NCBI GenBank assembly: GCA_022072125.1
Contig: JAJVIH010000062.1
Span: 1-64,000, forward strand
Reading direction: 5' to 3'
Length of the DNA: 64,000 nucleotides
Source: Myxococcota bacterium
Lineage (GTDB): Bacteria; Myxococcota; JAJVIH01
Shown here: positions 1-64,000 of the stretch, one piece after another
Layout: each line of letters starts with the position of its first letter
Numbering within the stretch: position 1 is the stretch's first letter
Translations under genes and position numbers: made by a program
The notes under the pieces: generated by a model
The model's database searches: none
What the model was told of the DNA's origin: nothing
Seen by the model: only the letters and a program-made list of their open reading frames with translations

Positions 1-52
1 GATCTAAGCCGGCGAGGAAAAATGGACCGCCGCCCAGCGTAACCGCCTGCGC

Positions 53-598
53 ATGCTCATGGCCCGGTTGGCGCTCCAGTCGGAACGCTGGGGAGACGCC
101 GCAAAAAGCTGGCTGGAGGTGCTGCGCGAGGATATCGCGGAACCGGATCACCGGGCGGCGAAACTGGGCCTGATGGCGTTGTCCGATCCGGCGCGCGCGC
201 GCTTTCTGATCCCTCACCTGACCGCCGCCGAAACCGACCCCCGGCGGGGGGTGTGGATACTCCAGTACGCCCAGTCGTTTCCGGATGATCCGCTGGGCCC
301 CTACCTCTATGGCCGCTGGCTATACAATCAGGGCGACCACCGTTCGGCGGCGGAGGCGTTTCTGCGCGCGGTGGGACGACGTTTTCCCGGTGAAGCCTTT
401 GAACGGGAAAATCTGCTCCGGCTGGTGGTGTCGTCTTTTCTCGCCGGAGAACTGGACATCTGCGGAGCGGCGCTGCAACGGCTGGAGGATTCGCCGTCGA
501 GACCCGGCTTTCGCCTGCTGGTGAATGACTGGAAAGAGCGTCTGGCGTGGGCGCGCTCGCATCAAAACGATGACGCCGGCTACCCGCTGGGGAAATGA
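53..598 (+). CDS. C-terminal part of a TPR-like repeat protein (5' end probably missing)
   Basis: Function unknown. The 181 residues are helical and Ala/Leu/Arg-rich, with TPR-like spacing (for example GRWLYNQGDHRSAAEAFLRA near residues 87-106). Readable protein-like sequence continues in frame upstream of the first ATG (AGEEKWTAAQRNRLR), without a ribosome binding site, up to an in-frame TAA at bases 5-7. So either the gene begins outside the window and the first bases are a junction artefact, or the start is non-canonical. I treat it as 5'-partial. The C-terminus ends in a hydrophilic tail. No neighbour explains its role. Confidence 0.55.
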   Translation: MLMARLALQSERWGDAAKSWLEVLREDIAEPDHRAAKLGLMALSDPARARFLIPHLTAAETDPRRGVWILQYAQSFPDDPLGPYLYGRWLYNQGDHRSAAEAFLRAVGRRFPGEAFERENLLRLVVSSFLAGELDICGAALQRLEDSPSRPGFRLLVNDWKERLAWARSHQNDDAGYPLGK

Positions 599-1214
599 CC
601 TCCCCGGCCTGCTTTGTTCCGCAAGCTTGATAAGGCTCTCTGATCCCTGGGAATGATCTCCTCAAGAAGTCACATCAGGGCTGCGTGGCGGAGGTCTCCG
701 CCGCGCCAGCAGCGATTGCTTTCTGGGGAATGTCCACCACCTCCAGCAACCACCAGCGGATTGGTCCGGCTGCCTTGCGCTTCACGGAAGAAATTATCAT
801 CTGAATATCCCTGGCGGCGGACGGCATGAGAACACTTTTGGCCTGGCATGGTCATCGGGTTCCACCGGAGCAAAACCGCGATGACCACACCCTGGGTCAC
901 GCCGGACAGAAGCCGGGCGAAGGCTCCATGCTTGTCAGGCCCTGGGTGTCGCAAAGCGAAACCATTTGATGTGATTGTCACCCGCGGCGCGTTTCCGCCG
1001 GTGATCGCGGATTCCGCGCCCAGGCCTGGATTTCAGGCGCGAAGAAGGCCCGCGGATTTTTTTTATCATCCGCCATTTGTCCGATGACGCAGTGTGTAAA
1101 ACTTCGTTGTTTCCGGAGCCAATTGCGGTTATGATGAAGACGGAGGAGTCACCTCCTGCCAGCGGGGAGCTGCGCTTGGCGCGGTGCTGGCGGGACCCCA
1201 AAGCGGACATCCGC
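599..1214. other. Non-coding gap before rel
   Basis: About 600 bases without a convincing gene. Short open frames on both strands have no recognisable protein character. A run of eight T residues lies at 1057-1064 after a GC-rich stretch, which could be a weak terminator, but I cannot draw a strong stem directly before it. No clear promoter hexamers were found for the downstream rel gene. Confidence 0.4.
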
Positions 1215-3374
1215 ATGGCCCGAGTCGAAGATATCATTTCCCAGGCCCGCCTGGCCCACCCCAATGCGGATGTCGAACTCATTCGCAAAGCTTATGCTTT
1301 TGCCGCGAAAGCGCACATAGATCAGTACCGGACATCCGGAGAACCCTATCTGATTCACCCCGTGGCGGTAGCGGCCATCCTCGCGGACTGGCGGTTTGAC
1401 GTACCCACCGTCGTCACCGGTCTGCTCCATGACACCGTGGAAGACGCGGAAGGCGTCACGCAGGAAATTATTGAGAAGGAATTTGGCAAGGATGTGGCGT
1501 TCCTGGTTGACGGCGTGACAAAGCTGGAACAAATCAAGACCGACAACAAGGAAGATCGCGCGGCCGAGAATTTCCGCAAAATGCTGGTGGCGATGGCGAA
1601 GGATATCCGCGTCATCGTGGTCAAGCTGGCGGATCGCCTGCACAACATGCGCACGCTGGGTTACGTCAAGCCGGAAAAACAGGCCCGCGTCGCGACGGAA
1701 ACCCTGGATATCTACGCTCCGCTGGCGCACCGGCTCGGCATGTATCAACTCAAGGCCGAACTGGAGGACCTGTGCTTCAAATATCTGCATGCCGATGAAT
1801 ACGCGAACATCGAGAAGCAACTCGCCAACACCCAGAAGGCCCGCGAACGGCAGGTCCAGGCCATCGTATCGCTGCTCTCCGCGAAAATGGCGGAAAACGG
1901 CCTGAAGGCCGACATCACCGGCCGCAACAAGCACCTGTTTTCCATTTACAAAAAGCTGAAGAAAAAAGGCTCCATGGACATCGGGGCCATCCATGATCTG
2001 ATGGCCTTCCGGGTGATCGTGGGAAACTCCAGCGACTGCTACGCCGCTCTGGGAGTGGTCCACGCAACAGGTACTCCGGTGCCCGGGCGATTCAAGGATT
2101 ACATCTCAATTCCGAAAAACAACTTCTATCAGTCTCTCCATACCACCATCGCCCTGGATCAGGGACAACAGGTGGAAGTGCAGATCCGCACTCTGGAAAT
2201 GCACCGCATCGCCGAGGAAGGCGTGGCTGCTCACTGGCGCTATAAGGAAAACAGCGGGTCCGCGAATCGTGACGAGAAGATTTTCGCCTGGCTGCGGCGC
2301 CTGATGGAATGGCAGCAAGACGTCAAGGACAACTCCGAGTTCATGGAAAACGTGCGCACGGACCTGGCGACGGATGAAGTCTACGTGCTCACGCCCAAGG
2401 GCAAGCCCATTGAATTGCCGGTGGGCTCCACGCCGGTGGATCTGGCTTACGCCATTCACTCGGAAGTGGGAGATCATTGCACGGGCGCCAAGGTCAACGG
2501 CGTCATTGTCCCGCTGCGCCATGTCCTGCGGAACGGCGATACCGTCGAGATCATCACCAGCCAGAACCAGAAGCCCAACAAGGACTGGCTGGAGTTTGTC
2601 AAATCCACCAGGGCGAAAACCCGCATCCGCTCGTTCGTGCGCAGCCATGAGCGCGAACGCTCCCTGCAGTTTGGCGCGGACATGATGGAGCACGAGGCGC
2701 GGAAGGTTCACAAATCCTTCCAGAAAATGCTGAAGAACGGCGAGTTCAAGGATGTCCCCGCCGCGCTGAAGATCAAGGATATGGATGAAGTCCTGCGCCA
2801 GGTGGGCCACGGCAAACTGACCGCGGCCGCGGTGCTCGCCAAGGCGATGGGCGAGGAAGAGATGAAAGCCGCCCTGCAGAAGCAGGACAATGTGCTTTCG
2901 CGCATCATCGAAAAGGTGTCCGGCGCCAAATCGAAAACCGGCGTGCGCATCCAGGGCATTGACGATGTGATGGTCAACTTCGCCAAATGCTGTAACCCGC
3001 TGCCGGGGGATCAGATTCTCGGCTTTGTCAGCCAGGGACACGGCATGAATATCCACCGGGTGGAATGTGAATCCCTCGATGCGCTGTCTCCAGATCGCCT
3101 GATTGACGTGGTCTGGGATGTCGACGAGGAATCCCCGATGTTCCGGCCGGTAATGCTCAAGGTATTCACCAGCGACGCTCCCGGTATTCTGGCCAACCTG
3201 TCCAACGCCATCTCCAAGGCGGGCATCAATATCAGCGAGGCGAACTGCAAGGTGGTGGACACCGACCATGCGGTCAATACCTTCCAGTTGCTGGTCAAGT
3301 CCACCAACCAGTTGGACAATCTGATCAACTCACTGCGCCGCATGAGATTTGTCCGGGGCATCGAACGGGTTTAA
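1215..3374 (+). CDS. rel: Bifunctional (p)ppGpp synthetase/hydrolase (RelA/SpoT family)
   Basis: Makes and degrades the alarmone (p)ppGpp in the stringent response. The 719-residue product has the full long-RSH order: HD hydrolase (HDTVED at residues 72-77), synthetase domain, TGS domain (starting DEVYVLTPKGKP) and C-terminal ACT domain (near 645-719). The synthetase carries RFKDY near residue 292, the RXKD form of bifunctional Rel/SpoT enzymes rather than the ExDD form of synthetase-only RelA, and the HD box is intact, so both activities are expected. I chose ATG 1215 because the conserved protein begins there (MARVEDIISQ). The same frame is open upstream to a TTG at 1077 and two ATGs at 1131/1134, but that 46-residue extension does not resemble the family. 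It stands alone in the window. Confidence 0.95.
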   Translation: MARVEDIISQARLAHPNADVELIRKAYAFAAKAHIDQYRTSGEPYLIHPVAVAAILADWRFDVPTVVTGLLHDTVEDAEGVTQEIIEKEFGKDVAFLVDGVTKLEQIKTDNKEDRAAENFRKMLVAMAKDIRVIVVKLADRLHNMRTLGYVKPEKQARVATETLDIYAPLAHRLGMYQLKAELEDLCFKYLHADEYANIEKQLANTQKARERQVQAIVSLLSAKMAENGLKADITGRNKHLFSIYKKLKKKGSMDIGAIHDLMAFRVIVGNSSDCYAALGVVHATGTPVPGRFKDYISIPKNNFYQSLHTTIALDQGQQVEVQIRTLEMHRIAEEGVAAHWRYKENSGSANRDEKIFAWLRRLMEWQQDVKDNSEFMENVRTDLATDEVYVLTPKGKPIELPVGSTPVDLAYAIHSEVGDHCTGAKVNGVIVPLRHVLRNGDTVEIITSQNQKPNKDWLEFVKSTRAKTRIRSFVRSHERERSLQFGADMMEHEARKVHKSFQKMLKNGEFKDVPAALKIKDMDEVLRQVGHGKLTAAAVLAKAMGEEEMKAALQKQDNVLSRIIEKVSGAKSKTGVRIQGIDDVMVNFAKCCNPLPGDQILGFVSQGHGMNIHRVECESLDALSPDRLIDVVWDVDEESPMFRPVMLKVFTSDAPGILANLSNAISKAGINISEANCKVVDTDHAVNTFQLLVKSTNQLDNLINSLRRMRFVRGIERV

Positions 3375-4076
3375 GCCCGGACCGCCCTTTCCTCCCTCAT
3401 TCTCCCGGATTTTTCCGCCCATCCATCCAGGGTCCGGCCATCGGTCCGGGCGTTGTTGACGTTACATCGAACAATTCAGAATGGACGCGGCAAGCGGCGA
3501 AAAAACAGTCCCCCCGGGGAGGGAATCCGGGGGGACTGCTGGACGGCGCGGGCAGGGGTCACGTTTTTCCCGCACCGCCCTGCTCACTCATGAAGAAACC
3601 CGGTTCATCCAGAGAAGAAGCCGGGCGCCCTCGCTCTCCGCCATGGATAAAGCATCTTCCATGCCAATCCTGGAAAGCCGGAAAATCTTTTTGTGACCAT
3701 GAAGGACAGCAGGTTTATCCACGGTAAAACCGGATCTGATTCGTCTGTCAAACCGGAATTTCAGCGCGCCGGCGGCATCAATATCTTGAATTTACTGATG
3801 ATATTATGGAGCGATCGCCGCCTGGCCAAAATCGAATACCTTTCCAAATCCGCTATACACAGGCGGTTCGCCTCCTCCGGAAATATGATCGGTGTCATGG
3901 TTTTTTGTCACCCCTCGGCCCCCGTTCTTCAAAAGTTTGATGCGGCGCGGCAACCCGCTGGAGAACAACGCCTGGAGCTACGAACTTGCGCCACGCCGGA
4001 AACGGGATATCTCTCCCATGAACGGGGCTGTTCCACCGGGGAATGGTTTGTCCGCTTGCATTCCCCCATGGGATGA
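3375..4076. other. Non-coding gap between rel and the dsbD-like gene
   Basis: About 700 bases with no credible gene. It contains one strong hairpin (3506-3538, listed separately) and an AT-rich patch near 3770-3830 that could hold a promoter, although I could not assign hexamers with good spacing. Short open frames at 3481-3696 and 3693-4076 show no domain, signal peptide or ribosome binding site. Confidence 0.4.
3500..3538 (-). terminator. Strong GC-rich hairpin with A-tract on its left side
   Basis: A perfect 12-bp inverted repeat (3506-3517 against 3527-3538) with a 9-base loop, flanked on the left by A residues at 3500-3505. Read on the minus strand this is a hairpin followed by a U-tract, the form of an intrinsic terminator. 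There is no obvious minus-strand gene to its right, so it may instead end rel transcription as a plain hairpin or stop antisense transcription into rel. Confidence 0.5.
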
Positions 4077-6392
4077 ATGGCTCCCCGGCCGATCATGATG
4101 AACAAGAACTCGCATATCATCCTGTGGATGCTGGCCCTGGCCGTGATTCCGGCGGCGGAATTGCGCGCCCAGAGCCAGGGCGCCCAGTGGCCAGCCACAT
4201 CCACCGCCCGCGCCGAAGGGGCGGACCGCGTGCGGGTTTCCCTGATGGCGGATGTGGAACAGGCGGGGCGCGGAGACATTTTTCATCTCGGGGTGCGTTT
4301 TCAGATGGAGCCGGGGTGGCATATATACTGGAAAAATCCCGGTCAGGCGGCCATCCCCACCGAAATCACCTGGAAGGCTTCCGCGGTCGAGGTGGGGCCG
4401 CTGCGGTGGCCCGCGCCGGGGGTCTTTCAGCAAAGCCACGGTTTCATCACCACCTACGGCTACGAAACCGAAGTCCTGTTGACCGCCCCGGCCACGGTCT
4501 CCACACAGGCCCCGGACATCCTGCTGATTCAGGCCGATGTGGAATTTCTCGCCTGCAAGATTGACTGTGTTCCGGGCGACGCCACGCTGCAATTGTCCTT
4601 GCCGGCGGCCGGGACATCCATACCCGCGAGCAGAAGCGATATCGAATTGTTCGAGTCCTGGCGGAAGCGGGTTCCGGCGCCCGCCGCCCTGGCTGGCCTG
4701 GAAACCGCCTACTCCTGGTCGCGAGAGACCATCCAACCCGGAGAGAGCATTCAAGGTTCCATCGAACTCATCCGCTGCCGGACACCGGGCAAGGATCCAG
4801 GCGCCTGCCCGGAATTGTCTGCTCCCGCGGGCCCCGCGGCCAAAGCCTTTGTCCCTGAACGCACGGAAGGAGTGGAATGGACCGTGACCGCCGTCCGTCC
4901 GCACCCCTCCGCTTTTCGCGGGGTGCTGATAGAGGTCGCCGGCAAGGCGGGCCTGGACCCCATTCCCGCAACCGTGGCGTGGCTGGCCGGGGTGGCGAAA
5001 CTGGAGGAAAGCGGACAACCCCGTCTGGTGGAGGTGCGGACCTCCATCCCGCGTCAATCCGCCGGCGCGGCTCAGGGTCTGGTCCAAACCGCCGGGGTGG
5101 CGGAAGCGCCGGGTTCACCCGCGGCAGGCCCGCCGGCGCCCATCAGGGAAGAAACGCCGCTGAGCCTGTGGTGGGTCCTGTTATTGGCGTTTGCGGGCGG
5201 CATGGTGCTCAACCTGATGCCCTGCGTGCTGCCCGTGCTGGCGATCAAGGTCTATTCATTCATTGAATTGGCGCACCGGGACCGCAAGGAAATTGGCAAG
5301 CACACCGCCTCGTACTCGCTGGGCATCGTCTCATCAATGATGGCGCTGGCGCTGGCGGTGATTCTGTTGCAACAGGCCGGAACGCGCATCGGCTGGGGAT
5401 TCCAGTTCCAGCAGCCGGTGTTCCTGGTGGTGGTGTCGGCGGTGGTTTTCCTGTTCGCGCTCAATCTCTTCGGCGTTTTTGAAATCCGCCTGGACGCCAG
5501 CGGCGCCGGCGCGGCGGTGGACAAAACCTTTGGCCTGCGGCGCAGCTTTGGCGAAGGCGTTCTCGCGGTGATCCTCGCCACGCCATGCTCGGCGCCCTTT
5601 CTGGGCGCCGCGGTGGGATTCGCCCTCGCCAGTTCTCCGCCGATCATCCTGATGGTTTTTGTGATGATTGGCCTGGGGCTGACCGCGCCTTTCGCCGCCG
5701 CGACCCTCATCCCCGGCGTCACCCGGATTCTGCCCCGCCCGGGGGCGTGGATGAACCGCCTCAAGCAGTTTTTGGGCTTCGCCATGATGGGAACCCTGGT
5801 CTGGCTGTTGTGGATTCTCGGCCTGTCCGCCGGCGCGGACGGCATGGCGAAAACCCTCGCCTTTCTGCTGGCGCTGGGGCTCGCCGCCTGGACGTGGGGA
5901 TGGCCGGCCATCCGTTTCCGGGCCGCGTTTATCGCATTGGGCCTGATCGCAACGGCTGGAACCGCCGCCGTGGTCTTCCCCCTGAAGATGGCCGGGCAAA
6001 AAACTCCAGACCACGCCGCGGGAGATTCCCTCGCCTGGAGACCCTGGAGCGAAGCCGCGGTGGCGGATGCGCTGCGGGAAGGCAAACCGGTATTCGTGGA
6101 CTTCACCGCGACCTGGTGCATCACCTGCAAGGCCAATGAAAACGGCGTGCTGGCGAGCACCTCTGTTGTTTCGGCCTTCCGCGACAATGGTTTTGTCCTG
6201 CTCAAGGGGGATTGGACCAATGAGGATGAAACCATCCGCGCCAAGCTTGCGGAATTTGGCAAAGCCGGGGTGCCGCTTTATCTCGTCTATTCCCCGGCGC
6301 GGCCAACCCAGCCGAAAGTGCTGCCGGAACTGCTCACCAACAGCATCGTTCTGGAAGCCATCGCGGAAGCCCGTCCCACCGCGCAGCGATAG
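4077..6392 (+). CDS. dsbD: Thiol:disulfide interchange protein, DsbD/ScsB family
   Basis: Transfers electrons from cytoplasmic thioredoxin across the inner membrane to periplasmic thiol proteins. It has a signal peptide (residues about 8-32), a periplasmic N-terminal domain of ScsB/DsbD type (GWHIYWKNPGQA), a multi-helix membrane domain from about residue 362 with the redox cysteine motif LMPCVLP (Cys383) and its partner ATPCSAP, and a C-terminal thioredoxin domain with CxxC (CITC, Cys681 and Cys684). All expected redox cysteines are present. At 771 residues it is longer than E. coli DsbD because of the larger ScsB-like N-terminal domain. ATG at 4077, 4095 or 4098 are all possible starts; none has a strong ribosome binding site. 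It is monocistronic and converges on queA. Confidence 0.92.
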   Translation: MAPRPIMMNKNSHIILWMLALAVIPAAELRAQSQGAQWPATSTARAEGADRVRVSLMADVEQAGRGDIFHLGVRFQMEPGWHIYWKNPGQAAIPTEITWKASAVEVGPLRWPAPGVFQQSHGFITTYGYETEVLLTAPATVSTQAPDILLIQADVEFLACKIDCVPGDATLQLSLPAAGTSIPASRSDIELFESWRKRVPAPAALAGLETAYSWSRETIQPGESIQGSIELIRCRTPGKDPGACPELSAPAGPAAKAFVPERTEGVEWTVTAVRPHPSAFRGVLIEVAGKAGLDPIPATVAWLAGVAKLEESGQPRLVEVRTSIPRQSAGAAQGLVQTAGVAEAPGSPAAGPPAPIREETPLSLWWVLLLAFAGGMVLNLMPCVLPVLAIKVYSFIELAHRDRKEIGKHTASYSLGIVSSMMALALAVILLQQAGTRIGWGFQFQQPVFLVVVSAVVFLFALNLFGVFEIRLDASGAGAAVDKTFGLRRSFGEGVLAVILATPCSAPFLGAAVGFALASSPPIILMVFVMIGLGLTAPFAAATLIPGVTRILPRPGAWMNRLKQFLGFAMMGTLVWLLWILGLSAGADGMAKTLAFLLALGLAAWTWGWPAIRFRAAFIALGLIATAGTAAVVFPLKMAGQKTPDHAAGDSLAWRPWSEAAVADALREGKPVFVDFTATWCITCKANENGVLASTSVVSAFRDNGFVLLKGDWTNEDETIRAKLAEFGKAGVPLYLVYSPARPTQPKVLPELLTNSIVLEAIAEARPTAQR

Positions 6393-6425
6393 GCTCCTTG
6401 CAGAACCATTTCCGGGCGGCCGCGG

Positions 6426-7460
6426 TCACAGAATCAGCATGCAGTCGCCGTAGCTGAAAAAACGGTAACGCTCCTCCACCGCCTGGCGATAGGCTTGCAG
6501 GATGAGTTCCCGGCCGGCGAAGGCGCTGACCAGCAGCAACAGGCTGGACATGGGCAAATGGAAATTGGTCAGCATGGCGTCCGTCGTCTGGAAACGGTAA
6601 CCCGGAACAATGGTCAGATCGGCCGCGCGCTCTCCCGGAGTCACCCGGCCGCTCTCCCGCGCCGAGGACTCCAGCGTGCGGACCGTCGTGGTGCCGACAG
6701 CGATGACGCGGCTGCCAGTTGCGCGCGCGCGTTCGATCTCCGCCGCGACCTCGCCGGAAATCCGGGATCGCTCCGGCGACACGCGATGTTCGCGCACGTC
6801 CTCCGCCCGCACCGGCAGAAAGGTGCCCGCCCCCACATGCAGCGTGACCTCCAGCCATTTCACGCCCTGTTCCTGCAATCTGGCGATGATCTCCGGAGTG
6901 AAATGCAGGCCGGCGGTCGGCGCCGCGATGGCCCCGCGCTCGCGCGAGTAGACAGTCTGATAACGTTCCTCGTCCCCCGGGAGATGCAGTCCGGCGTCCC
7001 GGCGGATATAGCGGGGCAGAGGAATCGCCCCATGCTGGTCCAGCCAGGCGTCTATCTCCAGGCCTTCCGGAAATTCCACCACCACAAAGCCCTGTCCTTC
7101 GGATTCCGCCACCCGGCAGTTCACTCCGCCCGGCAATTCCAGCACGGCGCCCGGCTTCATACGGCTGGCGGGACGGGCGAGACAACGCCATTGCGTCTCC
7201 CCCACTGGCTCGCAGAGCAGAAGTTCAGCCGCGCCGCCGCTGGGGCGATGGAACAGCACGCGGGCCTTGCGGACGCGGGTGTTGTTGGCCACCAGCACAT
7301 CGGGCGCGCGCAGCAGGGAGGTGATGTCTTCAAAGCGCGCGTGTTCGATGACGCCGCCGCCGCGCCGCACCACCATCATCCGGCTGCCCTGGCGGCGCTC
7401 CGCTGGATGCTGGGCGATCAACTCTGCGGGCAGATGGAAATCAAAATCGCTGAGGCGCAT
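6426..7460 (-). CDS. queA: S-adenosylmethionine:tRNA ribosyltransferase-isomerase
   Basis: Catalyses the penultimate step of queuosine synthesis: it moves the ribosyl moiety of S-adenosylmethionine onto preQ1 in tRNA and isomerises it to epoxyqueuosine. The 344-residue protein has the family start (MRLSDFDFHLPAELIAQHP), the VLVANNTRVRKAR segment, an ERYQTVYS/GAIAAPTAGLHF core and the typical end with MLTNFHLPMSSLL and YRFFSYGDCMLI. ATG 7460 is chosen; a GTG at 7475 would add five residues. It lies 49 bases downstream of the SpoIID-domain gene on the same strand and may be cotranscribed with it. No other queuosine gene is present. Confidence 0.95.
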   Translation of the reverse strand: MRLSDFDFHLPAELIAQHPAERRQGSRMMVVRRGGGVIEHARFEDITSLLRAPDVLVANNTRVRKARVLFHRPSGGAAELLLCEPVGETQWRCLARPASRMKPGAVLELPGGVNCRVAESEGQGFVVVEFPEGLEIDAWLDQHGAIPLPRYIRRDAGLHLPGDEERYQTVYSRERGAIAAPTAGLHFTPEIIARLQEQGVKWLEVTLHVGAGTFLPVRAEDVREHRVSPERSRISGEVAAEIERARATGSRVIAVGTTTVRTLESSARESGRVTPGERAADLTIVPGYRFQTTDAMLTNFHLPMSSLLLLVSAFAGRELILQAYRQAVEERYRFFSYGDCMLIL

Positions 7461-7509
7461 GGCGGCCGCTCGCACGGCGCGGCAAGATGGCGCGGCGGCG
7501 CCCCGCCTG

Positions 7510-8682
7510 TCAATACATCTGGAAGAGGTTCGCGCCCGGGTAATAGTGCTTGAGAATTTGCCGGTAGCTCTTGCCGTTCACGGCCATGTTCCTTGCTCCG
7601 GCCTGACAAAGCCCCACGCCATGACCGCTGCCCGAGCCGCGAAACACCACGAACGCGCCTTCCTGATGAACGGTGAAACGTCCCGAAAACACCTTTGAGT
7701 AGCCGGCTGCGCGCCGGAATTTGTCCAGCGGTATGCGCTCAACCCCGCGATCGGTGCGGGCCTCCAAATCCGCCCAGCGCCCGCTCGAGGTCATGCCGCC
7801 AGGCTGGAGTTCCTTCAGCCGTCCCAGGATCAAACGGGCCTTGCGCAGGGAACGCTCCAATTCCGCCATGGGCACGCGGTAATTCCAGCTTGAGCGGGCG
7901 CAATCGCCGCACCATTTGCAGGGGACGCCGCGGGCGTAAGGCAAATCCTGGCCCCAGACTTCCCGGGCTGACTCGGTTTCGCCGCCGCAACAGGCCGTGA
8001 AAAAGGAAGAGGCCAGTTCGCGCCCGTGGGCTATCACCTCGCCGCGCGTGGCGTCCACCGCCTCGCTCACCCGTTCGTGCTCGGAGGCGGCGCCGCCGTA
8101 GACCTGATCATCCACCGTCGCCTCGACATGGAATGGCTGGCCCTCGCGCTCCATGCGGCGGCGCAACGCGAAGGTACGCGCCGCCACTGCCTGCGCCTTC
8201 AGCGACTCCATGGGCCAGTTCGGCGGAATCTCCGATCCGACCACGCCCTTGAGGTAGCCCTCCAGCGGCAAGCTGTTGATGATCAGCATTTCACGGCCCT
8301 GAACCAGCAATTCCAGTTCGCCGCGCCATGATTTGCGGTTGATGGTCAATTGTCCGGCCGCGCTGGAGACGCGGAGTTGGCTCTGGCCGCTGTCTTCGCC
8401 TTGCACCAGCAGGGAATCCCCCTTGACCCGGAATTCAAATACGCCTTTCCCCGGCTGGGTATCCACGAAATCCTTGCCGGACACCACCACCGTGTCGCCG
8501 CCCACCACCACCGGCTTACTGGTGCGCACAATGGCGATGCGCAGGATGGGTCCCTGCTCCACCGCCAGCAGGGGAGCAGGAGCAAGGCACGCCGCCGCAA
8601 GGACGAAAAAAAATCCCAGGGACTGGGGGGTCCCCGGGATGGGCATCCTGGATGAAAGCTTCAGCGCTGAACTGGCACGCAT
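7510..8682 (-). CDS. SpoIID/LytB-domain secreted protein (amidase-enhancer type)
   Basis: Contains the SpoIID domain: LPLEGYLKGVVGSEIPPNWP, LKAQAVAARTFAL, a CCGGET motif and a C-terminal GSGSGHGVGLCQ-GARNMA segment. Family members cleave or help cleave denuded peptidoglycan glycan strands in the cell envelope. The 390-residue protein has an N-terminal signal peptide. Starting at ATG 8682 gives a basic n-region (Arg2, Lys8, Arg12) ahead of a hydrophobic core with three consecutive Phe; starting at ATG 8646 would leave no positive residue, so 8682 is preferred. The codons for the signal peptide coincide with an intrinsic terminator of the upstream HU gene (8606-8640), which is unusual. Its stop is followed 49 bases later by queA. 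Confidence 0.88.
   Translation of the reverse strand: MRASSALKLSSRMPIPGTPQSLGFFFVLAAACLAPAPLLAVEQGPILRIAIVRTSKPVVVGGDTVVVSGKDFVDTQPGKGVFEFRVKGDSLLVQGEDSGQSQLRVSSAAGQLTINRKSWRGELELLVQGREMLIINSLPLEGYLKGVVGSEIPPNWPMESLKAQAVAARTFALRRRMEREGQPFHVEATVDDQVYGGAASEHERVSEAVDATRGEVIAHGRELASSFFTACCGGETESAREVWGQDLPYARGVPCKWCGDCARSSWNYRVPMAELERSLRKARLILGRLKELQPGGMTSSGRWADLEARTDRGVERIPLDKFRRAAGYSKVFSGRFTVHQEGAFVVFRGSGSGHGVGLCQAGARNMAVNGKSYRQILKHYYPGANLFQMY
8606..8640 (-). terminator. Intrinsic terminator after the HU gene, inside the next gene's signal-peptide codons
   Basis: On the minus strand, an 11-bp stem (8640-8630 against 8623-8613, one G-U pair) with a 6-base loop is followed directly by eight U residues (8613-8606). 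It starts 57 bases past the HU-like stop codon at 8697, so by position it is that gene's terminator. It also sits within codons of the spoIID-like gene and encodes part of its signal peptide, including Phe-Phe-Phe from the T-tract. Confidence 0.8.
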
Positions 8683-8696
8683 GCCCGCCAGTCTTG

Positions 8697-8975
8697 TTAG
8701 ATGCTTTCCTTCAACGCGGGAGCGGCCTTGAAGCCAACGGACTTGGAGGCCTTGATCTTGATCTGCTCGCCGGTGCGGGGATTGCGGCCGGTGCGGGCCT
8801 TGCGCGAACGGATGCTGAAGGTGCCGAATCCCGGATACGCGAACTTCTTGTCCTTCTTGAGGGATTTTTTCACGCCGTCAAATACCGCGTCAACCAGCGT
8901 GTTGATGTCCTTCTTGGACAGCTCGGGCAAACCCTTCGCGCCCTGAATCGCCTCAATCAGTTCAGCCTTGGTCAT
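8697..8975 (-). CDS. HU/IHF-family DNA-binding protein
   Basis: A 92-residue nucleoid protein that binds and bends DNA as a dimer. The sequence starts MTKAELIEAI and carries the family signature near residues 47-66 (GFGTFSIRSRKARTGRNPRT), with Pro in the DNA-intercalating arm, ending in a short helix. ATG 8975 is preceded by GGAGAG at good spacing. A longer frame to 9206 is open but has no family similarity and crosses the promoter. It is transcribed from a near-consensus sigma-70 promoter (9053-9082) and followed by an intrinsic terminator at 8606-8640. Sequence alone does not separate HU from IHF-alpha here. Confidence 0.95.
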   Translation of the reverse strand: MTKAELIEAIQGAKGLPELSKKDINTLVDAVFDGVKKSLKKDKKFAYPGFGTFSIRSRKARTGRNPRTGEQIKIKASKSVGFKAAPALKESI

Positions 8976-9052
8976 GATCTCTCCTTGGGAATGAAAGGCA
9001 GGAGCCCCTCGGGTTGGTGGTGAAGCCGTTCTGCTTGTTGAATACAAAGGCG

Positions 9053-9082
9053 ATTGTATTGCTCTAGCTTGCGGCGTGTCAA
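9053..9082 (-). promoter_or_regulatory. Sigma-70 promoter of the HU/IHF-like gene
   Basis: Minus strand TTGACA (9082-9077), 18-base spacer, TACAAT (9058-9053). Both hexamers are at or one base from consensus. The predicted transcript starts near 9046, giving a leader of about 70 bases before ATG 8975. Confidence 0.8.
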
Positions 9083-9146
9083 GCATCACAGCCGCAACAC
9101 ACGGAATGGGGTTTGCCGCCGGTTCACCGCGCGTTTTCCCGGGGTT

Positions 9147-9175
9147 TTGACTTGACGGCGCCCGCCTGTTATCGG
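9147..9175 (+). promoter_or_regulatory. Putative sigma-70 promoter of the ABC exporter genes
   Basis: TTGACT (9147-9152), 17-base spacer, TATCGG (9170-9175). The predicted start near 9181-9183 leaves only a few bases before ATG 9187, so the message would be nearly leaderless. No ribosome binding site is visible before 9187, which fits. Confidence 0.45.
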
Positions 9176-9186
9176 CGTCAGTCCCC

Positions 9187-9870
9187 ATGGCGTTTATCGA
9201 ACTCAAAGGACTGACGCGGGAATATCAGGATGGAGCCTTCGCCCGGCGCGTGCTCGACGCCGTGGATTTGTCCATCGCCGCCGGGGAGTTCGCCGCCATC
9301 ACCGGACGCAGCGGCTCCGGCAAATCCACCCTGCTCAACATCATCGGCGGACTCGACACCCATTATACCGGAGAAATCACGGTGGATGGGGTCAACCTGC
9401 GCGCCATGGGCGACGGCAAACTCTCGCGCTTCCGCAATCACACCTGCGGGTACATCTTTCAGGGCTTCAACCTGCTGGAGCACCTGACCTGCCTGCAAAA
9501 TGTGCTGGCCCCCGCGGCGTTCTCCGGAGAGCGCGGCGGCATGGAGGCGCGCGCGCGCGAGGTGCTGCGGCGCGTGGGCCTGGAGGACCGGATGAACCAG
9601 CGCCCGCGCACCCTTTCCGGCGGAGAACGCCAGCGCACCGCCATCGCCCGGGCGCTGCTGATGAAACCGCGCATCCTGCTGTGCGACGAACCCACCGGCA
9701 ACCTCGACTACGGCACCGCGGATCAAATCCTTGAGCTTTTCCAGGACCTGAACCGCAACGAGGACATCACCTTCCTGATCGTCACCCATGAAGACCGCGT
9801 GGCGAAGCTGGGCAAGCGCGTGTTGCGTCTGAGGGAAGGCAAACTCATGGAGGAGGCGCCGCCGCAGTGA
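9187..9870 (+). CDS. ABC transporter ATP-binding protein, LolD/MacB type
   Basis: Cytoplasmic ATPase subunit that powers an FtsX-type exporter or lipoprotein-release complex. The 227 residues contain Walker A GRSGSGKST (residues 40-48), a Q-loop (CGYIFQGFNLLEHLT), the ABC signature LSGGERQR, Walker B ILLCDEPTGNLD and the H-loop IVTHE. The LEHLTCLQNV segment is typical of the LolD/MacB/FtsE group. The start codon ATG 9187 lies immediately behind a putative promoter. The stop codon overlaps the GTG start of the permease gene by 4 bases, so the two form one transporter unit. Confidence 0.92.
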   Translation: MAFIELKGLTREYQDGAFARRVLDAVDLSIAAGEFAAITGRSGSGKSTLLNIIGGLDTHYTGEITVDGVNLRAMGDGKLSRFRNHTCGYIFQGFNLLEHLTCLQNVLAPAAFSGERGGMEARAREVLRRVGLEDRMNQRPRTLSGGERQRTAIARALLMKPRILLCDEPTGNLDYGTADQILELFQDLNRNEDITFLIVTHEDRVAKLGKRVLRLREGKLMEEAPPQ

Positions 9871-11276
9871 AAACCGCCAGCCTTCCCGCGCTGATCGGCG
9901 CCAATATCGCCAACTCGAAGCGGAATTTCCTGCTGTCGAGCATTGGAGTGACCGCCGGCGTCTCGTTCCTGCTGTTTTTCTCGGCTCTGGGCGCCGGACT
10001 GAAAGCGGGCGTCGAACAGTTTCGCGGCAAGGCGAACCTGCTGCGCGTCACCACCAAGGCCTACAACCTGCCGTTTTTCCGGCAAACCAGCAGTTCGGTG
10101 ATCACCGATGACAGCCTCAACCGCTTTCGCGCCCTGCCGGGCGTGGAAAGCGTGGGCGCGGAACTGGACATGTTGCCGCCCATGCAGGGGGTGGGGCGGA
10201 TCTTCAACCTGGGACTGAAAACCGAACTGGTGGCCACGGGCCTCGACCCCGGACTGGTGGCGGATGACATACCGCCCCAGTTCAGGTTTGCATGGAAACC
10301 CGATCAGACCGAACCGGTTCCCGGTCTGGTCAGCCGCACGCTGCTGCAGATCTTCAACGAAAATTTCGCCTCGAAATTTCCGGACCTGCCCCGGGTCAAT
10401 CCGGATGACCGCGACGCCTTTGTGAATTTCGTGCTGGACTTTGATCTGCTGCTCAACCGCTCGTTTCTTGTGCGCAGCGGACTGGACGCCCAGCAAATCA
10501 AGGCCCGCGTGGTGGGCACCAGCAAGCTGGCGGTGCTGGTGGGCGTGTCCTTCCCGATGGAATTCGTGAAGCACGTCAACCGCCAGCACATCATTGAACA
10601 GAAACGGCGGGAGAAGCTGGCGGAGTTGCGCCAGGCCAACCCGGACAACCCCAACGTGGAGTTGCCGGCGGACTTCCAGCCCGGCGAAAAAGACCTGCGG
10701 TTCTCCTACCGGAACGCTTATATCAAGATACAGAACCCCTCCTACCTGCCAGCCATCACCGCGGAGGTGGAATCCATGGGGCTCAAGATTGATCCCGAGG
10801 TGGCGGCGGCGGGCCGCGCCATTGACGCCATCACCTGGGTCATGCGTGGTTTGGCGTTGCTGATCATCGCGCTGGCGGCGGTGAATATCAGCCAGACCTT
10901 TTTTCTGGTGCTGCACCAGCGGCGGCGGGACTTCGGCATCCTGCGCGCCATTGGGGCCAGCCGCATGGATTTGCGGATCATCGTGATGGGGGAAGCCTTC
11001 CTGCTCGGGTTGTTTGGCGGCGTCACCGGCGCGCTGATTGCCTGGCTGGGCTCCCGCGTGGCGGATTTCCTCGCCATTCCGGCGCTGAATGACCTGCTCA
11101 ACCGCTATGTGAGGCAGTTTTACGGCCCCGTCACGGTGGACAGCCTGTTCGCCTATGACGCCATGCTGATCGGCGCCGGGATCCTGTTCGCGGTGGCGTG
11201 CGCTCTTACCGGGGCCTTCTGGCCGGCGCAACGCGCGGCCCAACTCGACCCGGCGGCGGCTCTCGCTGAAAACTGA
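9867..11276 (+). CDS. ABC transporter permease, FtsX/MacB-like
   Basis: Membrane subunit partnering the preceding ATPase. The 469 residues have one N-terminal transmembrane helix (about 20-45: NFLLSSIGVTAGVSFLLFFSALGAG), a large periplasmic domain of about 270 residues, then three helices at the C-terminus with the FtsX core (LVLHQRRRDFGILRAIGASRMDLR, then a glycine-rich helix). This MacB topology is used to move lipoproteins or other envelope molecules rather than for import. GTG start at 9867 overlaps the ATPase stop by 4 bases and is preceded by GGAGG at 9850-9854. The substrate cannot be read from sequence. Confidence 0.88.
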   Translation: MKTASLPALIGANIANSKRNFLLSSIGVTAGVSFLLFFSALGAGLKAGVEQFRGKANLLRVTTKAYNLPFFRQTSSSVITDDSLNRFRALPGVESVGAELDMLPPMQGVGRIFNLGLKTELVATGLDPGLVADDIPPQFRFAWKPDQTEPVPGLVSRTLLQIFNENFASKFPDLPRVNPDDRDAFVNFVLDFDLLLNRSFLVRSGLDAQQIKARVVGTSKLAVLVGVSFPMEFVKHVNRQHIIEQKRREKLAELRQANPDNPNVELPADFQPGEKDLRFSYRNAYIKIQNPSYLPAITAEVESMGLKIDPEVAAAGRAIDAITWVMRGLALLIIALAAVNISQTFFLVLHQRRRDFGILRAIGASRMDLRIIVMGEAFLLGLFGGVTGALIAWLGSRVADFLAIPALNDLLNRYVRQFYGPVTVDSLFAYDAMLIGAGILFAVACALTGAFWPAQRAAQLDPAAALAEN

Positions 11277-11425
11277 TCGGATGCGCCGCCGCCCGGGAAC
11301 CGGATTCCCACCCCGCCGCCGGCGTCCGGACGCCGGGGAAAAGAGTTGTTCCGCCCCGGCGGAAAGGGCTTGTGTTGGCCCTGTGCTTCATTTAGCCTCA
11401 TCCGGTCATCCCAAGAAGAACCGCC

Positions 11426-14389
11426 ATGAAGTTGTTCTGGAGAACGTGGTCCGTTTCCACCGGCGCAGCCTGGGTAGCCGCGTTGATGGCGTGCTTCGCG
11501 TCCGCGCCCGCGCTGGCGCAATGGCGGCTTCCGCCGCCTCCCCCGGTGACGCCGCGTCCGCCGCCAGCCGCTCCGCAGGCGCCCCCCGCGGCTCCCCAGC
11601 CGCAACCGGATGCGTCCGCCGCGCCGGCGTTCGACGTACGGCACAATCCGCCTCCCGCGTTTTTTCTGGGCAACGCCACCATGCTTTCCATTGATTTGGA
11701 GGAAGAAACCGGAATCGAATTTGTCACCGTGCAAATACGTCCCGCCGGCTCCATGGTTTACCAGACCCTGTTCATGAGCCGGACCAAAACCCGGCATTAC
11801 GAAACCAGCGTTCCAGCGGATTTCCTGCGTCCCGGCGACATGCAGTACTACATCGCCGCGAGCGTGCGCGGGCAGACGGTTCCGCTGTTCGCCACCGCGG
11901 AGCAGCCCCAGGTCGCGCAGGCCCGGCTGCCGCGGCCGGACGAAATGTCCCTGCTGCCGCCGCCGCCGCCGGCGCCAAGGCCGGAGGGAATTTTCCCCGA
12001 AGTCAGCAAGCCCATCGAGGATTCCTCGGTGCGCGAAACCGAATTTGGCCGTTTCGCCCAGGATCAGGTCATCGAATCGGTGAGCCGTGCGCGCCAGCGC
12101 GCATCGGAATCCCCCGCCGCGGTGTCCGTACTGACGGAAGACGACCTGGTCAACTACGGATCGCCGCTGCTGGGCGAAGCCCTGCGGCAAATGCCCGGCA
12201 TGGATGTCATGCGCATCAACGCCGCGGACTTCAACGTCAATGTGCGCGGCTTCAACCGGGAAAATTCAAACCGCCTGCTTTCGCTGGTGGATGGCCGCAG
12301 CGTCTACGTGGATATCTTCGGCATCACATTCTGGGAAGGCCTGCCCACCAGCTATTACGATTACAAGCGCGTCGAGGTGATCCGCGGCCCCGGCAGCACG
12401 ATTTACGGCGCCAACGCCTTCTCCGGCATCGTGTCATTGTTCACCAAGGAGCCGGAGGACGTGGATGGCCTGCGCCTGTACCAGTGGTACGGCTCCGCCG
12501 GAAACAGTTCGACCTTCCAGGGCGGACATGTGCGCGGCAAACATGGCGTCCGGGTCACGGCGGAATGGAACTACCTCAACGAACTGGAAGATTATGAAAG
12601 AAAAAATAAGGACAGCATCAAGGGCAATTTCCTGTACCGGCTGGCGATTAATCCCAACACGCAGTTGCGCCTGCAGGGCGGCTTCTCCAAGGACGACGGC
12701 AGTTTCCTCACCCAGATTGGGCCGCTGGCCTTTGACGTGAACCAGGCCTTCGCCCAAGCGACCTTCATTCACAAAAAGCTGCGCCTGCAGGGCTTTGTCA
12801 ACTACCTCGGCGCGGACGCGACCATCCGTCCGCTGGTGCCGGACGTGATCCAGTTGCCCCCCGACGGCCAGCAGGTGGTGGATGACTTCGCCAGCAAGGG
12901 CCTGGTGCTGCGCGACCGCTCCGGACGCAAACTGACCGGACTCATTCAGGAGGACCTGCTGGGCGAGGTGCCGCTCATCAGACTTCCGGCGGACTCCATC
13001 ACCGCTGACGCCGAAGGACAGTACGCCCTGGAGATCGGGTCCATGGACACGCTGACCTTCGGCGCCAATTACCGGCTGGTGTCGTTGCAGTCTTCCAACC
13101 TGCTGGACACGGACATCACCCAGAACGCGCTGGGGCTGTTCCTGCTCAACGAATTGCGGCCGGTGGACATGCTGTTCATCAGCGCGGGCTTGCGCTTTGA
13201 TCTCCAGGACCTGAACTACGAAGACCCCACCCGTCCGGAAATCAAGCCCAGGCTGCGCACCGCCTTTTCGCCCCGCGGGGCGGTGGTGTTCAAACCGGGA
13301 GAGGATCACAGCCTCCGTCTTTCCGGCGGATTGGCTTACCGCAACCCCGCCCTCTTCGAGTCTTCCTCGGCGCTGAAGTACATCACCGCGCGCACCGTTC
13401 CCGGAGTCCTGTCCATCAACGCGGGCGACGGATCCATTCCGGTTGACAACCAGATTCCCGACATCATCTACCGCGGCAACCCCACGCTGAAGCCCGAGCA
13501 GATGCTGTCCGCCGAGTTGGGTTATTCAGGCCTCTATTGGGATCGCCTGCGCCTGGGGCTCGATTTGTTCTGGGAAAAGGTGGATGGGCTGATTGTTCTG
13601 AAGGGCGATGTGCAGGGCCTGGTCACCGGCCTGACCCCCTCGATTCCGCTGGCCGACAAACAGGCCGCCACCGCCAATATCTTCATCTACGAAAACCTGA
13701 TTGACGCCGCCAACATGGGCCTGGAGTTGAGTTCGGAACTGCGCATCATTGACGGCCTGAAACTGTTCGCCAATTATTCCTTCCAGAAAACCAGCCTGCT
13801 CAACCAGGACGAGGTGGCGAGATCCCTGGGCATTGAACCATCGCGGGTTCCGGACTTCATCACCATCAACACCGAAAACCCGGAGCACAAGATCAATTTC
13901 GGCGTGAACAGCCGCTTTCATGGCGTGCGCGCCAACCTGTATGGACATTATGTGGCGCGGACCATCCGGAAAAATTTCCTGACGCAGTTGCCCAGCCAGG
14001 ATGTCTCCTTCGACATCCGCCCGCCGGAGGCGCTGGCGGGCGCCATACAGCCCTACAAGACCGAACCACGGGCGCTGACCGCCCTGACCAATTCCTTTGG
14101 GACCTTTCAGACGCCTTCTTATTTCATTCTCAACACCAACCTGAGTTATTCCTTCGGCGAATCGGAATGGCTGACCATCGGCGGCGGAGCGGATAACCTG
14201 CTGGGCGCGTGGACCCGCCAGCGCGATCAGGGTTTCGTTTATGAAACGGACGCCGACGGCAACAAGATTGTGCGCTCGGTGCAGCGCGGACGGCATATCC
14301 AGTATCCGCGCCTGAACCTGTTCAACACCCTGACCGGCGGCGACACCATCGGCGCCAGCTATTATTTCTTTCTGCGCGGACACTTCTGA
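11426..14389 (+). CDS. TonB-dependent outer-membrane receptor with proline-rich N-terminal extension
   Basis: A gated outer-membrane beta-barrel that imports a ligand using TonB energy. The 987 residues comprise a signal peptide ending near ALAQ (residue 32), a Pro/Ala-rich linker (about 35-65), an extra domain of about 100 residues that looks beta-rich (YQTLFMSRTKTRHYETSVP), a second Pro-rich linker, a plug domain from about residue 220 (ESPAAVSVLTEDDL, VNVRGFNRENSNRLL, VEVIRGPGSTIYGANAFSG) and a 22-strand-type barrel ending in FFLRGHF with a terminal Phe. The extra domain between two Pro-rich linkers is not usual. Ligand unknown. FabG follows after one base, so translation is probably coupled. 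Confidence 0.9.
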   Translation: MKLFWRTWSVSTGAAWVAALMACFASAPALAQWRLPPPPPVTPRPPPAAPQAPPAAPQPQPDASAAPAFDVRHNPPPAFFLGNATMLSIDLEEETGIEFVTVQIRPAGSMVYQTLFMSRTKTRHYETSVPADFLRPGDMQYYIAASVRGQTVPLFATAEQPQVAQARLPRPDEMSLLPPPPPAPRPEGIFPEVSKPIEDSSVRETEFGRFAQDQVIESVSRARQRASESPAAVSVLTEDDLVNYGSPLLGEALRQMPGMDVMRINAADFNVNVRGFNRENSNRLLSLVDGRSVYVDIFGITFWEGLPTSYYDYKRVEVIRGPGSTIYGANAFSGIVSLFTKEPEDVDGLRLYQWYGSAGNSSTFQGGHVRGKHGVRVTAEWNYLNELEDYERKNKDSIKGNFLYRLAINPNTQLRLQGGFSKDDGSFLTQIGPLAFDVNQAFAQATFIHKKLRLQGFVNYLGADATIRPLVPDVIQLPPDGQQVVDDFASKGLVLRDRSGRKLTGLIQEDLLGEVPLIRLPADSITADAEGQYALEIGSMDTLTFGANYRLVSLQSSNLLDTDITQNALGLFLLNELRPVDMLFISAGLRFDLQDLNYEDPTRPEIKPRLRTAFSPRGAVVFKPGEDHSLRLSGGLAYRNPALFESSSALKYITARTVPGVLSINAGDGSIPVDNQIPDIIYRGNPTLKPEQMLSAELGYSGLYWDRLRLGLDLFWEKVDGLIVLKGDVQGLVTGLTPSIPLADKQAATANIFIYENLIDAANMGLELSSELRIIDGLKLFANYSFQKTSLLNQDEVARSLGIEPSRVPDFITINTENPEHKINFGVNSRFHGVRANLYGHYVARTIRKNFLTQLPSQDVSFDIRPPEALAGAIQPYKTEPRALTALTNSFGTFQTPSYFILNTNLSYSFGESEWLTIGGGADNLLGAWTRQRDQGFVYETDADGNKIVRSVQRGRHIQYPRLNLFNTLTGGDTIGASYYFFLRGHF

Positions 14390-14390
14390 C

Positions 14391-15143
14391 ATGGGCAATA
14401 TCCAGTACGATTTTTCGGGCGTGAAAGTCATCATCACGGGGGGAACGCGCGGCATCGGCGGGGCCACGACCCTGGCGTTCCTGCGCGCGGGCGCCCAGGT
14501 GACCGCGATCTTCCAGGGGAATACGGAAGCCGCCTACCGCACGATGGAACAGGCGGGGGACATGGCGGAGCGGTTGTTGCTGGAGCAGCTTGATATTTCC
14601 AGCTTCGAGCGGGTGTCGGAGTTCTATGATCGCTACGAAAATGACCATGGCGCTCCCGCGGTGCTGGTCAACAATGCGGGCATCCGCCGCGACGGCCTGC
14701 TGGCGATGATGAAGGAAGAAGACTGGACCTCGGTGCTCGACACCAACCTGGGAGGGGTCTTCCATATGAGCCGTTTCGCGGTGAAGATGATGATCCGGCG
14801 GCGCTCCGGACGGATCATCAACATCACCTCGCCGAGCGGCTCGCGCGGCGTCGCCGGGCAGACCAATTACTCCGCCTCCAAGGCCGGAATGACGGGGTTC
14901 ACCAAGGCGTTGGCCCGGGAAGTGGGCGCGCGCGGCATCACCGTGAACGCCGTATCTCCTGGATTTATTGACACTGAACTGATCGCCGATCTTTCCGAAC
15001 CGTTGCGCAACGAATACCTGTCGCGCATCCCGATCAAGCGCTTTGGAACCGCTGGTGAAACCGCCCAGACGATTCTCTTCCTCGCCTCCAGCGAGGCGTC
15101 CTACGTCAATGGCGCGGTGCTGGAAGTGACGGGGGGCCTGTGA
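14391..15143 (+). CDS. fabG: 3-oxoacyl-ACP reductase / short-chain dehydrogenase (FabG-like)
   Basis: NAD(P)H-dependent reductase of the classical short-chain dehydrogenase family, 250 residues. It shows the nucleotide motif GGTRGIGG (17-24), NNAGI, the active-site set N-S-Y-K (NITSPSGS then YSASKAG) and the FabG-like end (LASSEASYVNGAVLEVTGG). The natural reaction is reduction of 3-oxoacyl-ACP in fatty acid synthesis, although paralogues reduce other carbonyls. It starts one base after the TonB-receptor stop and overlaps the next gene by 4 bases, an unusual setting outside a fab operon, so its substrate is uncertain. Confidence 0.88.
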   Translation: MGNIQYDFSGVKVIITGGTRGIGGATTLAFLRAGAQVTAIFQGNTEAAYRTMEQAGDMAERLLLEQLDISSFERVSEFYDRYENDHGAPAVLVNNAGIRRDGLLAMMKEEDWTSVLDTNLGGVFHMSRFAVKMMIRRRSGRIINITSPSGSRGVAGQTNYSASKAGMTGFTKALAREVGARGITVNAVSPGFIDTELIADLSEPLRNEYLSRIPIKRFGTAGETAQTILFLASSEASYVNGAVLEVTGGL

Positions 15144-16009
15144 AAAAACCGGGAAATCGTCCGCCGCCGCGCACTTCGCCAGCCGCTCCCCGCCGGCATG
15201 GCCCGGGACCAGAAGCTTTATCATCCAACCGGGACGCCGCAAGGCCCCGTCCGCCGGTTCCCGCAAGGGAGGCGCCCGCGCCACGAAACCTGGTCTATGG
15301 CGTGAACCCGGTCCGTGAAGCCCTGCGCGCCCGCCTCCGGCCGGTGCGCGAAATCCTGTTTTCCGGCAGACAGTTGCCCGGGGCGATCGCCGAAGCCTTC
15401 AAGCCGGGCAGCATTGCGGTCCGTCAGGTGCTGTCCGGGGAACTGGACCGGATCACCTCTTCCACCGAACATCAGGGCGTGATGGCGTGGGTGGGACCCT
15501 ATCCCGCGGTGCAGGAAGACAAATTCTTCTCCGCTCCGGAGCCCGCGCTGATCGTGGTGTGCGACGGCGTGACCGATCCGCGGAACCTGGGGGCGATCGT
15601 GCGCAGCGCCTGTCTGTGCGGCGCGGCGGGCGTGGTGGTTCCCCGCGATCATTCCGCCGGCGTGACCCCGGTTACCGCCAAAGCGAGCGCGGGCGCCATT
15701 GAGCATACCCCAGTGGCCGAGGTGGTGAACCTGCGGCGCTTCCTCGAACAGGCGAAGGAGGCGGGGTTCTGGATTGCAGGCCTCGACATGGCCGGGGACA
15801 GCCTTTTTGATTTTGACGTTTCCCAAAAGCTCGTGCTGGTGATTGGCGGAGAAGGAGCCGGAATGCGCCGCCTGACGCGGGAGACCTGCGATTTCCTGCT
15901 GCGGATTCCTCAACTGGGCCCGCTGGACAGCTTCAATGCATCCGCCGCCGCCGCCGCGGCGATGGTGACCCTGCGCAAGGCGCAGGGCGTCTGGTCTTCC
16001 AGGGGTTGA
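15140..16009 (+). CDS. rlmB: TrmH/SpoU-family 23S rRNA 2'-O-methyltransferase, RlmB-like
   Basis: SPOUT methyltransferase that methylates ribose in rRNA or tRNA. The first 50 residues are a basic, Pro-rich extension. Then come the RNA-binding substrate domain (LVYGVNPVREALRA; EHQGVMAWV) and the knotted catalytic domain (CDGVTDPRNLGAIVRSA; VIGGEGAGMRRLT; IPQLGPLDSFNASAAAA). The last motif is normally SLNVSVA in RlmB; here it reads SFNASAA, a mild divergence. Total 289 residues. GTG start at 15140 overlaps fabG by 4 bases. Third gene of the TonB receptor-fabG-rlmB unit. Confidence 0.88.
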   Translation: MKKPGNRPPPRTSPAAPRRHGPGPEALSSNRDAARPRPPVPAREAPAPRNLVYGVNPVREALRARLRPVREILFSGRQLPGAIAEAFKPGSIAVRQVLSGELDRITSSTEHQGVMAWVGPYPAVQEDKFFSAPEPALIVVCDGVTDPRNLGAIVRSACLCGAAGVVVPRDHSAGVTPVTAKASAGAIEHTPVAEVVNLRRFLEQAKEAGFWIAGLDMAGDSLFDFDVSQKLVLVIGGEGAGMRRLTRETCDFLLRIPQLGPLDSFNASAAAAAAMVTLRKAQGVWSSRG

Positions 16010-16018
16010 GGCTGACTG

Positions 16019-17137
16019 TCAGGCCTTCTTGCGCACCATGCGGTGAACCGTTTCGCGCACTTCGGCGGAAACGAATCCAGCCAGATCCGCCGGACACGCC
16101 TCTTCGGGCACATGAAATTCCAACACCATGGCGCGGGCGGATTTGCCCAGCGGTATCACCGAGGCATCCGTGTCTTCCGCCGGTCCGGAAAGGATCAAAC
16201 CGGTGTCGCCGCCTTCCAGCAACAGCAGCACGGACAACCGGGAAATCACATCCGCCAGGCTTTCCCTGCCCATGCGATCATGAAACAGCACGGGAATGGG
16301 CGCATCCCCCGCGTTCAACATGAGCGGAGCGCGGACCTGTTCAAGCGGGTGAGGCGGCGGCATGCGTCCTGGCCGGAGAAACAAAGGCCGTCCTTCTTCC
16401 TGGGCGCACAACACATCCGAAAGCGCCGAGGCGAACATCTCCCACTCGGGCATGGCCAGGCTGGCGATGCGCTGTCCCCCGGGAATGTGATCCACGATCA
16501 CATGGCGGGCCAGCGCGCGCAGCGCCGCCGCCAGCAGGGGCGAGTCATTCCATTGCTGGACGCCCAGCACCTCGCTTTCATCCCATGCGACAAGCGGAGC
16601 GCTTTCCAGGCTTCGCTCCACCGAATTCAGCATGCGCAGACAGGATGCGTTGAGGGGAAACGCGGAGAGCAGCCAGGCCGCGTAGCGCAACACCCTTGCG
16701 GCGGCCGGCGGAATCACACGGACGCCATGCGCCGGTGTGGAGGATTTGGGCTGGCTGGAGCCGGTCCACCGGCGCGCCTCCATGAGCAGGGGTCCCGCGA
16801 CCACATCGGCGAGGGAACGCGGCTCAGGACCTTCCGCCAAAACCGCCTCGCCCGCGCCGTCAAAAACCAGGCATTGCAGCATGCGGAGCGGAAAGCGGCT
16901 GCGCACTGACATGGCGCCATTGGGAAACGCCACCACGCCGGTATCCCCCGAAGCCTCCAGGGCGACGCCGCCGGAGTGGGCGCGCAAACGGAACAGGCCC
17001 TGCGCGCGCGCCATCAGCCAGTCCAGACGGCGGGAGTCCAGCTTCAGGGGGGGCGAACATTCACCCGGGCCAACCTGTATGAAAGGAGGCTGATCAGCGC
17101 CCGATGGACGCCGTGCGGCGGTTGAATTCAGCGGCAT
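16019..17137 (-). CDS. Protein of unknown function
   Basis: I do not recognise a family. The 372 residues have no signal peptide or membrane helix and look cytoplasmic, rich in Ala, Leu and Arg. The N-terminal third has short beta-like segments (GVVAFPNGAMSVRSRFPLRMLQCLVFDG), the middle is helical (ARVLRYAAWLLSAFPLNASCLRML) and the C-terminus is again mixed, ending basic (VRETVHRMVRKKA). ATG 17137 is chosen; an ATG at 17200 would add 21 residues, and neither has a clear ribosome binding site. It converges on the rlmB-like gene with only 9 bases between stop codons, and no neighbour hints at its role. Confidence 0.75.
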   Translation of the reverse strand: MPLNSTAARRPSGADQPPFIQVGPGECSPPLKLDSRRLDWLMARAQGLFRLRAHSGGVALEASGDTGVVAFPNGAMSVRSRFPLRMLQCLVFDGAGEAVLAEGPEPRSLADVVAGPLLMEARRWTGSSQPKSSTPAHGVRVIPPAAARVLRYAAWLLSAFPLNASCLRMLNSVERSLESAPLVAWDESEVLGVQQWNDSPLLAAALRALARHVIVDHIPGGQRIASLAMPEWEMFASALSDVLCAQEEGRPLFLRPGRMPPPHPLEQVRAPLMLNAGDAPIPVLFHDRMGRESLADVISRLSVLLLLEGGDTGLILSGPAEDTDASVIPLGKSARAMVLEFHVPEEACPADLAGFVSAEVRETVHRMVRKKA

Positions 17138-17295
17138 ATCGGCGGGGAGTGTGCCACACGGCGGCGGAAACCCCAGACTGAACATTTGACAGAATAACAT
17201 CTTTGCCGATGAATTTTTCTTGCGCCGGCGATTCCGCCGCTCCCGGATGCGCCGGCGCCGGTCCTTTCCCAGCCAGGACCGGGCGAATCCCGTCT

Positions 17296-18012
17296 TCAGT
17301 CTTCTTCGTCGTACATGAAGTTTTCAAGCAGGCTCATGTCCTTGATGACGATGGCCTTGCGCGAGAGGGAGATCACCCCCTCGGTCTCCAGCGCGGAGAG
17401 CGCCCGGGAAATCTCCTCCCGCACCGTTCCCAGGCGGGATGCGACGGTTTCCGTGGTCAAATCGCGCACCAGCGTGACCTCACCGGTTCCGGCGTCCGTT
17501 CCCTGGTTGAGCGCCCGCGTGTAGAGAAACGACGCCAGGCGGCTCCGCACATTGCGCAGGGTCACATCCTCGACCAGGGCGATATAACGCATCGTCCGGT
17601 TGAAGAGCAGTTCAAACATTTCAATGGCGAACTCGGGATTGGCGCGGGCCAACTCCAGCATGGTTCCCGAGGGGATCATCCAGGCGTCCCCTTCGCGCGT
17701 GGCGATGGCGTGGGCCGGACAGGGTTCGCCGCGCAATCCCAGGGCCTCCAGAATGAATTTGCCGGAACGGGCCATGTAGAGAATCTGCTCCCGTCCGCCG
17801 GAAGAGATTTTGCAGATTTTGATCTCTCCCTCATGAACGATGAAGAGCCCCTTGCCCGCCGCCCCCTCTTCAAACAGGGATTCGTCCTTCTGCAGCGACC
17901 TGTGGACGGCGGACTGGACAATCGCTTTGCGCTGGGACTCATTCAGGCGCTGGTGGCCCTGCCAGTCCCTCAACAATCCTTCAAGCTGTTCCTGCCGGGT
18001 TCCTGAACTCAT
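17296..18012 (-). CDS. Crp/Fnr-family transcriptional regulator
   Basis: DNA-binding regulator of 238 residues. An N-terminal cyclic-nucleotide-binding-type beta-roll (DESLFEEGAAGKGLFIVHEGEIKICK) is followed by a long dimerisation helix and a C-terminal winged helix-turn-helix (TETVASRLGTVREEISRALSALE then a wing with VISLSR). There is no N-terminal cysteine cluster, so it is not an iron-sulphur FNR. Whether it binds a nucleotide cannot be told. ATG 18012 has AGGAG just upstream (18019-18023). It is divergent from the epimerase gene, with about 150 bases between starts, so regulation of that gene or itself is plausible. Confidence 0.9.
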   Translation of the reverse strand: MSSGTRQEQLEGLLRDWQGHQRLNESQRKAIVQSAVHRSLQKDESLFEEGAAGKGLFIVHEGEIKICKISSGGREQILYMARSGKFILEALGLRGEPCPAHAIATREGDAWMIPSGTMLELARANPEFAIEMFELLFNRTMRYIALVEDVTLRNVRSRLASFLYTRALNQGTDAGTGEVTLVRDLTTETVASRLGTVREEISRALSALETEGVISLSRKAIVIKDMSLLENFMYDEED

Positions 18013-18164
18013 TCCCTCTCCTGCCGCCCGCCAATCCGCTTGCCAACCCCATGGAAATTTGCGATTACGCGGACACTTCAGCGCCGGTTCATTACTGTTA
18101 CGAAATTGGGAACATGGATGCAACCCGGCTAAACGGGGACCATGGCACAAAAGGGGAAACCAGT

Positions 18165-19091
18165 ATGCGTTGCCTCGTCACGGGGGGAGCGGGCTTCATT
18201 GGCTCGCATTTGACGGACCGCCTGATCGCCGAAGGACACGATGTCGCGGTCATTGACAACCTGAGCACCGGCGTGCGGTCCCAGGTGCATGAGAAGGCGC
18301 GGTTTCATCAGACCGATATCCGTGACCGGACGGCCATGGATCGCGTCTTCGCGGAAGAAAAGCCCGAAGCGATGTTCCACCTGGCGGCGCAGATGGATGT
18401 CCGCCGCAGCGTCGCCGATCCCGGGTATGACGCCGACGTCAACCTGATTGGTCTGCTCAATCTGCTGGAAGCGGGACGGCGCAATGGCCTGCAGTTCACC
18501 GTTTTCGCCTCGTCCGGCGGCGCCATTTATGGCGAACAGGATGTGTTCCCCGCCCCGGAAGGACATGAAAAACGCCCCTGCAGTCCATATGGGGTATCCA
18601 AATACGCAGGCGAACTGTATCTGAATTATTATCATATTGAATATCAACTTGGATACGCCGCCATGCGATTCGCCAATATCTACGGACCACGCCAAAATCC
18701 CCACGGCGAAGCGGGGGTGGTCGCGATTTTCGCCGTGAAACTTCTGCGCGGAGAGACCCCCACCATCTACGGCGAAGGCAGGCAGACCCGTGATTTTGTT
18801 TTTGTTCTGGACGCCGTGGACTCCATGGTGCGGGCGATGAAGACCCGGAAAACCGGGGCCTACAACATCGGCTCCGGGGTGGAGACAGACATCAACACCA
18901 TCGCCGCGCACCTGATCCAGGCGGCGGGGTTTTCCGGTCAGGCCGCGCACGCCGCCGCCAAGCCCGGCGAACAGATGCGTTCGTGCCTGGACGCCGGCAA
19001 GGCGAAACGGGAACTCGGGTGGTCTCCCTCGCGGGACGTGGATGCGGGCTTGCGCGAGACCATGGAGTGGTTCCGCACCCGCAAATACTGA
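18165..19091 (+). CDS. NAD-dependent sugar epimerase/dehydratase (GalE-like)
   Basis: Extended short-chain dehydrogenase acting on nucleotide sugars, probably UDP-glucose 4-epimerase or a close relative. The 308 residues begin with the NAD motif GGAGFIG (7-13), then [16 protein letters not shown], a Ser residue and Y-x3-K ([12 protein letters not shown]), and NIYGPRQNP with GVVAIF. ATG 18165 is chosen because the Rossmann fold begins immediately and AGGGG lies upstream; the frame is open 38 codons further but that part overlaps the divergent promoter region. It is followed 24 bases later by a Wzy/WaaL-like membrane protein, so a role in making sugar for surface polysaccharide is likely. Confidence 0.88.
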
Positions 19092-19115
19092 CCGGGTCTG
19101 ACTGGCAGGTACTCT

Positions 19116-21767
19116 GTGTCCAAATCCAAGTCCGCGTGGCGGCTGCGCTCAAAAACCCGCAAGATACTGGAAGGGGCCGTGCATTACGGCCTGGTGGGCG
19201 GAATATTCCTTTGCGTGATGGGCATTGGCGGCGTCAATGTCCAGGTGCAGTTGCTCTTCGCCATGCTGACCGTTCTGCTGGGCCTGAGCACCTGGATGTT
19301 GTCCACCCGCCGCTTCCTGCTGATCCACTACCCGGTGCTGATTCTGGCGGCGATCGTGGTTTTGGAATTGTTTCAGCTTGTTCCCCTGCCCAGGTGGGCC
19401 CTGAGCCTGCTCTCCGGGGAATACGTCCGGTCGCTGGATTATCTGCTCAAGGATTTTCCCGCCCCCATTTCCACCCGCTGGCGGCCCATTTCCGTGGACC
19501 CCTGGGGCACCCTGAACGCGGTGTCTCTCCATTCCAGCGTTGTGTTGTTCCTCCTGGTGGCGGGCAATTACTGGAATGATCGCTCCGAGGCCGCCCGGCG
19601 GACTCTGGGCTGGATAGCCATTCTGGGCGTGATCACATTCTGGATCGGATTGTTGTCCCGGTTCCTGGGGCAGGGGTTCATGCTGGGATATTACCCATTG
19701 CCTCCCGAACTCAATGACGATGCTTTCCTGAGGGGCAGCTTCGTCAACGCCAACCATCAGGCGAGTTTCTTTGGCGTCGCCTCTTTTGTATCGCTTTATC
19801 TGGGTGTCAGCAGCCAGATCAACAAAGGCCGGGCGATATACATGGCCCTGATGATCGGCGCCGGGCTGGTGTCCGCCGTTGGAGTGGTGCTGACCCTGAG
19901 CCGCGGCGGCGTGGTGGCGTTCGCATCCTCCATGGTCCTGACGGTGTTGCTGATGCTGTTCGCCCGCCAGGAACGCATGCCAGCCGCCCTGAAATACGGG
20001 CTTCCGCTGGCGCTGGCCGGGGCCATTGGATTCGCGGCTTGGACCAGTATCGGCGACATCAAGGAAGAGATCGCCAAATCGGAGTCCCTCACCACCGAAA
20101 AAAGCGATGTCAAAATCGCCATGTGGAAATCCGCCGTTCACATGACGAACGATTTCTGGCTGGTTGGCGCGGGCCGTGGAGCTTTCGAGCATGGATACAC
20201 CCGGTATCAACCCGGCGACGTGTTGGGACGTGTCCGGTTCCCGGAGAATGTCTTCCTGCAACACTGGGCTGAATTTGGGTGGGTGGGAGGAACCATCGCG
20301 CTGATGATGCTCGGGTCCATTCTGTTCCTGGCGTGGAGACGGACCCGGCAATATCCCCAGGGCCTGATGCTGTTTGGGGCGATCCTGTTCATCACCATCC
20401 GGGAAATATTTGATTTTGGCACGGAACGGCTGGGCGTCGCCGTCCCTTTGTTCATGGTGATTGTCTATCTCATGACGACCACCAGCCATGAGATGGAGTC
20501 CCGGCTGAAAATCCAGTTGCGGGGGGCCGTCAAACAGATGGTCCTGGGGGGATTGATCATCCTGGTTGGCGCCTTCGCCGCGGGGAAATTTATTTTCAAG
20601 GCCCGCATCTACGGCGACGACGGCGAACAGATGCGGGCTGGCATCCTCAATAACCGGAAAAACATTGGCGAAGACCAGGTCCTGCGCCTGATTGACCTGC
20701 ATCCGCATGATTATTTTGTTCACCTGCTGCATACCGACTGGCTGCTGACGGCCAACCCGCCCAAATACGAGGAATCCCTGGCCACGCTGAACAGGGCCAT
20801 GTACCTGAAAACAAGCGACCCTTCCCCGCACCTGAAGGCGGGATACGCGCTTGCATCCCTTGGCCGCATCAAACAGGCGGCCTTTGAGTTCGGTGAGGCG
20901 CAGAAATTCATGGATCGGGAAAGAAGGGAACGGCTGTGGAATGACCTGATCCCCTACAAATTCAAGTTGAGCACCTGGCTGGAGATGTTTCCGGACGAGC
21001 CCCAGTCATACCTGGACCTGGCGGAGTTCTTCCGCAAGAAGAACATGGAGAACGTCCTCTGGTCCCTCCTGGAAAAAGGGCAGAAGAAATTCCCGGACCA
21101 CTGGGAGTTCTACGTGGGCATGGCCGATATCCGCCGGAGCAAAAAGGATATTTTCGGCGCCGAGGCGCTCTATCAATTGGCGATCAAGAAATTTCCGGAA
21201 CAGGGGACCGCTTATGCGGAACTGGCCAATATGTATTACATGGATGGGCGGAAGAACGAGGCCGTCCGCCTCCTTGAGGAAGGCTTGTCCAAAGCCCGGG
21301 AAAACCGGTTGAAGCTGCTCCTCCAGCGGGCCTATCTGGCCATGCACGAAGGCAACGCCGATATCGTGGACGACATGAGAAACAAGGCCATCGCTGAAAA
21401 ACTCCTCGACAACACCGGCGCGCAACTTGATTTCCTCACATACAAGGGACACGCCTACCTGAATGCGGGAAAATATGGAGCGGCCGTCAAGGAACTCCAG
21501 ATCATCGAGGCCCTCGGCAACAAATCCATCTACCTGTGTAAAACGCTCCTGGACGCGATCATCAAGAACAATGACATGCTTCAGGCGAAATCCAAGCTGG
21601 TGGAATGCAGGGAATGGTTCCCGGACTGGGATGGATACCAGGAGTTCCAGAACCGGATCTCCGAACGCGAGCGCCTGATCACCCAAGGCTACCAGGAGTT
21701 GCAGCGCAAGGAACTCGCCCAGGAAGCCCTGCCCGGAAAGCCGGACAAACCCGTGAAAAGCCCGTGA
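19116..21767 (+). CDS. O-antigen ligase/polymerase-like membrane protein with C-terminal TPR domain
   Basis: The first 460 residues form about 12 membrane helices with the Wzy_C/WaaL hallmarks: a large periplasmic loop and the motifs LSRGGVVAF and GAGRGAFEHGYTRYQP then PENVFLQHWAEFGWVGG. Such proteins polymerise or ligate lipid-linked glycans at the outer face of the inner membrane. The remaining 400 residues, after a further membrane helix (MVLGGLIILVGAFAAG), are TPR-like helical repeats (YLDLAEFFRKKN; AYAELANMYYMDGRKNEAVRLLEEG). GTG 19116 is the start, with a weak AGG upstream. Total 883 residues. It follows the GalE-like gene, supporting a glycan role. Confidence 0.85.
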   Translation: MSKSKSAWRLRSKTRKILEGAVHYGLVGGIFLCVMGIGGVNVQVQLLFAMLTVLLGLSTWMLSTRRFLLIHYPVLILAAIVVLELFQLVPLPRWALSLLSGEYVRSLDYLLKDFPAPISTRWRPISVDPWGTLNAVSLHSSVVLFLLVAGNYWNDRSEAARRTLGWIAILGVITFWIGLLSRFLGQGFMLGYYPLPPELNDDAFLRGSFVNANHQASFFGVASFVSLYLGVSSQINKGRAIYMALMIGAGLVSAVGVVLTLSRGGVVAFASSMVLTVLLMLFARQERMPAALKYGLPLALAGAIGFAAWTSIGDIKEEIAKSESLTTEKSDVKIAMWKSAVHMTNDFWLVGAGRGAFEHGYTRYQPGDVLGRVRFPENVFLQHWAEFGWVGGTIALMMLGSILFLAWRRTRQYPQGLMLFGAILFITIREIFDFGTERLGVAVPLFMVIVYLMTTTSHEMESRLKIQLRGAVKQMVLGGLIILVGAFAAGKFIFKARIYGDDGEQMRAGILNNRKNIGEDQVLRLIDLHPHDYFVHLLHTDWLLTANPPKYEESLATLNRAMYLKTSDPSPHLKAGYALASLGRIKQAAFEFGEAQKFMDRERRERLWNDLIPYKFKLSTWLEMFPDEPQSYLDLAEFFRKKNMENVLWSLLEKGQKKFPDHWEFYVGMADIRRSKKDIFGAEALYQLAIKKFPEQGTAYAELANMYYMDGRKNEAVRLLEEGLSKARENRLKLLLQRAYLAMHEGNADIVDDMRNKAIAEKLLDNTGAQLDFLTYKGHAYLNAGKYGAAVKELQIIEALGNKSIYLCKTLLDAIIKNNDMLQAKSKLVECREWFPDWDGYQEFQNRISERERLITQGYQELQRKELAQEALPGKPDKPVKSP

Positions 21768-21850
21768 ACCGGTGCGCCGGCCTCACCCGCACGCTGGACT
21801 TGAACGGACGATTCCCATAAATTCTTCTGACCGCACTTTTGGGATGGGAT

Positions 21851-23104
21851 ATGAAGACATTTTCACTTTGCAGGTTTTTACCGATGATCCGCCATCGCAA
21901 TCCCAAGCCTCTCCATGATTCTCCCGCCAACTCCGGCGATAAAAAACGCCGGGAAATACCCGCGCCGGGAGTGCATGTGCTGGCCCTTGTGTTCCTGATG
22001 TCTCCAGCGGCGGCATGGGCCCGCCATCCCGCGGCCAACACCATTCTCCCGCATGATGAGCCCACGCGGGTGGCCATTGGCTCTGGAGACTCCCGGTTCC
22101 GCGACAACGGCGATGGAACCCTCACCGATACCGATACCGGGCTCATGTGGACCCAGAAAGACAGCTACGCCGTCCTCAAACGCTGCCTCACCTGGACCAA
22201 GGCGAGGGAGTATGTGAGCAACCTGAACACCGGCGGCCACCGGGATTGGCGCATGCCCACCCCCGATGAACTCAAGGCCATCTATGGCAGCGGCAAGAAC
22301 AAGACCTTCAAGGGCGAGGATGTCAACATCAGCACCAGTTTCGCCCGCAACGGCACCTGGTATTTCTGGACATCGGAAGAGTCCGGCGACTCCGCGGTCG
22401 GCGTGGACTTCATGTTCGGATACAACCTGACCGAGAAAAAATCGAATTGCGGCGATGGCGGCGTGCTGGCCGTGCGCGATGGCGGCGGCGGACGTGCTCC
22501 CGCTCCCATTCCGTCCTCCGGCGGCGGAAAAAAATCCGATGGACGCTTCGCCAACAACGGCGATGGAACCGTCACCGATTCCAACACCGGTTTGATGTGG
22601 GCGCACAAGGACAGCTACGCCGAGTTGGGCAAATGCCTGAACTGGGCCGACTCCAAAAAATACGTGGCCGGATTGCGCACCGGCGGGTACAGCGACTGGC
22701 GGCTGCCCACCATGGCGGAGTTGAAGGGCATTCTCAACACCGGAAAGGTGCTGGCCCATGACAGCGACGCCGCCAGCCCGTTGCGGTTGAGCGACGTCTT
22801 CGCGCCCGGCGGCGCCTACGGGTACTGGTCCTCCGAAACGCCCAAATTCAACACCGCGCGCAATCTCGAATTTCATGACGGCGACGAAGTGGAGTTCGAA
22901 CGCACCGGATGCATGGGCTATGGCGTCCGCGCCGTGCGCTCCGGCGGCGGGTCGCCGGGCGTCTCCGGGAGCGGTCCAAAATCCGATGGACGCTTCACCG
23001 ACAACGGCGACGGCAGCGTGACCGACACCCGCACCGGCCTCATGTGGTCGAAGGATGACACCCAAAACATCTTCAATGCCTGCCAAGGACTGGCATGGCT
23101 CTGA
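21851..23104 (+). CDS. DUF1566-repeat secreted protein, N-terminal portion (ends at a frameshift)
   Basis: Carries an N-terminal segment with a hydrophobic stretch (residues about 45-60, ending AAAWA) that acts as signal peptide, then two complete DUF1566 (Lcl C-terminal-like) units and the first third of a third. Each unit follows the scheme RFxDNGDGTVTD-x-TGLMW, W-x(6-9) helix, GG(Y/H)xDWR(L/M)PT, ELK.I, then Y/FWSSE and a Cys-containing end with AVR. The frame runs into a TGA at 23102 in the middle of unit 3, and the missing part continues one frame over, so this is the 5' portion of a broken or mis-sequenced gene. ATG 21851 follows a G-rich GGGATGGG; a TTG at 21839 is also in frame. Confidence 0.8.
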   Translation: MKTFSLCRFLPMIRHRNPKPLHDSPANSGDKKRREIPAPGVHVLALVFLMSPAAAWARHPAANTILPHDEPTRVAIGSGDSRFRDNGDGTLTDTDTGLMWTQKDSYAVLKRCLTWTKAREYVSNLNTGGHRDWRMPTPDELKAIYGSGKNKTFKGEDVNISTSFARNGTWYFWTSEESGDSAVGVDFMFGYNLTEKKSNCGDGGVLAVRDGGGGRAPAPIPSSGGGKKSDGRFANNGDGTVTDSNTGLMWAHKDSYAELGKCLNWADSKKYVAGLRTGGYSDWRLPTMAELKGILNTGKVLAHDSDAASPLRLSDVFAPGGAYGYWSSETPKFNTARNLEFHDGDEVEFERTGCMGYGVRAVRSGGGSPGVSGSGPKSDGRFTDNGDGSVTDTRTGLMWSKDDTQNIFNACQGLAWL

Positions 23105-24257
23105 TTCCTGGGCGCGGGGATTGCGCATTGGCGGATACTCCGATTGGCGACTGCCCACCATCAGTGAGTTGAAGGGCATTTTCGATTCGGGAACCAACAC
23201 CCAGGAGACTGGCGGGCCCGTGAAATATTCCCCGGTTTTCTCCAGCCGGGGCACGGACCTTTACTGGTCTTCCGAAGGCCCATCCTTCGACAAACGCACC
23301 AAGGTCGGAATGAGCTACGGCGGAACCTATGAGTCCACGAAAAGCGATTGCCTGGGCGGAGCGCGCGCCGTGCGCTCCGGCGGCGGGTCGCCGGGCGCAT
23401 CCGGGGACGGTCCAAAATCCGATGGCCGTTTCACCGACAATGGCGATGGCACGGTCACCGACAGCCGCACCGGCCTGATGTGGAGCAAAAACGACACCTG
23501 GAACCTCACCAAAAAATGCGCGGACTGGAACTACTCCAACTCCTGGGCGCAGGGCCTCCGTCTTGGCGGATATTCCGACTGGCGCCTGCCCACCATCAGT
23601 GAGTTGAAGGGCATTTTCGATTCGGGAACCAACACCCAGGAGACTGGCGGGCCCGTGAAATATTCCCCGGTTTTCTCCAGCCGGGGCACGGACCTCTACT
23701 GGTCTTCCGAAGGTCCCAGCTTCGACAAACGCACCAAGGTCGGCATGAGCTTCGGCGGAACCTATGAGTCCACGAAAAGCGATTGCCTGGGCGGAGCGCG
23801 CGCCGTGCGCTCCAGCCGGGGCGCCGGTAACTTCCAGGGTGGCGGCGGGGGCGCTTCGGACGGACGTTTCACCGATCTGGGAAATGGAGCGGTCAAGGAC
23901 AGCCGCACCGGCCTCATGTGGACCAAAAAAGACACATGGAATGTCTTCGGCAAATGCGCCGACTGGCATGCCAGCAACGACTGGGCGGAAGGGCTGAATA
24001 TCGGCGGCTATACCGACTGGCGCCTGCCCACCGAAAATGAACTCAAGGGCATTTTCAAATCCGGCGTCAACACCCAGGCGACAGGCGGCAACGTGAACTA
24101 CACCCGCATCTTCGAAAAGGGAGGCACCGATCTATACTGGACCGATGGGGGCGGAACGCTCTCCCAGGCCAAGCAGGTCGGCATGAGCTTTGGCTCGACC
24201 TACGACAGTTCAAAAACGGAGTGCATCGGCGGGGCCCGCGCCGTCCGCGGCCCGTGA
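22090..24257 (+). repeat. Five tandem DUF1566-encoding units, about 435 bases each
   Basis: Unit starts are marked by the NGDGT/TGLMW codons near 22090, 22535, 22980, 23415 and 23855. Units 3 and 4 share about 120 identical bases (23151-23270 against 23586-23705) with an exact 435-base offset, and remain very similar to about base 23390. This points to recent duplication or gene conversion between them. Confidence 0.85.
23055..24257 (+). CDS. DUF1566-repeat protein, C-terminal portion (continuation after a frameshift)
   Basis: Continues unit 3 from about residue 10 (KDWHGSDSWARGLRIGGYSDWRLPT) and adds units 4 and 5, ending in RAVRGP. The ATG at 23055 reads out-of-frame sequence for its first eleven codons and has no ribosome binding site, so it is not a true start; the natural protein is a five-unit fusion of about 800 residues with the preceding frame. 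One surplus base in the CCAAGG stretch (23084-23087) restores the alignment to units 4 and 5, where the matching segment reads C-A-D-W. DUF1566 domains occur in secreted and surface proteins, often adhesive; the role here is unknown. Confidence 0.75.
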   Translation: MTPKTSSMPAKDWHGSDSWARGLRIGGYSDWRLPTISELKGIFDSGTNTQETGGPVKYSPVFSSRGTDLYWSSEGPSFDKRTKVGMSYGGTYESTKSDCLGGARAVRSGGGSPGASGDGPKSDGRFTDNGDGTVTDSRTGLMWSKNDTWNLTKKCADWNYSNSWAQGLRLGGYSDWRLPTISELKGIFDSGTNTQETGGPVKYSPVFSSRGTDLYWSSEGPSFDKRTKVGMSFGGTYESTKSDCLGGARAVRSSRGAGNFQGGGGGASDGRFTDLGNGAVKDSRTGLMWTKKDTWNVFGKCADWHASNDWAEGLNIGGYTDWRLPTENELKGIFKSGVNTQATGGNVNYTRIFEKGGTDLYWTDGGGTLSQAKQVGMSFGSTYDSSKTECIGGARAVRGP

Positions 24258-24450
24258 ACGCTTTCCCGGGGAAGCGCTCGCCATATCCGCGCATGCCGGC
24301 CCGTCACGGATTCTTCCGGCTGCTTTCCGGAACGTATCCCCGGCCCGCGGCGAACGGATCATCCATGATGCGTTTCCACGCCCGGGCTGAAAATATCCAT
24401 GGCGGATGTTGAGCCGGGCCCCACCATTGCATCACCACGCTGGAGTCATG

Positions 24451-26025
24451 ATGACCACCTTTCGCAAGTTGACGCTGTCAACCCTGACGGCCCTGATACT
24501 CTTGGCCCCGCTTCCGGCGGCGGCTCAATCCGCGGGCGGATCCCTGAAGGCGCAGGCGCAAGGCGCTTTCCAGAAGCAGGATTTCCGGACCGCCGCCAAC
24601 CTCTACGAGCGGCATCTGGAAACCGATCCGGGCGACGACGAGGCGCGCGCCGCTTATGCGTTCGCCCTGCTGTTGCGCAACCAGCAAGGAACCCCCGCCG
24701 CGAAGGCCGACGCCGTTCAGGCGGAGGGACAGGTCCGCAAGGCCCTGCAGGGGCAGCAAATGCCCCTGTTTTTCATCATCCTCGGGTACACCCTGAAAGT
24801 GCAGCAACGCTGGGATGAGTCCCTCGACGCCACCAGGCTGGCCGAGCAGATGGGCGGCATGGAGGATCAGACCCTGGTGCTGCTGCACGATCTGCGCGGC
24901 GATGCTTTCGCCGGCAAACTCATGCCCGGCGACGCCATTCACAACTGGGAAATCGCCCTCGCCAAAGCCCCTTCCCGCACCGACATCCGGGACAAAATCA
25001 ACATGGTCCGGAACGCCCGGAATCAAGCCAGTCAGCCCCAGGCCAAACCGGAGCCGGCTCCAGCCCCCGCGCCTGAAAAACCGCCGGAGCAGCCACCCCA
25101 AAAACCGGAAGATGATTCCAGCCCCGGCTATTTCGACACCCAGCGTTTCCGGCTGGAAGGCGATTTCCTTTACGGACTGACCGCGCCGGACGCCTTCATG
25201 CGCGCCTATGGGGATCTGGACTGGCTGGTATACGGCCCCTTCCGGGCTGGAGCGTTGTTCTACTGGCAGGACTCTCCGGTCTTCGCCCTGCAAGCCCTGA
25301 ACTCGACCACCGCGGAAGGCGATCCCGCATTTCCCAAGGAATCGGACATGCTGCTGTCGGGCCGTCTGGGCTTCAACGCCGGTTCGGTGCTGTCGCTTGA
25401 GGCTTCCGCGGGCGGATCCCTGGGCAAGAAGTTTTTACCCGCGCTGCGAATCACCGCACAGAGTGATTTGACGCTCGGCGGCACGGTCATTGGTTTTCGC
25501 TACGAACGCTGGCAGGGTGAAAAGATTCCCGTCGCTCCGCCGGTGCGCGGGCCCGTCAGCGTGATTCAAAATCACGCCAATGATCCGTCACCGGGGCTGG
25601 CGCCGCAGGCTGGCGCCTCTGTCGTGGATGGCGCGGCGAATGTGTTGATCCCCCGCCTGAAATTCGGGGCCAACAATGTCTATCTGTTGTTCGAGTTGCC
25701 GCTGTCCCTGCTGGATGACACGCTGTGGAAAGAAGGCGGCGTGCAATGGGGATTCATCTCCCGGTTCGGATACGATTCCTGGGCGTTCAATCTGTTGATA
25801 GGATTTGAATACGGAAACCGCCTCTGGAATCTGGAAATGCTGCCGATGTCCCATAACCGGGCCATCGCCATCCGGACGTCGCTGGGCTTCGCCCTGACGG
25901 ATTTCGCACGCCTTCACTTCCGGTTCGACTACATGGGCGAACGGTTCCATTTCGACGAAGTTTTATCCACGGATATCACCAACAACCGCATCCAGTTTGG
26001 CGGCGGACTGACTTTCCGGTTTTAG
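24451..26025 (+). CDS. TPR-containing outer-membrane beta-barrel protein
   Basis: A 524-residue envelope protein. It has a signal peptide (MTTFRKLTLSTLTALILLAPLPAAA), a TPR-like N-terminal domain (about 30-190; AFQKQDFRTAANLYERHLE), a Pro-rich linker (PEPAPAPAPEKPPEQPPQ) and a C-terminal domain of about 300 residues with alternating beta-strand pattern ending GGGLTFRF. A terminal Phe is the usual outer-membrane assembly signal. TPR plus barrel architectures occur in polysaccharide export and cell-surface assembly proteins, but I cannot name the family. ATG 24451 has GGAG five bases upstream; ATG 24448 is also possible. Monocistronic. Confidence 0.8.
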   Translation: MTTFRKLTLSTLTALILLAPLPAAAQSAGGSLKAQAQGAFQKQDFRTAANLYERHLETDPGDDEARAAYAFALLLRNQQGTPAAKADAVQAEGQVRKALQGQQMPLFFIILGYTLKVQQRWDESLDATRLAEQMGGMEDQTLVLLHDLRGDAFAGKLMPGDAIHNWEIALAKAPSRTDIRDKINMVRNARNQASQPQAKPEPAPAPAPEKPPEQPPQKPEDDSSPGYFDTQRFRLEGDFLYGLTAPDAFMRAYGDLDWLVYGPFRAGALFYWQDSPVFALQALNSTTAEGDPAFPKESDMLLSGRLGFNAGSVLSLEASAGGSLGKKFLPALRITAQSDLTLGGTVIGFRYERWQGEKIPVAPPVRGPVSVIQNHANDPSPGLAPQAGASVVDGAANVLIPRLKFGANNVYLLFELPLSLLDDTLWKEGGVQWGFISRFGYDSWAFNLLIGFEYGNRLWNLEMLPMSHNRAIAIRTSLGFALTDFARLHFRFDYMGERFHFDEVLSTDITNNRIQFGGGLTFRF

Positions 26026-26227
26026 GCCCGGGAAGCCCCGCCTTTCGCCCCGCGCCGTTATCTTGCGGGGGGCAGGTTTCGCACCCTCGCCCGCGTGCAG
26101 CGGGAGGAACAGGCAGGCCCCGCGGGTCCGCAGCCATTTTCACCATGGCCAAACATTCCCCTTGCATGAATGGAAGGGTCTTGAACCCCGGGGCAAGGTA
26201 GGGCAAAACGGATGCGGACCCAGCTCC

Positions 26228-27823
26228 ATGGACGTTCACGCTGACCATTCCACGCAGCATCCTTTCGCATCGGCGCCGCCGCGCGTGCGGCTGGTCAACG
26301 CCTTCGCGGATCCCTACAACAACGCCGTCGCCACCGCGCGCACCTGCTATTCATCGCGCGTGATCACCCCCGCGGATGTGAACCGTGACGAGGCCGCGCG
26401 GGAGGTCCGCGACCGCATCGCCCGGGAGACCTACGGCGCCGGGCATCACACCACCCTTCAGCACGCCCATTTCCAGTTCACGCTGGAAAATGTCTCCCGG
26501 CAATTCCTGTGGTCGTTCCTGCATGCGCACCCGTTCTACAATTCCGAACAGGTCAGCCAGCGTTATGTGGAAGTGAAGCCGGGGCGGGCCTTCATCCCGC
26601 GGCTGCCCGGCGCGCAACAGGCCATTTATCTGGCCTGTCTGGAACGCCAGATGGCGGCCTACCGGAAACTGATTGAAGTTCTGACGCCCACCGCCGCGGA
26701 GGCGTTTTTCCAGGTTTTTCCCGGCCGGCGCAAAGCCGCGGACAAATGGAATTCCGCCATCAAGAAAAAATCCCAGGAAATCGCCCGCTACGTGCTGCCA
26801 GTGGCCATTCACGCACACCTGTACCACACCATCAGCGGCCTGACCCTGCACCGCTACCACCGCATGTGCCTGCAATATGACACTCCAGCGGAAACCTTCT
26901 TCGTGGTGAAGGCGATGGTGGCGGAGGTCCAGGCCCATGATCCGCTGTTTTTCGCGCGCATTGAAGACCCCATTCCACTGGAGCAAACCCACGAATTCAT
27001 GGCGCTGCAATCGCTCCAGACACCGGAGCCGTCATCGTCCGCGCGCGAGTTCATCCGGGAGTTCGACGCCTCCCTGGGCAAACGGGTTTCCGTGCTGACG
27101 GATTACAAGATCAACGCCGAGGCCACCACCGCCAACGCGGTCCGGCAGGTGCTGGGGCTGCCTTCCTCCGCCCTGAGCGATGCAGCCGCGCTGGAACTGG
27201 CGCTGAATCCCAAACGCAATCCCAATTTCTCCAACGCCCTGAACATCAACACGCTGTCCAAACTGACGCGGGTGCTGCACCATCCTCATTACACCTTCCG
27301 CAAGCTGTTGAGCCATACCGCGGACTCCCAGGATCAGCGCCACCGCATGACCCCGGCCTCGCGTCCGATCCTGCACCGGCATTACGCGGGAGGAGAGCCC
27401 GACGTGGTGATGCCGTCGCTGATGCTGCTGAACGGCGAGGCGCGGGAACTCTACGACACCGCATGCGCGTCCGCCTGGCAGGACGTAGACGCCCTTCTCG
27501 ACGCCGGAACGCCGCCTGAATTCGCCCTGTGCCTTCTGCCCAACGGCGTCAGCATCCGCTTCGAGGAATCGGGCGATCTGCTCAATCTCCATCACAAATG
27601 GACCACCCGCCTCTGCTACACCGCCCAGGAAGAGATATGGCGCGCCTGCCTGGATGAGGTCACGCAGATTGAAGCCTTGCATCCCACCCTGGGAAAATAC
27701 CTGCGGCCGCCCTGCAATATCCGGGAAATGTCCGGGGTGCGCCCCCCCTGCCCGGAAGGTCCGCGCTTCTGCGGGGTTGTGGTGTGGCGGCTGTCCCCGG
27801 GCGTCTACGCGCGCGTGATCTGA
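26228..27823 (+). CDS. Duplicated ThyX-like (flavin-dependent thymidylate synthase family) protein
   Basis: 531 residues with two consecutive ThyX-like domains, roughly 10-260 and 275-531. ThyX makes dTMP from dUMP using FAD and methylenetetrahydrofolate. The first domain keeps the fold pattern (ATARTCYSS, HHTTLQHAHFQFTLENVSRQ, NSEQVSQRYVE), but the usual ThyX signature RHRxxSxNExSxRY is replaced by HAHPFYNSEQVSQRY, so two of its basic residues are missing. The second domain has QRHRMTPASRP and HKWTTRLCYTAQEEIW. A single-domain ThyX is about 220-300 residues. Either the two halves jointly form the active site or the protein has another function. ATG 26228 is chosen because similarity begins there. 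Confidence 0.75.
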   Translation: MDVHADHSTQHPFASAPPRVRLVNAFADPYNNAVATARTCYSSRVITPADVNRDEAAREVRDRIARETYGAGHHTTLQHAHFQFTLENVSRQFLWSFLHAHPFYNSEQVSQRYVEVKPGRAFIPRLPGAQQAIYLACLERQMAAYRKLIEVLTPTAAEAFFQVFPGRRKAADKWNSAIKKKSQEIARYVLPVAIHAHLYHTISGLTLHRYHRMCLQYDTPAETFFVVKAMVAEVQAHDPLFFARIEDPIPLEQTHEFMALQSLQTPEPSSSAREFIREFDASLGKRVSVLTDYKINAEATTANAVRQVLGLPSSALSDAAALELALNPKRNPNFSNALNINTLSKLTRVLHHPHYTFRKLLSHTADSQDQRHRMTPASRPILHRHYAGGEPDVVMPSLMLLNGEARELYDTACASAWQDVDALLDAGTPPEFALCLLPNGVSIRFEESGDLLNLHHKWTTRLCYTAQEEIWRACLDEVTQIEALHPTLGKYLRPPCNIREMSGVRPPCPEGPRFCGVVVWRLSPGVYARVI

Positions 27824-28023
27824 TCGCCTTCCCGGGTTTCATCCAGACATTGTGCGCCAACTCACCGCGAAAATGATCCCGCGGGATCGAGATCCGATCC
27901 GTACGGGTCATGGTTCTTGAAACAATACGGAGAATACTTCTCATCCCTTGCTTTGAGAATGGCGATGCATACATCTCTGGCCAACACGAGGACCACAAGT
28001 CCTCTTTCCAAGGAGCATTGACC
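27824..28023. promoter_or_regulatory. Regulatory region upstream of the yceI gene
   Basis: Holds two perfect inverted repeats: a 14-base palindrome at 27875-27888 (GATCCCGCGGGATC) and GAGAA-N3-TTCTC at 27931-27943, either of which could bind a regulator. Ahead of the start codon AAGGAG (28008-28013) is a good ribosome binding site. I could not fit sigma-70 or sigma-54 elements convincingly. Confidence 0.35.
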
Positions 28024-28629
28024 ATGACCGCATTCATTCGCAGCGCATTTTTTGTGCTGGCCCTGTCCCCCGCTTTCGCATTCGCCCAAACTTGGACGAT
28101 TGACTCTTCCCACTCCGCCGCCACCTTCAAGGTCCGCCATCTGATGGTGAGCGATGTCCGCGGGGAATTTCAGAAAATCACCGGGACCGTCGCATACGAC
28201 GGCAAGGACCTCTCCAAGGCGGTGATTGACATCAGCATTGACGCCAAATCCATCAACACCCGCGAGCCCAAACGCGACGAACACCTGCGCAGCGCCGACT
28301 TCTTCGACGTGGAGAAACACCCGGTGCTGACCTTCAAATCGAAGAAGATCACCCCCAAGGGCAAAGGGAAATTCGAGATCAAGGGTGATCTGACCATCCG
28401 CGGAACCACCAAGGAAGTCACCCTCGCGGCCACGGGCCCCACGCCGGAAGTCAAGGATCCCTGGGGCAATATCAAGATCGGCGCGAGCGCCGCCACGAAG
28501 ATCAACCGCAAGGACTTCGGCCTGACCTGGAACAAGGCCCTGGAAGCGGGAGGCGTGCTGGTCGGCGACGAGGTGGAGATCAACCTCGATATCGAATTGA
28601 CCAAGCCCGCCGCGGCTTCCACCAAGTAA
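28024..28629 (+). CDS. YceI-family periplasmic protein
   Basis: A 201-residue secreted lipocalin-like protein that binds amphiphilic or isoprenoid molecules in a beta-barrel. It has a signal peptide ending AFAFA (residue 21), then the family start TWTIDSSHSAATFKVRHLMVSDVRGEF, the conserved TREPKRDEHLRSADFFDVEKHP segment and IKGDLTIRGTTKEV. ATG 28024 is preceded by AAGGAG. A strong terminator lies 24 bases beyond the stop codon, so the gene is monocistronic. Members are often stress or quinone linked; the ligand is not evident here. Confidence 0.92.
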   Translation: MTAFIRSAFFVLALSPAFAFAQTWTIDSSHSAATFKVRHLMVSDVRGEFQKITGTVAYDGKDLSKAVIDISIDAKSINTREPKRDEHLRSADFFDVEKHPVLTFKSKKITPKGKGKFEIKGDLTIRGTTKEVTLAATGPTPEVKDPWGNIKIGASAATKINRKDFGLTWNKALEAGGVLVGDEVEINLDIELTKPAAASTK

Positions 28630-28652
28630 CCCCCGCCCCCCCCCACACACAC

Positions 28653-28681
28653 CGGGCGCCTGAATCAGGCGCCCGTTTTTT
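28653..28681 (+). terminator. Intrinsic terminator of yceI
   Basis: A 10-bp stem (28653-28662 against 28666-28675) with a 3-base loop, followed by six T residues (28676-28681). It begins 24 bases after the yceI stop codon. The DNA just before it is a run of nine C residues and a CA repeat. Confidence 0.9.
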
Positions 28682-29096
28682 GTGTCCGGAAAAGCGGATG
28701 CGATGACTCGCCGGCATTCGCCGATCCATTCAATACAACCGGACGGACGGGCTCCGGCGAACCCCGGATAATCCAGTAACCGGTTCGTGGCGTCATGGCG
28801 GCGCGGATCGATCTTTCCCAACCGCGGAACCGCTCCCCTGACCAGTGGCTCAAAGTGGTCTGAAGATGTTTTGTATTGAGGATTTCCGCGATCTGACCCC
28901 GTTCATGGGCCGGATTCCCCGCCGTTTGCTCCTTGACGCGGCGGGAGCGAAACCGGGACTCTTTGCGGGCGAAGCATCAAACCATGAACCACGTGGCGGT
29001 TCAGGGGGAATGTGGACCTGATTTGTTCGCCGGCGTTTCGCAAGACCTGCGCGGCGGAATCGCGGACCAGTTTCCCGGACCGGAGGAAGACCCGGA

Positions 29097-30404
29097 TTGG
29101 AAAGCAATATTCTCACCTTGAGAGGGTACGGCGTGGCGTTCGGCGAGCGCATCGTGCTGGCGGAAATCAACCTCCATGTTCCGGAACGGGGAATCGTCAA
29201 TCTGGTGGGCCCGGGGGGAGCGGGGAAATCCACGTTGATGCGTTCGCTTTGCGGCCTCAATTCCGCGCAGCCCTCTTTCCGCACCTGGGGAGAGGCGCGC
29301 TTTGCTGGCGATCAACTGGGCGCCGGCGAACTTCCCGCGATGGTGGGGCAGAATGCGCGGCTGCTGGTATCCACCGTGTTTGACAATATTGTTCACGGGC
29401 TGCCCGAGCGCGACAGGCTGACCCGCGGCGCGCAACGGGATCTGGCGCAACGCATGCTCCGGCAAAGCGGCCTTGAACCTCTTTCCGGCAAGCTGGATCA
29501 GGAGGTGATCACCCTTCCGCTGCACCAGCAACGGCAGATATCCATCGTGCGCCAGGTCGCGGCCGGACCGCGCATGATCTGCGTGGACGAGGTGACCAGC
29601 GATATTGACGGCCCAGGCGAGGAAGCCCTCCTGAAACAGTTGAGGGATGAATCCCTGCGCCGGGCGATCCTCTTCGCCACCCACAACCAGCGGCACGCCC
29701 GCGAACTGGGCGGACTCACCGCGCTGCTGGCGGGAGGACGCATCCAGGAATGCTCTCCAACCGGACAGTTTTTTTCCGCACCGGTTTCCCAGGCCGCGCG
29801 CCAGTGGATACTCAACGGAAGCTGCAGCCTGCCCTCGCCCGATACCCCACCCGAATTTCTGGCGGAGGATGCGCCGCCCCCGCCCCCGCTGCCGCGGGAA
29901 GCAACCGAATATATCAGCGACGCATTTGGCCCGCGCGGTTTCCGCTGGCTGATCAAAGGAAGGCTGGGCGGCTCCCCCCGGCCAGGGGTGGTGGATGATA
30001 TCGAGCACGATTTGGCTGCGCTCAGGCGGGTGGGCGTGAATATCCTGATCACCCTTGAAACCACGTCACTCAACGCCGCCCTGCTCAAACGCCACGACAT
30101 CATGGGCATCCATTTTCCCATCGAAGACATGAAGGCCCCGGAAATTGATCACGCGCTAAAGATCTGCGCCGCGGTTGAAAACTGGATGAGCGCAGGCTCC
30201 ACCGTGGCTTACCACTGTCTTGCCGGTCTTGGACGGACGGGGGCCATGCTGGCGGCCCAATTGATCTGGAACGGCGCGAGCGCGCTGGAAGCCATCGAAA
30301 AGGCGCGGGCGATTGAACCCCGCTGGATTCAGTCCGGCGCACAAATCAATTTCCTGAAGGCTTTTTCCGGCGTGGTCCGGCGGCGGAGGGAATTGGCGCC
30401 ATAG
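29097..30404 (+). CDS. ABC-type ATPase fused to a dual-specificity/tyrosine phosphatase domain
   Basis: A single 435-residue polypeptide with two enzymes. Residues about 1-225 form an ABC ATPase of importer type: Walker A GPGGAGKST (38-46), a Q-loop (VGQNARLL), Walker B MICVDEVTSDID and H-loop ATHN. The signature LSGGQ is absent; the position reads LPLHQQRQ. A Pro/Glu-rich linker (about 255-280) leads to a phosphatase domain whose P-loop is HCLAGLGRTG (Cys374, Arg380), the C-x5-R motif of cysteine-dependent phosphatases, preceded by an acidic loop (HFPIEDMKAPE). No membrane helix or permease is nearby. A TTG start at 29097 is chosen because GGAGG (29082-29086) lies at good spacing. Function is unknown; it could couple ATP binding to phosphoprotein or phosphosugar turnover. 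Confidence 0.85.
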   Translation: MESNILTLRGYGVAFGERIVLAEINLHVPERGIVNLVGPGGAGKSTLMRSLCGLNSAQPSFRTWGEARFAGDQLGAGELPAMVGQNARLLVSTVFDNIVHGLPERDRLTRGAQRDLAQRMLRQSGLEPLSGKLDQEVITLPLHQQRQISIVRQVAAGPRMICVDEVTSDIDGPGEEALLKQLRDESLRRAILFATHNQRHARELGGLTALLAGGRIQECSPTGQFFSAPVSQAARQWILNGSCSLPSPDTPPEFLAEDAPPPPPLPREATEYISDAFGPRGFRWLIKGRLGGSPRPGVVDDIEHDLAALRRVGVNILITLETTSLNAALLKRHDIMGIHFPIEDMKAPEIDHALKICAAVENWMSAGSTVAYHCLAGLGRTGAMLAAQLIWNGASALEAIEKARAIEPRWIQSGAQINFLKAFSGVVRRRRELAP

Positions 30405-31393
30405 TCTCCCCATTCCTGCCGAAGCCGCATCCGGTTGCTGGCGGAGACGAAGCAAGGCCCCGCGGCGGAGCCCATCTGATGCGGGGATGCGCCACCCTCA
30501 TGGTTGCGGCGGCCTGCGGCGAAAACCAGTGCGGACCCCCTCCGTCACGAATGAAAACAATCCTTCCATCCATCTTGAAATTCACAAGCCGGCAAATAAG
30601 CAGACGAATGGCGGAAGACTACTGGTTGACGTTCGATGTGGCGGCGGCGCCGGACGTCAGTGGACCGGGGAAGGGGAGGATTTCCAGCAGCAATGCGGAT
30701 GAACCATCCTGTCGAACACCGTGGAGACGCTTCAGTCAGAGGCCGGGAGCCATTGCGAGGGGGTGGTTCCGCCGTGGAACCCGTCACGGAAATAACGGGC
30801 AAGGCGAATACATCCTGCGTTCCATATCCGGGCAGGCAGGACAAACTCGAACAGCAACGCCGCGCCCGCCTGCCGATTGTGAAGAGCAATCATGGCCACA
30901 ACCATGGCGGCTTACCGGTGAGCAAATTCCGCGTCCCGGCGGGGTTTCCCCGGCATGCCGGCCAGCATTGATTCCATCTGATGCAGAGAAGAGGGAGGAA
31001 AATACTGTTTTGGACTAAATTCGCTTTCCATCCAAATATGAGTTGAATCCCGGCGCCACGATGTTACCCTTGTCCTCAAGAGAAGAACTTCGCCATGACG
31101 TAAATGAAAGTTGATTCACAATGCCCCTGCGGAGGGATCATCAATTCGAGAAAGACCCGGTTTGATCATCCCATCATCACCTCATGCGCCTGTCCTCGCC
31201 ATCCCATCGGAGGCGGGGCGGAAAGGAACAGAATACGCCCGGGAAGAAATCGCCCGCGCTGGAACCGCCAGCCGGCTGGAATTTTCAACTCCCGGTTGAG
31301 GAACGCCAAACCTTGAGCAGTTCCGGATTCCAGGGTCAACGAGGGGAGCCCTGGACCGGATTCATCATCACTCCCCTCAACAAGGAGCTGTTC
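30405..31393. other. Non-coding gap of about 1 kb
   Basis: No convincing gene. Open frames at 30479-31018 and 31184-31393 have atypical composition, no ribosome binding site and no domain. AAGGAG at 31382-31387 belongs to the Roadblock-like gene. Possibly remnants of decayed genes. Confidence 0.4.
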
Positions 31394-31798
31394 ATGTCCC
31401 TTGATCGCGCCATTCAACAAGCCATCACCCAGGTGCCGGAGTGCGTCGCCGGCGGCTACGTGGACATGTCCACGGGCATGCTGCTCGGCGTCAAAACGGT
31501 TGACTCCCATCCACGGGATGTTCTGGATCTGGTCTCCGCGGCCACGGCAGACCTCTTCCAGGGATCCAACGTCACCGCCATCGAGCGCATGTTCAAAAAG
31601 GCGCGCGGGCTGCCGGATGACGGACACCACTATTTCCAGGAAATGCTGGTGATGTCCGACAACCTGCTGCACGTCTTCCTGCGCGGCAAGAAGTATTCCC
31701 AGCATGCTCTTGTGCTGGTGTGCCGCAAGAGCGCCAATATGGGCATGGTGCTCGCCAAGGCCCGCGTGGTGCAGGCCACCGTGGAAGCCGCGGTCTGA
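31394..31798 (+). CDS. Roadblock/LC7-like small protein
   Basis: A 134-residue cytoplasmic protein. The pattern (AGGYVDMSTGMLLGV early, a middle helix, VMSDNLLHVFLR and a late LVCRKSANMGMVLAKAR) resembles Roadblock/LC7 domains, which bind small Ras-like GTPases and act in polarity or motility (for example MglB, FrzE-associated proteins). The match is by pattern only. No GTPase gene lies adjacent. ATG 31394 has AAGGAG six bases upstream, which decides the start. A 19-bp bidirectional terminator follows its stop codon. Confidence 0.6.
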   Translation: MSLDRAIQQAITQVPECVAGGYVDMSTGMLLGVKTVDSHPRDVLDLVSAATADLFQGSNVTAIERMFKKARGLPDDGHHYFQEMLVMSDNLLHVFLRGKKYSQHALVLVCRKSANMGMVLAKARVVQATVEAAV

Positions 31799-31812
31799 AC
31801 CAGACCCCTCGT

Positions 31813-31854
31813 CCAACAAAAACGGGACCACGATGGTGGTCCCGTTTTTGTTGG
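31813..31854. terminator. Bidirectional intrinsic terminator between two convergent genes
   Basis: A perfect 19-bp inverted repeat (31813-31831 against 31836-31854) with a 4-base loop, carrying A5 on the left arm and T5 on the right arm, so it terminates both the Roadblock-like gene and asnS. Confidence 0.92.
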
Positions 31855-31899
31855 CGGACTCCCTGACAGCCAGGCGCTTCCGCACGTGGAAGCCAATGC

Positions 31900-33195
31900 T
31901 CAGGGCCAGATTTTCTCCAGCATGCGTGGAAAGGGAATGGTCTCCCGCACGTGCTGGAGCCCGCAAATCCACGCCACCGTGCGCTCGACGCCCAGACCAA
32001 ACCCCGCGTGTGGAACCGATCCATAACGCCGCAGGTCCAGAAACCATTTGAAGGCTTCCAGCGGCAAGCCATGGTGCTGGATGCTGGCTTCCAGCACCCC
32101 GTAATTATCCTCGCGCTGTCCGCCGCCGACAATCTCGCCATAACCCTCGGGCGCCAGCACGTCCACGCACAGGGCCAGATCGGGATTAGACGGGTCCTTC
32201 TTCATGTAAAACGCCTTCACCGCGGCCGGATAGCGGTGAACCATGATGGGCCGGTCGTACTGCCTGGTCAGGATGGTCTCGTCATCGCCGCCGAAATCCG
32301 ACCCCCACTGGATGTCGCTGCCCAGCGACTGAAGCTGCTTGACCGCATCGGTGTAACTGATACGCGGAAACGGCTTCTTGACGTTCTTCAGGAAGCTGAC
32401 ATCGCGCTCCAGTTCGGCCAGTTCCTTCTCGTGCTTCTCCAAGACCCTGCCCACCACGTAGACCAGAAAGTCTTCCGCCAGGTCCATGTCGCCGTCGAGG
32501 TCCATCCAGGCGACCTCGGGCTCCACCATCCAGAACTCCATCAGGTGGCGGCGGGTCTTGGATTTTTCCGCCCGGAAGGTGGGGCCAAAGCAATAGGTTT
32601 TGCCAAAGGCCATGGCGGTGGCTTCGTTGTACAACTGGCCCGACTGCGACAGATACGCCGGTTCGCCGAAGTAATCGGTCTCAAACAGCGTGGTGGTGCC
32701 CTCGCAGGCGTTGGGGGTCAGAATCGGACAATCCACCAGCGTGAAACCGTTGTTGTCGAAATAATCCCGGATGGCCTTGATGATGGCCGCCCGCACGCGA
32801 AGGATGATGTGCTGCCGGCGGGAGCGCAGCCACAGGTGGCGGTTCTCCATCAGGAACGCCACGCCATGCTCCTTGGGAGTGATGGGATAATCAACAGCCT
32901 GGTGGACCAGTTCCACCTTGCTGACCGCGATCTCATAGCCGATGGAAGAACGCGGCTCCTTGCGCACCTTGCCGGTCACCCGGATCGCCGATTCCTGGGT
33001 CAGGCCCGAGCAGAGATTCCAGACCTCTTCGGCGGCCTCCGGTTTGTAAACCACGCACTGGATAATTCCCGATCCATCCCGCAACTGAAGAAAATGCAGC
33101 GTCTTCGAGCTGCGCATATTGTACAGCCACCCGGCAAGGGTGACTTCCTGATCCTCGTGACGCGCGATGTCTGAAATCGTGATGCCCGGGTACAT
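31900..33195 (-). CDS. asnS: Asparaginyl-tRNA synthetase
   Basis: Class II synthetase that charges tRNA-Asn. The 431 residues contain the OB-fold anticodon domain (about 1-110), motif 2 ([22 protein letters not shown]) and motif 3 ([16 protein letters not shown]). The [12 protein letters not shown] form distinguishes it from AspRS. Length is slightly below the E. coli enzyme (466). Starts 3 bases after the stop codon of the membrane-anchored protein upstream, so the two are cotranscribed. The shared terminator at 31813-31854 ends the operon. Confidence 0.94.
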
Positions 33196-33198
33196 GAC

Positions 33199-34161
33199 TT
33201 ACTTCTTGTCCCCTTCCTTCTTGTTGAGTTCGTCTTCCGGCACGCTGGTGGTGGTGACCTGGGTCTGGACATTGTCCCAGCCGAATTTCCAGGTGGGGTC
33301 AATATCCACGTCCTTGAACTCAAAGCGGGATTCAATGGAGCCGCCGGTGACCGCGGTGAACTTGAGCACCAGGTGAAAATCCACCTTGTTGGCCTGCGGA
33401 TGCATGCCGGAGAACAGGTAATAACCCGCGGCGAAAGCGGGAGGATTCAAATCCACCTTGCGCCAGGGATCCGGCACCAGGTAGTTGGGCAGCGCCTTGC
33501 CGGTTGAACGCCAGGTATAATCAAGACCCACCAGATCGGGTTTGGTCTTGCGGGCTTCCTCCAGTTCCTTTTTCTTGGTGTCGTCATCCACCACGCGGCG
33601 GTATTCAAACGCCGCCTCGCCGCCGCCCATGGCCTTGCCGTGGTATCCCCACAGGATGAAATCGGCTTTCAGCAGTTTCTGGCCGCTCTCCTGCACCGGA
33701 ACGATATTGTAAATATCCATCCGGACGCCGTTGGAGTGCGCGAAAAGCAGGGGAGAGTAGCTGCCCCGGCGGAACATCTCGTAAATCTGCTTGGAGTACT
33801 CGAAGGCCTTCTTGTTGGAATCCCAGGAATTGTTCTCGTCCTCGGTCAGCTTGCCCTGGGCCTTGCGGGCTTCCTTGTCCTTCCAGTAGGCGTCGGGATC
33901 AAGGGGACGTTCGCGCTCCTGGTACATCTTGTCCAGATTGGTGAACCACCAGCCAACCAGGTTTTTGACCTCGTTGTTGTACAGCTTCGGATCGGCGAGG
34001 TCGCGGATATAGTCGCCGTGACGCAAAAACTGGTTTTCGTTCTGCTCGCGGTCGCGTTCAAATTCGAGCCTCTTGATGGTGGAGATGGCGTTGCGGCCGA
34101 ACATGAAAACGCTGCCGCCCACCAGGGCGATGACCACGATGCTGATGATGAAACGGCCCAT
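33199..34161 (-). CDS. Membrane-anchored protein of unknown function, upstream of asnS
   Basis: I do not recognise the family. Residues 4-23 form one N-terminal membrane helix (FIISIVVIALVGGSVFMFG), followed by a coiled-coil-like charged segment (IKRLEFERDREQNEN) and a large soluble domain of about 260 residues with mixed beta pattern and many Trp/Tyr residues (YLFSGMHPQANKVDFHLVLKF). It probably sits in the inner membrane with the domain in the periplasm. ATG 34161 follows a strong GGGAGG. A sigma-54-like promoter and an inverted repeat lie upstream (34218-34263). Why it is joined to asnS is unclear. Confidence 0.75.
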   Translation of the reverse strand: MGRFIISIVVIALVGGSVFMFGRNAISTIKRLEFERDREQNENQFLRHGDYIRDLADPKLYNNEVKNLVGWWFTNLDKMYQERERPLDPDAYWKDKEARKAQGKLTEDENNSWDSNKKAFEYSKQIYEMFRRGSYSPLLFAHSNGVRMDIYNIVPVQESGQKLLKADFILWGYHGKAMGGGEAAFEYRRVVDDDTKKKELEEARKTKPDLVGLDYTWRSTGKALPNYLVPDPWRKVDLNPPAFAAGYYLFSGMHPQANKVDFHLVLKFTAVTGGSIESRFEFKDVDIDPTWKFGWDNVQTQVTTTSVPEDELNKKEGDKK

Positions 34162-34217
34162 GCGGAATCCTCCCGGGGACCCGGATTGCTGCGGTTATTC
34201 CGGACGAAAAATGAACC

Positions 34218-34263
34218 TTGGCCTTGTATCTCAAGGCCAAAAGTCATGCAAGCGCCATGCCGG
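34218..34263 (-). promoter_or_regulatory. Sigma-54-like promoter with an overlapping inverted repeat, upstream of the asnS operon
   Basis: Minus strand: GGCATG (34261-34256), N4, TTGCA (34251-34247), with GG and GC ten bases apart. Just downstream is a perfect 9-bp inverted repeat with a 5-base loop (34218-34226 against 34232-34240) that spans the predicted start near 34236. The repeat could be an operator, or an mRNA hairpin ending serpin transcription. Confidence 0.45.
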
Positions 34264-34306
34264 GAGGGTAACCTCTCCACCATGAGCGGCCGCATACGGG
34301 ATGGAT

Positions 34307-35656
34307 TTACATCGCCGGATCGGACACGCGGCCCACGAACAGAATGGCGCCCGTGGGATCATCCCGGATCACGTACAGAAAGGGACGATCAAAGTTCAGT
34401 TTCACCGTGCGGCCCGGAGCCGATGTCGGCTCCATGATCACGCCGGTGGCCGCCGCCGCCTCGGTTCCCTTCTCGTTGACTTCGACAAACGCCTTGTGAA
34501 TCACATCGGCGATGCGCAGGCGGGCGTCCGCGGTCATGCCGGAAAAGTCAGCGCCATCCGAAAAAGCCACGGGCATGCCGAGCTTCTGCAAGGCGGCGGC
34601 CAGCGAAAACTGGCTGACGGCCTTCCATTTGGGCAGGGTCAACTCCACACTCGCGATTTGGGCGTTCCGGATCAGGCCATCCACGAAATTGGAATCAAAG
34701 GATTGTTCCATTCCCTCGAAATTCCCTTCTGGAGCCTGGAACAGCCACATCGAAACCTCGTTCCCGGCATAGGGCAGCCGCACCGCCTGAAAGCCCACAT
34801 ATTCACCCACCATCATGGTGGCGGACTGCTTCATCACCGGAACGGATTTTTTGACGCCGTCCTGGGTCGTGAAGTCGCCCGGTTTGGTGTCTGATTCCGC
34901 GAAGGTCCGCAGCCAGTTGGCCTTGAAATAGATGGCGTTGGTCAGCACCAGGGAGGTATCCGGCTTGATGCTGCCCTGGGGCAGCAGGTCCTTGATTTTC
35001 TGGCCGGTTTTGTTGGCCACCCAATCGTTGATTGTCTCCCGGGCCTTTTCCGGGCTGGCCTTGAAATCGAGCACATGCATGCCCGCGCCATAGTTCTCCG
35101 CCAGGGTGTCCAGAAACGGATCCAGGAATTTCATCCCCTTGGCGCCCCACAGGGCGTTGGCGATGCTCAACCGGAAAGGCTCTCCATCGTCCTTCGAGGG
35201 AGCCTTGGCGCCCCGGCTTTCCAGCGCCAAATCCAGTTGGTTGAAGGCGGGATGCAACCTCGGCTGGGGAAGCCGGAACTGGAGAGCCTTTTCCATTTCA
35301 GACAACGTGCCCGCCTTGGCGCCCGCGGAGGTCATGGCCAGGGCGATGGAGACGCTGGCGGGCGAAAAAAACAGATTCCCCTTCTCCTCGCGCAGTTGCT
35401 TGAACAGCGACCAGGCGAAAGCGGCGTTGCCTTCCTCCAGGGCCTTGGCGTCGGCGGGCTCGACCTTCGGCGCCATCAACCGGCTTTTGGAGGATTTGAT
35501 CAGGGTTTCATCCACGGCGGATGCATCGGAGCCGCCCGGACCGCTGTCGCCTGCCGGAACTCCGCCATCGGCGGGCTGGTTGTTGTTCGAGGCGCAGGCA
35601 TTCAGCACGCCCAGCAGCCCCAGGATCATCATGAGAAAGAAAGAGCGGAATTTCAT
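34307..35656 (-). CDS. Serpin (serine protease inhibitor) lipoprotein
   Basis: A 449-residue serpin. An N-terminal lipoprotein signal has its Cys at residue 21 (LNAC), followed by a Gly/Asp-rich linker (PADGGVPAGDSGPGG), then a full serpin fold of about 380 residues (FAWSLFKQLREEKGNLFFSPASVSIALAM; ALFKANW-like YFKANWLRTFAE; NFDRPFLYVIRD). The reactive-centre loop is complete, with an inhibitory-type hinge (GTEAAAATG). Counting from the hinge, the P17 Glu gives P1 as Thr and P1' as Ser (in PTSAPGR). Serpins trap trypsin-like or other serine proteases. ATG 35656 follows GGAG. Likely expressed from a sigma-54 promoter at 35709-35725. Its target is unknown. Confidence 0.92.
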   Translation of the reverse strand: MKFRSFFLMMILGLLGVLNACASNNNQPADGGVPAGDSGPGGSDASAVDETLIKSSKSRLMAPKVEPADAKALEEGNAAFAWSLFKQLREEKGNLFFSPASVSIALAMTSAGAKAGTLSEMEKALQFRLPQPRLHPAFNQLDLALESRGAKAPSKDDGEPFRLSIANALWGAKGMKFLDPFLDTLAENYGAGMHVLDFKASPEKARETINDWVANKTGQKIKDLLPQGSIKPDTSLVLTNAIYFKANWLRTFAESDTKPGDFTTQDGVKKSVPVMKQSATMMVGEYVGFQAVRLPYAGNEVSMWLFQAPEGNFEGMEQSFDSNFVDGLIRNAQIASVELTLPKWKAVSQFSLAAALQKLGMPVAFSDGADFSGMTADARLRIADVIHKAFVEVNEKGTEAAAATGVIMEPTSAPGRTVKLNFDRPFLYVIRDDPTGAILFVGRVSDPAM

Positions 35657-36338
35657 GGAGTCTCCGGTTGCGATGATTTGGCTCCATACCAATCAGACGA
35701 ATATCCAAGCAACATCCATGCCAATGCTCCCAAGCCCGAACGGCTAAAAATTCTCTGGAATTTCAATATGCTGCGTTGCTGCTCTTCCGCACGATCCGGA
35801 ACCACCCCTTCCCCGTCTCAAAATTCTGAAATCTGTCATTCCATGAATAACGGATTCCCGGGTCTGGCGTTCCATGCCCAGCCTCCCGCATCCTTCATCC
35901 CTCGCCGGGAGCAGGAAAAACCGTCTGGGGGAAGGTTGCCACAACCGGATATCCCTGGATGGGCGAAACTTCATGCATTTGCCAGAGGGGGTTCTGTCTG
36001 ATAGTGACCTCCAAGTCAGTTTTCTGAACCAGAATGTCCGCTGTGCTGAAATACAACACGCCTGCCCTCCGGGCTGGCCGCCGGTGGTTGGCCTCATCCA
36101 CGGTCGCGGGCGCTATTCTGGTTCGCCAACCCCTTTCCCATCGCTTTTCTCCCACCTCCAGTTTACCGCCGCGGCCTTCGCCGCCAGCGGCTGACGCAAG
36201 CGCCCCGCGCCGGGAATCCGTCGCATCGCCGTTCCGCGCGCCCCTTCGACCGCCCCTGGCGGCGAAGTCCGGGCGGACGGACGCACCGGGCGCACGCCAG
36301 CCAGGCAGTGATCGCGCGCGTCCGAAAGGATTCCGTTC
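35657..36338. other. Non-coding region between serpin and RNase E/G genes
   Basis: About 680 bases with the serpin sigma-54 promoter at its left end. The rest has no credible gene; open frames 35075-36001 and 35744-36097 have no domain or ribosome binding site. No promoter for the RNase gene was recognised. Confidence 0.4.
35709..35725 (-). promoter_or_regulatory. Sigma-54 (-24/-12) promoter of the serpin gene
   Basis: Minus strand TTGGCATG-N4-TTGCT, the -24 GG and -12 GC exactly ten bases apart. It differs from the consensus TGGCACG only by one T for C. Predicted transcription start near 35697, 41 bases before ATG 35656. Confidence 0.7.
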
Positions 36339-37919
36339 ATGGCCAATGTTCTTGTCATCAATGCAGGCAGCCAGGAGACCCGTGTCGCTCTCGTCGAAGA
36401 CGGATTGATCAGCGAGTATTATCTCGAACGGAAAAAAGACCGGGGCATCGTCGGCAACATTTATAAAGGCAAGGTCGCGCGCGTTCTGCCGGGCATGCAG
36501 GCGGCGTTTGTGGATATCGGCATGGAAAAGGCCGCGTTCCTCTACGCCGGCGATGTGCTGGACGCGCAATTCGGCATGTTCGACATGCTGGGCGAGGACG
36601 TGGACGACGGCGAGGACGACGAGGGCGGGGACGATGATGACCGCGGACGGCGCGGGCGCGGACGCAATGGCCGGGATCGCCGCGGACGCCGTCCGCGCAA
36701 GGTCCGTCCGCCGATCAAATCCATTGATTCGCTGCTCAAGGAAGGCCAGGACATCGTCGTCCAGGTCGCCAAGGACCCCATCGGCACCAAGGGCGCCCGC
36801 CTGACCACGCATATCACCCTGCCCGGACGCCACCTGGTGTTCATGCCCACGGTCGAGCATGTGGGAATTTCCCGCCGCATTGAAAGCGCGAAGGAACGCG
36901 CCCGCCTGCGCGAGATCATCGAATCGGTCCGTCCCAAGGGGACCGGGTTCATCGTGCGCACCGCCGCCGCGGATATCCCCCGCGACCATCTGCGCGCTGA
37001 CGTGGAGTTCCTGATCAACCTGTGGAACGACATCCTGCGCCGGTCGGAAAAGGTGCCCGCCCCCACCAAACTGCACACCGACCTGGACCTGATCCTGCGC
37101 GCCACCCGCGACCTCTTCACCACCGAGGTGGACAAGCTGGTGATTGACAATCCGAAGGAGTTCGACCGGCTCAAGTTCTTTGTCCGGACGTTCATGCCCC
37201 GCCGGGCCGCGCATATCGAGCATTATACCGGCTCCGAACCCATCTTCGACGCCTATGGCATCGAACCGGAACTGGAGCGCGCCCTGCAGCGCAAGGTCTG
37301 GCTGAAATCCGGCGGCTATCTGATCATCGATCAGGCCGAGGCGCTGACCGCGGTGGACGTGAACTCGGGGCGCTACGTCGGCAAAAAAAGCCTGGAAGAA
37401 ACCATCACCAAGATCAACCTGGAAGCGGTGCATGAGATCGTCTACCAGCTCCGGCTGCGCAACCTGGGCGGCATCATCATCCTCGACCTGATTGACATGG
37501 AGGATCAATCCAACCGGGAGCGGGTGTACCGGGAACTCGACGAGGCGCTGAAGAAAGACCGGACCCGCACCAATATCCTGAAAATCAGCGAACTGGGGCT
37601 GGTGCAGATGACGCGCAAGCGCACCCGCGAATCCCTGGGCCGCCTGATGACGCAGGAATGCCCCACCTGCCAGGGAAGGGGATTCATCAAGTCCCACGAC
37701 ACCCTGGCGTACGAAATCGTGCGCAATATCCACCGCCTGAACCTGCGCGAGGAAGACCGCGAGATCGTGGTGGCGGTGAATCCCCATCTGGCGGAGACCC
37801 TGGCGACCTCCGAAAGCGAAAGCCTGTCCGAGGTGGAGGAACAAACCGGCCGCAAGGTGGTGGTCATGCCCATGTCCTCCTTCCCCATCGAGCAATACGA
37901 AATCCGCGTGCGCAAATGA
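36339..37919 (+). CDS. rng: Ribonuclease E/G family endoribonuclease
   Basis: Single-strand-specific endonuclease in mRNA decay and rRNA maturation, 526 residues. It has the S1 domain (residues about 35-150), the catalytic DNase I-like domain with metal-binding Asp340 (LTAVDVNSG) and Asp383 (IIILDLIDM), and the zinc link CPTC (Cys441, Cys444) near the C-terminus. No extended degradosome scaffold follows, so it is closest to RNase G by length. The S1 loop contains an insertion of an acidic run (EDVDDGEDDEGGDDDD) followed directly by an Arg/Gly-rich stretch, which is unusual. The next gene starts with a 4-base ATGA overlap. Confidence 0.9.
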   Translation: MANVLVINAGSQETRVALVEDGLISEYYLERKKDRGIVGNIYKGKVARVLPGMQAAFVDIGMEKAAFLYAGDVLDAQFGMFDMLGEDVDDGEDDEGGDDDDRGRRGRGRNGRDRRGRRPRKVRPPIKSIDSLLKEGQDIVVQVAKDPIGTKGARLTTHITLPGRHLVFMPTVEHVGISRRIESAKERARLREIIESVRPKGTGFIVRTAAADIPRDHLRADVEFLINLWNDILRRSEKVPAPTKLHTDLDLILRATRDLFTTEVDKLVIDNPKEFDRLKFFVRTFMPRRAAHIEHYTGSEPIFDAYGIEPELERALQRKVWLKSGGYLIIDQAEALTAVDVNSGRYVGKKSLEETITKINLEAVHEIVYQLRLRNLGGIIILDLIDMEDQSNRERVYRELDEALKKDRTRTNILKISELGLVQMTRKRTRESLGRLMTQECPTCQGRGFIKSHDTLAYEIVRNIHRLNLREEDREIVVAVNPHLAETLATSESESLSEVEEQTGRKVVVMPMSSFPIEQYEIRVRK

Positions 37920-39292
37920 TCCGGAAAACCGGGGCGGGGTCCTTCGTGCGGCGCTGCTTTCTGTCATGCATTTTCCTTCTGGCGGCGTTGGCCGGTTCGT
38001 GCGCGGCGCGCTACGCCACGCCCGCGGCCGGGCTGCGCCAGGCGGAAATCCTCTCCCGTGATCGCCGGCAGGATGAAGCCATGGACGTGCTCAACCGGGC
38101 GCACCGGGAGCACCCCAACGATATCACGCTGCTGCGGGCGCGCATCCGCCAGGCCGAACTGGTGGGGCGGACGGAAGAGGTGCGCGAGGATTTGATGGAC
38201 CAGGAAAGTTCGCGCCCCGCCATCCACCACTTGGGACTGGGGATGCTGGACGCCGCCAGCGATCCGCTGAAGAACCAGCAGGCGTTCCAGCACTTGGAAA
38301 GGGCCCGCGCCGCATTGCCGGGAGACCCCGAACCGGTTTTCCGGCTTGGGCTGATGCACTACGAACGCGAGGATTTCGATCAGGCGCTCCCCCTGCTGGA
38401 GGAAGCGGCGAAGCTGGGTCCCGATCGCCCGGATATCCTGGTCCCGCTGGCGCTGACCCTGCATTACCTGGGAGAGACGGAAAAAGGGAAAACCGTGCTG
38501 AACCGGGTCATTGAAATGGAACCGGAGCCGGCGGTGGCCGGGCGGGCGCTGGCGGCCTCCAACGCGCTGCGCGATCCCTACCGCACCGTGCCGTCAAAAC
38601 TAAAGACAGAGTTTTTCAGGGCGGCCGCCTGGCTGGAGAAATACGATGTCCCGGGCGAGGCGCTGAACATCCTGCAGCCGATGGTCGAGGCCCACGACAC
38701 CTTTGGCCTCGCCCACGCCTACCTGGGTTTCGCCTACGCCAAGATCGCCAACGACGCGGCGGCCTTCATCCACCTCGACAAGGCGATCACCCTGCTGCCG
38801 GACTATCCCGAACCCTACCTGGTGGCGGGCGAATTGATGTTGCGGCTGGAACGCCCCGCAAAGGCGCGGGATTATTTTCAGGGCGCCATCAAGGCCAATC
38901 CGCTCAACCCCATCGGCTACCAGAAACTGGGCGATCTGCTGATGGCGTCGAGCAATGCGAAGGAGGCCCTGCCGCTCTTCCGCAAGCTGGTCCGCCTGCT
39001 CCCGGAAAGCGCGGACGCCCATTTCAGCCTGGCCGGCGCCCTGGAGGCCAACAACCTGCGCACCGAGGCGGAGGAGCATTACCGCGAGGCCGCCCGCATC
39101 CGTCCCCAGAGCCTGAAAACCTGGCTCAAACTCGCGGCCATTCACGCGGGTGAATATGTGGTGGAGAAAGACAAAAAAGCCCGGAAGCGCCACCTGGAAG
39201 AGGCCCGCAAGGCGATAGACGAAGCCCTCAAACTCGACCCGCGAAACCAGATCGCCCGTGAAATCCTCACCCGCATGGGCGAGGAGGAATAA
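37916..39292 (+). CDS. TPR-repeat lipoprotein
   Basis: A 458-residue lipoprotein. The signal sequence ends at ALAGSC (Cys29), followed by about ten TPR-type repeats (AEILSRDRRQDEAMDVLNRAHREHP; YHYERED; YEPYLVAGELMLRLERPAKARDYFQGA). TPRs mediate protein-protein contact. It overlaps the stop codon of the RNase gene by four bases (ATGA), so it is translationally coupled, an unexpected pairing. ATG 37916 is the overlap start; an in-frame upstream extension is within the RNase gene. It converges on the poly-gamma-glutamate operon. Confidence 0.85.
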   Translation: MIRKTGAGSFVRRCFLSCIFLLAALAGSCAARYATPAAGLRQAEILSRDRRQDEAMDVLNRAHREHPNDITLLRARIRQAELVGRTEEVREDLMDQESSRPAIHHLGLGMLDAASDPLKNQQAFQHLERARAALPGDPEPVFRLGLMHYEREDFDQALPLLEEAAKLGPDRPDILVPLALTLHYLGETEKGKTVLNRVIEMEPEPAVAGRALAASNALRDPYRTVPSKLKTEFFRAAAWLEKYDVPGEALNILQPMVEAHDTFGLAHAYLGFAYAKIANDAAAFIHLDKAITLLPDYPEPYLVAGELMLRLERPAKARDYFQGAIKANPLNPIGYQKLGDLLMASSNAKEALPLFRKLVRLLPESADAHFSLAGALEANNLRTEAEEHYREAARIRPQSLKTWLKLAAIHAGEYVVEKDKKARKRHLEEARKAIDEALKLDPRNQIAREILTRMGEEE

Positions 39293-39309
39293 CCCCGCCC
39301 GCGCCCCGG

Positions 39310-40461
39310 TCAAACCATGCGCTCGGGGTGACGCTTTTCCTTGCCGCGGCTGGTCACCTGCAGCAGGCGGAATCCGAGATCGGATCGCACGAAGGCGTAA
39401 AGCAGCACGAAGATCACCACCAGCACTCCGCCGGCCAGCGGCTTGTTGTATTCGTCCTGGTAGAAAATTTTTCCCTGGCCGGCCACCGGCATGGTCTGCG
39501 GGGTAAGCGGAAAACCATAGCGCTCCGCCAGGTTTTCGATGCGCACCAGATGAATCACCGGCACGTTATCCCGGATGAACCGCAGCATGACCGAGTCGGC
39601 CAGATCCACCGCTCCCGCGGGGGCGGTGAGGTTGAGGCCCTCCTTGAACTGACGCTTGCCCACGCTGGAGCCCACCGACACGGTTCCGCCGCCGACATTG
39701 ACATAGGCGCGGATGGGTTTTTCACCCGCGGCGGTGCGGTACATGGCCATGCGCTGCTCCACGCTTTCGTTGAAGTCGCTGGCCTGAATCAACGGCAGGG
39801 CGTGCCGCTCGGTGATCGCCGCGCGCAGGAGTTTGCGTCCGTCGGCCGTCATGCCGAGACCGCGATCTTCCAGGCCGCCCAGCGAAGAGGCCATCGAACG
39901 GTACGGAAACACCTTGTTGACGAAGAGCAATTTTTCCTGATCCAGCCACAGAAACTCGGGATGGTTGGCGCCCCACTGCGACGAGGATGCGCTGGCGATG
40001 GCGACCACGTTGAGATTCAGCGCCTTGGCGGCGGCGTAGACGCAGATATTCAGGGCGGGGAATGAACCGCTCATGCCCACCGCGATGGTGTCGCCGTTTT
40101 CAACCCCCGCGCGCCGCAGGAGTTGCACCACCATGGCGGCGAAATTCGGATTGACGGTCGTCTGCTTGGCCGCCAGCAGACCGGGGTCGCTGGTCACCGG
40201 GCTCATGTTGGCGCCGATCAGCCCCGATTCCGCCGGATCGGATTCCCTGTCTATGGGACCCAGCAGGCGGATACGCTCCGCCTTGATATGCTCAAACGCC
40301 TGTTTGGCGATGTTGGCGGCCTGAAGCTTTTCCTTGTAGTGGGGCTGCACACGCCGGATCTGATAGGTCTCGACCCCATATACTCCGGCGAGCGCCAGCA
40401 GGGCGACCGTGAACAACACGACCCGGGGCACGCGGCGGGGCCGCCAGTAAATCCGGATCAC
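39310..40461 (-). CDS. pgsW: Poly-gamma-glutamate system protein, PgsW-like
   Basis: A 383-residue membrane protein with an N-terminal helix (about 13-30), a large soluble region with a conserved glycine-rich nucleotide-binding-like motif (VGMSGSFPALNICVYAAAKAL) and a further helix near 345-365. It matches the PgsW-type protein often found next to pgsBC in non-Bacillus poly-gamma-glutamate loci. Its reaction is not established. GTG start at 40461 overlaps the pgsC stop by 4 bases. Third gene of the pgsB-pgsC-pgsW unit. Confidence 0.72.
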   Translation of the reverse strand: MIRIYWRPRRVPRVVLFTVALLALAGVYGVETYQIRRVQPHYKEKLQAANIAKQAFEHIKAERIRLLGPIDRESDPAESGLIGANMSPVTSDPGLLAAKQTTVNPNFAAMVVQLLRRAGVENGDTIAVGMSGSFPALNICVYAAAKALNLNVVAIASASSSQWGANHPEFLWLDQEKLLFVNKVFPYRSMASSLGGLEDRGLGMTADGRKLLRAAITERHALPLIQASDFNESVEQRMAMYRTAAGEKPIRAYVNVGGGTVSVGSSVGKRQFKEGLNLTAPAGAVDLADSVMLRFIRDNVPVIHLVRIENLAERYGFPLTPQTMPVAGQGKIFYQDEYNKPLAGGVLVVIFVLLYAFVRSDLGFRLLQVTSRGKEKRHPERMV

Positions 40462-40919
40462 GCGGGCAACTCCTGCCCCATCACCAGCACCAGCACCAGA
40501 CGCACCACGCAGGCGGCGATCAACAGGACGCTCATGGTCTCGATGACGCCCTGGCGCTCCAGCCAGATGCCGATCAAACCGGGGATGATGTAGCCGATCA
40601 CCTGGATTTCATGGTCAGGATAGGCCGTGGACAACAGCGCCCCGCCCATCTGATGAGCCATCATGCCCAGCAGGTAGCCGATCAGGATCATCAGCACAGT
40701 GCGCCGGCGCCCATAGAGAATCAGCACGGCGGAGAGGGCGTGAACCAGCGCAAAGGTGGCGAATCCCGCGCCGATGGTCAGGGCCACGTCAACCGGCCGG
40801 TGCAGATACAGGGCGATATAGCCCGGCACCACCATGCCGCCTGCCGCCAGCCCGAACAGTTCCGAGAAAAACAAGCTGACCGCCAGCCCGATGCCTATGG
40901 ATACAGGAAGAACGCCCAT
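40458..40919 (-). CDS. pgsC: Poly-gamma-glutamate biosynthesis protein PgsC/CapC
   Basis: A 153-residue integral membrane protein with four or five predicted helices (SIGIGLAVSLFFSELFGLAAGGMVVPGYIAL; VDVALTIGAGFATFALVHALSAVLILYG; TVLMILIGYLLGMMAHQMGG). It is the membrane subunit of the poly-gamma-glutamate synthase complex. ATG 40919 overlaps the last base of pgsB's stop codon, so the two genes are translationally coupled. Confidence 0.85.
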   Translation of the reverse strand: MGVLPVSIGIGLAVSLFFSELFGLAAGGMVVPGYIALYLHRPVDVALTIGAGFATFALVHALSAVLILYGRRRTVLMILIGYLLGMMAHQMGGALLSTAYPDHEIQVIGYIIPGLIGIWLERQGVIETMSVLLIAACVVRLVLVLVMGQELPA

Positions 40920-42112
40920 CAGAACGACTCGACAAATGAACTGCGGTTACGGAAATACTGGACGATATCCAGCCCCTGGTTGCCGATATTGCCCATGCCC
41001 ATGACCACGGAGGATTGACCGGACAATCCCACCACGGTCTCGAAAATTTCATCCACGCGCTGGTCCTCGCCAAACACCATCTTGAGATCGGGCAGTCCAT
41101 GGCGGATGGCCTCGCGGGCGAATACGTAGGTTCCGCTGCCAATCAACAGGTAGTGATCGGCCTCGGGCCACTGGGCGCAAGCCTCGCCAAGCTGGCGGGA
41201 ACGATCCGCCCGGTCCGCCCGGCAATTGAAGACCGCGATGCGGGTCTCGACCTCCGGATAACGCTCCAGCGCCATCCGCCACAAACGCCCGGTGGATTCG
41301 GGATCGTTGGCGGCGAAGGCGTTGATGAAGACAATCCGCCGGCCGAAAAACTGCAGTTCATGGACCGTCATGGCCCCGGGATCGGGGCGCGTTTTCTGCA
41401 TGCCGCGCAGCCCCGTCGCGCGATCCACTCCCGCCGATTCGCAGACCCGCAGCGCGAGGGCGACATTTTCCTTGTGCTCGACGTAGGAGAACCCGGCCAT
41501 CTCGCTGTCGGTCACCGCATCCACATCGTCTCCGGAGATGGCGGACACCGTGCTGCCCCGGTCGCGGGCCGCCTGTTCCAGAATCCCGAGATGACGGCGT
41601 TCGGCGGTGAAAAGAGCGCCCTTCACCGGCGTCATGCCGCACAGCGCCCAGGCGACATCGGTCTCCGTGGGACCCATGACATCCAGGTGATCGGCGCGCG
41701 CATTGGTGATCACGCCATGGGTGGCGTTGATCAACCGGAATTCGCTCAGGCTTTGCAGCATGGGGTGAACCGCCATGCATTCCAGCACAAGCGCCTGGGC
41801 GCCCGCCTTGCGCGCGGTGGCGACAATGCGCACCTGTTCAATCACATTGGGTTTGGACGGGCGGAACACCGGATATTCCTGGCCGTCGGGCATGATCATG
41901 CGGGCGAGGGTGCCGGTGGTCTTCGCGCAGGTGACAATCCCCGCTTCGCGCAGCCCCGCCGCAATCAGGCGGGTGACGCTGGATTTGCCCCGTGTGCCAT
42001 TGACATGGATGCGGATGGGAATGGCGCGCAGGTTGCGGCGGTGAAGCACGAATTCCACCGTCCCCAGAATGACGAGCACAACGCTGATGACTGCGAGGAT
42101 AACTGGACCCAT
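40919..42112 (-). CDS. pgsB: Poly-gamma-glutamate synthase PgsB/CapB
   Basis: A 397-residue ATP-dependent amide ligase related to Mur ligases. One N-terminal membrane helix (about 4-22) is followed by the P-loop VNGTRGKSS (37-45) and Mur-ligase-like motifs (VLECMAVHP, ITNARADHLDVMG, FINAFAANDPEST). It polymerises glutamate through the gamma-carboxyl, giving capsule-forming poly-gamma-glutamate. ATG 42112 is chosen because the helix and family start there; the frame is open to 42433 but that part is not conserved. No pgsA/capA partner is in the window, so it may lie elsewhere. Confidence 0.9.
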   Translation of the reverse strand: MGPVILAVISVVLVILGTVEFVLHRRNLRAIPIRIHVNGTRGKSSVTRLIAAGLREAGIVTCAKTTGTLARMIMPDGQEYPVFRPSKPNVIEQVRIVATARKAGAQALVLECMAVHPMLQSLSEFRLINATHGVITNARADHLDVMGPTETDVAWALCGMTPVKGALFTAERRHLGILEQAARDRGSTVSAISGDDVDAVTDSEMAGFSYVEHKENVALALRVCESAGVDRATGLRGMQKTRPDPGAMTVHELQFFGRRIVFINAFAANDPESTGRLWRMALERYPEVETRIAVFNCRADRADRSRQLGEACAQWPEADHYLLIGSGTYVFAREAIRHGLPDLKMVFGEDQRVDEIFETVVGLSGQSSVVMGMGNIGNQGLDIVQYFRNRSSFVESF

Positions 42113-42433
42113 GGTCACGCACAGGACCGCTGGCGCGGCCTTCCGGCGTCCCCCACCATTAGCGGGATTGCCCCACGGGAGCAAGCGGAATGTGGGAAGG
42201 CGCCCCGGTTTTGGAGAGCGAACGGGATTTGTCTGTCCGCACATTCCCCCCTCCATTTTCCAGGAGCCGGGAGCGCGGGTCTTCAGATTTCTGATTTCCA
42301 TCCCGGCTGGCGCCAAAAATGTGAAAGCGGATTGTCGGCGAAGAAGGGAACAACCGGGGGCTCCAGCTTTCACGATTCGTAATACAGACGATAAATCAAT
42401 GACCTGAAAAATCCCTTCCAAGGAACCAGACAA

Positions 42434-42450
42434 TTGGCACGGGGATTGCT
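42434..42450 (+). promoter_or_regulatory. Sigma-54 (-24/-12) promoter of the cysteine-rich lipoprotein
   Basis: TTGGCACG-N4-TTGCT, a full match to the sigma-54 core consensus with the correct ten-base spacing between GG and GC. Predicted start near 42461, leaving about 14 bases before ATG 42475, which contain a GAGGG ribosome binding site. Confidence 0.85.
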
Positions 42451-42474
42451 ATAACCTCTTCCATGAGGGCTGCC

Positions 42475-44463
42475 ATGCTGCAAAAAACCACTGTTTTTCT
42501 TTCCCTGTTCACTCTGACGCTGTTGACCGGATGCGGCGCCACCCTGATTGGCGGCGAAGACGTCTCCACCCCCATTGACCGGGATTCAGGCGTTCCCTCC
42601 GATGGCGGGGCGCCCGCGGATGGCGGAGGCCCCGGCGACGCCGGCAAGCCGGACGCCCATTGCGAGAATGTGGGCTGCCCGGCCATTGGTCTCGTTTGCG
42701 GCCCGGGTGAAGTCGAAGGCGTCAAACCGGGAGAGTGCTGTCCTTCCTGCATTCCCGCGACGGACGGGGGCAATCCCTGCAAGGATGTCGCCTGCCCGGA
42801 CATCATGCCGGAATGCCGCCCGGGGGAGGTCTTTGGAACGGCGCCCGGAGAATGTTGTCCACGCTGCCTGCCGGGAGACGAGGATGGCGGCCAACCGGAT
42901 GTGAATCCCTGCGAAGCGGTGGACTGCCCGGCCGTGGAGCCGATATGCAAGCCCGGGGAAAAGGCGGGCGTCAAGCCTGGCGAATGTTGCCCCTCCTGCA
43001 TTCCCAGCCCGGATCTCACCGCGTGCAAACAGGACAGCGACTGCGCCAAGGTCCCCAGGGCCTGCTGCACCTGTGGATATGACGGTGATTTCACCTCCAT
43101 CAACGCCAGCCACGTGAAAGATTACGAACAAAACCTGTGCCCCAAGGGCGTCGCCTGCGCGCCCTGCATGCCGGGCGGCCACCCCGACAAAAACATCCCC
43201 TGGTGTAAATCAGGGCAATGCGCCCTGCGGGCGCCGCCTGAACAATGTCCGCAGATCAAATGCGCGCAACAGTGCCCCACCGGGTTCGCCCGGGATGAGA
43301 AGGGCTGCCAGACCTGCAACTGCGAACCAGCTCCGGACATGAAGGCGTGCAAGCAGGTGTCCGACTGCGTGATGGCGAAAAACACCTGCTGCAGTTGCGG
43401 ATCACCCGGCGAGATGACCGCCGTCAACCGCAACTTCAAGGAGCAGTTTGAAAAGGGTCTGTGCCGGGAAAACCAGGGTTGCGGCGGCGGCTGCCCCATG
43501 CCCCCGCCCAACACCACCACACTCGCCTGCACGAATAACCAATGCGTCCTCTGCCCAGGCAGCCCTGGACCGGAGTGCGTGGCGACCGGCGAACGCGACA
43601 AATACAACTGCCCTGTCTGGAAATGCGAGCCGGTTTGCCCGCCGGCCATGCCCGTCTGCCCCAATGGCGCAAGGCCAACCTGTGTGACCAGCCCGGGAAA
43701 TCCCTGCCCGGTCTGCACCTGTCCAGATACCTGCATGCCCGTCGCCTGCGACCTGGCGTGCGCCTATGGCTACAAAACCGATGACAAGGGATGCGAACTC
43801 TGCGCCTGCAAACCGGAGGGCTCCTGCCCGACCAATCCACCCAACCAGTGCGAGAGTTCCCACGCCTGCCAGTGGACCGGAAGCAATTGCGTGCGCTCCC
43901 CCAAATATCATTGCGTGAGCACCGGCGGATCGTGGGATGGCCAGTCCTGCTCGTGTCCCACTGGCAAACGCCTGGAAGACTTGAACTGCGTGGACAACGC
44001 CTGCGCGCCGGTGCAATGCCGCATCGCCTGCCCGGATGGCTTCGCCACCGACGCCAAGGGCTGCAAACTGTGCCAGTGCGCCAAATCCGAGGACCCCATC
44101 TGCCTGCCCCTCAATGTGGAGCCGTTCGCCATGTCCGGATGCCGCACCCCGCCAGGGCTGGCGCGGCCGACGGGAGTGGTCCTGCGCTCCACCGCGGAAT
44201 TGAACGGCTTCTACAAAACCTTTGGATGCGCCAGTTCGCCGCCGAAGGTGGATTTCACCAAACAGATGGTGGTTGTGGCGGTCAAGGGAAATGGCGGATG
44301 CAAGGCCGAGGGCAAGGTCGAATCCGCGATGGAATGCCGCCTCGAAACCAGCGTGCTGGCGAAGTTCACTTTCGAGGGCCAGTGCAGGCTGTTCATTGAA
44401 GTATTCGCTGGGGCCGTGCTGGATCGGGTGGACAAAAAACCGGTCCGCTTCCACGGCCCCTGA
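42475..44463 (+). CDS. Cysteine-rich lipoprotein with VWC-like and antistasin-like modules
   Basis: 662 residues. Lipoprotein signal with LLTGC (Cys20), an Asp/Gly-rich linker, then modules: three VWC-like units (C-x3-CP...GECCPSC; encoded at 42661-43005), two units of type CKQxSDC...CCxCG (43021-43120 and 43345-43440), and three antistasin-like units with CPxGFxxDxxGCxxCxC spacing (43246-43323, about 43733-43809, 44005-44082). A C-terminal domain of about 120 residues (VDFTKQMVVVAVKG) is different in type. Antistasin domains are serine protease inhibitors in animals; VWC domains bind proteins. Such modules are rare in bacteria. ATG 42475 is set by the GAGGG and the sigma-54 start; an ATG at 42463 is also in frame. 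Confidence 0.82.
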   Translation: MLQKTTVFLSLFTLTLLTGCGATLIGGEDVSTPIDRDSGVPSDGGAPADGGGPGDAGKPDAHCENVGCPAIGLVCGPGEVEGVKPGECCPSCIPATDGGNPCKDVACPDIMPECRPGEVFGTAPGECCPRCLPGDEDGGQPDVNPCEAVDCPAVEPICKPGEKAGVKPGECCPSCIPSPDLTACKQDSDCAKVPRACCTCGYDGDFTSINASHVKDYEQNLCPKGVACAPCMPGGHPDKNIPWCKSGQCALRAPPEQCPQIKCAQQCPTGFARDEKGCQTCNCEPAPDMKACKQVSDCVMAKNTCCSCGSPGEMTAVNRNFKEQFEKGLCRENQGCGGGCPMPPPNTTTLACTNNQCVLCPGSPGPECVATGERDKYNCPVWKCEPVCPPAMPVCPNGARPTCVTSPGNPCPVCTCPDTCMPVACDLACAYGYKTDDKGCELCACKPEGSCPTNPPNQCESSHACQWTGSNCVRSPKYHCVSTGGSWDGQSCSCPTGKRLEDLNCVDNACAPVQCRIACPDGFATDAKGCKLCQCAKSEDPICLPLNVEPFAMSGCRTPPGLARPTGVVLRSTAELNGFYKTFGCASSPPKVDFTKQMVVVAVKGNGGCKAEGKVESAMECRLETSVLAKFTFEGQCRLFIEVFAGAVLDRVDKKPVRFHGP

Positions 44464-44510
44464 TCAGGTTCCACGTCACTCTCCGGCAGCCACCAATTGT
44501 GACGGGGAAA

Positions 44511-44538
44511 ACCCCGCCGGGCTTTCACCCGGCGGGGT
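44511..44538. terminator. GC-rich hairpin between convergent genes
   Basis: An 11-bp perfect stem (44511-44521 against 44528-44538) with a 6-base loop, 48 bases after the stop codon of the cysteine-rich lipoprotein. A4 precedes it, giving a short U-run on the minus strand, so it may work in both directions, though the T-tract on the plus side is poor. Confidence 0.6.
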
Positions 44539-44633
44539 TCGCTTTGAGGTTCTGATGACCGGGTGAAGGATGCCTGGCGAAGCATTCCGGAACTCCCCCA
44601 TCCGCAACACCGCCTGACAATGGCCGTCCGGCG

Positions 44634-45677
44634 CTATTTTAGCTGGAGGTCCAGTTCCTGGCCATTGGCTTTCCAGAACAGGCGGATGTCACGGATATCC
44701 ATCGGGAAAAACTCCAATTCCCGCTCCAGCGTCTGTTCCCCCTTCGACTCGATGGGTTTCCACTTGCCATTGATCTCGCCCCATTTTTCCAGCCGGATCC
44801 GGTGTTTCCCCGGCGGCACGCTGAATACCGCGCTTTTCAACAGGCTGCGGGGACCCGCCGGGGTTTCGCCCCAGGCTTCACCATCCACGAACACCAGCAC
44901 GCGGGATGGAAAATCGTAACCCGGTTTGACGTCCGACTCGACGGTCATGATGCGCAGGTTGTCCCGGAAGGCTTCCGGAGCGGCCGCCGGAAGACCGCCG
45001 CCGCAAATGGTGAGCGACCATGCGTTGTCGCCCTGGCCGCCAGGGGTGGTCTCGACCCGGTGACCCAGCGCGCGCAGGTGGCGGAGCAGAAGATTGCGTT
45101 GATGGGGATCCTGCGTCCGCGGCGTGGAGAGGACGGAGCCGCCGCAGGCGGGCCACTCCGGACCACCGCAGAAGCTGAACTCGAGTTGAAAACCACGGCG
45201 GACCAGCGCCCGCACCGTATCCGCCGCGGGCGCGGCGCAGGATTCCGGCGCCATCAGCAAAAACCTCGCGCCCGCGCCATATCCGCCTGGGATGGGGCTG
45301 GTGAAATCACCGCCGCAGAGGTGGATTTCCACGCCCTCCCCGTCCCGCGAGCGGAAAGGGAGCTCCATCCCCGCGCGGAACAGGGCGCCCCGCACGCTGG
45401 AGGACAACCCGGGGCCGGATTGGGCGGGCGCCGCCACGTGGGGCCGTTTGCAGGGGGATGGGCCGCCGCAGGTCTGAATCACCGCCGGACGCCCTCCCCG
45501 CGCCAGCGATGTGCGGACCAGTTCGGCTTCCACCTGGCAGGCGGCGGGAGCAATCACCAGAATGGGCTCTGGCCCCAGATCTTCATCAACAGCGGGCGGA
45601 TCCATCGCCCAAGCGGCGAATGGAAGGAATATCCATCCGGCGAAGGGGAGCATCCAGTGGGTGCAGGTGATTTTCAT
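44634..45677 (-). CDS. Secreted protein with four CGG motifs and an internal duplication
   Basis: Unknown family. 347 residues, signal peptide ending near AAWA (residue 24). The sequence contains four motifs of the form hydrophobic-x-CGG (VIQTCGG, EIHLCGG, EFSFCGG, LTICGG), and the first and third are preceded by a matching segment (VIAPAACQVEAELVRTSLARG; LLMAPESCAAPAADTVRALVRRG), so the protein arose by tandem duplication with alternating Cys pairs. The C-terminal 100 residues look like a beta-sandwich (SRVLVFVDGEAWGE). ATG 45677 lies four bases after a predicted sigma-70 start. It is divergent from the SRPBCC gene. Confidence 0.72.
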   Translation of the reverse strand: MKITCTHWMLPFAGWIFLPFAAWAMDPPAVDEDLGPEPILVIAPAACQVEAELVRTSLARGGRPAVIQTCGGPSPCKRPHVAAPAQSGPGLSSSVRGALFRAGMELPFRSRDGEGVEIHLCGGDFTSPIPGGYGAGARFLLMAPESCAAPAADTVRALVRRGFQLEFSFCGGPEWPACGGSVLSTPRTQDPHQRNLLLRHLRALGHRVETTPGGQGDNAWSLTICGGGLPAAAPEAFRDNLRIMTVESDVKPGYDFPSRVLVFVDGEAWGETPAGPRSLLKSAVFSVPPGKHRIRLEKWGEINGKWKPIESKGEQTLERELEFFPMDIRDIRLFWKANGQELDLQLK

Positions 45678-45687
45678 CCTGCGCGGG

Positions 45688-45716
45688 AGTATAGGATGGC
45701 CATGATGGAAGCTCAA
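45688..45716 (-). promoter_or_regulatory. Sigma-70 promoter of the CGG-motif protein
   Basis: Minus strand TTGAGC (45716-45711), 17-base spacer, TATACT (45693-45688). Predicted start near 45681, only four bases before ATG 45677. Confidence 0.6.
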
Positions 45717-45743
45717 TCACTCGCACGGCCAAGGTGTGGAAGG

Positions 45744-47006
45744 ATGCGCGCCGCGGCGCTGGCGGCGTGCATCGCATGGACCGGCGCCGCGCGGGCCAAA
45801 CCCGTGAAACTGGATCCGGTGGTGGTGGGTCCGGGCGGCGCCGCGCCGGAAGTCCTGACGCCGCTGCTGCAACGGGGCGATCTGGCGTTGCTGGAGAATC
45901 ATCCAGGCGGCGCGTTGAAACAGACCTCCACCTTTTCCCTGATTCCGGCGGAGTGCCCGCGGGTGTTTGAGCGCATCGCGGACCCCTCCCAATACCCTGC
46001 GTGGATAAAAAACGTGCCGGTGGCCGAGGTGCTGAAACGCGAGGGCCAGCGCATTGAATATCGCTATGAAATCCAGGCGCCCCTGCAGAATGTCGAGATG
46101 GTCCAGGTGATGCGGCTGTCTCCGCCGGACGCCATTCACGTGGAAGCGCTCGACCGGGGAGATGTCCGCACCCTTTCGATGGACTGGCGCTTCCAGCCCT
46201 GGAAGGACCAATGCCTGGTGATCAGCACCATGTACGCCAACATCCGGGAAAGCGGTTGGGTGGTCCGGCAGATCCTGAAGGTCGAGCCCAACCTGGAGCA
46301 TGGCATCAACGTGGCGGCGGCGATCATGAACCTGCAGGGGCTGCGGCGCGGGGTTGGCGGCAAGGCCGCGCCGGACCCCGCGGCCAAAGGCGCGGCGGAG
46401 AAACAGAAAATCAGCGTTCAATCCATGCTGCCGGACAACCCTGTCTCCATGTTGAGCGGACTCGCACCCCTGCTCAAGCGGGGAACCCTGGTGCTGGTGG
46501 AATCATGGCCCACGGGCGGACTGAAACAGGTGGGCATCCTCGCATCCAGCCGGGCCGGACCGGACTCTCTCTGGGAGGTGGTCGCCGATCATGGCGGCTA
46601 TCCGGCGTTTTTGCCCAACGTCAAACACCAGAAGGTGCGCGATCGCGTGGGCGACCGGGCCTACGAAATGGAATCGGAATTCGGGGTGCTGTTCATCAGC
46701 GTGCCCTTCCGCAGCAAGGTGCTGCTGGATCCGCCCCGCCGCGTGTCGCAGAAACCCTATAGCGGCAATATCCGGAACGCGCTGTGGATTTGGGATGTCC
46801 ATCCGGCGGAGCCGGGTTCGGCGATGTGCTACAGCTATTATACGGACCTGCGGGACTCCAGCGATATCCTGCGAAAGTTCCTGCAACTGGAGCCGTCGTT
46901 TGAGCATGGCTTGAATATCGCGGCGGGGATCGTCGCCATGCGGGGCATGATCGCCGAATCGGAGCGGCGGGCGGGCCTCTCTCCCAAGGGTGGGAAATCG
47001 CCATGA
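45744..47006 (+). CDS. Secreted protein with two SRPBCC (START-like) domains
   Basis: 420 residues with signal peptide (MRAAALAACIAWTGAARA) and two tandem SRPBCC-type domains that bind hydrophobic ligands. The two halves share the pattern LLQRGDLALLENHPGGALKQ and LLKRGTLVLVESWPTGGLKQ, then (V)FERIADPSQYPAWIKNV against LWEVVADHGGYPAFLPNV, so the gene arose by internal duplication. Most bacterial SRPBCC proteins are single-domain and cytoplasmic; a secreted tandem form is less common. Start ATG 45744 is chosen because the signal peptide begins there; ATGs at 45696, 45702 and 45705 are also in frame. It overlaps the next gene by four bases (ATGA). Confidence 0.75.
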   Translation: MRAAALAACIAWTGAARAKPVKLDPVVVGPGGAAPEVLTPLLQRGDLALLENHPGGALKQTSTFSLIPAECPRVFERIADPSQYPAWIKNVPVAEVLKREGQRIEYRYEIQAPLQNVEMVQVMRLSPPDAIHVEALDRGDVRTLSMDWRFQPWKDQCLVISTMYANIRESGWVVRQILKVEPNLEHGINVAAAIMNLQGLRRGVGGKAAPDPAAKGAAEKQKISVQSMLPDNPVSMLSGLAPLLKRGTLVLVESWPTGGLKQVGILASSRAGPDSLWEVVADHGGYPAFLPNVKHQKVRDRVGDRAYEMESEFGVLFISVPFRSKVLLDPPRRVSQKPYSGNIRNALWIWDVHPAEPGSAMCYSYYTDLRDSSDILRKFLQLEPSFEHGLNIAAGIVAMRGMIAESERRAGLSPKGGKSP

Positions 47007-48976
47007 AACGATGCTGGCTGATGCTCGCCCTTGCGCTGGCCGCCGGGTGCAAATCGCAAACGCCTCCCCCTTCCCCCGCAACGCCATCCGCGGCGCCGGA
47101 AACGGCTGGTGCGGCGCTCAACAACCCGCCCGCCTCGATCGCGGCGCAATCCTCTCCCGCCGTCGCGCCAGAACCCTTGCCGCCCGCGGAAGCCGAGGAG
47201 GTCTCCCGCCTGCTGGGCGCGGGGGAATACGACCGGGCGCTGGCGCTGTTGTGGTCCGCACCCCCAACGGCGGACACGCTGAGCCGCATCCTGCACGTGG
47301 CGGTGCTGCTTGATCGCAGGGAAGACGCGGACAAGGCCGCGGACGCTCTGTCCGCCCGCGCCAAAAGCGATGTTCGCGCGTGGCTGGCGCTGCACGCATA
47401 CGCCCCGGAGCGGGCCGGAACTTCCACCGGCGCGGGCGGCGGGGATGCGGCGCTGATCGCCCAGGCCGAACTGAAGCGCGCCGCCGGAGACAACACCGGC
47501 GCCTTCCAGAAATACCGCCAACTCATGCTGGGCGGAACCACGGCCTACTCACGCCTGCTGGGGTTCTCCGCCGCGGCCAGCCTGTCAGGCAAGGCCATGC
47601 ACGCCCAGGACGTGATTGATTTGATCGCGGGTATCGGCCCCATGGCCTCCAGCGATGAAATGGATTCCGCCATGGAGATGTTCAGCGAATTTTTTCAGGA
47701 TGCGAAGGAGATGTCCGCCCTGCTGGATCATCTGCAGGCCAAAACCAAGGCGGAGCCCAACAACTGGGCAGCGTTCTACGTGTTGGGGCGTTTCAGCGCC
47801 CGCCATGGCGAACTGGAGAAAGCCATCCAGTGGCTGGAGAAAGCCCCCGCGGAGGGGGCTGGCAAACCCCATGTGCAACGGGCGTTGTCCCGGTTGTTGT
47901 CGCGGCAAAAGCATTTCGCGGAGGCGGTCCGGCTGGCGCGGGAATTGTGGGAGCGTGATCCCTCGCCAACCAACCGGCTGGAGTTGGGAGAACGCCTGAT
48001 CGAAGGCGGCCATGATGTGGCGGCGGTCGAACTGCTGCGGGACATGCCTGATCACCCCCTGGCGGCGTTCAAACGCGCGCAGGTGTTGCTGGCGGGCGCC
48101 GCGGTGCGCTCCGGCTTCCCCGGCGATCTGGCCGAGGCGATGCGGGATGCGGAAAAACGGGGATGGCGGGAACACGCGGACGACATCGCCTCCGCGGCGG
48201 CCAGCGCATCCACCACTCCCAAGGCCTTGTTCGAGGAATTGGTCAAGGATGTGAAGCTGGTGGAAGTCTCCGCGGCCTGTAACAGCCTGCTGGCCCGCCT
48301 GGCCGCGAAAATGAAGGACGCCCGCCTGGCGGCGGAGCACTGGACCCGCGCCGTGGCCCTGTGGCCCGATTATCCGCCCTTTCTGATTCGCGCCTCCCAG
48401 GTATATGGCGCGACAGCGCGGCTGGCCGAGGCCTCGGCGCTGCTGACCCGGCTCATGGAGTTGCAGCCCTACCGCAACGATCACGTCACCTCATTCATCT
48501 GGGCGGAGCGCGCCCGCGACCGGGAGGCCAAGGCGATTGACATGCTCCTGGAGCGCGCCGCCAGCGCCGCCGATCCGGAAACCGCCAACGCCGCCGGCAT
48601 TGGCATGATGAAGGCCGAATTGCCGGTTCCCGCCATCAAGGCGCTGGAGCACGCCATCCGCAAGGACCCGGAATCGGCCCGTTACCGGTTCAACCGGGCG
48701 GGGGCGCTGCGTGATGCGGGACGCCTTCCCGAGGCGGAGAAGGAATACCAGCGGCTGCTGCGCGAGGGCATGAACGGGCGCGCGTTTCATCTCCATGAAG
48801 TCACGGCGGCCTACCTGAACTGCGCCCGCAAGGCCAACCGGGAAAAGGACGCCAGGGACTGGATTCGCTCCCTGATCGAAGGCAAGTCCGTCCCGTGGTG
48901 GCAGGAACTGGCGGTGGAATGGGAAAAGGCGGAGAAAGCCCCGCTGGCGCCGCCTTCCGGCATGCTGGAGAAATAG
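47003..48976 (+). CDS. TPR-repeat lipoprotein, coupled to the SRPBCC protein
   Basis: 657 residues with lipoprotein signal LALAAGC (Cys16), a Pro/Ala-rich linker (about 20-60), then about 12 TPR-like helical hairpins (YVLGRFSARHGELEKAIQWLEKAP; YRFNRAGALRDAGRLPEAEKEYQRLL). ATG 47003 overlaps the stop codon of the SRPBCC gene, so the two are translationally coupled and probably act together at the envelope. The substrate is unknown. It converges on the RodZ-like gene. Confidence 0.82.
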   Translation: MKRCWLMLALALAAGCKSQTPPPSPATPSAAPETAGAALNNPPASIAAQSSPAVAPEPLPPAEAEEVSRLLGAGEYDRALALLWSAPPTADTLSRILHVAVLLDRREDADKAADALSARAKSDVRAWLALHAYAPERAGTSTGAGGGDAALIAQAELKRAAGDNTGAFQKYRQLMLGGTTAYSRLLGFSAAASLSGKAMHAQDVIDLIAGIGPMASSDEMDSAMEMFSEFFQDAKEMSALLDHLQAKTKAEPNNWAAFYVLGRFSARHGELEKAIQWLEKAPAEGAGKPHVQRALSRLLSRQKHFAEAVRLARELWERDPSPTNRLELGERLIEGGHDVAAVELLRDMPDHPLAAFKRAQVLLAGAAVRSGFPGDLAEAMRDAEKRGWREHADDIASAAASASTTPKALFEELVKDVKLVEVSAACNSLLARLAAKMKDARLAAEHWTRAVALWPDYPPFLIRASQVYGATARLAEASALLTRLMELQPYRNDHVTSFIWAERARDREAKAIDMLLERAASAADPETANAAGIGMMKAELPVPAIKALEHAIRKDPESARYRFNRAGALRDAGRLPEAEKEYQRLLREGMNGRAFHLHEVTAAYLNCARKANREKDARDWIRSLIEGKSVPWWQELAVEWEKAEKAPLAPPSGMLEK

Positions 48977-49034
48977 TTCCGCCGCGCGCCGGGCGGATCA
49001 GGAAACCGGCGCGGATCAGGCGGGGATGCGGAGA

Positions 49035-49448
49035 TCAGCGGTTGAGTTCAAGCGGCTGATCGGCGCCGCCGGGCCCGCTGGAATCGCGGGAACGGGTCGC
49101 CAGGATGATCAGCGAGGCGGCGACGATGATCACGAACACCGCGAAGAGCATGTTGCGGCCATGAGGCAGCGGCGGGGTGTACAACTCCGGATTCACTTCG
49201 CGGATATGGCTTTCATAACGCCGGGAAAAGCGGATGCGGGAGAGGGCCTCTTCCAGATCGGCGTTCACCGCCTGGCAGTAGGACTGAATGAACGACTTGA
49301 GGTAGGCGCCTGCCGGAAGGTTTTCAAAATCATCCGTCTCCAGCGACTGCAACACCGTGCGCGAAATCCGGGTTTCGTGGTGGATATCCTCCACCGACTT
49401 CCCGGCGGCCTCGCGTTTTTCCCGCAGATATTGGCCCAATGTCTGCAT
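49035..49448 (-). CDS. RodZ-like helix-turn-helix membrane protein
   Basis: 137 residues with an N-terminal Xre-type helix-turn-helix (LGQYLREKREAAGKSVEDIHHETRISRTVLQSLETDDF) followed by a long helix and one C-terminal membrane helix (about 100-118, MLFAVFVIIVAASLIIL). This is the RodZ/HTH_25 organisation that anchors MreB and helps cell shape, but it lacks the periplasmic DUF4115 domain of full RodZ. ATG 49448. Last gene of a leftward unit, 54 bases after the PilW-like gene. Confidence 0.78.
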   Translation of the reverse strand: MQTLGQYLREKREAAGKSVEDIHHETRISRTVLQSLETDDFENLPAGAYLKSFIQSYCQAVNADLEEALSRIRFSRRYESHIREVNPELYTPPLPHGRNMLFAVFVIIVAASLIILATRSRDSSGPGGADQPLELNR

Positions 49449-49502
49449 GGTATCAGAATCCTCAAAGCCTTATGTCAGGATACGGCCACGGGAACCGCCT
49501 TG

Positions 49503-50258
49503 TCAAAGCTCATTTGTCGCTTTTGGCAACAACGCCCTGCAGTCCTTGCCCACCGGGCCCTTGGGGTCCAGGGAAACGCATTTTTCAAATTTTTCCCGGG
49601 CCTTGTCCTTCTGGCCGGCCTTTTCCAGTTCCATGCCCAGGCGGTAAAAGGCGTCCGGATTGCTGGGGCAATTCGCGGCGAAGGCCTCAAAGGCTTCCAG
49701 CGCCAGATCGTTCTGGGACTGCTCGGAATAGATCAGCCCCAGTTTCTGGTATCCCCAGCAGAATTTCGGGTTGATGATCACCGAATCCTTGAGGTTTTTC
49801 AGCCCCTCCTTGACCTGGCCGGTTTTATACTGGGCCCAGCCCAGGTTGCCGCGGGCGATGTAGGGGGTTCCGTACTGCAGATCTTCCGCCGCGTCCTTCA
49901 GATACGGAATCGCCTTGTCGTATTCCTTGCGGTCCAGGTAGAGGGCCGCCAGGTTGTTCTTGGCTTCCGAGTAGGCGGGGTTGTGCTTGATCGCCAGCAG
50001 GTAATGCTCCTCGGACTGCGAATACATGCGCTGGGCATGGTAAATCAGGCCCAGGCAATTGTGCGCCTCGGGAAAGGTGTCGTCGTATTCCACCGATTTC
50101 ATGCAGTGGCTGAGGGTGGACCGGAAATCCCCCCGGTTGAAGGCGTCAATGCCCAGATCGTGGGCGATCTGGGCCTTTTTGCGCTCTTGCTGGGAGGTGG
50201 CGCAGGCCGCCGCCAGCAAGGGCAGCGCCAGGAACAACATGGCGTGGAATTTCGGCAT
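49503..50258 (-). CDS. PilW/PilF-like TPR lipoprotein
   Basis: 251 residues with a lipoprotein signal (LPLLAAAC, Cys19) and about six TPRs (HDLGIDAFNRGDFRSTLSHCMKSVEYD; YHLLAIKHNPAYSEAKNNLAALYLDRKEYDKAIPYLKDA). The arrangement matches type IV pilus biogenesis/stability protein PilW, which assembles the secretin in the outer membrane, but TPR lipoproteins of other function look alike. ATG 50258 follows AGGAAG; it starts 10 bases after the stop of the gene upstream. Confidence 0.75.
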   Translation of the reverse strand: MPKFHAMLFLALPLLAAACATSQQERKKAQIAHDLGIDAFNRGDFRSTLSHCMKSVEYDDTFPEAHNCLGLIYHAQRMYSQSEEHYLLAIKHNPAYSEAKNNLAALYLDRKEYDKAIPYLKDAAEDLQYGTPYIARGNLGWAQYKTGQVKEGLKNLKDSVIINPKFCWGYQKLGLIYSEQSQNDLALEAFEAFAANCPSNPDAFYRLGMELEKAGQKDKAREKFEKCVSLDPKGPVGKDCRALLPKATNEL

Positions 50259-50268
50259 GAGACTCTTC

Positions 50269-50910
50269 CTAAAAAGCGGCCAGCAGACGGCCCACCGCCT
50301 CGCGGTTTGGATCGGTTTCCAGCGATTCGACATCGGCGTCTTCCATCACGGCGAGGCCGGACAGGCCCGAGGTCTCCTTTGTGGAGGGTTTCTTTTCCAC
50401 GGGCGCCGCCGCCACCGGCTGGGCGGCGGAAGCATGGCGGCCGGCGGGGGGAGGGTGGACCACCTCCATCTGGGAGGTGGAGGCCTTCTTGTGCGCGACT
50501 ATCGAGCCGTATTTGGACCGGTGCTCTTCCAGGTTGGAATAGAAGAACGGAAGGCTGCGGAACAGTTCCGCCAGTTCTTCCAGCGGCTTGCCCTGGAGAT
50601 GGTGAATCTCCATGGCGAAGCCCATGGACTCCAGAAAGGACAGGCCCTCTTCCTCGACCGCCACGCGGTCCTGGTAATTCACCGGTCCCGCCATCCAGCG
50701 ATAGACATGGCAGGCCGGGATATCGGGGTAATGCAGGTACAGGTACTCATCAAAGCCGTGGGCGCCGTTGTCCACCGTGACCATGTAGGACCGCGCCAGG
50801 CTGCCGCCCTCCCCTTCGCCAATCATGACCATGTTTTGGGATGAGTAGACCTGCACGATTTGCGAAGGCCGCACGGGAATCCGGTCCAGGGATGCGTCCA
50901 CATCAAACAT
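50269..50910 (-). CDS. Protein of unknown function
   Basis: 213 residues, no signal peptide or membrane helix, so probably cytoplasmic. The first 130 residues are mixed alpha-beta (YMVTVDNGAHGFDEYLYLHYPDIPACHVYRWMAGPVNYQ), and the rest is a flexible Ala/Pro/Lys-rich tail (about 150-190). ATG 50910 is chosen over ATG 50916 because AAGGAG stands seven bases before it. Sits 2 bases after the preceding gene's stop and 10 before the PilW-like gene, in one operon. I do not recognise a family. Confidence 0.7.
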   Translation of the reverse strand: MFDVDASLDRIPVRPSQIVQVYSSQNMVMIGEGEGGSLARSYMVTVDNGAHGFDEYLYLHYPDIPACHVYRWMAGPVNYQDRVAVEEEGLSFLESMGFAMEIHHLQGKPLEELAELFRSLPFFYSNLEEHRSKYGSIVAHKKASTSQMEVVHPPPAGRHASAAQPVAAAPVEKKPSTKETSGLSGLAVMEDADVESLETDPNREAVGRLLAAF

Positions 50911-50912
50911 GG

Positions 50913-51518
50913 TCATTCTCCTTCAAACTCGAATTCCTTCTGCATTTTCGCCGGCTGAACGCCCGTCCGGCGGAACTGCACGTCCACGCCTTCAAACACC
51001 ATCTTCCCTTCGGTGTTGCCGCCCGGACCCACGTAGATCTCCAGCCAGGCCTCCGGGCTGGTTTCCTCATTATCCTCCGCAACCCCGGCGCCCGCGGCCG
51101 GCGTGGAGCGGATCAGCACCTTGTTGTTTCCCTTCGCCACCAGGCCCGTGATCTCCTGCACGATCTGTTCATCATGGGCCATAATCTTCCGCGCCAGTTT
51201 GCCATTGACCCACAATTCGATGTCCGCGCCCGCGGGATCCGATCCGCGCCGGGTCACCAGCCAGTATTTCTTGGCCAGCTTGCCATCGTCCTTTTTGGGC
51301 AACGCCGGCGCCAGTTTGGGGCTGGGCGTCTCCGTGGTGGTGATGCGGACATCACCCGCGGCGTCCACTTCCACGTTGACGAGCTGGTATTTCAGGTTGA
51401 CCTGGCCGGTCACGTCCCGTCCGTTGACAAAGACGCGCCCCTTGGCGAGTGTCCCCGCCGGAACCAACGCCGCCAGGCAGCAGGCCGCAATCGCGGCGCG
51501 CGTGAAACCGAGACCCAT
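50913..51518 (-). CDS. Secreted protein of unknown function, first gene of the operon
   Basis: 201 residues with a signal peptide (MGLGFTRAAIAACCLAALVPAGTLA) and a beta-rich mature part (GRVFVNGRDVTGQVNLKYQLVNVEVD; IELWVNGKLARKIMAHDEQIVQ) resembling surface-exposed or PEGA-like beta domains. No family recognised. ATG 51518 is preferred over a TTG at 51536 because GGAG lies nine bases upstream. It heads a four-gene leftward unit with a cytoplasmic unknown, PilW-like and RodZ-like proteins. Confidence 0.72.
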   Translation of the reverse strand: MGLGFTRAAIAACCLAALVPAGTLAKGRVFVNGRDVTGQVNLKYQLVNVEVDAAGDVRITTTETPSPKLAPALPKKDDGKLAKKYWLVTRRGSDPAGADIELWVNGKLARKIMAHDEQIVQEITGLVAKGNNKVLIRSTPAAGAGVAEDNEETSPEAWLEIYVGPGGNTEGKMVFEGVDVQFRRTGVQPAKMQKEFEFEGE

Positions 51519-51649
51519 GATGCGACTCCAGTTCAAACCCGGCGCGGCGATTCAGCAACAAATCGCATTATCAAAGATGTTTTTTCCTTCCGGGTCAGCA
51601 TGAATCTAAGGGATTCCACCCCAGGATATCAATGGAGAGGCCGGAAGCA

Positions 51650-52837
51650 ATGACCGCCGCCGCGCATGTCGTGCATATCATCACCATGCTGGAACTGGGG
51701 GGAGCCCAGCAGAACACCCTGTATACCTGCGAACACCTCGACCGCGGGCGGTTTTCCGTGGGGCTCGCGTATGGTCCCGGCGGCATTCTGAACCCGGACG
51801 CCGGACGCATCCCGGCGCTGGAACGCCGCGAGATTCCAGACCTGCTCCGGGAGATCAATCCCATCCGCGACTTCCGGGCCTTTGTGGCGCTGCGCGACTG
51901 GTTGCGCGCGGAAAAGGCCCGCACGCGGCTGCCCCTGGTGGCGCATACCCATAGCTCCAAGGCCGGGGTGCTGGGGCGCGCCGCCGCGAAAGCCGCCGGG
52001 GCGGACGTGATCATTCATTCCATTCACGGCTTCGGGTTTCATGATTTCATGCCTCCCGCCAGGAAGGCCTTCTATATCGGGCTGGAGCGCGCCGCGGCCC
52101 CGGTCACGGACTTCTTCATCGCGGTTTCCCGTGAGAACGCGGACACCGCCGTGCGGCTGGGACTCTGCGCGCCGGACCGGGTGCGCGTGATCCACAGCGG
52201 CATTCCCATCCGCGAGTTCCAACTGGACGAGGCGGCGCGCAAAAGCGAACGCAGCCGCATCCGCGCGGAGTTGGGGCTGAGCGAAAAAACGCCGGTGGCG
52301 GGCTTCATCGGCAACATGAAACCGCAGAAATGCCCCACCGATTTCGTGAAGGTCGCGCGCATCGTCCGGCGCAAATTGCCCGATGCGCATTTCTTCATCG
52401 CCGGCGACGGACCCCTGCGCCCCGAGGTGGAAAAACTGATCGCCGAATACGGTCTGCAGGACTGCTTCCACCTGCTGGGGTGGCGGCGGGACGTGCCCGG
52501 CCTGTTCGCCGCCATGGACGTATTCTGCCTGACCAGCCTGTGGGAGGGCCTGCCGCGGGTGTTTCCCCAGGCGATGGCGGCGGGAGCCCCCGTGGTTGGA
52601 ACGGCGGTCAATGGCGGCCCCGAGGCGATCATTCATGGAGAAAACGGGTACCTGTGCAAACCCGGCGACGTGGAGGGCCTGGCCTCCCACCTCTACGAAC
52701 TGCTCAACCAGAAACCCAAGCGCCAGTTGATGGGGGAACGCGGCCGCGCCCGGGTGCGCGAATGGGATATTGACCAGATGGTGCGCGACCAGGAAGAGCT
52801 TTACCTCCAGCTCCTGCGCGAAAAAGGGTTGTGCTGA
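51650..52837 (+). CDS. Glycosyltransferase, GT-B fold (GT4-like)
   Basis: 395 residues. N-terminal Rossmann domain with the opening GGAQQNTLY, and a C-terminal domain with the GT4 motif GFIGNMKPQKCPTDFVKVARIV and LTSLWEGLPRVFPQAMAAGAPVVGTAVNGGPEAI, where the E-x7-E pair (EGLPRVFPE-like EGLPRVFPQ) is partly altered to E...Q. It transfers a sugar from a nucleotide donor onto a lipid or glycan acceptor, probably in surface polysaccharide assembly. ATG 51650 or 51632 are both possible. It stands alone between two leftward operons. Confidence 0.88.
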   Translation: MTAAAHVVHIITMLELGGAQQNTLYTCEHLDRGRFSVGLAYGPGGILNPDAGRIPALERREIPDLLREINPIRDFRAFVALRDWLRAEKARTRLPLVAHTHSSKAGVLGRAAAKAAGADVIIHSIHGFGFHDFMPPARKAFYIGLERAAAPVTDFFIAVSRENADTAVRLGLCAPDRVRVIHSGIPIREFQLDEAARKSERSRIRAELGLSEKTPVAGFIGNMKPQKCPTDFVKVARIVRRKLPDAHFFIAGDGPLRPEVEKLIAEYGLQDCFHLLGWRRDVPGLFAAMDVFCLTSLWEGLPRVFPQAMAAGAPVVGTAVNGGPEAIIHGENGYLCKPGDVEGLASHLYELLNQKPKRQLMGERGRARVREWDIDQMVRDQEELYLQLLREKGLC

Positions 52838-52921
52838 CCTTTCCGCCGCGCCGGGTCGGTCAATCCGCGGAATACGCCGGGCGCCCGCCTTCGCGTGCGG
52901 GAACGCCCGCCCTGGAACGGC

Positions 52922-54691
52922 TCAGGGGCGGTTGGCGCGGCGCAGTTCATGCGCCCAGGGCGGCAAGGGTCCGGGCGGATTGGGGCAGTGGATGATCTCG
53001 AAAATCGTCCACGGACCAGAGGCGAAGACCTCGCGCGCCCACCGGCCGCTGACGGCGCGGAGGTTGTCCGCGTTTTCGTAACGCGGATCCATCATCCCCA
53101 CCTGGGCGAATTCAAAAAAATCCATGGAAACCGGCGCCGGATCGCGCGGGTCCGAAGCGGGGCCGCTGATCACGAAGCGGGTATTCAGGGCGCAAAGCAG
53201 CGCATGCGGGAAAGCGGACGGCGATCCATTGAAGACCGTCAGCGCCAGCGGCTGCTTGAGCGCCGCCGCGCCCTTTAACACAGGCGAAACCGCGACCTCG
53301 CCCGCGATGAACACCCACGGGGTCAGGGGCGTCTCCGCAAGCACTTCCGCGGTGAGCAGCGGCGAATGCAACACGCTCTCGCCTTCCCGCCCCGCCCGCG
53401 CCAGCCAGTGCATCACCGGCTCCACCTGCACGGGCCGGAACCACGGCGCGGGACGGCTGTTGAAATGACGGATGTCGTACGCCACGAGTCCGGCGGTGTT
53501 GATCACGGAGATCGCCAGCCAGGCCGCCAGCATGACCCCTGGCAGGCCGCGCCGCCGGACAGCGTGCGCCGCCAGCATCACCGCTGGAACGGTGAATATC
53601 AGCGTCATGCAGTGCTTCCGGATATTGATGGCGAGATTCCACTGTCCCAGCGTGTAGATGGCGAACATGGCGGCGATCCAGACCACGGGCGCACGCCACG
53701 CGCCGCCGCGCCGCCACGCCCAAACCAGCGAAGGGATGGTGAAAAAAACCGGCCAGCACGCCTCGAAGATCATCCACAACGGCGGCAGAAAGGCCTGCGG
53801 CTCATCCATGCCCGAGTAGACTTCGAACATCTCCCAGTGGGCGGCGATGTAGGCGCCCATCGCGGACATGGCGATCAGGGCGGAGATGGTCCACGCCGCC
53901 GCGAAGGGTTTGCAGATCGCGAACCACCCCGGCGTGGATGGCGGCCAGTAACGCGCCAGGAGCCAGATCACCTGAAACGCCGCCAGCGGAATCGCCTTGG
54001 ATGTGTAGATGAACACCAGCGCCAGGTTGGCGGCCCCCAGCAGCGCCAGATCGCGCAGCCGCGGCGTGGCGGCTTCCCTGGTCATGCTGTACAGCAGCCA
54101 GGCGATTCCCAGCATGAACACCACGCCCACCGGCGCGAACATGGAGTCCCGCACTCCGGTTCCCAACGTGAGTTCCAGGAACTGGCGGTCGGTCTGGTTG
54201 GCGTCCATGCCCAGCAGCGCGGGCCACGACGCCCCCGGCGTCAGCCAGGCGCATGGAATGATCAACGCGGCGCCGCGCAATTTCCGGCCCGACAACTCCC
54301 AGGCGATGCGGGAGACCAGCCAGGCGCAGACCAGCGCGCAACCCAGCCGCACGAGCTGCATGGCGGCGACGGACGAAATCCCCAGCAGCGCGGCGAGTTT
54401 TCCAGTGAACAGCCAATAAAGGTTGGGCGAGAGTTGCAGCGTGTCCGGAAATCCGGCGGAGCGGATCAGGAAGGGCCACCACGAGCCGCGCCGCGCCTGC
54501 TCGATGGCGGACAAGTAGAACCAGTTGTCGTCAATATGCTGCCCGGTGTAGCCACTGAACCGGTACAGGGCGTCTTCATTCAGCCAGGCGGCGATGAAGA
54601 CGGGGGCGCACAAGACCATCATGCAGCCCGCCGAGATCGCGGCGCAGATCCACTGTCCCCGGGAGAACGCCGGTGATCCCTGATCGTTCAT
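52922..54691 (-). CDS. Polytopic membrane protein, glycosyltransferase-like (last gene of operon)
   Basis: 589 residues with about 12 hydrophobic helices, starting after residue 14 (WICAAISAGCMMVLCAPVFIAAW). A polar loop after the first helix (GQHIDDNWFY) carries an Asp-Asp reminiscent of the GT39/GT-C catalytic loop, and a C-terminal soluble domain of about 150 residues follows. GT-C enzymes use polyprenyl-phosphate sugars outside the membrane. The family cannot be named with certainty. ATG 54691 overlaps the stop codon of the preceding gene by 4 bases. Confidence 0.7.
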   Translation of the reverse strand: MNDQGSPAFSRGQWICAAISAGCMMVLCAPVFIAAWLNEDALYRFSGYTGQHIDDNWFYLSAIEQARRGSWWPFLIRSAGFPDTLQLSPNLYWLFTGKLAALLGISSVAAMQLVRLGCALVCAWLVSRIAWELSGRKLRGAALIIPCAWLTPGASWPALLGMDANQTDRQFLELTLGTGVRDSMFAPVGVVFMLGIAWLLYSMTREAATPRLRDLALLGAANLALVFIYTSKAIPLAAFQVIWLLARYWPPSTPGWFAICKPFAAAWTISALIAMSAMGAYIAAHWEMFEVYSGMDEPQAFLPPLWMIFEACWPVFFTIPSLVWAWRRGGAWRAPVVWIAAMFAIYTLGQWNLAINIRKHCMTLIFTVPAVMLAAHAVRRRGLPGVMLAAWLAISVINTAGLVAYDIRHFNSRPAPWFRPVQVEPVMHWLARAGREGESVLHSPLLTAEVLAETPLTPWVFIAGEVAVSPVLKGAAALKQPLALTVFNGSPSAFPHALLCALNTRFVISGPASDPRDPAPVSMDFFEFAQVGMMDPRYENADNLRAVSGRWAREVFASGPWTIFEIIHCPNPPGPLPPWAHELRRANRP

Positions 54692-55464
54692 CCGCGCTCC
54701 CAACGGAAAGGCAGCGGGCGTCCCAACATGCGTTCCGCCAGTTCCAGCTTGGTGGTCAGCCCGCCGGGCAGATCCTCGGCGTGATGGGTGATGACCTTCG
54801 CTCCGGGAAACCAGTTGCGCCGCCGCGCCGCGGTGTTCCAGGCAAACGCCGGATCCCATTCCAGGCGGGGGCGCGACTCATTGACATGGACCGGAGCAAA
54901 CACCGTCCATTCACACCACAGGCCGCGCTCGTCCAGGAGATTGAAGACATGGGTTTCGAGCGGAACATCCTCTTCAAGCTGGAACAGGCCGGGCAGCGCC
55001 GTCAGTTGATCCAGATCGGCGAGCGCCATGTCGGTGGCCGCCTGGCCGGCCAAATCCCAGGCGCTGGACATCCACGCCGCGCCGGTCCGCTGAAACTCCT
55101 CCGCTTGATGGCGCAGCCATTCCCCGTCGAGAAACCAGCTATCCGCCTGGGTCAGCAGCGCATAACGGAAACCCAGTTCGCGCAAGCGTTTCACCCCATG
55201 TTCCAGCAGCGCCAGATCGCCCCTGTGCAGCCCGGGATTGTCCTTCAATTCGATCAACTCGTCTTCCCCGGAGCCGGCGGGAAAGGGATATCCATCCGCC
55301 GCGCCGTTGGACGCCACCTCGATATGCAATCCCGCGCGATCATGCAGCGCGCCGAAGATGCGCAGGGAGATGAGCGCATCCTCCACCCGGTGAAAGACAC
55401 GCAGCAGCACCGCGAGGCGTTCGCCAGCGGAACTGTCATGGCGGCGCGGTCCCGGGATATCCAT
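54688..55464 (-). CDS. GT-A glycosyltransferase-like protein
   Basis: 258 residues without membrane helices. Features consistent with a nucleotide-sugar enzyme are an N-terminal beta-alpha pattern (LAVLLRVFHRVEDALISLRIFGAL) and an acidic motif YALLTQADSWFLDGEW in the position of a DxD-like site. Not matched to a named family by eye. ATG 55464 lies inside the end of the GT39-like gene, a 29-base overlap, so translation is coupled. Confidence 0.6.
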   Translation of the reverse strand: MDIPGPRRHDSSAGERLAVLLRVFHRVEDALISLRIFGALHDRAGLHIEVASNGAADGYPFPAGSGEDELIELKDNPGLHRGDLALLEHGVKRLRELGFRYALLTQADSWFLDGEWLRHQAEEFQRTGAAWMSSAWDLAGQAATDMALADLDQLTALPGLFQLEEDVPLETHVFNLLDERGLWCEWTVFAPVHVNESRPRLEWDPAFAWNTAARRRNWFPGAKVITHHAEDLPGGLTTKLELAERMLGRPLPFRWERG

Positions 55465-57166
55465 GGCTCACATCCGGTTGTTGTTCGACGCGATACAGGA
55501 TGATTTTCTCCAGCGGGCCGGAACCCAGCACCCACGGCAAGGGTCCCCAGCCCTCGGAATAAAAGCCGGCGTGCAAATCAAACGACATCACGCGCACCGG
55601 CCAGATATCGCCGGGGGTGAGAATGGCGCTCTGCCCCAGCATCTTTTCCGGATAGGGAAGCTGCCGCGGCATGGCGGGCAGGGAGGGCCAGACCAGCATG
55701 TCGCCCCGGCTGGCGGACATCGCGTTCCAGTCGAAGGGAATGCAGCCCGCGTGCGTCATGTACCAGCGGAAACCCCATTCGCCATTGAACAGGCAGCGGT
55801 GATCGCGCGGCGCCACCCGCATGATATTCGCCGCCTGCTCGCGGTACATGCCCGCGTACCGGTAATCCGCCACCCCCACGGCGATGGCGAGGATGGCGTT
55901 GATCAGCAGCACGGGCGCCCATTTCGCGTCGGCGGCGTCTTCAAACTCCGGATCGCTTTCCACCTCCCGCCACAACAGGATGAGCAAGGGAACCATCAGC
56001 ACCAGCAGGGTGCGCGCGGCGACAAACAGGTTGAAGGCGGTCTGTCCCGCCAGGTGGCCGCCAAACAGCAGCAGCAACATCAGCCGGGCCCCCTGATCCG
56101 GATCGAGCGGGCGGCGCGCGCGCCAGCATTGCGCCCATTCCCGCGCGGCCCCCCGCTGGCTCCACAATACCCCCACCAGCATCAGCACGCCCGCGCCCGC
56201 CATCAAGGCGAGCCAGAGGCGATAGGGAATACCCGTGTCTTCAGGCGCAAGCTGGCTGGCGGCGATGATCATGGCGCCCAGCGCCAGCGCAAAAACGGCG
56301 ATGGGACCCGCGCCCTTCCAGTCGCGCGTCAGCGCTTTCAGCAGAAACGGCGCGGCGGCGAAAATCCCCGCGGCGGTTAGAAAACTCGCGGCGGTCAGAA
56401 AGGAGCCGGCGACGCGGCCCGGGGTCATGTCCATCCACTCTCCCGCATCGGCGACATGCCAGACCCCGATGGTGATCAGGTTGTGGACGGCGAATCCGGC
56501 GATGAACACCCAGGGCGCGGCGGCGGCGAGGATCCACTTCCGCCACGGAACCCCCATGGCGAGCGCGGCGGCGGCCATCACCATCGAAACCGTGAAACCG
56601 CGGTACTGGAAGCAGGCGGCGAGAAAGGCCAGGGCCGCCGCCCCGCGCATCAGCCCGCGGGAATCCTGGCGGAGAGCCATCCAGAACAGGGTCAGCGAAC
56701 CATAATAACAGGCGAGAAACGGCGTCTCCGTGAAGAAGTCCTGCCAGGTGACGGCGGCGGCGGGACACAGGGCGAAGAGCGCCAGCGGCCAGTGCGGGCG
56801 GCGGACAAACAGCGCCATGAAGGCGCCCACCGCGATCGCGCAGGCGAGAACCCAGGGCAGGTAAAACAGGCGCAGCGCGATCTCGCTGTCCGATCCGCCG
56901 CCGAGGGCGAACCACAGGGACCAGTAATAGGATAGTCCTGGGGGATGCTGCGTGAAGTGAACCGTGGGCATCCTCTGGCCGAACAGCGATTGCCAGCCGC
57001 CCAGGGGGTCCAGAGGCGAAACGAGAATCCGCGCCGCTCCGCGCAGGTAAATCTCGTCGTCAATGTGAATGGCCTTGTCGAGCGCGGGCAGCACGGCGGC
57101 CAGCGCCGCCGCCAGCGCGGTCCACAACCACGGGGTCCGCGGCAGATTTCCAAGGTTAGTGTTCAC
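55436..57166 (-). CDS. GT39-family-like membrane glycosyltransferase
   Basis: 576 residues with about 12 membrane helices. The first extracytoplasmic loop contains IHIDDEIYLRGA, the Asp-Asp-Glu of GT39/ArnT-like enzymes, followed by HFTQHPPGLSYYWSLW. These enzymes transfer mannose or aminoarabinose from a polyprenyl-phosphate donor. GTG start at 57166 overlaps the end of the oxygenase gene by 11 bases. Third gene of a five-gene glycan operon. Confidence 0.82.
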   Translation of the reverse strand: MNTNLGNLPRTPWLWTALAAALAAVLPALDKAIHIDDEIYLRGAARILVSPLDPLGGWQSLFGQRMPTVHFTQHPPGLSYYWSLWFALGGGSDSEIALRLFYLPWVLACAIAVGAFMALFVRRPHWPLALFALCPAAAVTWQDFFTETPFLACYYGSLTLFWMALRQDSRGLMRGAAALAFLAACFQYRGFTVSMVMAAAALAMGVPWRKWILAAAAPWVFIAGFAVHNLITIGVWHVADAGEWMDMTPGRVAGSFLTAASFLTAAGIFAAAPFLLKALTRDWKGAGPIAVFALALGAMIIAASQLAPEDTGIPYRLWLALMAGAGVLMLVGVLWSQRGAAREWAQCWRARRPLDPDQGARLMLLLLFGGHLAGQTAFNLFVAARTLLVLMVPLLILLWREVESDPEFEDAADAKWAPVLLINAILAIAVGVADYRYAGMYREQAANIMRVAPRDHRCLFNGEWGFRWYMTHAGCIPFDWNAMSASRGDMLVWPSLPAMPRQLPYPEKMLGQSAILTPGDIWPVRVMSFDLHAGFYSEGWGPLPWVLGSGPLEKIILYRVEQQPDVSHGYPGTAPP

Positions 57167-57968
57167 CGGGCCGTTTTTGCCACAACGTGGAATGTTCCTC
57201 CCGCACTTCCAGCGCGGGGCGCCCGTTGGAGTAATAATACATGGCGATGGATTTCCGCGATTCGTTCCACGGGCAGGTCAGCGGATCCGGATGCCCGTGG
57301 AACGAAGTCGAGGTGGTGCTGAACACCACCAGACGGTTGAACACCGGCAGAATGCTCTTCTGGCAGGCGGTCATTTTTTCGTCCCACAACTCCAGCGCGC
57401 CGCCATGGCCCTCCGTCCAGCCGCGGTTGAGATACAGCAGCACGTTGAGGCGGCGATCCAGCCGCGTGTGGGGATGCTTGTTGAAATCCGCGTGGACATG
57501 CAGATATCCGCCGCGCTCGATCTGGTGAAGCCCGCCTCCAAAAAGGTGGGGATCGGGAATCAACCCGCTGATGCCGGTCAGCGTCTCCAGGAACAACACA
57601 AAGGGCGACGAGTTCAGTTCGTGCAGGAAGAGACGGGTGACAGGCCCCAGTTGGGCTTCGTTCCGGGATTCAAGCTTGCAGTCCACGGTGGAGTTGTACT
57701 GCATCCAGTTGGTGTCGCGCGGGCCCGGAAACTCACGGAGAATGGCGTCCAGCAGGCCATCGGGAAACAGGCCGTCAATCACCGCGTGGGGAAACGGTTG
57801 CGCGTTGCGGTAATCGGCCGCCAGGGAGGCGGCCTTCGCCATGAACGCGGGGGCGTCCACAAACCAGGGCTCGCGCAGCCAGTCGCGGCCGCCGGAAACC
57901 TTGGCGCGCAGGCGATCCGCGATCTCACGCAGGCGCCGCACGCCGGATCTGGAGGCGGCGTTGCTCAT
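57156..57968 (-). CDS. 2-oxoglutarate/Fe(II)-dependent oxygenase
   Basis: 270 residues with the double-stranded beta-helix facial triad: H-x-D in YLHVHADF (His159, Asp161) and the distal His in TSFHGHPDPL (His224), followed by the 2-oxoglutarate-binding Arg in ESRKSIAMYYYS (Arg238). These enzymes hydroxylate sugars, lipids or peptides. Members of this type commonly sit in polysaccharide clusters. It overlaps the preceding gene by 4 bases and the next by 11, so it belongs to the glycan operon. Confidence 0.9.
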   Translation of the reverse strand: MSNAASRSGVRRLREIADRLRAKVSGGRDWLREPWFVDAPAFMAKAASLAADYRNAQPFPHAVIDGLFPDGLLDAILREFPGPRDTNWMQYNSTVDCKLESRNEAQLGPVTRLFLHELNSSPFVLFLETLTGISGLIPDPHLFGGGLHQIERGGYLHVHADFNKHPHTRLDRRLNVLLYLNRGWTEGHGGALELWDEKMTACQKSILPVFNRLVVFSTTSTSFHGHPDPLTCPWNESRKSIAMYYYSNGRPALEVREEHSTLWQKRPGEH

Positions 57969-60148
57969 GGATCACACTCCGCTTTCGAATCTTCCCGGGC
58001 GGCGGGGAGGGTGGGTACGCCCTTGTCGAGGAAGCCGCGCAGGAAGCAACCGTAACGGTGCTTCACGCTCTCCATGCGGAAGGTTCCGTAATGCGGATTG
58101 ATCTGAGGCGCGCCCGGCACGTTGTACGACAGCAGCACGAAGGTGGCCTTCGCGCCATTGGGCAGCGTGCGGTTGCCGGAAACCGGGGCGTCCACCACCT
58201 TGCCGCCGTTGAAGGAAATGCGCTCCGGCAGTTCCGGGTCCACTTCGCCGCGCACGGCGTCCAGACCGAACGAGGCGGCGACGGCGTTGGCGGTCAGTTC
58301 CGGCGTGAAGGTGTCGCCCAGGCCGTGCAGTTGCAGCACGTTGCGGCTGGGCCACGAGGGCTCCATGGCGGGCCCGGCCATCGCGGCGAAATTGGGGCCG
58401 TCGGCTTCGTCGAAGATCATCTGAATCACGGTCAGGATGGGATCGTGGACATCCAGTTCGTGCCCCTTCGCCGCATCCATGCCCAGAACGCTGGCCATGG
58501 TTTTGGCGATGTCCACCGGCGACTTCTGCGACATGACAAACGAAATCGCCGCGCCGCCCGCGCCGGAGGTGATGACCACGCGCACATCCGGATCCACGGC
58601 GGCGATCACATTGGCTTGCGAGGACCCCAGCGAATGTCCCATGAAAAACAGGTTGCGGGCGTCCCATCTGACCTTACCGCCGGGCGCGGTCACGCCGGGG
58701 CACGCCGCGGCGTCCATCTCCATCGCGCCAGCCATGCGCCCGAAGACCATATAGTCGCTGATGGTCTGGCGTGTGTTGTCGCGCACCGCCCAGGGATTGA
58801 AGAAGTTGAAATAATTCAGCCCGGCGTCCGGGCCCGCGCCGCCGGGAACACGCGCGCCATGGGCGACCGCATCCAGCCCGCCAGCGGCGATTCCACGCCG
58901 CGCGGCCACCTGGGCCGGGCCCGACCCGCGGAACGACGGATCGGGCGGACCGTCGGTGAAATTCTGGCCGCGATCGATCACCTGACGGAAATTGCCGGTC
59001 ATGCCATGCCCGTACATCATCAGCGGGAAGCCCCTTTCCGGCATGGGCTGCTTGGGAATGGTCAGGGTGAAGCGCAGTTCATCGGCGCCCTGCTGTTTTG
59101 GAACGCCGTTTTCAAACACGATCCGGCCCTCGCGCTTCTTCGCGTCCTTGTAGGGAGCGGCGCCGGTTTGCCAGCGCGGCGAACCGAATTTCCCCTCGAT
59201 GAGGCAATAACCGGCGAAGGTTTCGGTCACCTTCGCCTCAATGGGCCGGATTCCCGGACCAGCCTCGATTGCCTTGGCGGCGATGGCTTTCATGCCCGAG
59301 GCGGGCTCGCCAGTGGTGAAGACCGTGTAGGCGCGAATATCCCCGATTGGCGGCGGACGATCGGCGCCGGCGGGCAAACCTTCGCCGCGCAGGTAATCGC
59401 CCAGCGCCTTGACGCTCTCCGCCCAGCGGCGCGCATCGTCTGGCGCGCCAGTCCAATCCACATTGCGGCTCCATGACCAGCGCGCCGTCTCCGCCAGGAC
59501 CGGAGCGCCAATGGCCTTGCCATCCGCCGTCTTCACCGCGCTGGTCGCCACCAGCGCATAGGAGGTGGCGGGCCGCAGCGGCACACCCATCACCGGCAGC
59601 GCCGCCAGCAGGTGGGGAACCGACTGCGGCTCTTCCCCCGCCTTGAATGCAAAGCTGACCGGATGTTTTTTCCCATACAGCGGCGAAGCCCTGTCCACGC
59701 ACACCAGAAAGGCGGAGGCGTTGGGATCCAGCGACGCCCGCGCATCAGCGGGCAGGCTGGCGCGATCCAGCGCGCCGTCGAAGGGGAGATAAATGGCCCC
59801 CTGCGTGGAAAAGCTCTTCAGCGTGCGGACAAACTGGAGATATGACAGGACGATTTCCTTGTCGCCGTGGGGAAAGCCTTTGGTGTCAATGGTCCCTTCG
59901 GCGGTCAGGGCGGCGTTGGCGGGAAAGGGCCGGTCGAAAAAACCGCCCGCCAGATTCAGTTTCATCGCCGCGCCGGGCAGCGCGGGCTGAATCTCCCATT
60001 TCACCAGCGGCCCTGGCCCCGCATCGCCCCCGGCGGCCGCGCCGTCCGCCGCCTGCCCTGCGTCATGGATGGCGGGTTCCGTGGAAGAACATGCCCAGCA
60101 ACCGGCCCACACCAGCCAGAGGCAGAACAAACGGGCGGAAAACGGCAT
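57965..60148 (-). CDS. Alpha/beta-hydrolase lipoprotein (first gene of glycan operon)
   Basis: 727 residues. Lipoprotein signal with Cys17 (WAGC) and an Asp/Ala/Gly-rich linker (HDAGQAADGAAAGGDAG). The N-terminal half contains beta-sandwich sequence (PANAALTAEGTIDTKGFP), and the C-terminal half has the alpha/beta-hydrolase nucleophile elbow GHSLGSS with a preceding oxyanion HG motif (MYGHGMTG). Probable activity is esterase or lipase at the envelope. ATG 60148 has GGGAG at good spacing. It is the first gene of an operon with a clear sigma-70 promoter and overlaps the oxygenase by 4 bases. Confidence 0.82.
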   Translation of the reverse strand: MPFSARLFCLWLVWAGCWACSSTEPAIHDAGQAADGAAAGGDAGPGPLVKWEIQPALPGAAMKLNLAGGFFDRPFPANAALTAEGTIDTKGFPHGDKEIVLSYLQFVRTLKSFSTQGAIYLPFDGALDRASLPADARASLDPNASAFLVCVDRASPLYGKKHPVSFAFKAGEEPQSVPHLLAALPVMGVPLRPATSYALVATSAVKTADGKAIGAPVLAETARWSWSRNVDWTGAPDDARRWAESVKALGDYLRGEGLPAGADRPPPIGDIRAYTVFTTGEPASGMKAIAAKAIEAGPGIRPIEAKVTETFAGYCLIEGKFGSPRWQTGAAPYKDAKKREGRIVFENGVPKQQGADELRFTLTIPKQPMPERGFPLMMYGHGMTGNFRQVIDRGQNFTDGPPDPSFRGSGPAQVAARRGIAAGGLDAVAHGARVPGGAGPDAGLNYFNFFNPWAVRDNTRQTISDYMVFGRMAGAMEMDAAACPGVTAPGGKVRWDARNLFFMGHSLGSSQANVIAAVDPDVRVVITSGAGGAAISFVMSQKSPVDIAKTMASVLGMDAAKGHELDVHDPILTVIQMIFDEADGPNFAAMAGPAMEPSWPSRNVLQLHGLGDTFTPELTANAVAASFGLDAVRGEVDPELPERISFNGGKVVDAPVSGNRTLPNGAKATFVLLSYNVPGAPQINPHYGTFRMESVKHRYGCFLRGFLDKGVPTLPAAREDSKAECDP

Positions 60149-60197
60149 TTCAAACTCCCGCGAGAGCAAACGGATCATCAACCCCACTGTGCAGGAA

Positions 60198-60227
60198 ACT
60201 ATATCCGCCTGCCCGCCCGCCTGCCAA
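60198..60227 (-). promoter_or_regulatory. Sigma-70 promoter of the hydrolase-glycan operon
   Basis: Minus strand TTGGCA (60227-60222), 18-base spacer, TATAGT (60203-60198). Predicted transcript start near 60191, 43 bases before ATG 60148. Confidence 0.65.
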
Positions 60228-60305
60228 ATGAGCCCGGATCGCCGCAAGAGCAGGCGGAAAGCGCATGATCCGGCGTTCCTCCGCCGCGCGGGAAGAAGCC
60301 GCGCC

Positions 60306-61985
60306 TCACTTCACCGGACGCAGAATTTGCAGGATGATCCAGCCCACGGCCGCCGCCGTGAGTATCCAGCCCAGGTTGCCCAGCCACGCCGGGTCCTTGC
60401 CGTGAATCAGCGCGCTGGCGATGGCGAGCCCCGCGGTCATCATCCCGGCGGATTGCAGGTTGGCCTGGCGCTTGAGCGATTCCGCCAGCAGGTCCAGGCG
60501 ATCCAGCTCCACCCCGAATTTGACCCGGCCGTTTTCGATTCCCGCCAGAATCTCCCGGCCCGTGCGCGGCGCCATGCGCAGCAGCCGGTTCAGGCTCTCG
60601 ATGCTCTGCAACAGATCACGGGTGATTTTTTCGGGAGCGTAGCGTTGCCGCAGCGCCTCCTCCACATAGGGCCGGGCCTGCGCGATGATATCGAGATCGG
60701 GATAGATGGTCTTGCCCAGGCCCTCCACGGTCATCAGGGCCTTGAACATCATCGTGTAATCCGGCGGCATTTTCAGCCGGTACTTGACCGCTCCGTCTAT
60801 CAGCTTGCTGAAGAAGGCGCCGATCTCGACTTCATCCAGCCGCTTGTTGACGAGGTACTCCTCCATCACGTCAATCACGTCGGCCTGAAAGGCGTCGAAG
60901 GGAACGGGCGCCGTCTTGACGCCGATCTCGTAATAAATTTCGGCGATGCGCTGCCAGTCCTGCCGCGACATCGCCATCAGCATGTCAATCACCCGGTCCT
61001 TCATCAACGGGGTGAGGCGTCCCGCCATGCCGCAATCGAGAATGGCCACCGTGCCGTTGGGCTCGATCAGCACGTTTCCCGGATGCAAATCTCCGTGAAA
61101 AAACCCATCGCGCAGCAACATGCGGAACACCACGTCGGCGAGCGTCTGCGCAATCTGGGCGCCGTCGAATTTGCCGGATGCGTAGGCGTCCGTCACCTTG
61201 GCGCCCTCGATGAATTCCATGACCAGCACTTCGGGGCGGCACAAATCGAGGAAGGGCTTGGGAAAGCGGACCCCCGGCGTCCCCTGGAAATTGCCGCTGA
61301 ACCGGGACAGGTTGCGCGCCTCGATGGTGAAATCGAGTTCCCGGCTGATGGCGCGGTCAAATTCGTTGATGATGCCGGTCAAGTCCGCCAGTTGCGCCTC
61401 CGGGATGGCCTTCTCCACGCTGCGCGCCAGGAAATACAGGATATTGATGTCGCTCTCGATCTTCTCGCGGATGCCGGGGCGCATCACCTTCACGGCCACC
61501 GGCGTTCCATCTTTCAGCGTCGCGCGGTGGACCTGGGCGATCGAGGCGCTGGCGATGGGCTGCTCCTGGAACGACCCGAAATGCGCTTCAATCGGGCCGC
61601 CCAGGGCGTTTTCGACGCGCTGTCTCGCCTCTTCCCATGAAAAGGAAGACACCTGATCCTGCAGCTTGCTGAATTGCTCGACATATTCCGGCGGAATCAG
61701 ATCTTCGCGGGTGGACAGAATCTGCCCGAGTTTGACGAAAGTCGGACCCAGTTCCTGAATGGCGAGGAACAGACGCTCCGCGGTGGACAGGCGGGCGACA
61801 TCCTTGGGCTTGGCTTTTTCCAGCAGCCCGGAAAAAGGAACCGCCTCCGGCAACTCGATGCGGCGCAGCACCTCGCCGAAACCGTAGTTGATCAGCACCA
61901 CCGAAATATCGCGGAAGCGGCCCACATCCTTGATGAGCGCCTGCCCCCGCCGCAGGTTGGTGACCACTTTGCCAATGGCGGACAT
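60306..61985 (-). CDS. ubiB: UbiB/ABC1 family atypical kinase
   Basis: 559 residues. It has the KxGQ motif (FVKLGQILSTREDLIP), the Ala-rich loop replaced by QPIASASIAQVHRA, the ExD motif (SRELDFTIEARN) and the catalytic HGDLHPGN, followed by ILDCGMAGRL. The C-terminus has two membrane helices. UbiB-like kinases are needed for ubiquinone synthesis; their direct reaction is an ATPase. Other ABC1-family members act in lipid homeostasis. ATG 61985 is divergent from the NAD(P)-binding gene, with 90 bases between starts. Confidence 0.93.
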   Translation of the reverse strand: MSAIGKVVTNLRRGQALIKDVGRFRDISVVLINYGFGEVLRRIELPEAVPFSGLLEKAKPKDVARLSTAERLFLAIQELGPTFVKLGQILSTREDLIPPEYVEQFSKLQDQVSSFSWEEARQRVENALGGPIEAHFGSFQEQPIASASIAQVHRATLKDGTPVAVKVMRPGIREKIESDINILYFLARSVEKAIPEAQLADLTGIINEFDRAISRELDFTIEARNLSRFSGNFQGTPGVRFPKPFLDLCRPEVLVMEFIEGAKVTDAYASGKFDGAQIAQTLADVVFRMLLRDGFFHGDLHPGNVLIEPNGTVAILDCGMAGRLTPLMKDRVIDMLMAMSRQDWQRIAEIYYEIGVKTAPVPFDAFQADVIDVMEEYLVNKRLDEVEIGAFFSKLIDGAVKYRLKMPPDYTMMFKALMTVEGLGKTIYPDLDIIAQARPYVEEALRQRYAPEKITRDLLQSIESLNRLLRMAPRTGREILAGIENGRVKFGVELDRLDLLAESLKRQANLQSAGMMTAGLAIASALIHGKDPAWLGNLGWILTAAAVGWIILQILRPVK

Positions 61986-62078
61986 GGCGCCCGTTTACCC
62001 CCCTTGCAGCGCCGTGGCAAGATATCCCGCGCCGCGGCGGGAGCCGGAAAATCCCCCGCGACTGACTTGGAGGCCATG

Positions 62079-62957
62079 ATGTCTAAAACCATTCTGGCGG
62101 CCGGCGGAAGCGGCAAACTGGGCCGCGAGGTGGTGCGCCGCCTGCTTGCACAGGGCTGGACCGTCCGCGTGTTGACCCGCAACGCGGCGAAGGTCAAGGC
62201 CATGTTTGGCGATCGGGTGATCGCCGTGGAGGGCGACGCGCTGCGGGGGGATACGCTGGGCGTGGCGCTGGCGGGCTGCGATGCGGTCTTTTCCTGCCTT
62301 GGCGCGGCGGTCACCAGCGACTGGAAAGCCGGACGGCCCGGTTTTTTCTCCGTGGATATTCCCGCCAACCGCAACCTGATCATGGCCGCCAAACAGTTTG
62401 GGGTGAAGCGGTTTGTGTATGTGTCCATGCTGGCGCCGGCGGGATTTCCCTCCACCTGGTACACGGATGCGCACCTGAAGGTGGAGGAAATTCTGCGCGA
62501 ATCCGGCCTGCGCCATGTGGTGGTGCGGCCCACCGGGTTCTTTTCCGGATTCGCGGAAATATATGACATGGCCGCGAAAAACCGGGCGGTGATGTTCGGC
62601 GGCGGCGAGGCGCGCACCAACCCGGTTGACGATGGCGATCTCGCGGAAGTGTGCGTGGAAGTCATCGAATCGGGCGAGGGCGGACTCGTGGAAGCGGGCG
62701 GGCCGGATATCCTGACGCGGCGGCGCATCCTGGAAATGGCGTTCGAGGCCCGGAACAAGCCTGTCAAATACACGCGGATTCCTGTCTGGCTGGGCAAACT
62801 GGCGGGATCACTGCTCCGTCTGTTTCACCCGCGCATGGGCGAACTCGTGCATTTCATCGCTTGTTTGCATCAACACGATCTCGTCGCTCCACGGCGCGGC
62901 AAACAGCGGCTGGCGGATTTTCTGGCGGATGTCCATCGCCGCCGCGCCGGGAACTGA
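62079..62957 (+). CDS. NAD(P)-binding Rossmann-fold protein (NmrA/atypical SDR type)
   Basis: 292 residues. The opening ILAAGGSGKLGREVVRRLLAQG is an atypical-SDR glycine motif (GGSGKLG). There is no Y-x3-K active site, but YVSMLAPAG and the HLKVEEILRESGLRHVVVRPTGFF segment match NmrA/NAD(P)H-binding oxidoreductase-like proteins. It may act as a redox sensor or reductase. ATG 62079 is chosen because GGAGG (62069-62073) stands five bases before it. Divergent from ubiB. Confidence 0.82.
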   Translation: MSKTILAAGGSGKLGREVVRRLLAQGWTVRVLTRNAAKVKAMFGDRVIAVEGDALRGDTLGVALAGCDAVFSCLGAAVTSDWKAGRPGFFSVDIPANRNLIMAAKQFGVKRFVYVSMLAPAGFPSTWYTDAHLKVEEILRESGLRHVVVRPTGFFSGFAEIYDMAAKNRAVMFGGGEARTNPVDDGDLAEVCVEVIESGEGGLVEAGGPDILTRRRILEMAFEARNKPVKYTRIPVWLGKLAGSLLRLFHPRMGELVHFIACLHQHDLVAPRRGKQRLADFLADVHRRRAGN

Positions 62958-63082
62958 AGGCGATTGCAGGCGCGGCCGGACCGGATCAACGATCATCCGT
63001 CTCCTTGAGCAATGACGCCCGGTTCGCCGCGGGCCCGCGGGGGCGGGTGACCTTTTTTCCCGGATGGGGTATCCTTCCTTTC

Positions 63083-63793
63083 ATGGGACAAAATCAGACG
63101 ATGACTCATGCACTGGCGGCGGGGACTCTCGCGTTGCTGGCGATGGTCTCCGCATGCGGTTCCGGCGGGCAGGACGACGCCGGCGCTCTCGCGGACGCGG
63201 CGTCTGACGCCGGCGCGGGAGACGGCGCCCCGGCCACCGGAACCGGCGGCCCCAGCATCCCGCGCGCCGATCGCTATGTCGGCACCTGCCTGGAAAGCGT
63301 CTACGCGGGTTGCTTCGACGCCGCGGGGGAGGTCTCCTGCGACTACGACAAGCCGGGAAAAACCATGAATTTTTCCTGGCCCAACGGCGCCAAGGCCCAG
63401 ATTGTCCTGAAAAAATTTGAAGAAGGCGGCGAGGCCCGCCAGTACAATTCCAAAGGCGAACTTTGCTATCGCCAGCGCAGCGATCTCAACCGCGCGGCCC
63501 AGACCCTGACCGTCATCACGATCAAGGACAACCAGGAATACAAGGTGGTCACCACCTACAAAAAGGACGCCAACGGAAAAGAAGAAGTGGCCTCGGTGAC
63601 ATTGACCTGTCCCGATGGCACCTCGACCCAGTTGCCCGTGATCGCGGGCAATGATCCGAATCCCACCACGCCGCCGGAGGACCTGGTGTGCAAGGGGTTC
63701 TCGTGCCTGACCGCGGCGGACTGCAAGGATAACGATCAATGCCGCTTCCTCAAGCCCGAGGCGCGCGTGGGTGTTTGCACGGCCCCCCGTTGA
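63083..63793 (+). CDS. Small lipoprotein of unknown function
   Basis: 236 residues, lipoprotein signal with Cys25 (VSAC) followed by an Asp/Ala/Gly-rich linker (QDDAGALADAASDAGAGDGAP). The mature part has six to eight cysteines (CLESVYAGC, EVSCDY, ELCYRQ, LTCPDG, CKGFSCLTAADCKDNDQC) and beta-strand pattern. No family recognised. ATG 63083 or 63101 are possible starts. A GC-rich palindrome followed by six T residues lies about 25 bases upstream. Confidence 0.7.
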   Translation: MGQNQTMTHALAAGTLALLAMVSACGSGGQDDAGALADAASDAGAGDGAPATGTGGPSIPRADRYVGTCLESVYAGCFDAAGEVSCDYDKPGKTMNFSWPNGAKAQIVLKKFEEGGEARQYNSKGELCYRQRSDLNRAAQTLTVITIKDNQEYKVVTTYKKDANGKEEVASVTLTCPDGTSTQLPVIAGNDPNPTTPPEDLVCKGFSCLTAADCKDNDQCRFLKPEARVGVCTAPR

Positions 63794-64000
63794 GTCATCG
63801 TCCCCCTTCCGCCCACCTCACCTCGCCCACGGCGCATGGCGCCGCCCCGTCCGGCGTGTTCCGTCCGGCCCCTGCTCCATTGCTTGTACAACCGGGCGCC
63901 GGGCAGGCGGCAAGTTCGTTGCGGCTCCATCGAACAGCAAACCGGCCCCGGAATCATGGCGCAAAATAGATGTGAATCTTTTTATCACCCATCCACCATG
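63794..64000. other. Non-coding end of window
   Basis: No gene is supported. Open frames here are short, overlap on both strands and have no ribosome binding site. The window ends in CCACCATG, so a gene may begin at its right edge. Confidence 0.4.

Follow-up and report, generated by a model that had tools for sequence, protein, structure and literature searches.

The window, a stretch of 64,000 nucleotides of DNA from a Myxococcota bacterium, contains at positions 29,097-30,404 of the forward strand one intact gene for a PstB-like ABC ATPase joined to a phosphatase. The fusion keeps the P-loops of both halves and has lost the ABC signature. Its gene co-occurs across the phylum with, and lies adjacent to, a gene whose product has a predicted Roadblock/LC7 fold. 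We tentatively suggest, with a little less than even confidence, that the fusion acts together with a Roadblock/LC7 regulator as a protein phosphatase gated by nucleotide.

The fusion gene is an uninterrupted frame of 435 codons (435 aa) with a TTG start, and a Shine-Dalgarno-like GGAGGA (29,082-29,087, forward strand, read directly) lies 9 nt before this start. A preliminary description, made from the letters alone, had claimed a single-frame fusion of an ABC ATPase with a C-x5-R phosphatase, preceded by a ribosome binding site and starting with TTG; the frame and start are as it described, and Pfam hits above cut-off for both halves bear out the domain assignment. The ABC ATPase domain contains residues 9-240 (29,121-29,816), according to Pfam, TIGR00972 and Foldseek, with a Pfam ABC_tran match of 48.1 bits over residues 22-168 (cut-off 25). 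This domain had been called importer-type, which can be refined to PstB-like: TIGR00972 (PstB) matches the fusion with 108.6 bits and the next model scores 69.6 bits, though the PstB score is far below the NCBIfam equivalog cut-off of 343.2 bits, which the fusion does not reach. The best structural match of the ABC half is E. coli PstB (Foldseek, TM to target 0.82-0.85). Walker A, GPGGAGKST, is found at residues 38-46 (29,208-29,234), the Q-loop glutamine at residue 85, Walker B with the catalytic glutamate, MICVDE, at residues 160-165 (29,574-29,591), and the H-loop histidine, His196, at 29,682-29,684. At the position of the ABC signature, residues 140-146 (29,514-29,534) read LPLHQQR, to which the LSGGQQQR of PstB aligns, in agreement with the earlier statement that LSGGQ is missing.

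A Pro-rich linker (residues 241-278, 29,817-29,930; low pLDDT at 275-277) connects the ABC half to a DSP/PTP-type phosphatase domain (residues 279-430, 29,931-30,386). Two DSP-PTPase families of Pfam together span residues 279-399, namely Tc-R-P (72.7 bits, residues 292-394) and PTP-SAK (48 bits), each with a cut-off of 27, and the PDB entry 25xa_A matches this half with E 3e-21. The phosphatase P-loop HCLAGLGRTG (residues 373-382, 30,213-30,242) contains Cys374 and Arg380, and, like the ABC motifs, it sits where the preliminary description had placed it. Asp344 (30,126-30,128), within the motif FPIxDMxAP, is the likely general acid; it is present in all seven full copies of the fusion and corresponds to an aligned Asp in solved archaeal PTPs. 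The AlphaFold2 model of the full chain has a mean pLDDT of 85 and a pTM of 0.64, and how it places the ABC and phosphatase halves against each other is therefore not to be trusted.

The fusion is found in other genomes of the phylum. Among 58 relatives searched, two full-length homologues were found, with 47% and 44% identity to the window fusion, and a profile search of the phylum set of 195 genomes gave seven full-length fusions (G000, which is the window's genome, G009, G022, G103, G127, G153, and G181) and two further ones cut by contig ends (G105 and G106), nine of 195 in total. The C-terminal piece of the G106 fusion is located at the start of another contig and carries HCRAGHGRTG in frame. 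The six full-length fusions outside the window are collinear with the window copy and 44-47% identical to it, and because such homologues exist in six other genomes, a frameshift, an assembly artefact, or a chance origin of the fusion is ruled out. The preliminary description had also weighed, against its own reading, the prospect of adjacent halves in related genomes and of a P-loop cysteine that is not conserved. No separate neighbouring genes for the halves were seen among the 195 phylum genomes, and HCxAGxGRTG, including the cysteine, is present in all eight copies that reach the P-loop (the seven of full length and the G106 C-terminal fragment).

In the eight aligned copies, Walker A (G38-T46), Q85, D164, E165, and H196 are conserved; the Gly, Lys, Ser, and Thr residues of Walker A as well as D164, E165, and H196 are invariant. 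The LSGGQ signature is degenerate in all nine copies (LPLHQ, LPLAV, LGRGD, LSTEL, LSLGT, LPLGV, LPLGV, LPRGL, and LAAPQ), whereas nearly all of the other ABC loci that were examined keep the canonical form. The linker is found in each of the seven full copies, with a length of 24-39 aa, and is Pro-rich in most of them. Pairwise identities between fusions are about 44-49% even inside one family, and this equal distance therefore suggests a fusion family that is old, fast-evolving, or horizontally moving. Between G103 and G106, dN/dS is about 0.5 for the N part of the fusion, 0.2 for its C part, and 0.2 for the Roadblock partner, and these sequence-based ratios indicate purifying selection on both the fusion and the partner. 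No full-length match of the fusion was found in phage or plasmid records, and a single-sequence scan of genome contigs beyond the phylum, a weak search from which we do not claim absence elsewhere, matched ABC domains alone.

Downstream of the fusion, the window contains the partner gene on the same strand (31,394-31,798, 134 aa). The first interpretation of this locus holds in its true fusion, its P-loop cysteine, its absence of an adjacent permease gene in the neighbourhoods read, and its degenerate signature; it had overlooked the Roadblock partner and the conserved cassette. The partner protein has no Pfam match at E 0.05. Its predicted structure (pLDDT 88, pTM 0.81) has the alpha-beta-beta-alpha-beta-beta-beta-alpha arrangement of the Roadblock/LC7 fold, and the best PDB matches of this model are the Streptomyces Roadblock/LC7 domain 3kye and MglB (TM about 0.7). 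In the profile search of 195 genomes, close homologues of the partner (E <= 3e-67) are found in exactly the nine fusion genomes, although about 9e14 different sets of nine could be drawn, a number not corrected for phylogeny. Weaker relatives are present in G187, G122, and G025, and paralogues in G000, G022, and G106. Wherever contigs permit a check, the partner gene is beside or near the fusion gene. The two genes lie on the same strand and are separated by about 40 bp in G009, 9 bp in G022, 12 bp in G103, and 11 bp in G181; they overlap by 4 bp in G153, and in G106 the stop of the fusion abuts the start of the partner. In G127 two cassette genes intervene and the distance is 2.2 kb; in the window it is 989 bp, and in G105 the fusion and the partner are on either side of an assembly gap.

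The mean identity among copies is 46-49% for the fusion and 67% for the partner. Pairwise distances of fusion and partner show no significant correlation in seven genomes, which is a weak test because the fusions are nearly equidistant. There is no Ras-like GTPase gene beside the Roadblock gene among the neighbouring window genes scanned, and the search for a viral relative of the partner found none. The partner paralogue of G000 (44%) is located at G000:C11:84346-84723 (L093 7329-7724), and the two genes upstream of it presumably encode DNA topoisomerase VI subunits.

Several other genes accompany the pair. A gene for a DUF4388-like protein, DUF4388 being what we take to be the PATAN domain, adjoins in eight of the nine fusion genomes with varying Pfam support, and in G022 the C-terminal part of its product resembles the Roadblock partner, forming a second Roadblock-like stretch. 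A glyoxalase-fold (VOC)/DUF2621 protein is encoded in seven of the fusion genomes and a globin in five, and neither is encoded in any other of the 195 phylum genomes searched. Next to the globin gene, a CDGSH gene is found in G009, G022, and G103 (Pfam-checked for G103 only). The window genome lacks the VOC gene, the globin gene, and an adjacent DUF4388-type gene; it has just the fusion and the Roadblock gene, and these two therefore represent the core of the cassette. The whole defines a sporadic cassette of the fusion, the Roadblock protein, and the DUF4388 protein, often with the glyoxalase-like protein, the globin, and the CDGSH protein. No conserved permease gene was seen beside the fusion in the neighbourhoods read, consistent with the earlier claim that none is adjacent. 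The 989-bp gap between fusion and partner in the window (30,405-31,393) is single copy in the genome and contains no recognised gene. A repeat or mobile element in this gap was rejected, as the gap is single copy, and no remnants of the missing cassette genes were found in it.

These features can be combined into a mechanism. The ABC half would bind ATP in its own site of Walker A/B, Q-loop, and H-loop. In ABC ATPases, a degenerate signature together with an intact Walker B glutamate points to a symmetric dimer that hydrolyses slowly. Because the signature is degenerate here, the closed ATP dimer would turn over slowly, and the ABC half would therefore be a switch, not a pump. The Roadblock protein may dock physically on the ABC half, as the genetic association suggests, and set its nucleotide state, joined in docking by the DUF4388 adaptor where one is present. 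The nucleotide state would open or close the tethered DSP/PTP domain, so that the phosphatase would be gated by ATP, and this domain would remove phosphate from a protein in a local signalling pathway. Several points speak against the mechanism: the 989 bp between the two genes in the window, the cassette genes missing there, and, as a weak test, the distances of fusion and partner, which do not correlate significantly. The substrate could also be a small molecule, given the resemblance of the domain to DSP families of the phytase and toxin types. We know of no described ATP-gated phosphatase role for ABC ATPases.

A different reading of the ABC half is that of a scaffold or dimerisation platform, which may bind nucleotide and gates nothing, with a constitutive phosphatase whose location is set by the Roadblock and DUF4388 proteins. 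Both the degenerate signature in all nine copies and the fast evolution of the fusion next to its more conserved partner are consistent with such a role. However, Walker A, the catalytic glutamate, the Q-loop, and the H-loop are retained in the aligned copies, and because a dead scaffold has no need of kept catalytic residues, we regard this reading as unlikely. The nearest ABC family being PstB, in sequence as in fold, the ABC half may otherwise be a working transporter ATPase with a distant permease (for example PstCA), in which case the phosphatase would sense or supply phosphate or regulate uptake. The score of 108.6 bits against the PstB cut-off of 343.2 and the loss of LSGGQ argue against transport, as does the strict linkage to the Roadblock gene instead of a conserved permease nearby, and they make this reading very unlikely.

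The remaining alternatives concern the cassette as a whole. It may be a module for redox, NO, or electrophile stress, with the globin, CDGSH, and glyoxalase-like proteins acting upstream of the phosphatase, given that globin (five of nine) and VOC/DUF2621 (seven of nine) are confined to fusion genomes and that the CDGSH gene adjoins the globin gene. But all three genes are absent in G000 and are therefore not core; we find this quite unlikely. Most improbable, in our judgement, is that the cassette serves in conflict or defence or acts as a toxin element. The families that match the phosphatase best in Pfam, Tc-R-P and PTP-SAK, take their names from polymorphic toxin systems, and the distribution is patchy with near-equidistant copies, but PADLOC matches are weak and limited to the Walker A region, phage and plasmid records gave no full-length match, and the cassette includes no immunity or secretion gene.

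The nucleotide-gated phosphatase with its Roadblock/LC7 regulator, which we prefer, has partial counterparts in known systems. Members of the Roadblock/LC7 superfamily are predicted regulators of NTPases (PMC4316618, citing Koonin and Aravind 2000), and the co-occurring partner lends some support to the suggestion of the preliminary description that nucleotide-dependent dimerisation of the ATPase half may regulate the phosphatase half. Genes for MglB homologues lie near genes of the PATAN domain (Wuichet and Sogaard-Andersen 2014, PMC4316618; for the domain, Makarova et al. 2006, cited therein). MglA-MglB and Roadblock-LC7 modules with PATAN proteins are similar to the cassette in having a Roadblock/LC7-fold partner and a DUF4388 adaptor beside a P-loop NTPase. 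In contrast to these modules, the NTPase here belongs to the ABC ATPases, not to the Ras-like GTPases, and is joined to a phosphatase, and the Roadblock protein here has no Pfam match. It is possible, if doubtful, that the switch of a Roadblock/LC7 system is here an ABC ATPase in place of the small GTPase, with a covalently tethered, ATP-gated protein phosphatase as the output. If true, the Roadblock/LC7-NTPase switch of MglA/MglB and Ragulator-type complexes would extend to ABC ATPases, and a single chain would couple protein dephosphorylation to the energy state of its ABC half.

Compared with the phosphate importer ATPase PstB, the ABC family nearest to it in profile and fold, the fusion has no permease, lacks LSGGQ, carries a C-terminal phosphatase, and falls below the family cut-off. 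The phosphatase half shares the HCx5R P-loop, the Asp general acid, and a compact single domain with DSP/PTP phosphatases (Tc-R-P PF22785, PTP-SAK PF22784, PDB 25xa, 5z5b, and SsoPTP 2i6i), and it differs from those of bacteria and archaea in being fused behind an ABC ATPase. Each component is already known. A description of the combined ABC-phosphatase-Roadblock cassette was not found in the accessible literature that was searched. In Ruegeria megaplasmids (L091 and L092), a Roadblock-like gene, whose product is 42% identical to the Roadblock partner, has genes of P-loop NTPases and of phospho-signalling as neighbours: it lies between dynamin-family genes, of which there are four, and near genes for a protein kinase (STPK), FHA, and PP2C. 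This cluster may be a related signalling island, with dynamin GTPases and PP2C there in contrast to the ABC-DSP fusion here.

Other genes of the window were recorded as well. Positions 34,310-35,656 on the reverse strand encode a bacterial serpin (Pfam Serpin, 366 bits). Two overlapping Lcl_C/DUF1566-like repeat ORFs in different frames (21,884-23,104 and 23,076-24,257) are possibly one frameshift-split gene. The gene at 26,228-27,823 encodes a ThyX-type protein of 531 aa in which two Thy1 stretches were matched, apparently a tandem duplication.
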